DNA from: a virus
DNA: 23,431 nucleotides
Strand: one strand, 5' to 3'
Virus record (IMG/VR): IMGVR_UViG_3300011116_000714
Location: 1 to 23,431 of that record
How positions within the stretch are numbered: position 1 is the first letter of the stretch; the number at the start of each line of letters is the position of its first letter. The translations under genes were made by a program, and so were the position numbers. This document shows, in pieces, positions 1 to 23,431 of this stretch. Under the pieces are notes generated by a model. It searched no databases. It had not been told where the DNA came from and saw only the letters and a list, made by a program, of their open reading frames with translations.

Positions 1-2
1 CG

Positions 3-752
3 GTCTGGAACGCCCAGCGCACGGTCTATGACTTTGAATGCATCGATCTATACATCGCCGCATGCCGGGCCGTAGGCGACAATGACGAAGCGGATCGAGT
101 GACGGCAAGCTGGCGGAAGATTCGGCCGGTGAAAATTTCAGTCTGTCACGCCACCCGCGGGAGACCGCAGGAGGCGATTAACGCCCGGATTCTATGGATG
201 AAAAAGGCAGCGGATCCGGCTGCTGTTGAGTGGATCTTTTCGTGCGATAACGACGACGAGAAGGCGAAGACGCTCAAACCGTGGGGGCCGGTCATGGGCA
301 AGGGAAGCTGTGTCGCAGCATGGAACCGGGCGGCGGCCGTGGCGCAGGGCGAGATCATCGTGCAGGGATCCGACGATTGGGATCCTCCGCTGCACTGGGA
401 TCAGATCCTGATCGATAGGCTGGGCGATACCAGTAAGCCGAAAGTTTTGGCGATTAGCGACGGCCACCGCCAGGACGAGCTGCTGTGCATGGCGATCATG
501 ACCAGGGCAAGACTAGAAGATCAGGGCGCCATGTTTGCGGCGGAATACGATAAATGCTCAGGGATATTCAGCGACAACGAATTCAGCCACCGGGCCAAGT
601 ACGACGGCGTGATCGTGGAAGCGAAAGACGTGGTCTTCAAACATAACAACCCATTCTTCACCGGAGCTCCGCAGGACGAAGAATTCAAAAAGCACAACGC
701 CAAAGAAAACTACACGCTTGGAGAAAAGATTTTTAAGGAGCGGAACCCGTGA
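3..752 (+). CDS. GT2-like glycosyltransferase, 5' end outside the window
   Basis: The frame is open from base 3, so the gene may be cut by the window edge. Internal GTG starts at 99 and 129 are alternatives. The start at 129 would begin with VKISVCHATRGRP, a typical N-terminal beta strand of GT-A fold family 2 transferases. Counting from 99, an acidic cluster CDNDDE lies at about residues 49-54 and a DxD-like motif, GSDDWDPP, at about 90-97. These would bind the nucleotide-sugar and metal. The upstream residues (IDLYIAACRAVGDNDEADR) look like a TPR-type helix pair, so this may be the second module of a longer glycosyltransferase. The stop overlaps the next gene's GTG start. Role inferred: glycosylation of a virion protein or surface glycan; the acceptor and sugar cannot be read from the sequence. 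Confidence 0.7.
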   Translation, partial: VWNAQRTVYDFECIDLYIAACRAVGDNDEADRVTASWRKIRPVKISVCHATRGRPQEAINARILWMKKAADPAAVEWIFSCDNDDEKAKTLKPWGPVMGKGSCVAAWNRAAAVAQGEIIVQGSDDWDPPLHWDQILIDRLGDTSKPKVLAISDGHRQDELLCMAIMTRARLEDQGAMFAAEYDKCSGIFSDNEFSHRAKYDGVIVEAKDVVFKHNNPFFTGAPQDEEFKKHNAKENYTLGEKIFKERNP

Positions 753-1384
753 TCGACGGATACAGGCGGATTCACGCCGGTCACTGGTGGCAGGAGGAGC
801 GGACAGGGCAAGGGCCAGCGTACGACATCGCCTATGTTCAGGAACGATACGACACCTACACGACGACGCAGGCCATGAGCGCTTTACGGTATGACGTGAT
901 TCGCTCTTACTTTGGAAATTTTTCGAGCGTCCTAGATGTTGGCTATGGGAACGGGGATTTCCTGCGTCACTGTCACGCCCGGGATCATCGTGCGTTTGGG
1001 TACGACATCAGCGGTTATCCGCTACCGGCAGGCGTGGAGAGAAGCGAGACCATGTCGAAGTCCGTCGGCATCGTAACATTCTTCGACAGCTTGGAACACT
1101 TTGAGGATGCGGATCTAAGCGGAACACTCCGCGGCCTGCGAGCGGAGGCGGTCGTGATTTCATGCCCACTGCTTCACGAGACGGCCGGATCGGATTCATT
1201 CCGCAACTGGAAACACCGCAGGCCGAACGAACACTTCCACCATTTCAACGAACGCGGACTGCGGACTCTGCTTTCATATTCTGATTACACAGTCACTTGG
1301 ACAGGTTGCCCGGAAGATCAGATCCGCGGGACGCTACCGGACGGAAAGTCCAATATCATCACCGTCATCGCCGAGCGGAATTGA
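749..1384 (+). CDS. class I SAM-dependent methyltransferase
   Basis: The 211-aa protein has a clear Rossmann-fold methyltransferase core. Motif I (VLDVGYGNGDFL) spans about residues 61-72, the acidic strand-2 residue is in GYDIS near 84-88, and a post-motif DSLEHFED lies at 113-120. It resembles Methyltransf_11/23 (UbiG-like) small-molecule or sugar methyltransferases. No target-recognition domain of a DNA methyltransferase is visible. The GTG start overlaps the preceding stop (GTGA), and its own stop overlaps the TTG of the next gene, so the three sugar-related genes are translationally coupled. Inferred role: O-methylation of a glycan made by the flanking glycosyltransferases. The substrate is unknown. 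Confidence 0.85.
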   Translation: MIDGYRRIHAGHWWQEERTGQGPAYDIAYVQERYDTYTTTQAMSALRYDVIRSYFGNFSSVLDVGYGNGDFLRHCHARDHRAFGYDISGYPLPAGVERSETMSKSVGIVTFFDSLEHFEDADLSGTLRGLRAEAVVISCPLLHETAGSDSFRNWKHRRPNEHFHHFNERGLRTLLSYSDYTVTWTGCPEDQIRGTLPDGKSNIITVIAERN

Positions 1385-2046
1385 AAACCATCGTCTATCA
1401 CCAGCGACTAGGCGACGTGTTGCAGTGTCTCCCGGCCGCCCGTTACTTGGCGCAGCATGACCAAGTTCAGATTGAATGCCGCCCGCAGTATGCCGGAGTG
1501 ATGGATCTGGTCTCTTACGCCACATGGGTGGCGCCAAAGGAAGGCACAGGCGAACGAATTGAGCTCGAAATCTGGCCTAATCGATACAACGCCTTTCGGC
1601 AGTCCGGCCTTTCGTGGATGGATTTTGTCTATCAGCATCCGGCGATTGCCAAAGCTGACCGAAAAATCGTGCTCGATCGCGTCCCGGACGGCCCGCCTGA
1701 TGGTCTGCCTGAAAGATACAATCTGCTGTCGCCTCTAGGAATTAGTCAGGGATGGAATTACCCGACGCTAGATATTCTTCACAAAGCGGACGAAGTGATC
1801 GGCGACTACGTGATAATGTGCGAGAAAAAATACTATTTCCATAGAATGCACTGGTCGGCCGCATCCATCGTCGAGATGGCGCAGGCCATCAAACACGCCG
1901 AACTGTTTATGAGCATCAACTCGGCTCCGATCGTGTTGGCGTCGGCGTTGCGTCAAAATCGTCCAACGTACTTCCTGCCACAGAAGGAGCAGTGGGCGCA
2001 GGACAACGTCGCACCATGGCCAGGTCGTGTTGACGTGGAGCTGTAA
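1381..2046 (+). CDS. GT9/heptosyltransferase-like protein
   Basis: The TTG at 1381 is chosen because it overlaps the methyltransferase stop (TTGA) and yields MKTIVYHQRLGDVLQCLPAA. This matches the N-terminal GDxxxxxPA pattern of ADP-heptose:LPS heptosyltransferases (GT9, GT-B fold). Near the C-terminus, SINSAPIVLASAL resembles the family's donor-site loop ((D/N)SGxxHxAxA), with the His replaced. At 221 aa it is much shorter than cellular GT9 enzymes (about 320-350 aa), so it may be a minimal or degenerate version. A more upstream in-frame start (1297) would overlap the methyltransferase heavily and is unlikely. Third member of a coupled cassette placed before the tail genes. Confidence 0.6.
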   Translation: MKTIVYHQRLGDVLQCLPAARYLAQHDQVQIECRPQYAGVMDLVSYATWVAPKEGTGERIELEIWPNRYNAFRQSGLSWMDFVYQHPAIAKADRKIVLDRVPDGPPDGLPERYNLLSPLGISQGWNYPTLDILHKADEVIGDYVIMCEKKYYFHRMHWSAASIVEMAQAIKHAELFMSINSAPIVLASALRQNRPTYFLPQKEQWAQDNVAPWPGRVDVEL

Positions 2047-2049
2047 AAT

Positions 2050-2496
2050 ATGCCCGCCGTCACCATGCTCGATCGCCTTATCGAAGGCGCTTTTCAGGAA
2101 CTACTTTCCGCCACCGTCACCGGACAGGACTACCACCTGTCTCACGATTTGAGCGAAAACAAGCCGCCATCGATTGTCATCAAAGCCACCATGGGAACCG
2201 AAGAACCCGTGCAGGGGTCCGGCGTGTTCAGCGTCCCGGTCGAAATCATTCTCGAACAGAGCTATGACGACACGACCGTACAGGCGCACAGTCAAAAATG
2301 CTCAAAGATTCTTCAAGCGTTTTATGATACGACGACCCTGACGGCCAGGCTGAATGCGACGACAGCGATCGGATCAGCCCGCTGCTACAACGCAAAACTG
2401 GAAAGCAGCGAAGCGGAGGCCGACAACGAGGAACGCAGCATGAAGCGAAATTTCAAATTGGCAGTGATCGCTTACCCAAACTCAATCGCGAGTTGA
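2050..2496 (+). CDS. putative tail terminator/tail completion protein
   Basis: The 148-aa protein has no clear catalytic motif. Its layout is an N-terminal helix (MLDRLIEGAFQELL), then a beta-rich middle with VPVEIILEQSYDD, then a helix QAHSQKCSKILQAFYD. This resembles tail terminator/completion proteins (lambda gpU or DUF3168-like), which cap the tail and join it to the head. Position supports this: such genes usually lie directly before the major tail tube gene, as here. The assignment is by synteny and length, not by an unambiguous motif. The start lies 3 nt after the preceding stop. Confidence 0.5.
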   Translation: MPAVTMLDRLIEGAFQELLSATVTGQDYHLSHDLSENKPPSIVIKATMGTEEPVQGSGVFSVPVEIILEQSYDDTTVQAHSQKCSKILQAFYDTTTLTARLNATTAIGSARCYNAKLESSEAEADNEERSMKRNFKLAVIAYPNSIAS

Positions 2497-2514
2497 CACA
2501 AAAAATAGGGCAAT

Positions 2515-2859
2515 ATGGCGACCACAATCGGAACTTCAGGCCTTTCTTTCGGAATGAGCGCAGAGAGCGGAATCCTCGTTTCCAACTTCTCTGAAACAAG
2601 GAACATCGAGAAAGCGGAAGTCCGCAACGCTTCCGGCGACGTGGTCGCTCTCGCACTTTATAATCAGACCGACGCTCTCAGCTTTTCCGGCACCATCACC
2701 GGAACCTACGCCACAACGGCCGGAGCCGTTCTGACCACCCTCGCCAACGCTACCAGCACCGGCGGGAAGATCGTGGTCGAGTCTGTGGCCTTCTCGAAAA
2801 GCCCTGACGCATTCGTCACCGTCGACGTCAGCGCCACTCGCTACCCGAACATGAGCTAA
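2515..2859 (+). CDS. putative major tail tube protein
   Basis: The 114-aa protein is rich in Thr, Ser, Ala and beta-prone residues, has no Cys or Trp, and has the low complexity typical of a small tail tube subunit. The segment SFSGTITGTYATTAGAVLTTLA, followed by KIVVESVAFSKSPDAFVTVDV, suggests a beta-sandwich with an intervening helix. It lies between the terminator-like gene and the frameshifted chaperone pair, the standard siphovirus place for the tube. A GCAA-loop hairpin follows its stop codon. TTGACA overlaps the preceding stop 22 nt before the start. Function is inferred from order and composition. Confidence 0.55.
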   Translation: MATTIGTSGLSFGMSAESGILVSNFSETRNIEKAEVRNASGDVVALALYNQTDALSFSGTITGTYATTAGAVLTTLANATSTGGKIVVESVAFSKSPDAFVTVDVSATRYPNMS

Positions 2860-2871
2860 GCCCGCAAGGGC
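2860..2871 (+). other. GCAA-tetraloop RNA hairpin after the tube gene
   Basis: GCCC-GCAA-GGGC lies immediately after the TAA of the tube gene. It has a 4-bp GC stem with a stable GNRA loop. There is no real T-run afterwards (GGTTC), so it is more likely a 3'-end stabiliser or partial attenuator for an abundant message than a full terminator. Confidence 0.3.
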
Positions 2872-2891
2872 GGTTCACCTGAGATCCTAAA

Positions 2892-3269
2892 ATGATTGAG
2901 AGCTTCTGGGGTACAACGAATATCAAGGTAGCGGCAGCGGCCGCAGCTTACGGCGCCAAGCTCCGGCCTATGGATCCGGTCACAAGAATTCAAAAAGAGG
3001 ACGGCCGTGAGCAGGTCACGTTCTGGTTCATGGATGGCGGCGAAGGACAGGACGCCAAAGCTGAAATGGAACGCACCTGGGCGGATATGAAAAGCTCTGA
3101 GGATGCGTCAATCCGGTTTGTCAGGGCAGCTCTTGAGAACCGCGAAACGCTCCTAGGACTCGTTAAGAGAGCGGAAAAGATTCTATCCATACAAAGAGGC
3201 GGGCAGACACTTCTCGTCGCAGAGAAGGCCCGTCCTGAGCTAAAGAAAGCCCTTTTAAGCAGGCTATGA
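2892..3269 (+). CDS. tail-module protein of unknown function
   Basis: A 125-aa soluble, mostly helical protein. The N-terminal half has an Ala-rich helix (IKVAAAAAAYGAKL) and a strand, EQVTFWFMDG. The C-terminal half is charged helix, ending in EKARPELKKALLSRL. It sits between the tube protein and the tail assembly chaperone, and its stop overlaps the chaperone start (ATGA), so it belongs to the tail operon. I do not recognise the family. An accessory assembly factor is possible but unproven. Confidence 0.6.
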   Translation: MIESFWGTTNIKVAAAAAAYGAKLRPMDPVTRIQKEDGREQVTFWFMDGGEGQDAKAEMERTWADMKSSEDASIRFVRAALENRETLLGLVKRAEKILSIQRGGQTLLVAEKARPELKKALLSRL

Positions 3270-3652
3270 GTGACCAAGACCTAGAGGCTGAACTGAATTC
3301 ATCGTTCGTCAGCCCGGATCGATATTTCAAAGATCAGCGGTTGGCACCCTACACCGAAGGCTCCCGCCTGCTCCTGCTGCAAGTCCGGGACGATGCCGAC
3401 AGTTCGATCTATTTCATTTGGTCTTTTCTCTACGTTCACATTCTGCTGGCAAAGGATCGGAAAGCCGCGATCCGGCTGGCATGGAACAAAGACGAATTCC
3501 GCGAAAAGCTCATGGAATGGTCGGAAGATATGACGCCAGAGGATAGGGACACGGCCGGTCTGCTGGTGGCGGCGATCCTTGGCGAAGCCAACAAGTCGCG
3601 GGTGGCGGTCATCCCGGATAAGAAGCCAATCGGCGACCCGGGAAACGCCTGA
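3266..3652 (+). CDS. tail assembly chaperone, short (G-like) product
   Basis: The 128-aa protein is acidic and helical, with an aromatic core (SSIYFIWSFLYVHILLAKDRKAA), and sits directly upstream of the minor tail and tape-measure genes. That is the position of lambda gpG-type chaperones, which coat the tape measure during tail assembly. The zero frame stops at TGA 3650-3652, four bases after a slippery GGGAAAC. Ribosomes that do not slip make this product, expected to be the major form. The start overlaps the previous stop (ATGA). Confidence 0.75.
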   Translation: MSDQDLEAELNSSFVSPDRYFKDQRLAPYTEGSRLLLLQVRDDADSSIYFIWSFLYVHILLAKDRKAAIRLAWNKDEFREKLMEWSEDMTPEDRDTAGLLVAAILGEANKSRVAVIPDKKPIGDPGNA

Positions 3653-3855
3653 CGCCGGCCGGATGCGCCGCGAGCGTGTTCGTGCTGGCGAAGGAAACAG
3701 GGTGGGACTTACAGAAGATTCTGTGGGAAATCCCGATCTGCCTAGTGAATCAGGCCGAGCACGTTTTCATGTTTATCAACGGCGTGAAATTGCGCCGGGT
3801 GGAAGCGATTACCGGCGACGATCTCCGTGACATAAAGAACCTATTAGGAATATGA
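3266..3855 (+). CDS. tail assembly chaperone, -1 frameshift (GT-like) fusion
   Basis: Product of join(3266..3646,3646..3855), about 196 aa. After slippage on G_GGA_AAC the -1 frame continues CGC CTG ACG and stays open to TGA at 3853-3855. The 69-residue extension contains LAKETGWDLQKILWEIPICL and an NQAEHVFMFINGV segment, with normal coding character. The Trp/Ile/Pro pattern resembles the T domain of gpGT-type proteins, which recruits tube subunits to the tape measure. There is no independent start codon at the head of the extension and its stop overlaps the next ATG, so frameshifting is the most economical explanation for this otherwise empty 200 bp. Known for many siphoviruses; here inferred from sequence only. 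Confidence 0.8.
3640..3646 (+). promoter_or_regulatory. -1 ribosomal frameshift slippery heptamer GGGAAAC
   Basis: The zero-frame codons are CCG GGA AAC GCC TGA, so the heptamer fits the X_XXY_YYZ rule exactly and lies one codon before the stop. A GC-rich palindromic stretch (GCCGGCCGG at 3654 onward) could provide a weak stimulatory structure. Confidence 0.8.
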
Positions 3856-4652
3856 AACTGACTGTTGAGGCAAAAAGACTGACCAAGGCGTTGGCCCTAT
3901 GGGGCAAACTCAATAGGGAAGAACAAACCCGTGAACTTCGCAAATCTGGTCGCGCTTTGGCCGTTCGACTTGCGAACGTGACTCAACCTTACGGCATGGG
4001 CACAACCGCAAAAAAGAAGGGCGAGAACGCAATCCTGCGGGATATTGCGGCAATCACAAAGCCGCTCAACAAGGAATGGTACGCAGAGGCGCAAAGGATG
4101 AGGCAATTTGATCCCGGCGCTTTCAGGCGAAGATTCACTACAAAAGACGGCAGGGTATGGCTCGAAGAACAAGATTACGAACTGAATGCATCTAACATCA
4201 AAGAATTCCATCAGAAAATGAGAAATAGAAGCACTGGCAGAACCAAGACAGCCGGAATGAAAACAAGGGACATAGGAAGGCACGGAGCTGCCGATCGTGG
4301 CTATGTATTAGATAAAGTTCAGGCAAAATATATCAAAGAAACTCAGAAGAAAGTTGGTATTGCAAAGGCAGGATGGGCTGAATGCGCAGCAAAACTTGGA
4401 GGATTCAGCGCAAAGGGCGTGAGCGGAGTAAAATCAATTTCAAGATGGATCCAGAAGCTGATTTCTAAGTACGGGAATGGATCTGTGACAGTGACTGACA
4501 AATACGTGGAACTTAAAAACAGCATTCCGTGGATTGGTAGGGCGCTTAGTCGTTCCAATCTTCAGCGCACCCTTGACATTCAGCGAAACACACTAGCCAA
4601 AAGCGTGATCGCCATCGTGAAACATAAATCAAAAGAAGCAGGATTCGCCTAA
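3852..4652 (+). CDS. putative minor tail/structural protein
   Basis: A 266-aa, very basic (Lys/Arg-rich), helical protein between the chaperone fusion and the tape measure. The N-terminus (ELRKSGRALAVRLANVTQPYG) resembles gpZ- or HK97 gp10-like minor tail proteins, in which a conserved helix pair precedes a QPYG-type turn. It contains no enzyme motif that I can see. Base composition is noticeably more AT-rich than its neighbours, especially 4180-4640. The ATG overlaps the frameshift product's stop. Assigned from position and a weak N-terminal likeness. Confidence 0.5.
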   Translation: MKLTVEAKRLTKALALWGKLNREEQTRELRKSGRALAVRLANVTQPYGMGTTAKKKGENAILRDIAAITKPLNKEWYAEAQRMRQFDPGAFRRRFTTKDGRVWLEEQDYELNASNIKEFHQKMRNRSTGRTKTAGMKTRDIGRHGAADRGYVLDKVQAKYIKETQKKVGIAKAGWAECAAKLGGFSAKGVSGVKSISRWIQKLISKYGNGSVTVTDKYVELKNSIPWIGRALSRSNLQRTLDIQRNTLAKSVIAIVKHKSKEAGFA

Positions 4653-4653
4653 A

Positions 4654-6132
4654 ATGGACGCCGTCGCAACAGCCAAACTTGCGCTTGAAAAAAGCTCTTT
4701 TGAGAACGGGTTAAAAGAGGCGGAGAATGCCGTCAACAAGTTCGCCAAGCAAACGGCCGGGATCCTGACCGGCGCCTTTGCGTTTGATAAGATCCTGAGC
4801 GGCCTTTCCTCGGCGATCGACAAGGGTGACCAGCTTCAAGATCTGGCCAACCGTTTCGGGATTTCAGCGTCAGCCCTTCAGGAAGTTGGAAACGCCGCAT
4901 CTCTGTCCGGAGCTGGAGTCGAAGACGTAGCAAGCGCCATGAACAAGCTGGCCGTGAATGCCGGCAAAGCGATCGGCGGCGATGACGCCATGATCGCATC
5001 GTTTGAAAAGCTAGGATTGAGCGTGTCGGATCTGCAGGGAATGTCGCCGCAGGATATATTTTTCAAGCTCAGCGAAGCAGTCGCAGGAGCCAACGATCCC
5101 CTGGAAGCATTTGCACAGGCGCAGGAAGTGGCCGGGAAAAGCGTCGGCGCTCTTATGGAGACGCTGAGGATGGGCCCGGATGCGATTCAACAAATGGGGC
5201 AGGCGATGGGAACATGGTCGGACGATACCATCGCCCAACTGGCGGCCGCTTCTGATGAAATCAAATCTTTCCAGAATTCAATGACGATCGCCTTTGGTTC
5301 TATTGCTCAGCTAGTAAATCCATTTATCAAAACGATTAAATTTATGTCGGAACAATTAACCATGACTTTAGCAGCCATGGGTGAGGCATTCACTGGAAAC
5401 TTTGCAGCCGCTAGAGAAATCATGAAGGAAGCGAATAAAGGCGTTAGAGAGTTTAAGAAGGGCGAACAGCCAAAGGCCGCAGCCAAGCCCATGGATCTGG
5501 AAGGCGGAGCAGCAGGCGGGAAAGGCGCAAAAGCAAAAGCTGCCAAAGAAACCGAAAAAGCCGAAAAAGACGCCATCAAAGAACGCACCGACGAGGCCAT
5601 GCGGGCGCTCAAAGAAGAAGAAGACGAGAAAAAGATGGCCGCAGACAGCGAAGAACGTCGGCGCAAGTACATCTTTGAAAGCGAGCGGGAAGCAATAAAC
5701 GAGAAAATTAAACAAAACGAAGAAGCCGCAAAATATCAGCAGAAATACAACGAGTGGCTGGCGGGCGCACCGGACAGAGCTCGGCAAGGCCAACAAGCCG
5801 AAGGCCAAGCAGCTGGACAACGTCTGGACATAGCGGCAGGACTCGGCGGAAGCGCTGCAAAAGAAGTCGAAAGAGCTCGTGCGCAAGCTGCAAAAGAACA
5901 ACAAAAGAAAACACAGGAAGATTTTAACAAAGAAGTTCTGGCCAACACGTCCGCCACAAAAAAGGGGGCTTATGATGTTAGGCCACAAGAGCGCACAATG
6001 GCTGAACGTCGTTCAGAATACATTCAAACACAGGCAAAAAAAGAAGCCGAAGGAAAGACAACCTTGTCGGACATCAACAAAACCCTGCAAGACGCACTGG
6101 CGAAGCTGACGGCAGCTCCCTTGGTAAGCTAA
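4654..6132 (+). CDS. tail tape measure protein
   Basis: The 492-aa protein has a helical N-terminus ending in an amphipathic KILSGLSSAIDKGDQLQDLA segment. The middle shows tape-measure-type repeats (RFGISASALQEVGNAASLSG, FEKLGLSVSDLQGMSPQDIF, AQAQEVAGKSVGALMETL) like the PhageMin_Tail family. A hydrophobic helix pair follows near residues 205-245, and then a long Lys/Glu/Ala/Gln-rich coiled coil to about residue 480. This is short for a tape measure; by the usual rule of about 0.15 nm per residue the tail would be near 70-75 nm. It follows the chaperones directly, as expected. A large minus-strand open frame across the A/G-rich coiled-coil region is a shadow. Confidence 0.88.
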   Translation: MDAVATAKLALEKSSFENGLKEAENAVNKFAKQTAGILTGAFAFDKILSGLSSAIDKGDQLQDLANRFGISASALQEVGNAASLSGAGVEDVASAMNKLAVNAGKAIGGDDAMIASFEKLGLSVSDLQGMSPQDIFFKLSEAVAGANDPLEAFAQAQEVAGKSVGALMETLRMGPDAIQQMGQAMGTWSDDTIAQLAAASDEIKSFQNSMTIAFGSIAQLVNPFIKTIKFMSEQLTMTLAAMGEAFTGNFAAAREIMKEANKGVREFKKGEQPKAAAKPMDLEGGAAGGKGAKAKAAKETEKAEKDAIKERTDEAMRALKEEEDEKKMAADSEERRRKYIFESEREAINEKIKQNEEAAKYQQKYNEWLAGAPDRARQGQQAEGQAAGQRLDIAAGLGGSAAKEVERARAQAAKEQQKKTQEDFNKEVLANTSATKKGAYDVRPQERTMAERRSEYIQTQAKKEAEGKTTLSDINKTLQDALAKLTAAPLVS

Positions 6133-6133
6133 C

Positions 6134-6787
6134 ATGGCCGCGACTTTTATCGGATTACTATCGTCAGGATCAAAAATTCTGCGCCGTTCGGAATATAGCC
6201 GAGAGATCGTAGGACTCGAAACGCTGACGGAAACCTACACGATCAGGACGGCGGATCGGCAGACCATCCTGCCGCTGAAAGACGTCACGCACTCCGCATT
6301 CTCCACGGCATCGACCAAGTTCAGCCGGATGGCGGTGGAGACGGCGTCCGTCCGGGAGCAGGATGGAGACATCAGCGAAATGACCGTCACGTTTGTCGGG
6401 CTGACCAGCGAAACAAGTCTTCCGCCTGCTCAGATCAAATATATACCAACGACCGGGGCGGACATATGGGGGCCGCCGATCGTGATCGAGGTCAGCTTTG
6501 TCACTGACCTGACAGAAAGTCAGTTCGCCAGCGGTCAACTTTCCAACAGCTTTCCCGTCCTCGAGCGATTTAGTCCGACGTCCAAAATTCCCATGCCTGC
6601 ATTTATCAACGGGACGGCGACACCGCAGAATCCACGCACTCCTGGGATTACCACTAACAATCTCGCTGGAAATATAGTTTACTTTGGATACTGCTTGGAC
6701 AGCTTGGATTCTACCCGCCGCGGCCAGTTCCTAGTCGCCAGGGCAACATTCAAAGAGAAGCAACAAGGTCAGGGCGCGTACGCGTAA
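6134..6787 (+). CDS. putative distal tail/baseplate protein
   Basis: A 217-aa beta-rich protein beginning one base after the tape-measure stop. Segments such as TLTETYTIRTADRQTILPL, EMTVTFVGLTSE and FYFGYCLD-like strands near the C-terminus suggest a beta-sandwich structural protein. No known motif is recognised. Its place immediately after the tape measure matches distal tail (Dit-like) or tail-tip proteins, but size and sequence do not prove it. Confidence 0.5.
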   Translation: MAATFIGLLSSGSKILRRSEYSREIVGLETLTETYTIRTADRQTILPLKDVTHSAFSTASTKFSRMAVETASVREQDGDISEMTVTFVGLTSETSLPPAQIKYIPTTGADIWGPPIVIEVSFVTDLTESQFASGQLSNSFPVLERFSPTSKIPMPAFINGTATPQNPRTPGITTNNLAGNIVYFGYCLDSLDSTRRGQFLVARATFKEKQQGQGAYA

Positions 6788-6790
6788 GCC

Positions 6791-7042
6791 ATGGCAACCG
6801 AAGCCCGCCTAAATGAGCTCGACGGCCCGTCGCGACTTGGAAAAGGTTTTTTCAATAAGCTGATCCGGCGGATTGAATGCACCAAACCGATCGCAGGCGC
6901 CAACGTCACCCTGATCGACGTCCCGGACGGCATTCAGATCAGCGTCACCGGAGTCGTCACAGGCACGTCAGCGCTCAAACAGATCACGCTGAACGTGTGT
7001 TCCAACGGATCTCCAGCCACGATTACGGTCTACGGGCCTTGA
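6791..7042 (+). CDS. small structural protein upstream of the fibre
   Basis: An 83-aa protein in the tail-fibre region. A basic N-terminal helix (LGKGFFNKLIRRIECTKP) is followed by a beta-prone half (NVTLIDVPDGIQISVTGVV). Only 3 nt separate it from the preceding stop. This layout is common for small virion proteins linking tail tip and fibre, but I do not recognise a family. Confidence 0.5.
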   Translation: MATEARLNELDGPSRLGKGFFNKLIRRIECTKPIAGANVTLIDVPDGIQISVTGVVTGTSALKQITLNVCSNGSPATITVYGP

Positions 7043-7059
7043 CATAGGCGACGGATAAA

Positions 7060-8766
7060 ATGGGCCAGCAGATCGATCTTTATCTGGATACAGGCGCCAA
7101 CGCCTTGGTGGCGGCCGGATCAGTCAAGAACGGGGTATTCCCAACGCTGACCCGCAACGATACCTACACGCTCCGCGTTCGCCTTCAGGCCCGGGACAGC
7201 TCCGGCCTACTGCGCGACATCGACACAACCGGCGCCAGCCTCAAGCTCGGGATCGGTTATCTCGACAGCAAGCCAACCGACGGCCAGTTCAAACTTACCA
7301 CCAGCACGGGCACGTCCACGGCGATCTCATTCAATGCGACGACGGCACAGGTGGCGTCAGCCATCGCATCCATCGCAGGGAATTGCACGGTCACGACCTA
7401 CGGATCGATCACGTCCGGGGCCTGGATCATCACCGCCGCTACGGCCAACACGGCTCTGTCATTCGGTGGATCCTCTTTCACGCTGTTTCCGACCAGCTCC
7501 GTGTTGGTCAATACTCGTCGCTACCCGGCCGCGTCGGTCAATGCCCAGCAGATCATTCAACTGGTGCGCAATCCCGTCGTTTATAGCGATACATTCACGG
7601 CCGCTTCCACCGCCGGAGTGGTAAGTCTGACGCAAGTACAGACAGGATCCTCTGGGGCAACCGGCACAAATCAAACATGGCGTCTAAGCATCGGATCGGA
7701 TGCGGAAGGTGGCAACGTTGTCCTAGCATACGGGACAAACAGCACGACCGGGATCGCCATCGGAGCCACTGCGGCCAGCTTCTCGGAAGCGCTGTCGGCC
7801 GTAACAGGCATCGGTTCCGGGAACGTTTCCGTGCAGGCAGGGAATAATCAAGGCGACTACACGATCAGTTTTGTCCGCAATCTTGGCCAACAGAACGTCA
7901 CGACCGTCCTTTCGTTGGATGCGTCCGGCGTCCTGTTCGGCAAGTTTTTCCAGAGCACCGTCACCCTAAACACTAGCGAGCTGGACGAGACATTTAGCGA
8001 ACAGGGCACCAGCACAATCACGCCGAAACTTGAGATCGAGCTGACGCAGTCCGGCACGCCTAAAACGATCTATCAGGGAGACGTGACGGTTCGCAAAGAT
8101 TTGGTCACCGTAGGATCCGCTGTCCCGGCCGCGGCCGCCAGCTACTATACCAAGGCGGAATGCGACGCACTGTTCGTCGAAGATAGCAACACGAACGTGG
8201 ACGCGACCAACCGCAAGCTGTACAACTCAGGCGGATCCGTGTTCCTCGATTGGCAGAACAACACGATCGGAACCGGGGCGACCGTGTTGGATCTGTCTGG
8301 CACCGCCGTCACAATTACAGACGGATACAACGTCGGACTGGGGACGACCACCGGAACAAAGTTCGGCGTCAGCACGTCGTCGAAACTGGCGTTCTACGGA
8401 TCCACCCCGGTCACGCAGCCAAACGGCCCGAACGTCGTGACGAGCTTGGTCAACTTGGGGCTGCTGCGAAGCGGATCCACGACCTACGGCGTGTTCCCGT
8501 TGTCGCCTAAAACGCTCACGACAACCGCCTCGCTTGCGTTTGGATCAATTAGTGGAAATTCATCCACATCAATCACGGTCTCCGTTACTGGGGCGGCAAT
8601 TAACGACATCGTTCTGCTTGGAGTACCCAGCGCAGTCTGCGAGGGATTGACGTTCTTTGGCCACGTTGTCGGGACTGATCAGGTGCATGTTGACGGAGTG
8701 AACGGAACAAACAACGGAGCCGTTCAATCCACGCAGACTTTCCGCATTACAGTCATCGGGTACTAG
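7060..8766 (+). CDS. tail fibre protein with internal beta repeats
   Basis: A 568-aa Thr/Ser/Gly-rich protein. A short N-terminal attachment-like domain (QIDLYLDTGANALVAAG) is followed by two diverged copies of a beta repeat, about residues 73-126 and 205-272. The repeat pattern is a strand, then an Ala-rich helix such as FNATTAQVASAIASIAG or GATAASFSEALSAVTGIG, then a strand ending in ITAA or YTISFV. The C-terminal third (YNVGLGTTTGTKFGVSTSS, KLAFYGSTPVTQPNG) is a motif seen in many phage fibre and receptor-binding proteins. Role: host recognition at the tail tip. TTGACA overlaps the preceding stop 21 nt before the ATG. Confidence 0.75.
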   Translation: MGQQIDLYLDTGANALVAAGSVKNGVFPTLTRNDTYTLRVRLQARDSSGLLRDIDTTGASLKLGIGYLDSKPTDGQFKLTTSTGTSTAISFNATTAQVASAIASIAGNCTVTTYGSITSGAWIITAATANTALSFGGSSFTLFPTSSVLVNTRRYPAASVNAQQIIQLVRNPVVYSDTFTAASTAGVVSLTQVQTGSSGATGTNQTWRLSIGSDAEGGNVVLAYGTNSTTGIAIGATAASFSEALSAVTGIGSGNVSVQAGNNQGDYTISFVRNLGQQNVTTVLSLDASGVLFGKFFQSTVTLNTSELDETFSEQGTSTITPKLEIELTQSGTPKTIYQGDVTVRKDLVTVGSAVPAAAASYYTKAECDALFVEDSNTNVDATNRKLYNSGGSVFLDWQNNTIGTGATVLDLSGTAVTITDGYNVGLGTTTGTKFGVSTSSKLAFYGSTPVTQPNGPNVVTSLVNLGLLRSGSTTYGVFPLSPKTLTTTASLAFGSISGNSSTSITVSVTGAAINDIVLLGVPSAVCEGLTFFGHVVGTDQVHVDGVNGTNNGAVQSTQTFRITVIGY

Positions 8767-8793
8767 CCCGGGAGGCGAAGGAAGCGAGATCCT

Positions 8794-9387
8794 GTGGGAA
8801 AGGTTTTGTCGGCGCAGGGGGGCGGGTATTATCCATCATGCATTCAGACAGGATCACAAACTGGAAGCCCATATTATCTTGATCTAACGATAGAGCAAGG
8901 AATGGCGCTTTACTGGCGGACACGCAAGTGGCGGGTGGATGCGTCCGGTGGGTTTATTTCAGACAATTTTGCCGTTCCGATTGTCTATTCTGGAGGAGGT
9001 AATCTTACTCAATATACTCCTGTTACATCAGAAGAGAGCCTAGTCTGCAAAGGCGGTTACGAATATGGATTTTTTGGTGATATCAACGTCGATTCTGGAA
9101 CGCAACCGGTGGAGGTATTTTACGATTACACAAGCGGATACAAAACAGATTCAAATTTCTTTCCAACTTTTGCGCTCAACACCATCTACATCTCAAGCTC
9201 ACCAGCAGGCAGTCCGCCAGGACAAAAGATCGGCGACGTCCGGCTGCTTTTTAACGGATACACCATCACAAAAGATCTTTATGTAAACGACACGGGAGCC
9301 AGCGGGAACGTGCTCCTAGACTTCACTTGTACTGAATACTGGTCTTATGGCGGCACCTACGACACCGCCACCGGCAATCCGCTTTGA
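8794..9387 (+). CDS. fibre-region structural protein, unknown family
   Basis: A 197-aa protein from a GTG start with a purine-rich upstream stretch (GGAGGCGAAGGAAGCGAG). It is aromatic and glycine-rich (many Tyr/Gly, e.g. CKGGYEYGFFGDINV, CTEYWSYGGTYDTATG), suggesting an extracellular beta protein such as a fibre tip or decoration protein. Base composition is more AT-rich than the fibre gene before it. No known family is recognised; function is inferred from position only. Confidence 0.55.
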   Translation: MGKVLSAQGGGYYPSCIQTGSQTGSPYYLDLTIEQGMALYWRTRKWRVDASGGFISDNFAVPIVYSGGGNLTQYTPVTSEESLVCKGGYEYGFFGDINVDSGTQPVEVFYDYTSGYKTDSNFFPTFALNTIYISSSPAGSPPGQKIGDVRLLFNGYTITKDLYVNDTGASGNVLLDFTCTEYWSYGGTYDTATGNPL

Positions 9388-9405
9388 CACGCCTTTGACC
9401 CATAT

Positions 9406-9675
9406 ATGGCATACGATCTGCAAATCAATCAGGACACGTCGCTGAGCGTCGGGGAATATGGCGGCAAGGTGGCGACAGGCACGACCGCAGTCACTGGCAA
9501 CTTTCAGGCCATTCAGTTCATCGCCGACGGTCAATTCACGTCCGTCAGCCAGACCGCTCTCACAGGCGACGCTCTGACCGGCGTGACTTTCCCGGCCGGG
9601 TTCGTCGTGTTTGCGGCAGTCACCGCCTTCCAACTGGCCACCGGCAAAGCCATCGCCTACACCCGAGGGAACTAA
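9406..9675 (+). CDS. small beta-rich virion protein
   Basis: An 89-aa protein with short strands and no charged clusters (AVTGNFQAIQFIADGQFTSV, GVTFPAGFVVFAAVTAFQLA). Many tailed phages encode a similar small protein in the fibre module with the same FPAG and TGKAIAY-like features, but its role is not established. TTGACA overlaps the preceding stop 22 nt before the start. Confidence 0.55.
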   Translation: MAYDLQINQDTSLSVGEYGGKVATGTTAVTGNFQAIQFIADGQFTSVSQTALTGDALTGVTFPAGFVVFAAVTAFQLATGKAIAYTRGN

Positions 9676-9678
9676 GCC

Positions 9679-10464
9679 GTGTATCTCAGCCTCGGTCTGA
9701 GACTCGGTGGGCTTACTGCTTATAATACATACGATCCAGACGCTCTTGCCTATCTCACCGCAGTAGAGGCCGCAGATGGGCAAGCCCTAGAAAATTCTGT
9801 AAAGATTGCCATCAATACTTTTGTTAAGGGATGCAAGGCTGATGGAATTTGGACTGCAATTAAAGCCTCTTGTATTATAGCTGGGGCTAGGACATTAAGC
9901 GGTGCTTTAGTTCCACTTGTTGGAACAGCACCAACAAATACTGGTTTTGCAAGTGATGATTACAACAGAAAATTAGGATTACTTGGGGATGGAGCATCAG
10001 CAAAATATATTAACACAAATCGAAGCAATTCTGACGACCCTCAAAATAGCAAGCATATGGCAATTTATCTATCAACATCACAAGCTAGAGATGGAACAAG
10101 GTATATTATGGGAACTCAAGCAGGAACAGGGGGCAGTTTTTTGCAAATTACAGCAACAACATTAAGTTACAGAATACATTATTCATCAGCACCAAGTATA
10201 TCAAATACAGACCCAATTATAGGGCTTACTGGTGCAAGCAGAAGTGCATCAAATGTCATAAATTGGAGATACAACGGAACATCATACAATGATGTAAATA
10301 TATCTTCAACTCCAACAAATGTTACGGTATATGCTTTATCTAGGGGAAGCAGTACTTCAATTACTTCAAGGGCATCATTTTATTCTGTTGGAGAAAATAT
10401 TGACCTATCTCTTTTAGACACTCGCATAACCACCCTAATGAATACTTTAAATGCAATATTGTGA
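9679..10464 (+). CDS. putative receptor-binding/tail tip protein, AT-rich
   Basis: The 261-aa protein starts at GTG 9679. The N-terminal part (DPDALAYLTAVEAADGQALE, then INTFVKGCKADGIW) and DYNRKLGLLGDGASAKYINT form a module often found at the end of environmental phage fibre operons. The rest is Ser/Thr/Asn-rich, suggesting a concanavalin-like or fibre-tip beta fold. From about 9780 the DNA is strikingly AT-rich with long runs of A/T-ending codons, unlike the genes on either side. This indicates recent acquisition, typical of host-range modules. The stop overlaps the GTG of the lipoprotein gene (GTGA). Confidence 0.6.
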   Translation: MYLSLGLRLGGLTAYNTYDPDALAYLTAVEAADGQALENSVKIAINTFVKGCKADGIWTAIKASCIIAGARTLSGALVPLVGTAPTNTGFASDDYNRKLGLLGDGASAKYINTNRSNSDDPQNSKHMAIYLSTSQARDGTRYIMGTQAGTGGSFLQITATTLSYRIHYSSAPSISNTDPIIGLTGASRSASNVINWRYNGTSYNDVNISSTPTNVTVYALSRGSSTSITSRASFYSVGENIDLSLLDTRITTLMNTLNAIL

Positions 10465-10598
10465 TTCTTATATTGTTAATGAGTTTTTTTCTTTCAGGCT
10501 GTTCGCCTGCGCCGGTAGCGGTTGAAGTTCCCACCCGCTACACCAACACGCCGACCATGGGCGACGCAGCCAGGGCGGGCGGTGAAAAGCCGTTTTGA
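10461..10598 (+). CDS. small lipoprotein at head of lysis cassette
   Basis: A 45-aa ORF from GTG 10461, which overlaps the previous stop. The N-terminus MILILLMSFFLSGCSP is a complete short lipoprotein signal with lipobox LSGC (Cys14). The mature peptide is about 32 residues and Pro-rich at its start. This is the form of an outer-membrane spanin (Rz1-like), but a second, better placed lipoprotein lies at 11341. It could instead be a superinfection-exclusion lipoprotein. Confidence 0.55.
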   Translation: MILILLMSFFLSGCSPAPVAVEVPTRYTNTPTMGDAARAGGEKPF

Positions 10599-10601
10599 CC
10601 T

Positions 10602-10751
10602 ATGGAACGGGAAGTCGATTGGTCGAAGGTTCCTGATCAGGACAAGCTCAATGCGTTGTCATATTTAATTTCTGAAGGATTCGTCGATGCAGTGAATCGC
10701 GACGGCGAACTGTATCTCTGTATCACAACCGCCGGGGCGAACATGAAATGA
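10602..10751 (+). CDS. small protein of unknown function
   Basis: A 49-aa ORF (MEREVDWSKVPDQDKLNALS...) that begins 3 nt after the lipoprotein stop and ends in an ATGA overlap with the coiled-coil gene. The pattern helix, EGFVDAVNRDGELYLCIT, then short helix could be a minimal winged-helix fold, but that is speculative. The coupling on both sides argues that it is translated. Confidence 0.45.
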   Translation: MEREVDWSKVPDQDKLNALSYLISEGFVDAVNRDGELYLCITTAGANMK

Positions 10752-11008
10752 GCACCGACCAGATCGCCGAACTTTCAGAACGCCTTTCAGTAGTACGTGA
10801 GGCGGTGGCCCGCGTGGAAACCCGCCAGACGGTCGTGCTCGACCTGCTTGAACGCTCACAGGCCAGCTTGGGGGAATATCACGGACGCCTGACCGCTATG
10901 GAACGCGAAGCGCATACGATCAAAACGAAGCTGTGGCTTGTGGCGCTGATCTCCGGGGCCGTAGTCAGCACGGCGTGGGAACTGATTAAACGCCGATTCG
11001 GCCTCTGA
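10748..11008 (+). CDS. XhlA-like coiled-coil/transmembrane lysis protein
   Basis: The 86-aa protein has a heptad-rich coiled coil over residues 5-60 (LSERLSVVREAVARVETRQT...) and one C-terminal membrane segment (about 63-78, LWLVALISGAVVSTAW), then a short basic tail. This matches the hemolysin XhlA/holin-accessory architecture often found beside phage holins and endolysins. It may help membrane disruption or act as a holin-like partner. The assignment rests on topology and context. Confidence 0.6.
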   Translation: MSTDQIAELSERLSVVREAVARVETRQTVVLDLLERSQASLGEYHGRLTAMEREAHTIKTKLWLVALISGAVVSTAWELIKRRFGL

Positions 11009-11033
11009 CCGGCTTTGACACCCTGCAAAGGGC

Positions 11034-11201
11034 ATGAACGAAACTCTGTCCTACGTTATCACGCACGGTTCTCAAATCTTGGGCGCACTGACCGCACTGC
11101 TGGGCGCTGCCATCGCAGTCGCCACTTTGTTCCCCGGGGATGAGCCGGAAGCGACCTTGCAGAAGATCGTCGATTTCATCTCGAAAATCTCCCGCAAATA
11201 A
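11034..11201 (+). CDS. holin candidate, single membrane segment
   Basis: The 55-aa ORF starts at ATG 11034 behind AAAGGG. Residues 12-33 (GSQILGALTALLGAAIAVATLF) form one hydrophobic, small-residue-rich helix, followed by an acidic PGDEPEA turn and an amphipathic C-terminal helix ending in ISRK. The size, the TM composition and the position just before the spanin-like pair and endolysin fit a small one-TM holin, but holins are too diverse for certainty. Confidence 0.55.
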   Translation: MNETLSYVITHGSQILGALTALLGAAIAVATLFPGDEPEATLQKIVDFISKISRK

Positions 11202-11207
11202 TCCGCC

Positions 11208-11378
11208 ATGATCACCGCGATCATTTCGGCGGTGGGCGGCCTGATCGGAATCATTCTGTACGTACTCAACCGCAAAACTCCGACCCAGCGGAACTTTGAG
11301 GCGATCGAACTGGAACGCCGGAAAAGACTGCGAGACATCGATGCGTGGTGGACGAAACGCCCTCCTGCTGATTCTTAG
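11208..11378 (+). CDS. inner-membrane spanin-like protein
   Basis: The 56-aa ORF has an N-terminal membrane segment (TAIISAVGGLIGIILYVL, about residues 3-20) followed by a highly charged helix (NFEAIELERRKRLRDIDAWW). This is the i-spanin (Rz) topology in miniature. The last 38 nt overlap, in another frame, the lipoprotein gene that starts at 11341, which is the classic Rz/Rz1 overlapping arrangement. The periplasmic part is shorter than usual, so the partner may supply most of the span. Confidence 0.55.
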   Translation: MITAIISAVGGLIGIILYVLNRKTPTQRNFEAIELERRKRLRDIDAWWTKRPPADS

Positions 11379-11589
11379 TCTGGCGCTGGCAAGCTGTGCG
11401 ACGGTCTCGCAAACGCAGGACGGCCCGCCGCCGAGCCCGGACACAATCAGCTATTTTATCTACGCCTGGGACAAGGCCGAGCGAACAAACAAACCCTGCC
11501 CGGCGCCTTACCGAGATCTCTATGCACAGGCGCTCAAGGCGCTTTCTGATAGCTTGGCGGAAACTGAAAGAGAGCGAGCTAGGAAATGA
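11341..11589 (+). CDS. outer-membrane spanin-like lipoprotein
   Basis: The ATG at 11341 is preferred over the upstream in-frame 11296 because it puts MRGGRNALLLILSLALASCA at the N-terminus: basic n-region, hydrophobic core and lipobox LASC (Cys19). The mature 64-aa chain begins with a Pro-rich linker (DGPPPSPDT) followed by a helical, charged C-terminus. The start lies inside the i-spanin-like gene in a different frame and the stop overlaps the endolysin ATG. Together with the inner-membrane partner it would fuse the membranes at the last step of lysis, which implies a Gram-negative-type host envelope. Confidence 0.6.
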   Translation: MRGGRNALLLILSLALASCATVSQTQDGPPPSPDTISYFIYAWDKAERTNKPCPAPYRDLYAQALKALSDSLAETERERARK

Positions 11590-12092
11590 CAAGCTTGGCG
11601 GAAGCGACCGCCCGGACGCTGCGGTGCGTTGAAACCCTCGACCTAGATTTTCAGAAGCGGGTGCGCGGGTGGCTCGTGGAAATGCAGAATAGCCGGATCC
11701 AACCGCTCATTTACTGCGGCCGGAGGACGATGGAGGAGCAGGCGATGCTCTACGCACAGGGGCGTTCCCGCCCCGGGAAAATAATTACCCAGGCAAAGCC
11801 GGGGCAGTCATACCACAACTACGGGCTGGCGTTTGATTGGGTGCCGTTGCGAACCGGGAAGGGCGATCTGCTCGACACAAACTGGGACGACGAAACCGCA
11901 TTCCGCCTAGGCGAGCACGTCGGGCTGACTTTTGGACTGGCCGCCATAAGCTGGGAGACAGGTCATTTGCAAGATAGCCGATATGGTTCATGGCGTGACA
12001 TTCCACATAGTCCTGTGGAACAAGTCGTCGAAAAACCGAAGGCAATTAAGGGCAGGGGATTGGTATCAAAACGACCATGGACGTCACGATGA
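11586..12092 (+). CDS. endolysin, M15 family D,D-/L,D-peptidase
   Basis: The 168-aa protein carries the peptidase M15 (VanY/L-alanyl-D-glutamate peptidase) zinc motifs: SYHNYGLAFDW with His77 and Asp84, and WETGHLQ with Glu124 and His127 (SxHxxGxAxD ... ExxH). Upstream, RRTMEEQAMLYAQGRSRPGK matches the helix and loop that precede the zinc site in phage endolysins of this class. It cleaves peptide stems of peptidoglycan. No signal sequence is visible, so release through the neighbouring holin is expected. The C-terminal 35 residues after the catalytic His are Lys/Arg-rich and may bind the wall. Confidence 0.9.
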   Translation: MTSLAEATARTLRCVETLDLDFQKRVRGWLVEMQNSRIQPLIYCGRRTMEEQAMLYAQGRSRPGKIITQAKPGQSYHNYGLAFDWVPLRTGKGDLLDTNWDDETAFRLGEHVGLTFGLAAISWETGHLQDSRYGSWRDIPHSPVEQVVEKPKAIKGRGLVSKRPWTSR

Positions 12093-12418
12093 AAGCGGAG
12101 GTCATGTCGCCGGAGCACAGGAAACACCTGGCGACGATCATCAACGACCTGACGAACGACGTTTCCGCCAAGTACGTCAAAGGCCAGCTCGAGCACGGTG
12201 GCGCCCTATGGCGTCGGCCCGTGTGGAAGGATGCGTGGGACGAGGTGCTCGATCTCTGCACCTACATGCACACGCTAAAACTTCAGCTCGGCGTGATTGC
12301 CGACATGGCCCTACAAGGCGCCAGTGACGAGAGCGTGGCGGCCGCTACGTCCCGGGAGGCGTGTCGACAGATTCTGGCCGTCCTGCACGGCCTACCCGGA
12401 GCGGAGGATAAAAAGTGA
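12077..12418 (+). CDS. small helical protein, MazG-like by pattern
   Basis: A 113-aa all-helical protein. The centre, KYVKGQLEHGGALWRRPV, is followed by a helix with DEVLDLCTYM. This recurring phage pattern resembles all-alpha NTP pyrophosphohydrolases (MazG/dUTPase-like), in which E/D residues of the EVLD type bind metal. The full four-helix Glu set cannot be confirmed by eye. It starts within the end of the endolysin gene, and its stop overlaps the GTG of the phosphoesterase. A role in nucleotide-pool cleansing is a guess. Confidence 0.5.
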   Translation: MDVTMKAEVMSPEHRKHLATIINDLTNDVSAKYVKGQLEHGGALWRRPVWKDAWDEVLDLCTYMHTLKLQLGVIADMALQGASDESVAAATSREACRQILAVLHGLPGAEDKK

Positions 12419-13158
12419 AAGTGATTCGCAAGTGGAAGCGGTGGCTGGCCGTGTCGTGCAGTCACGGGCACTTGGCAAACGCCGCCGCCTGCAAAGCCGC
12501 AATCGAGATGAAGCGCAGGTGGAAGCCAGAGACGACCATGCACCTGGGCGATGCGGTGGATCTGGCAGCGCTCCGGGCCGGAGCCATGCGGGATCCCAAC
12601 GCCACGGACAGATCCGCCTCGATCCGGGAAGACTTCGACGCTGGGATCAACTTCCTGCGTGAACTTCACCCGACGCATTTCTGGGCCGGCAATCATGAAG
12701 ATCGGCTCTATTCCATGCAGAACAGTCCCAGCGCGATCGTGGCCCACTGCGCCACCAGCGCCATCGCCGAACTGATGGCCGCCATGAAGGAGATGAGGAC
12801 GAAGGTGACGCAGTACGATATTGAAAAGGGATGGGTGGATTTCGGCGGGACGCTGTTCGGTCATGGCTACATGTTCAACGAGATGGCCGTCCGGGATCAT
12901 GTTGAAATGCTCCGCCGGCCGGTCGTGTTCGGCCACCTACACCGGATCGATCGAGCGGCTGGCCGTTGCATAGGGGCTCCGGTGGGTTGGTCGATCGGTT
13001 GTCTCGCCGACATCGGATCCATGCACTACGCCCGCCGTAATCGCTCTGTGACCCGCTGGGCGCATGGGATCGCTTACGGGGAATACGTGGACGGCGGGGA
13101 AGGATGCACGGTGAATGTGGTGAGTCCTGTGGAGGGAGAATGGCGACTTCCGATTTGA
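12415..13158 (+). CDS. calcineurin-like metallophosphoesterase
   Basis: The 247-aa protein shows the family's five metal motifs in order: SCSHGH (residues 14-19, with Ser in place of the usual Asp of DxH), GDAVD (45-49), GNHED (92-96), FGHGY (148-152) and FGHLHR (172-177). It would hydrolyse a phosphoester, possibly in nucleic acid or a nucleotide. Changes in the first motif could alter metal affinity. Phages often carry such enzymes near lysis or replication genes, and their substrates are mostly unknown. The gene is coupled to the previous one by a GTGA overlap. Confidence 0.88.
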   Translation: MKVIRKWKRWLAVSCSHGHLANAAACKAAIEMKRRWKPETTMHLGDAVDLAALRAGAMRDPNATDRSASIREDFDAGINFLRELHPTHFWAGNHEDRLYSMQNSPSAIVAHCATSAIAELMAAMKEMRTKVTQYDIEKGWVDFGGTLFGHGYMFNEMAVRDHVEMLRRPVVFGHLHRIDRAAGRCIGAPVGWSIGCLADIGSMHYARRNRSVTRWAHGIAYGEYVDGGEGCTVNVVSPVEGEWRLPI

Positions 13159-13439
13159 AGGATTGGGCGGAAGCGCTCGCCGAGCACATGGCGGGACGCA
13201 GGATCGAACCCATTCCGCCAGGGTGGAAATCGATTGATGATTTGCAAAAGATATTCGGATACACCCGACCGACGATCAGTCGAATGATGGGGCGAATGGT
13301 CAGGGAAGGGCGGGCCGAAAAACGAAAGTTTTATCAACTAGTTAAGGCGGGAAAGAATTTTTCAAAGTATGGCCCACGGCGGCAATACACTCGCCCAGCG
13401 CCATATTATAAACTAAAGAACGTATCCCAAAAGGGATAA
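13140..13439 (+). CDS. winged helix-turn-helix protein
   Basis: The ATG at 13140 is chosen because GGAGG lies 4 nt upstream. A start at 13104 would overlap the phosphoesterase further and lacks such a site. The 99-aa protein has a typical HTH at residues 30-60 (SIDDLQKIFGYTRPTISRMM) followed by a basic wing (REGRAEKRKFYQL). Likely a DNA-binding regulator or late-gene activator. A small hairpin overlaps its stop codon. Confidence 0.7.
   Translation: MATSDLKDWAEALAEHMAGRRIEPIPPGWKSIDDLQKIFGYTRPTISRMMGRMVREGRAEKRKFYQLVKAGKNFSKYGPRRQYTRPAPYYKLKNVSQKG
13423..13438. terminator. weak hairpin between convergent genes
   Basis: TATCCC-AAAA-GGGATA forms a perfect 6-bp stem that overlaps the stop of the winged-helix gene and lies just beyond the stop of the convergent RHH gene. 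There is no T-run on either side, so it is at best a weak bidirectional terminator. Confidence 0.3.
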
Positions 13440-13449
13440 ACTTAATCGA

Positions 13450-13596
13450 CTACTTTTTGGATTCGGCCAGCTCTCTGACAAGCAAGGTCGTGACGTAGGC
13501 GGAAAAGGACAGGCCGTTCTTCTTAGCCAGCATTTCCCCCTTCCTCTTTACCTTGGGATCGATCGTCAGGTTCGTTTTCACCTTTTTCATAGGCAT
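13450..13596 (-). CDS. ribbon-helix-helix repressor candidate
   Basis: A minus-strand ORF of 48 aa (46 aa from the second ATG at 13590). The sequence VKTNLTIDPKVKRKGEMLAK then KNGLSFSAYVTTLLVREL is a full ribbon-helix-helix (Arc/MetJ/CopG) domain: a beta strand with alternating residues, helix A and helix B. Such proteins act as dimers that insert the strand into the major groove. It is transcribed against all neighbours except the integrase, from a promoter whose spacer holds an inverted repeat (13604-13618), so autorepression is likely. It is the best candidate for a lysogeny repressor here, though an antitoxin-like or integrase-regulator role is possible. Confidence 0.75.
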   Translation of the reverse strand: MPMKKVKTNLTIDPKVKRKGEMLAKKNGLSFSAYVTTLLVRELAESKK

Positions 13597-13624
13597 ATTG
13601 TATGCGTAATAAATACGCCTTCAA
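13597..13624 (-). promoter_or_regulatory. promoter of the minus-strand RHH gene, probably leaderless
   Basis: On the minus strand TTGAAG (13624-13619) and TACAAT (13602-13597) are separated by 16 bp. Upstream, 13625-13660 is almost pure A/T, like an UP element. Transcription about 7 nt past the -10 would begin at the ATG of 13590, and there is no Shine-Dalgarno sequence, so a leaderless mRNA is predicted. Confidence 0.5.
13604..13618. promoter_or_regulatory. operator A, inverted repeat GCGTA-N5-TACGC
   Basis: A perfect 5-bp inverted repeat fills the spacer between -35 and -10 of the minus-strand promoter. Its half-site GCGTA recurs as GCGTAT at 13679 and 13690. Confidence 0.55.
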
Positions 13625-13672
13625 GTAAAAAAGAATTTTAAAAATAAAAAAGAAAAGTGTGGACAATACGGA

Positions 13673-13695
13673 GTGAATGCGTATTCACGGCGTAT
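13673..13695. promoter_or_regulatory. operator B, GTGAAT-GCGT-ATTCAC plus direct GCGTAT repeat
   Basis: GTGAAT/ATTCAC is a perfect 6-bp inverted repeat (13673-13688). It overlaps two direct GCGTAT half-sites at 13679 and 13690, exactly 11 bp apart, the spacing expected for RHH dimers side by side on one face. The site covers the start of the plus-strand RHH gene. Confidence 0.5.
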
Positions 13696-13855
13696 GCCAC
13701 GCCGCCCGCTAAATGGTCAGAAGGTTGAAAAGACAAACTTTTTTTTCCCGGCCATGATTAAAAAAGCCGCTCAAAAATTGGCAAGCAAGCGCCGCATTTC
13801 CCTCTCTCAACTCGTGACCCAACTGCTCGATCGAGCGTCGGGAGAGGCAAGCTAG
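13673..13855 (+). CDS. second ribbon-helix-helix DNA-binding protein
   Basis: 60 aa from GTG 13673, or 53 aa from ATG 13694; neither has a good Shine-Dalgarno. After a basic N-terminal arm (RRPLNGQKVEK), TNFFFPAMIKKAAQKLASKR is followed by RISLSQLVTQLLDRASG, an RHH strand-helix-helix layout. It is divergent from the first RHH gene across about 75 bp holding the repeated half-sites. It sits directly before the excisionase-like gene, suggesting a Cro-like or xis-controlling role in the switch. Confidence 0.6.
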   Translation: MNAYSRRMPRRPLNGQKVEKTNFFFPAMIKKAAQKLASKRRISLSQLVTQLLDRASGEAS

Positions 13856-13861
13856 ATACTT

Positions 13862-14227
13862 ATGATCTTGGGGCGTCTCCACGATACAGCCATGAAACTC
13901 CGCCAAGAGGACGCCGCCCTTTCGCTCCGCCAATTTGGCGCCGCTTACAATCTAGGATACGCCAAGATTAAACAACTGCGGGGAATGCATGGATTTCCCC
14001 TAATCGCGGGAAAGGTAATCCCGAGTGACTTTGATCAATGGCGGAAGGAGCAGGCTGGCCTGCGTTCACAGCATCCCGCAAATCCTCCACGCAGTGTCGC
14101 TGATAAAGCTCGTGCACTAACGTCGAGGAGTGATTCACGAGTCGCATGGCAACTGATTGAGAGCAGCCTGCGAGACGCAATCGCGTCACTCGGGTTACCC
14201 GCAAAGAGTGAAAACAATGACGTTTAA
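13862..14227 (+). CDS. excisionase-like HTH protein
   Basis: 121 aa from ATG 13862; ATG 13892 is an alternative. The section LSLRQFGAAYNLGYAKIKQL followed by RGMHGFPLIAGKVIPSDFDQW matches the MerR-type winged helix of excisionases and AlpA/DNA-binding phage proteins: helix, turn, recognition helix, then a short wing ending in the D-F-D-W segment. The C-terminal half is Ala/Arg/Ser-rich and less conserved-looking. Its last 260 bases run antisense to the end of the integrase gene, so the two messages are complementary there. Role inferred: excision or regulation of int. Confidence 0.6.
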   Translation: MILGRLHDTAMKLRQEDAALSLRQFGAAYNLGYAKIKQLRGMHGFPLIAGKVIPSDFDQWRKEQAGLRSQHPANPPRSVADKARALTSRSDSRVAWQLIESSLRDAIASLGLPAKSENNDV

Positions 14228-15071
14228 GCCCGCAAATATCCAAAAGCCTGCGCCAGCACAAGGACGCCCGTGTGCGGGGAACTTCACAGGTAAGCTCACG
14301 GCCTTCCGCTTTCATTGCCGTCAGCATGGGTTCGATAGCGGCCGGGATCGGAATGCTGAACGATTTTCCACGGCCGCCCTTGGGGCAGGGGAACGTCAGG
14401 ATCCTGTTCTTCAGATCCACGCAGGAAAGGGGGATCTGTGTTTCACGGAGACGGCAGCCGGTGGCCAGCGAGATCTCAAAAGAAACTTTCATCCACTCCG
14501 GCACGCCTTCGATGGACAGCGCTTTCCGCACGATTTTGATTTCATTGTCCGAAAAGACAGGTTTCACGCGGGCAATCGGGCCACGTTTAATTCGGTAATC
14601 AAGCAAGGCAACAGAATCCATTTTTCCAAGCAGTCGGCCTTGACGGTGAATCCATTTCAGAATCTTCAAATCTTGGCACGCTTGGTTCCGACCGGCCTGT
14701 CCGCCGGACGTGCGTGGAAGGTTTTGGCGCCATTTCAAATAAATTTCGCAGTCATTAGCGGAAAATGCTTGCAGACTTATTTTTTTCTCATAAATAAATC
14801 GCTCCAGATGACGCCACGAATTCAAGTAATAAACTTTTGTCAGAGGGGAAACGGGATGATTCTCGATCAAATCATTCACCCAGTCGTGGCCACATTTCGC
14901 CGTGTTTTCATGAACGCCAAGTCGGGCAGCTTCCGCGACTGCCTTGGCCCGGTGCAGGGTATTGTCGATGCGGTAACGGGTGGCCTTACTGCGCCACTTT
15001 CCGTCTTCGTTTTTGTAGCGAATGAAGTACCAGGGGGAGCCTCGTTTAACGTAGGAAAAGGCCATGGTCAC
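13968..15071 (-). CDS. int: tyrosine-family site-specific integrase
   Basis: 367 aa from a GTG at 15071; an ATG two codons later (15065) is likely the true start. The N-terminal arm-binding part (KRGSPWYFIRYKNEDGKWRS) and the SAM-like core-binding domain (about residues 60-150) precede the catalytic domain. Catalytic residues are Arg207 in TGCRLRE, a Lys in the CPKGGRGK hairpin (231 or 236), His288 and Arg291 in FHSLR, His314 in LVNH, and the nucleophile Tyr323 in ELYQRH. All are present, so it should be active. It lies beside a 3'-tRNA-like attP core at 15156. It would integrate the phage into a tRNA gene. Confidence 0.92.
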   Translation of the reverse strand: MTMAFSYVKRGSPWYFIRYKNEDGKWRSKATRYRIDNTLHRAKAVAEAARLGVHENTAKCGHDWVNDLIENHPVSPLTKVYYLNSWRHLERFIYEKKISLQAFSANDCEIYLKWRQNLPRTSGGQAGRNQACQDLKILKWIHRQGRLLGKMDSVALLDYRIKRGPIARVKPVFSDNEIKIVRKALSIEGVPEWMKVSFEISLATGCRLRETQIPLSCVDLKNRILTFPCPKGGRGKSFSIPIPAAIEPMLTAMKAEGRELTCEVPRTRASLCWRRLLDICGLKRHCFHSLRVTRVTRLRLAGCSQSVAMRLVNHSSTLVHELYQRHCVEDLRDAVNAGQPAPSAIDQSHSGLPFPRLGEIHAFPAVV

Positions 15072-15081
15072 AACGGTAACA

Positions 15082-15111
15082 TTTACTCAGTTTGAAGCAA
15101 TAACATACAAT
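15082..15111 (+). promoter_or_regulatory. possible rightward early promoter
   Basis: TTTACT (15082-15087) and TACAAT (15106-15111) are separated by 18 bp in the AT-rich gap right of the integrase start. This fits a sigma-70 promoter for the early operon, but the -35 is a weak match. Confidence 0.25.
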
Positions 15112-15373
15112 GAACTTTCCAAGCATAATAAATCAAAACGAAGAAAGAAATAGAACCGTGGGTTCAAATCCCACCCCGTCCGATGCTTATCATTACAACG
15201 ACTTACAGAGAGTTGTAAAGTCGCAGGTAATACCGGAGCTTCCGAAGCGTCATTACCAACAAGTAAATTTTAATAAACGGGGCGGATATAATCTGGCTCC
15301 GGATGCTTACGTTTGGCACCCGGATCCCGCCGTCCGGCTGGCGTGGTCTCGCCAAGTAAGGGGCGAACAGTGA
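15110..15373 (+). CDS. doubtful ORF running across attP
   Basis: 87 codons from ATG 15110. The first part translates the tRNA-like sequence (NRTVGSNPTPSD), a well-known artefact string, and no Shine-Dalgarno precedes the ATG. The last 25 residues (DAYVWHPDPAVRLAWSRQ...) look more protein-like, and the stop overlaps a GTG start. If it is real, integration at attP would cut the gene after about 17-25 codons. I lean towards non-coding for most of it. The region 15072-15369 otherwise holds attP and inverted repeats. Confidence 0.2.
   Translation: MNFPSIINQNEERNRTVGSNPTPSDAYHYNDLQRVVKSQVIPELPKRHYQQVNFNKRGGYNLAPDAYVWHPDPAVRLAWSRQVRGEQ
15156..15183 (+). other. attP core: 3' end of a tRNA gene
   Basis: GTGGG-TTCAAAT-CCCAC (15158-15174) is a perfect T-arm with the conserved TTCAAAT loop. 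It is followed by a 7-nt acceptor 3' strand, CCCGTCC (15175-15181), and discriminator G. No 5' tRNA half is present, so this is the portion a phage carries to restore the tRNA after integration. The matching tRNA would begin GGACGGG; G73 fits Ser, Asp or Asn types. Confidence 0.8.
15193..15257. repeat. two nested inverted repeats beside attP
   Basis: TTACAAC (15193-15199) pairs with GTTGTAA (15212-15218), and CGACTTAC (15199-15206) nearly pairs with GTAAAGTCG (15215-15223). Next, GGTAAT (15226-15231) pairs with ATTACC (15252-15257) and encloses CGGA-GCT-TCCG (15234-15244). They could be integrase or excisionase arm sites, or a structured 5' leader of the early transcript. Confidence 0.5.
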
Positions 15374-15525
15374 TTTCTTGGGAGCTCATGAAGGATCTGG
15401 CCCAGCTTTCGGGGCTGATCGTGGGTTGGGGCTTGTTTGTGGGATGCGGAATCGGCGGCCTATCCATAGCAGTCGCCGTAATTTGTTGGATTATCGATTT
15501 CGTTCGCAAGGAGCTAGGACGATGA
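15370..15525 (+). CDS. small membrane protein
   Basis: 51 aa from GTG 15370 (overlapping the preceding stop) or 45 aa from ATG 15388, behind GGGAG. The sequence is dominated by hydrophobic helices (LSGLIVGWGLFVGCGIGGLS and IAVAVICWIIDFV) with a charged C-terminal RKELGR. It looks like a hairpin of two membrane segments or one long one. It is the first gene of the early operon and ends in an ATGA overlap. Superinfection exclusion is a common role for such proteins, but there is no direct evidence. Confidence 0.55.
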   Translation: MISWELMKDLAQLSGLIVGWGLFVGCGIGGLSIAVAVICWIIDFVRKELGR

Positions 15526-15716
15526 GCGTCCGGGATCTCGAGGCCGAGGGAGTGTTGGGAGCCGTGGTGCCGTCCAAGTCTGTGGGCATGGCCGAATGGT
15601 CGTCTGCGACTGCGCTGATCGACCTACAAAGCCGGACGAAGCGCCTTGAGGCGGACGTGGCAAGACTGACCGAAGTTGTGTCGTCACTAATTGCCAAGCA
15701 AGGGCAGTCAAAATGA
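15522..15716 (+). CDS. small coiled-coil protein
   Basis: 64 aa from ATG 15522, with AAGGAG 8 nt upstream. The C-terminal half is a leucine-heptad coiled coil (LIDLQSRTKRLEADVARLTE). It is coupled by ATGA overlaps on both sides. No family is recognised. Confidence 0.6.
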   Translation: MSVRDLEAEGVLGAVVPSKSVGMAEWSSATALIDLQSRTKRLEADVARLTEVVSSLIAKQGQSK

Positions 15717-16045
15717 GCGCACTGGCCAGCAGGTTTCTCGTGCTTTGGAAAGTGGCCGGCGGGCCGGAGCTAATCGCAGAACACACATTTCACCCGACTC
15801 GGAAGTGGCGTTTCGACTTCGCGTGCAAATCTGCCCGCTGTGCCATCGAACTGGACGGCGGTGCGTTTTTGCCGTTTGGCGGTCGTCACGGCCGGGGGAT
15901 GGGAATGGTGAAAGACTGCGAAAAGTACCGGGCAGCAGCCGACCTGGGCTGGCGGGTTTGGCGGTTTACGACCAAGTGTCTGACGGTCGAAGCGGTCGCG
16001 ATGACTGCGAAATCATTCCGTCTTTCGATTAAGGAGAAAAAATGA
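15713..16045 (+). CDS. Vsr/DUF559-type PD-(D/E)XK endonuclease
   Basis: The 110-aa protein has the compact Vsr-like fold signature: EHTFHPTRKWRFDFAC with catalytic-type Asp35, then AIELDGG with Glu46/Asp48. A Gly-rich loop and a helix with KDCEKYRAAADLGWRVWRF follow, the typical helix and strand after the active site. Phages carry such enzymes near recombination genes, where they cut DNA junctions or nicked DNA. The usual ELK-type Lys is replaced, here by ELD, as in several DUF559 and Vsr relatives. It is coupled on both sides. Confidence 0.75.
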   Translation: MSALASRFLVLWKVAGGPELIAEHTFHPTRKWRFDFACKSARCAIELDGGAFLPFGGRHGRGMGMVKDCEKYRAAADLGWRVWRFTTKCLTVEAVAMTAKSFRLSIKEKK

Positions 16046-16224
16046 GCGAACCCAAAAACAACGACGAACAATTCAACGCACAAAAGGCAAAGGCAGTCGA
16101 GCCGACGCCTATGAACGACAAGCCGGACTACGAGCACGACGTGTACGAACGCGAGCACGGAGACTTTGACCGAAGCTTTGAGCGGTTTTGCGACTACTCG
16201 GGCAACAACCGGTACGGATCATGA
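16042..16224 (+). CDS. small acidic protein of unknown function
   Basis: A 60-aa ORF behind a strong AAGGAG. It is highly charged and likely disordered (EPKNNDEQFNAQKAKAV), with an aromatic C-terminus (SFERFCDYSGNNRYG). Coupled to both neighbours by ATGA-type overlaps. No homology is recognised. Confidence 0.55.
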   Translation: MSEPKNNDEQFNAQKAKAVEPTPMNDKPDYEHDVYEREHGDFDRSFERFCDYSGNNRYGS

Positions 16225-16436
16225 TGCCGAACAAAGCATTCCTAATTATGGAAACGGCCACGCTCCGGGCGAAGGCCAATTCAGCGGAAAAGGTGAGCGA
16301 CGCCGTAAATCGTGGCGACCTAACCGAAGCGCACCGGCTGGCCCGGCAGCACGAGCTGGCATGGCAAAAGCCGGAGCGTGAATTCCAAGACCTAAACCTT
16401 CCGCATATCACCAACGACTTTTGCGACGACGAGTAG
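16221..16436 (+). CDS. small helical protein of unknown function
   Basis: 71 aa from ATG 16221, which overlaps the previous stop. Two amphipathic helices (ETATLRAKANSAEKVSDAV and EAHRLARQHELAWQKPE) suggest a helical bundle, and the acidic tail ends in CDDE. A longer in-frame start at 16188 would lie inside the previous gene. Function unknown. Confidence 0.55.
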   Translation: MMPNKAFLIMETATLRAKANSAEKVSDAVNRGDLTEAHRLARQHELAWQKPEREFQDLNLPHITNDFCDDE

Positions 16437-16481
16437 TCGAAGCAAATCCAAGAAACCCAAACCAAGAAAGAAAATAAGAAA

Positions 16482-16967
16482 ATGGCAATAGTAGCAAGCA
16501 GAGGCGGATCATACACACCAGCGACCGAAGGATCGCACGACGCAGTTTTCTGTGATGTGGAAGATCTCGGCGTGGTCGAAACCCAGTACGGAAAGAAACA
16601 CCAGGTCAGGATCGTCTGGCAGCTGGCGGCGAAGATGGACGACGGACGGCCGTTTACGATCGGGCGTCGGTACGGTCTGAGCCTTCACGAAAAGTCGGCG
16701 CTGTTCAAGGATCTGAAGTCCTACGCCAAGAAGGCCCCACCGCAGAATCTCGACCTAGAGACTCTGATCGGCAAACCCTGTCAGATTCTCGTGACCCACA
16801 CGGAGCGCGACGGATCCACCTACGCCAACGTGCAGGCCGTTCTGCCCGCGGGCAAAGTCAAGGTGACCGTGGATAAGGACTTCGTCAGGAAGTGCCTTCG
16901 ATCTGGAACAGCCGAAACGGTGAGAATCGGCGAAGAAGACGGCGACGGAAACAACGTCCCCTTTTAA
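16482..16967 (+). CDS. single-stranded DNA-binding-like protein
   Basis: A 161-aa protein. The core, with FDGRRYGLSLHEKSALFK-type sequence (about 57-76) and LIGKPCQILVTHTERDGSTY (95-114), matches phage OB-fold proteins of the DUF669/SSB-like kind. The acidic C-terminus EEDGDGNNVPF ends in the -PF tip that SSBs use to recruit partner proteins. It is followed closely by a RecB-type exonuclease, as in phage recombination modules. A 45-nt gap separates it from the tiny genes before it. Confidence 0.65.
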   Translation: MAIVASRGGSYTPATEGSHDAVFCDVEDLGVVETQYGKKHQVRIVWQLAAKMDDGRPFTIGRRYGLSLHEKSALFKDLKSYAKKAPPQNLDLETLIGKPCQILVTHTERDGSTYANVQAVLPAGKVKVTVDKDFVRKCLRSGTAETVRIGEEDGDGNNVPF

Positions 16968-16997
16968 CCCGGAAACAAACGAGATCCTAACCAACCA

Positions 16998-17031
16998 GAG
17001 CCGGCGGATGTTCTATCCGTCTGTCCGGCTC
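16998..17031 (+). other. two-tier RNA hairpin in an intergenic gap
   Basis: GAGCCGG (16998-17004) pairs with CCGGCTC (17025-17031), enclosing CGGAT-GTTCT-ATCCG (17005-17019) and a one-sided 5-nt bulge. The stem is 12 bp in all. No T-run follows (GGAAAATC), so it is probably not an intrinsic terminator. It may protect the SSB mRNA end or control translation of the next gene. Confidence 0.5.
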
Positions 17032-17043
17032 GGAAAATCAAAA

Positions 17044-17136
17044 ATGCAAATCCTTACAATTTTAACTCAGATCGCAATCCCCACCATCGTCGTGGCTCTT
17101 TTCGCCATTTCGATCGGATGGATCCGCAACTGGTAA
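17044..17136 (+). CDS. 30-aa single-pass membrane peptide
   Basis: MQILTILTQIAIPTIVVALF... is almost entirely hydrophobic, with a WIRNW end. It lies between the hairpin and the exonuclease gene (4 nt gap). The length and composition suit a membrane micropeptide such as an exclusion or pinholin-like factor, but it could be spurious. Confidence 0.4.
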   Translation: MQILTILTQIAIPTIVVALFAISIGWIRNW

Positions 17137-17140
17137 AGCC

Positions 17141-17905
17141 ATGGCACCTATCATCGCAACCGCAAAGACCGAGTCGTCGCACTACTACATGGCGACAGGC
17201 GAGTCGTGCCATGGCGATCTACGCTCCGCCCGCAAGGTGGGGGCGTATCCGTCGGTGACCACAATTCTGGCAGCCGCCGGCCCAAGCAAGACCGGACTGA
17301 TGAACTGGAAAGAAGAACAGGCGATCCTTTCCGCTTTATCACTCCCCCGGGAAACATACGAAACTGACGCCGACTTTGCCAAGCGGGTCGTCCTGGACAG
17401 CCGGAAGGAGGTGGAGGCCGCAGCTGTCCGGGGAACCCACATTCACTCTCTGGCAGAAACGCTCATCAACGGTGAGGAACCAGGTGAACTGGTCACAGGC
17501 TATGAGCCGCACTACGAGTCGTTGAAGGAATGGCATAAAGACGTAACAAAAGTACACGCCAGCGAGTCCGTCCTAGTGAATGAAGCCGAAGGATACGCGG
17601 GCCGAGTGGATCTGATTTGCGACATCAATGGAGAGATCGAGGTGGTCGATTTCAAAACCCGCAAATTTAAGAACGGCAAGGCGACAGGATATGAAACCGA
17701 CCTGCTTCAGTTGTCCGCGTATGCGAACGCATTCACGGACGAGTACATGGCATGCCGAAATGTGCTGATTGATCCAGTGACCGGACAGCTGGCAGAAGTC
17801 AAATACACATCGGAGCAGGTCTGCTTTGCATTCGAGGCATTCAAAGCGATCTGCAAAGTCTGGCGATGGCTCAAAAAATACGACCCTCGGGAGGTGAAAC
17901 TATAA
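17141..17905 (+). CDS. RecB/Cas4-type PD-(D/E)XK exonuclease
   Basis: A 254-aa protein with the family motifs in order: GTHIHSLAE (98-106, Cas4/RecB motif I His), GRVDLICD (154-161, catalytic Asp157), VVDFKTRK (168-175, Asp170 and Lys172) and LLQLSAYANAF (188-198, the QxxxY motif IV). It would resect DNA ends for phage recombination and probably works with the upstream SSB-like protein. No single-strand annealing protein is obvious next to it. The stop overlaps the next ATG (TAATG). Confidence 0.88.
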   Translation: MAPIIATAKTESSHYYMATGESCHGDLRSARKVGAYPSVTTILAAAGPSKTGLMNWKEEQAILSALSLPRETYETDADFAKRVVLDSRKEVEAAAVRGTHIHSLAETLINGEEPGELVTGYEPHYESLKEWHKDVTKVHASESVLVNEAEGYAGRVDLICDINGEIEVVDFKTRKFKNGKATGYETDLLQLSAYANAFTDEYMACRNVLIDPVTGQLAEVKYTSEQVCFAFEAFKAICKVWRWLKKYDPREVKL

Positions 17906-18492
17906 TGAAAATCACAGCAATAACTAAATTTAAACAAGGCGATTTATGGAATGCCTTGCAAAAAGCAAGCTGGACGCAAACCGAATTAGCGAAAAGGACG
18001 GGTATCCACGTAACAACAATTGGAGAGTATTGCAATTTGAAGGCCAAGCCAAACACTGACCAAGCCAACAAAATTCAAAAAGCATTTGGGGCTGTTGGCG
18101 TCTTTGTTGATGTTTCAGCAATTTGGCCTGCCGAATTTGTTGGAGTTAAAAAAGCCATAACGGTTCAACAAACTCAAGAAATAGACGTTCACTTACTTCA
18201 ATCAAATCCGCATGAGTTGCATGATACGTGCAAGCCGGACGTTGAATTGCTTAAAACCAAAATAGATCAAGCACTGCATACATTAGATGCAAGGGAACAG
18301 TTTGTAATGCATGAAAGATTTTATAAACAAAAAACCTACGATGAAATCTGCAAAAAAGTTCCGGTCACTAAATCCAGAATTCAGCAGATTGAATTACGGG
18401 CTTTAAGAAGATTGCGTAACTCAAAAAAGGCTTTGGTTCATCTGGGCGAAGCCAGAGCTGCGCTTATTCCAACAAGGATGTCATTTGTATGA
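17905..18492 (+). CDS. XRE HTH fused to sigma-70 region 4-like domain
   Basis: 195 aa from ATG 17905, with GGGAGG upstream. Residues 10-62 are a Cro/XRE helix-turn-helix (ALQKASWTQTELAKRTGIHV, TTIGEYCNLKAKPNTDQANK). Residues 118-172 match sigma-70 region 4: LDAREQFVMHERFY, KTYDEICKKVPVTKSRIQQI, ELRALRRLRN, including the -35 recognition helix. The middle (65-115) is a linker. No region 2 is present, so it is not a full sigma factor. It could redirect host RNA polymerase or repress -35-containing promoters. The gene is AT-rich against its GC-rich neighbours, indicating foreign origin. Confidence 0.75.
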   Translation: MKITAITKFKQGDLWNALQKASWTQTELAKRTGIHVTTIGEYCNLKAKPNTDQANKIQKAFGAVGVFVDVSAIWPAEFVGVKKAITVQQTQEIDVHLLQSNPHELHDTCKPDVELLKTKIDQALHTLDAREQFVMHERFYKQKTYDEICKKVPVTKSRIQQIELRALRRLRNSKKALVHLGEARAALIPTRMSFV

Positions 18493-18641
18493 TCGACATC
18501 CTTCCCGATCAAACGACGCACGAGCAACTGCTCAACCGCGTCCGGGCGCTGGCCCGTGAACTAGCCGAGGCGAAGGCAGCGCTGGCGGCCGCCGAAACAC
18601 GCGAAAACGTCCTGATCGACCGGATCCGGGAAGGACTGTGA
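18489..18641 (+). CDS. 50-aa coiled-coil protein
   Basis: From ATG 18489, overlapping the regulator's stop. A long charged Ala/Leu/Arg helix (LNRVRALARELAEAKAALAA) predicts a coiled coil. The stop overlaps the GTG of the 3D-domain gene. It is GC-rich again, unlike the gene before. Function unknown. Confidence 0.5.
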   Translation: MIDILPDQTTHEQLLNRVRALARELAEAKAALAAAETRENVLIDRIREGL

Positions 18642-19060
18642 GGACGCTGCTTTCAATCCTCGCATTCCTTGGCGCCACAATATGCCAGGGATCCAACGTC
18701 ATGGTCGATTGCAGGCCGGAGGCAAAGCGGATCGACGTGAAAAAGATCAAAGTTCGCATCACTGGCTATTGGCCGGGAGAGGATGAGTGGTCGAGTCGGT
18801 TCCAATCGAGCACGGGCACACGCCTGCGGGCTGGCCGTCACTGCGCCGTGGACCCCGACATCATTCCGCTGTGGTCAAAGATTAAAATCCTCAACGGCAA
18901 GCGGGAGTGGGTGGCGGTGGATACCGGATCCGCCGTCATCAGTAAGAAGGCCAGCGGGGGCAAGCTGCCGGTGATCGACGTGTTTGCTGCGAGTGAAGCG
19001 CAATTCAACGCTATGAGGCTGCCGAAGGTGGCGACGGTGGAGGTGACCCGTGCGAACTAA
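18638..19060 (+). CDS. secreted 3D-domain (RlpA-like barrel) protein
   Basis: 140 aa from GTG 18638. A short signal peptide (MRTLLSILAFLGATICQG) is followed by a double-psi beta-barrel with the three-aspartate (3D) pattern: VDPDIIPLWS (Asp72), WVAVDTGSAV (Asp95) and VIDVFAAS (Asp114). These are the residues of YuiC/MltA-type 3D domains, which act on glycan strands of peptidoglycan. A signal peptide on such an enzyme in the early operon is unusual. It may modify the wall to block other phages, or prepare it for lysis. Confidence 0.75.
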   Translation: MRTLLSILAFLGATICQGSNVMVDCRPEAKRIDVKKIKVRITGYWPGEDEWSSRFQSSTGTRLRAGRHCAVDPDIIPLWSKIKILNGKREWVAVDTGSAVISKKASGGKLPVIDVFAASEAQFNAMRLPKVATVEVTRAN

Positions 19061-19331
19061 AAAAGCGACAGTGATGAGCGCAAGGATGAGGGCGCTGCGC
19101 AAAGGCGATACGAGGCCGACACTCCGGCGACTCGGAGTAATAGCGACCAAGCTGCGTCACGACCTATGCTTGCCGAGCACGTTCCGCCTGGGGGCCGAGC
19201 TCGAATGTAGCTACAAAACGATCCAGCGGGATATCGATCTCCTGCGGGATTTCTTTGGGTATCAGCTCGAATACGACCGCAGCAAATTTATTTACAAGCT
19301 GACGGGGCCGCTTCCGGAGGCCGTGCTGTGA
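19050..19331 (+). CDS. DeoR/HTH_11-like DNA-binding protein
   Basis: 93 aa from GTG 19050, inside the end of the previous gene. A basic arm is followed by the HTH (residues 42-68, PSTFRLGAELECSYKTIQRD with IDLLRDFFG), matching the N-terminal HTH of DeoR/WYL regulators, then a short wing (YQLEYDRSKFIYKL). The C-terminal ligand-binding domain is absent. Likely a transcriptional regulator. Confidence 0.65.
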   Translation: MRTKKATVMSARMRALRKGDTRPTLRRLGVIATKLRHDLCLPSTFRLGAELECSYKTIQRDIDLLRDFFGYQLEYDRSKFIYKLTGPLPEAVL

Positions 19332-19456
19332 CGTTGCAGAAACTTCTGACCATGTTCTCCGCCCGCGTGATTGGCACCTACACGCCTGCGCAGTACGCCC
19401 AGCAAGTCATCATCGCCCGTAAGAACCGGATGCGGTGGGGAATGGGGCAGTGGTAA
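19328..19456 (+). CDS. 42-aa basic protein of unknown function
   Basis: From GTG 19328, overlapping the preceding stop. Contains QYAQQVIIARKNRMRWGMGQ; small, basic and aromatic. Coupling supports translation, but no family is recognised. Confidence 0.4.
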   Translation: MTLQKLLTMFSARVIGTYTPAQYAQQVIIARKNRMRWGMGQW

Positions 19457-19473
19457 ATAAAAAAGGATTAAAT

Positions 19474-19863
19474 ATGAAATACGAAATTAATCATGATCAA
19501 CTAAAAGAAATGCTGATACTGCAAAAAGAATGCTCTGATGCGTTAGATCAACTTTCAGAAATAGGAATTCAGTTAGAGGGAATGAAACTACGCATTCCTC
19601 AGTATTTTGCTTTGCTTAATCTTGTTTTCGACATTTTGGGAATGCCGATGGATGGGTTTAGTAAATTCGAGAAAGAAAACCCGACCTTAGATAACCCAAC
19701 GCTTTGTATGAGGTATTCAAAGATACAAAACAAAAAGCCATACACATTTTGCAGGGATAATTTTATCGAAGGATGTTTAGAACTTTTATCGAAAAACAAA
19801 ATTAATGAATGCCTAAAATTTATGATTGATGCAGTGCCCGAAAAACAAAACAGCCAAAAATAA
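19474..19863 (+). CDS. AT-rich hypothetical protein
   Basis: 129 aa from ATG 19474, behind AAAGGA. Two helical halves (HDQLKEMLILQKECSDALDQ, and CLELLSKNKINECLKFMIDA) surround a Pro-rich middle. Codon use is strongly A/T-ending, unlike the flanking GC-rich genes. I do not recognise a family. It shares its composition, and probably its origin, with the next ORF. Confidence 0.55.
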   Translation: MKYEINHDQLKEMLILQKECSDALDQLSEIGIQLEGMKLRIPQYFALLNLVFDILGMPMDGFSKFEKENPTLDNPTLCMRYSKIQNKKPYTFCRDNFIEGCLELLSKNKINECLKFMIDAVPEKQNSQK

Positions 19864-19872
19864 GGAGAAAAT

Positions 19873-20100
19873 ATGGAATCAAATCTAACAGAACTAAATG
19901 CAATACTTAAAAGCATATCGGATTCGCTTAAACAAATTACTTCAAAAATGGAAAAGGGAATTGTGGTAGTAATGGCGGCCAATTCGCCGTCACTGCCTAT
20001 TAGATTAGATGAAGACAGTCCCTCATTTGCAGTCGATGTTAATCCTAATGCTGAACCTATTGATGTTCGTATTCGCGGCACTGTGAGTGTTGATAGCTAA
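19873..20100 (+). CDS. AT-rich small hypothetical protein
   Basis: 75 aa with AAGGAG 7 nt before the ATG. An N-terminal coiled-coil helix (LNAILKSISDSLKQITSKME) is followed by a beta-prone, acidic tail (PIDVRIRGTVSVDS). Low GC like the preceding gene. Function unknown. Confidence 0.55.
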   Translation: MESNLTELNAILKSISDSLKQITSKMEKGIVVVMAANSPSLPIRLDEDSPSFAVDVNPNAEPIDVRIRGTVSVDS

Positions 20101-20109
20101 TCGCAAGTC

Positions 20110-20286
20110 ATGTCCGTAAAACGCACCACATGGCTCGTCGAAATCTTGGAGCGTGCCAAGCGCAATCTGGCCGCCGAGCAGCATAAGGCCGCCGGGACGC
20201 GGTTGGATCTGGCGCTGACGATTGGCCGGGAACTGCTCAAGCGGGCGAAGGCGTACCAGAAGCGCGATCAGGAGGCGGGCAAATGA
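20110..20286 (+). CDS. 58-aa helical basic protein
   Basis: From ATG 20110. Entirely helical and Arg/Lys/Ala-rich (WLVEILERAKRNLAAEQHKA). The stop overlaps the primase start (ATGA), so it may be coupled to replication. Unknown family. Confidence 0.5.
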   Translation: MSVKRTTWLVEILERAKRNLAAEQHKAAGTRLDLALTIGRELLKRAKAYQKRDQEAGK

Positions 20287-22250
20287 TCCACCAACTACCC
20301 CAAGCAGCGATCGACGTCATGAATAACGGAGCCGCGGAGGGCACCCGGAACAACGAACTCTTCAAATTGGCGCTCCAACTGCGCGACGCCCGGATGGATT
20401 TTGACGAGGCGCTGACGACCGCCGAGGAATGGTGCGTAAGGAACGGCCTGCCGCTTAAAGAGGCCGAAGGATGCGTGAAATCTGTTTTTAGAAGGCCAGC
20501 CCGGGAGCCTTACCAACCGAAAGGAAAATACCGATTGCACAACCTACAAATCGTAAAAGAAGGCGACCCCATTCCGGCCATGCCCAGGAGCGTGGAGGAG
20601 ACGCCGGTGGAGAAATTCCTGACGGCGGCGTTTGAGGTGGGCGAGCGGATCAACATCACCCGCAGCATTCGGGACGACGATCGCGAGCGACCGGACGGAT
20701 CCGGTGAAACCCGTACCCGTGAGGAGTGGCTTGATCTGTTCAAAGGCGAAGGGCTGAAAGAATGGCAGGGGGACGCCGTGGGAGTCTATGCGTCGATCAA
20801 TCCGAACAACGGCAAGGGCCGCAAGTCGGAGCACGTTGTAAAATGGCGTCACTGTCTTGTGGAATTCGATGAATCGACGATGGATGAACAATGGAAAATT
20901 ATTAAGAAGAGCGGACTGCCGACGACCTGCATCATCAAAAGCGGTTCACGCAGTCTTCACGCATGGGTACGGATCGATGCCGACACGCCGGAGGAATTCA
21001 AGGAGCGGGTGGAGTTTATTTACAAGCACCTCGAACACAGTAAGCCGGATCCGGCAAACAAGGACGCGGGCCGCCTGTCGCGTCTTCCGGGGGCCATGCG
21101 CACGGCCACCGGCCAGCGGCAGGACTTGGTGGAATGCGGTGCGCCGACGATTTCTTTTTTGCAGTGGAAGGAGCGGATTCTGTTTGGCGATATTCCCGAA
21201 CCGTACCGCTGGGAAGACCTGATCAAATTCAAGGAAGCTGACGACCCGACGCAACTGCTCGGCAAGCGGTGGATCTGCCGGGGTGGATCTGCGCTGTGGG
21301 TTGGAAGCAGCGGACTTGGAAAGTCCGTCCTATGCTTACAGGCCGCCATCACCTGGGCGATCGGGCGGGCGTTCTTTGGAATCAATCCGCACGGCGAAGG
21401 ATTGAAATCGCTGATCATACAGGCCGAGAACGACGAGGGCGACGTGGCTGAAGCGATTCAAGGCGTTTTGAAAGCGATGAACCTTACGCCTGAGGAAATC
21501 AAACTGGTCATGGCCAACGTGGTGATCGTCCGGGACTGCTCATCCACCGGGGAACGGTTTGTCGATCGCGTGCGGCGCCTTGTCGAAAAGTACAAATCCG
21601 ATCTGGTATGGGTGGATCCGCTGCTGGCATTTATCGGTGGCGATTTATCCAACCAGGAGACGGCCAGCGAGTTTTTGCGCAATATGCTGAACCCGCTTTC
21701 ACTTTCGGCCGGCTTTGCGTGGATGCTGATTCACCACACGCCAAAGCCCGTCCGGGAAGGCAACGGCTATCAGGGCCACGACAAGGCTTACAGCGGTTTT
21801 GGATCGTCCGAGCTGACCAACTGGGCCAGAAGCGTCATTACCCTTGCGCCTTGTGGTCAGGATGCCGAAGAACGAAACGTCTATCGGTTGGAGGTGACCA
21901 AGCGCGGGAAGCGGTCGAACCTCAATTCTGGTGGCATTATAGCGCAAAACGCAGTTCAGCCACATGTGAACTTACGCCATAGCGATGTCGGTCTGGCGTG
22001 GATTGGATCTGACGAGCCACAGAAAAAGACGGCCGGCCGTCCGGAGATTGTGGTCAATTTTGAGGATTACAAATCCGCTATCTCGAAAGGGATAAGCGCT
22101 GGCGATCTGCAAAGCCTAATCCGAAACAAATCGAAGGTAGGGCACACAAAAAGCAGGGATCTGACGGCCGCATGGGAACACGACGGATTGATCAGAAATT
22201 CAGGCAAAGAAAAGTCGAAAACATACGTGCTAAACGAGGATCAAAAATGA
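20283..22250 (+). CDS. PriCT/AEP primase-RecA-like helicase
   Basis: A 655-aa protein. Residues 20-72 are a PriCT-like helical domain (ELFKLALQLRDARMDFDEAL, then CVKSVFR). Residues 160-290 resemble an archaeo-eukaryotic primase core: VEFDE (193-197), the sGsrsLHxW motif IKSGSRSLHAWVRIDA (218-233) and DAGRLSRLPG (261-270). Residues 325-490 are a RecA-type ATPase with Walker A GSSGLGKS (341-348), Walker B LVWVDP (441-446) and sensor HHT (484-486). The C-terminus is a winged-helix-like DNA-binding part. It should prime and unwind at the phage origin. The VEFDE acidic motif is a weak hDhD match, so primase activity is uncertain. Confidence 0.85.
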   Translation: MIHQLPQAAIDVMNNGAAEGTRNNELFKLALQLRDARMDFDEALTTAEEWCVRNGLPLKEAEGCVKSVFRRPAREPYQPKGKYRLHNLQIVKEGDPIPAMPRSVEETPVEKFLTAAFEVGERINITRSIRDDDRERPDGSGETRTREEWLDLFKGEGLKEWQGDAVGVYASINPNNGKGRKSEHVVKWRHCLVEFDESTMDEQWKIIKKSGLPTTCIIKSGSRSLHAWVRIDADTPEEFKERVEFIYKHLEHSKPDPANKDAGRLSRLPGAMRTATGQRQDLVECGAPTISFLQWKERILFGDIPEPYRWEDLIKFKEADDPTQLLGKRWICRGGSALWVGSSGLGKSVLCLQAAITWAIGRAFFGINPHGEGLKSLIIQAENDEGDVAEAIQGVLKAMNLTPEEIKLVMANVVIVRDCSSTGERFVDRVRRLVEKYKSDLVWVDPLLAFIGGDLSNQETASEFLRNMLNPLSLSAGFAWMLIHHTPKPVREGNGYQGHDKAYSGFGSSELTNWARSVITLAPCGQDAEERNVYRLEVTKRGKRSNLNSGGIIAQNAVQPHVNLRHSDVGLAWIGSDEPQKKTAGRPEIVVNFEDYKSAISKGISAGDLQSLIRNKSKVGHTKSRDLTAAWEHDGLIRNSGKEKSKTYVLNEDQK

Positions 22251-22399
22251 GCAAAAAAACCCTATCACCGTTTATTCATGTTCTATCACCGGAAATTGGT
22301 GGAACTCCTATTGATGGATATCCCCCCTTTAAGGGGATATCCATTGATAGGGTTCAGAGTTTCCATCCATTGACCATCCATAGGGGGTATTTTCGGTGA
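22247..22399 (+). CDS. 50-aa ORF containing dense repeats
   Basis: The ATG at 22247 overlaps the primase stop, and the TGA at 22397 overlaps the next gene's GTG, so the frame is bracketed by couplings. The peptide (SKKTLSPFIHVLSPEIGG, IDGYPPFKG) has a repeated LSP motif and no known fold. The DNA carries direct and inverted repeats over most of its length. The coding could be secondary to an origin or regulatory RNA. Confidence 0.45.
   Translation: MSKKTLSPFIHVLSPEIGGTPIDGYPPFKGISIDRVQSFHPLTIHRGYFR
22262..22291. repeat. direct repeat CTATCACCG, 21 bp spacing
   Basis: CTATCACCG occurs at 22262-22270 and again at 22283-22291, two helical turns apart, in the 150 bp just after the primase gene. 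Iteron-like spacing. Confidence 0.55.
22307..22351. repeat. large inverted repeat (19-bp arms, 12-bp perfect core)
   Basis: The left arm (22307-22325) and right arm (22333-22351) match as inverted copies except for two positions. The inner 12 bp (ATGGATATCCCC / GGGGATATCCAT) are perfect, with a 7-nt loop. ATCCATTGA of the right arm recurs at 22364-22372. Possible origin hairpin, replication-protein site or RNA switch. Confidence 0.75.
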
Positions 22400-22875
22400 T
22401 TATAAACAGCGCTGAAATCATCGAAAAAATCCCGGCAAATATCCAACACCCGGCGATGACCATGGATACCCTTTCCGACCTCGTTTTTGAGGCGTATTCC
22501 GAACTGAAAATCACGGTCACGACCAGCACGGCGTTTACGACCACAAAGGTGATCGAGTACCTGATGGCGAAGGCACCCGATCACCCGGCGATGGCCAACC
22601 GGACGGACACGCTTGGGCATGCGGTTCTGAACATAGCTTTGAATAAATCGCCTGAATCGATGACGGCCGTGGCCAAACGCTACGGCGTGACGAAGCAGGC
22701 GATCAGTAAGCAGGTGACAGAGGTTTATGACCGGCTCGGGATCCGGTCGCGTTCGCAGAAAAGCGATAAGGCCAGAGAGTCCTATCGCAAGCGGGCGTAC
22801 AGGGTGCACGCACAGCGGCGGCGTGAAGCTCCAAAATTCAACATGGCCGCACTAAAGAAAGGGATTAAAAAATGA
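22396..22875 (+). CDS. HTH DNA-binding protein
   Basis: 159 aa from GTG 22396, overlapping the stop of the repeat-rich ORF. Residues 86-115 are a clear helix-turn-helix (ESMTAVAKRYGVTKQAISKQ), like sigma-region-4/LuxR-type helices. A basic C-terminal tail (KARESYRKRAYRVHAQRRRE) would contact DNA. Placed right after the repeat array, it may bind those repeats. Likely a regulator or origin-binding factor. Confidence 0.65.
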   Translation: MIINSAEIIEKIPANIQHPAMTMDTLSDLVFEAYSELKITVTTSTAFTTTKVIEYLMAKAPDHPAMANRTDTLGHAVLNIALNKSPESMTAVAKRYGVTKQAISKQVTEVYDRLGIRSRSQKSDKARESYRKRAYRVHAQRRREAPKFNMAALKKGIKK

Positions 22876-23336
22876 AGCTGAAAGCAATCGTTACTAAACT
22901 AAACGACACACGCGACAAGGCGCTGGAACTTGTAGGCAAGACCATCGGCCTGGCGGCAGAGGCTGGCACGATCATCCAGCAGGCACGGACAGACGGCGAG
23001 AACGTCCGGGATATCTGCGAGCAGGCGGGGATCACTGAGGAAGTGGGCCGTCGTTATGAGAAGGTGGCGGCCGCCCAGCATAAGCTCACATCAGGTCAGG
23101 CTGACGCAGGCGAAATGCGTCAGACCTACCTGCGGATCGGAATGCTGCCGGATCCGATCACGGCCAGCGTGCCAGCGGATCCAAAGCCGTTCCTGTGGCC
23201 GGTGATTAAAGCCTGCCAGTGGCTTGGCAATCGTGGCGCAAAATATATCAGTCAGGATGCCGAGCTGCGTGAGCAGTTTATACGCGAAGCAGAGCCTATT
23301 GTGAGGGCTTACAACGAGCTCAAGGGTGCGGAGTGA
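22872..23336 (+). CDS. DUF3102-like hypothetical protein
   Basis: A 154-aa protein. The N-terminal helices (GLAAEAGTIIQQARTDGENV, then CEQAGITEEVGRRYEKVA) match the pattern of DUF3102-type phage and plasmid proteins: alpha-helix, short turn, HTH-like RRY helix. The C-terminal half is less distinctive (FLWPVIKACQWLGNRGAKY). The start overlaps the preceding stop and a terminator-like hairpin follows. Possibly DNA-binding; function unknown. Confidence 0.55.
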   Translation: MKLKAIVTKLNDTRDKALELVGKTIGLAAEAGTIIQQARTDGENVRDICEQAGITEEVGRRYEKVAAAQHKLTSGQADAGEMRQTYLRIGMLPDPITASVPADPKPFLWPVIKACQWLGNRGAKYISQDAELREQFIREAEPIVRAYNELKGAE

Positions 23337-23363
23337 TAGACCACAGCCACCCCCACCCCATAC

Positions 23364-23382
23364 CCCCCGCCACGGGGGTTTA
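23364..23382 (+). terminator. short hairpin with T-run after the early operon
   Basis: CCCCCG-CCA-CGGGGG (23364-23378) is a perfect 6-bp GC stem with a 3-nt loop followed by TTTAT. It lies 28 nt after the last stop, so it is a plausible intrinsic terminator, though the T-run is short. Confidence 0.55.
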
Positions 23383-23392
23383 TGGAAGGAAT

Positions 23393-23414
23393 CTATTGAC
23401 CTATTGGGATCAAT
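23393..23414. repeat. ATTGA/TCAAT inverted repeat with CTATTG direct repeat
   Basis: ATTGA (23395-23399) and TCAAT (23410-23414) are inverted around 10 bp, and CTATTG occurs at 23393 and 23401. The CTATTGA word also occurs in the repeat zone at 22308. Possible operator for the next transcription unit, which lies outside the window. Confidence 0.3.
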
Positions 23415-23431
23415 CGGGGTGCTTGCATCCA

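Follow-up and report, generated by a model that had tools for sequence, protein, structure and literature searches.

Two short genes that diverge beside an integrase gene raise the question of what they control in this virus, and through which sites on the DNA. The window, by which we mean the whole stretch of DNA analysed, is the 23,431-bp virus record IMGVR_UViG_3300011116_000714. The two genes are:

13450-13590, minus strand: RHH1, a 46-residue ribbon-helix-helix (RHH) protein with a phrog_582 match, 61 relatives and a conserved ATG at 13590.
13694-13855, plus strand: RHH2, a 53-residue RHH protein and paralogue of RHH1 (hhalign), with RHH_5 in relatives.

The original prediction of two divergent, short RHH-type proteins is borne out by the phrog_582 match, the paralogy and the relatives. 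RHH1 matches phrog_582 (Arc-like repressor) with an E-value of 2.4e-5, RHH2 aligns with the RHH1 family in hhalign (P 1.5e-7, 38% identity), and tblastn with RHH2 picks up RHH1 at 39% identity. Among RHH2 relatives the best RHH_5 E-value is 0.0017, which lies below the curated cut-off. The predicted structure of RHH2 is a two-helix model, and Foldseek with the monomer model places Arc, MatP and CopG among the top rows with poor or insignificant E-values. The family scores are weak and the Foldseek E-values poor, but both proteins are assigned to the RHH superfamily (Arc/MetJ/CopG), and at 46 and 53 residues they consist of little more than the RHH core. Purifying selection acts on both genes, judged by pN/pS values of 0.13 for RHH1 and 0.22 for RHH2, with out-of-frame controls above 1. 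The start codons given originally were wrong, however. The open frame of RHH1 reaches ATG 13596, but only the second ATG, at 13590, is conserved in relatives; for RHH2, GTG 13673 is not conserved and is excluded because, in most relatives outside the window's clade, an in-frame stop codon closely precedes the conserved start, ATG 13694. The RHH1-RHH2 intergenic region is thus 103 bp long.

Relatives in viral contigs comprise overlapping sets of 61 loci for RHH1, 49 for RHH2, 35 for a downstream helix-turn-helix (HTH) gene and 68 for the integrase. Fifty-eight loci, the window and 57 relatives, form class A, and classes B-D are related phages with diverged RHH pairs. The order RHH1, RHH2, HTH gene, integrase is kept in relatives with sufficient flank, and the RHH pair is present at integrase loci with full flank. 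Outside this group, tblastn against INPHARED gave no match for RHH1, RHH2 or the integrase, the only matches being to the primase at less than 30% identity; a search of genome contigs with the RHH1 alignment returned no relative, and no literature on RHH switches in Verrucomicrobia phages was found. By sequence comparison, these viruses have no close relative that we could find among described phages. Four of the 61 RHH1 contigs (L002, L009, L038 and L042) stop within 70 bp upstream of RHH1, which exceeds the chance expectation and perhaps reflects an assembly break in a conserved stretch. In class C, RHH1 is immediately followed, on its own strand, by a gene for a protein with a likely signal peptide (L088, 4056-4538, minus), which is possibly expressed from the prophage.

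The promoter elements between the two genes are:

13597-13602, minus strand: -10 element TACAAT of the RHH1 promoter, the best sigma70-like site, 6 nt before ATG 13590.
13619-13624, minus strand: -35 element TTGAAG of the RHH1 promoter, TTGAAT in many relatives.
13660-13665, plus strand: tentative candidate -35 element TGGACA of the RHH2 promoter, TTGCTA in many class-A relatives and TTGACG in classes C and D.
13682-13687, plus strand: tentative, weak candidate -10 element TATTCA of the RHH2 promoter, 6 nt before ATG 13694.

In 66 of 68 loci, spanning four classes, 6-8 nt separate the best sigma70-like site from the RHH1 start codon. The anti-Shine-Dalgarno duplex energy of RHH1 is +1.9 kcal/mol, i.e., no Shine-Dalgarno pairing, a point that is weak taken alone because such pairing is also absent from some other genes in the window. 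This geometry suggests that the RHH1 message is probably leaderless. A leaderless minus-strand message had been proposed with its start at ATG 13596; the fixed gap between -10 and start codon and the missing Shine-Dalgarno sequence favor the proposal, and the predicted start moves to ATG 13590. Judged against the consensus, the RHH2 promoter is weak, and it has more than one candidate site; the position of its candidate -35 is shared across loci, yet it is not the best-scoring site in most of them.

The same region carries an array of short repeats. The motif GCGTA(A/T) occurs at 13604 (+), 13618 (-), 13679 (+) and 13690 (+), exactly where it had been reported, with only 12 other occurrences in the rest of the 23.4-kb window, and on the minus strand TTGAAG (13624-13619) and TACAAT (13602-13597) are indeed separated by 16 bp that the pair at 13604/13618 fills. 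With the box defined more broadly, as a CG-centred site, a fifth and degenerate copy that had been overlooked (box 3) joins the other four:

13602-13609, centre 13605.5: box 1, ATGCGTAA.
13613-13620, centre 13616.5: box 2, ATACGCCT.
13666-13673, centre 13669.5: box 3, ATACGGAG, degenerate in the window and well formed in most relatives.
13677-13684, centre 13680.5: box 4, ATGCGTAT.
13688-13695, centre 13691.5: box 5, CGGCGTAT, overlapping the RHH2 start codon.

Only three pairs of CG-centred boxes at an 11-bp distance, and a single triple, exist in the whole window, all of them within this array, and 3+2 clusters appeared in none of 300 Markov-shuffled windows and none of 20,000 intergenic shuffles. 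The search for the operator in related phages, suggested at the outset, found the array with its 11-bp pitch in all 58 class-A loci. Two boxes lie in the RHH1 promoter in every one of these loci, three lie near the RHH2 start in 57 and two in the remaining one, and neighbouring boxes within a cluster are 11 bp apart in 173 of 173 pairs; the gap between clusters varies from 52 to 55 bp, and is 35 bp in L053. The distinction first drawn between an inverted and a direct half-site pair does not hold up: judged by box centres, both pairs sit on one 11-bp pitch, and a single array replaces the two separate designs. The box next to the -10 element is flipped in place in four loci (L011, L022, L023 and L032) with the pitch unchanged, as expected for a symmetric dimer. 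Six others (L025, L027, L028, L030, L046 and L049) carry, at the centre of the RHH1 operator, the reverse complement of the sequence found there in most other class-A loci. The RHH1-promoter operator pattern was found at the RHH1 promoter in 38 of 38 records searched, additional matches to a loose version of the pattern being scattered, and in five longer genomes the RHH1-RHH2 array is the only box cluster. Operators elsewhere in the genome, sought as clusters in these two sets, were not found.

The best evidence that the boxes are recognized by the RHH proteins comes from the co-variation of RHH class and box sequence. Compared with the window, L066 has an integrase 96% and an HTH gene product 93% identical, whereas its RHH2 is only 51% identical and its boxes read GCGCA instead of GCGTA. 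In the six contigs of class C, identity is about 48% for RHH1 and about 57% for RHH2, and the boxes are TGCGC; L221 and L222 are more distant still. Boxes with TACG/CGTA arms number 275 of 290 in class A, 3 of 12 in class B, 0 of 36 in class C, a count that includes some boxes inside coding sequence, and 0 of 6 in class D. The full 3+2 array is absent from classes C and D, and L222 lacks the second RHH1-side box. Throughout classes B-D the boxes have changed and the geometry of the RHH1 promoter is the same as in class A. Against the co-variation reading, RHH1 of class B nearly keeps the class-A strand (KTNLTL) although one box has changed. Taken together, the comparison suggests that the RHH proteins read the boxes, and the box classes offer a natural series for how RHH proteins choose DNA.

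The neighbouring genes point to integration and excision as the process under control:

13862-14227, plus strand: small HTH protein of 121 residues, candidate excisionase or recombination directionality factor, in a putative operon with RHH2.
13968-15071, minus strand: tyrosine integrase (phrog_1, E 4.9e-16), in the same place in relatives.
15156-15182, plus strand: candidate attP core of 27 bp, identical to the 3' end of a Verrucomicrobia tRNA-Ser(CGA).

The gap between RHH2 and the HTH gene is 5-7 nt in relatives with sufficient flank (3 nt in L058, where an in-frame TTG was chosen), and no clear terminator separates this rightward operon from the early genes, toward which it points. The HTH protein has no Pfam, PHROG or informative NCBIfam match and no significant fold match. 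Its predicted structure is confident for residues 1-69 only, which form an HTH-like core, and VIA-align places TorI at Z 3.2, no higher than unrelated rows. The product is a candidate excisionase by its position beside the integrase and its HTH-like core; excisionases, or recombination directionality factors, are small winged-HTH proteins that act in excision and are encoded near the integrase. Its C-terminal half is poorly conserved; the gene and the integrase gene are convergent and overlap by about 260 bp, in relatives likewise.

The 27-bp tRNA-Ser(CGA) stretch is present in 23 of 24 relatives checked, and L072 has a different tRNA end. Eighteen genome contigs carry it, of which 15 are named Verrucomicrobia or Akkermansia, nine of these as subdivision 6; no phage protein lies near any of the 18 attB-like matches and no prophage was found in those contigs. 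The presence of this tRNA end in both the window and Verrucomicrobia contigs supports a temperate life cycle and the host group, which is probably freshwater Verrucomicrobia subdivision 6, and the candidate attachment site thereby ties these viruses to freshwater Verrucomicrobia. An open reading frame at 15110-15373 runs through the candidate core and may be partly spurious.

The sequence itself gives the genes, promoter geometry, boxes, pitch, operon spacing, conservation, co-variation, integrase and candidate attP; from these we infer the assignment of each protein to its boxes and the strength of binding, the direction of repression, bistability, the excisionase function and a main-immunity role. 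The locus is likely to be the switch by which a temperate phage family controls lysogeny and excision, operated by RHH1/RHH2 repression with one dimer per box. RHH1 and RHH2 would be paralogous repressors whose dimers sit side by side, one on each CG-centred box, 11 bp corresponding to one helical turn. Occupation of the two-box cluster would block the RHH1 promoter between -35 and -10, and dimers on the three-box cluster would shut the RHH2 promoter together with the start region of that gene. Translated from its probably leaderless message, RHH1 would keep RHH2 and the excisionase-like gene off, giving the prophage state. RHH2 would repress RHH1, and transcription of the rightward operon could then proceed across the candidate excisionase gene, in antisense to the integrase, and on toward the early genes.

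The window also encodes a further candidate regulator:

17866-18492: protein with HTH_3 (Cro/C1-type) and sigma-70 region 4 domains.

The statement that no CI/Cro protein is present was thus wrong for the window. In 18 records, the window and 17 longer relatives (31-36.6 kb), the only HTH_3 match above cut-off is at 17953-18090 of the window; the 17 relatives have none, and S24 peptidase is absent from all 18. The CI/Cro layout, a divergent pair of HTH_3 repressors, is not what was found: the divergent genes are RHH and the HTH_3 match is located elsewhere. In a stronger form of the switch model, immunity depends first and solely on the RHH1/RHH2 paralogues and their one array of boxes at 11-bp pitch. 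The pair would then do with RHH proteins what CI/Cro does elsewhere, classes A-D would be heteroimmunity types that can be exchanged, and the switch would control one early operon. We regard this form as possible, though somewhat less likely than not. The phage family may rely on the RHH switch for its main immunity, but in the window the HTH_3-sigma4 protein could itself be the main regulator.

The most serious alternative, possible although rather doubtful, is a secondary local unit like P22 immI, in which the RHH pair tunes itself and the excisionase-like gene and immunity is held by a repressor elsewhere. P22 immI is a secondary immunity region that is not essential for lysogeny (PMC11016777), the HTH_3-sigma4 protein is at hand in the window, and confinement of the box cluster to RHH1-RHH2 means that distant promoters are not under the array. 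On the other hand, the 17 longer relatives show neither an HTH_3 domain above cut-off nor an S24 peptidase, the RHH alleles are swapped as a cassette between near-identical phages (L066), as is typical of primary immunity, and the rightward operon heads into the early genes with no clear terminator. A partition or plasmid-maintenance site, with an RHH protein of the ParR/omega type on 11-bp iterons, is very unlikely: partition systems do include RHH proteins that bind regularly spaced repeats, but no partition ATPase was noted adjoining the pair, the integrase and the tRNA-derived candidate attP indicate integration, and the boxes are placed exactly in promoter elements. It is more improbable still that the array is a set of attP arm sites for integrase or excisionase rather than an operator. 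The array does adjoin the excisionase-like gene and the integrase; however, this reading was rejected once the tRNA-Ser 3' end was found at 15156-15182, 1.5 kb from the boxes and across int, and the boxes fill a promoter spacer and co-vary with the RHH alleles while the integrase stays 83-97% identical. That these are chance repeats without function in an AT-rich intergenic region is next to impossible, frequent as five-base motifs are in 23 kb, given the invariable pitch in 58 loci and the lack of any such cluster in shuffles.

The switch model can be set beside three kinds of known system. RelB binds as RHH dimers to pseudo-palindromic half-sites about one helical turn apart, a spacing that is essential (PMC2812701). 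The half-site spacing of RelB, Arc and CopG operators resembles the box array, where binding is predicted. These proteins are single autoregulators or antitoxins, whereas the window has one array for two paralogues. No toxin gene is seen nearby: the neighbours encode a small HTH-like protein, RHH2, the HTH protein and the integrase, which also speaks against a type II toxin-antitoxin pair. In lambda-type cI/cro and paaR2/ydaS, as here, the regulators diverge from a short intergenic region with several operator boxes, its length being 97 bp in paaR2/ydaS and 103 bp in the window; a leaderless repressor message is documented for cI and paaR2 (PMC8630535) and probable here by geometry. Both regulators here are RHH proteins rather than helix-turn-helix proteins, and they are much smaller.

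The closest likeness is to P22. There, mnt is divergent from arc-ant, the Arc operator lies between -10 and -35 of the ant promoter, and an antisense RNA, sar, lies over ant. To our knowledge, RHH repressor pairs in phages are known mainly from this secondary immunity region. The two RHH repressors of immI, mnt and arc, control each other and a third gene (PMC11016777, PMC2629481). The window likewise has two RHH repressor genes and a shared operator array inside a promoter, so the Arc/Mnt-like layout that had been proposed is upheld. The suggestion that a two-RHH design is undescribed holds for these sequences, given the INPHARED result, but not for the design itself, which immI exemplifies. 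The third gene of immI is the antirepressor ant, in contrast to the small HTH excisionase candidate beside the integrase here; the Mnt-type C-terminal tetramerisation domain is absent from RHH1 and RHH2, clear paralogues of about 50 residues; the operator is an 11-bp-pitched array of 2+3 boxes; and RHH1 appears leaderless. Because the third gene and the Mnt domain fail to match, the locus would work like immI without being a member of it, and it suggests that gene duplication and a simple box array can form a complete decision switch beside the integration genes.
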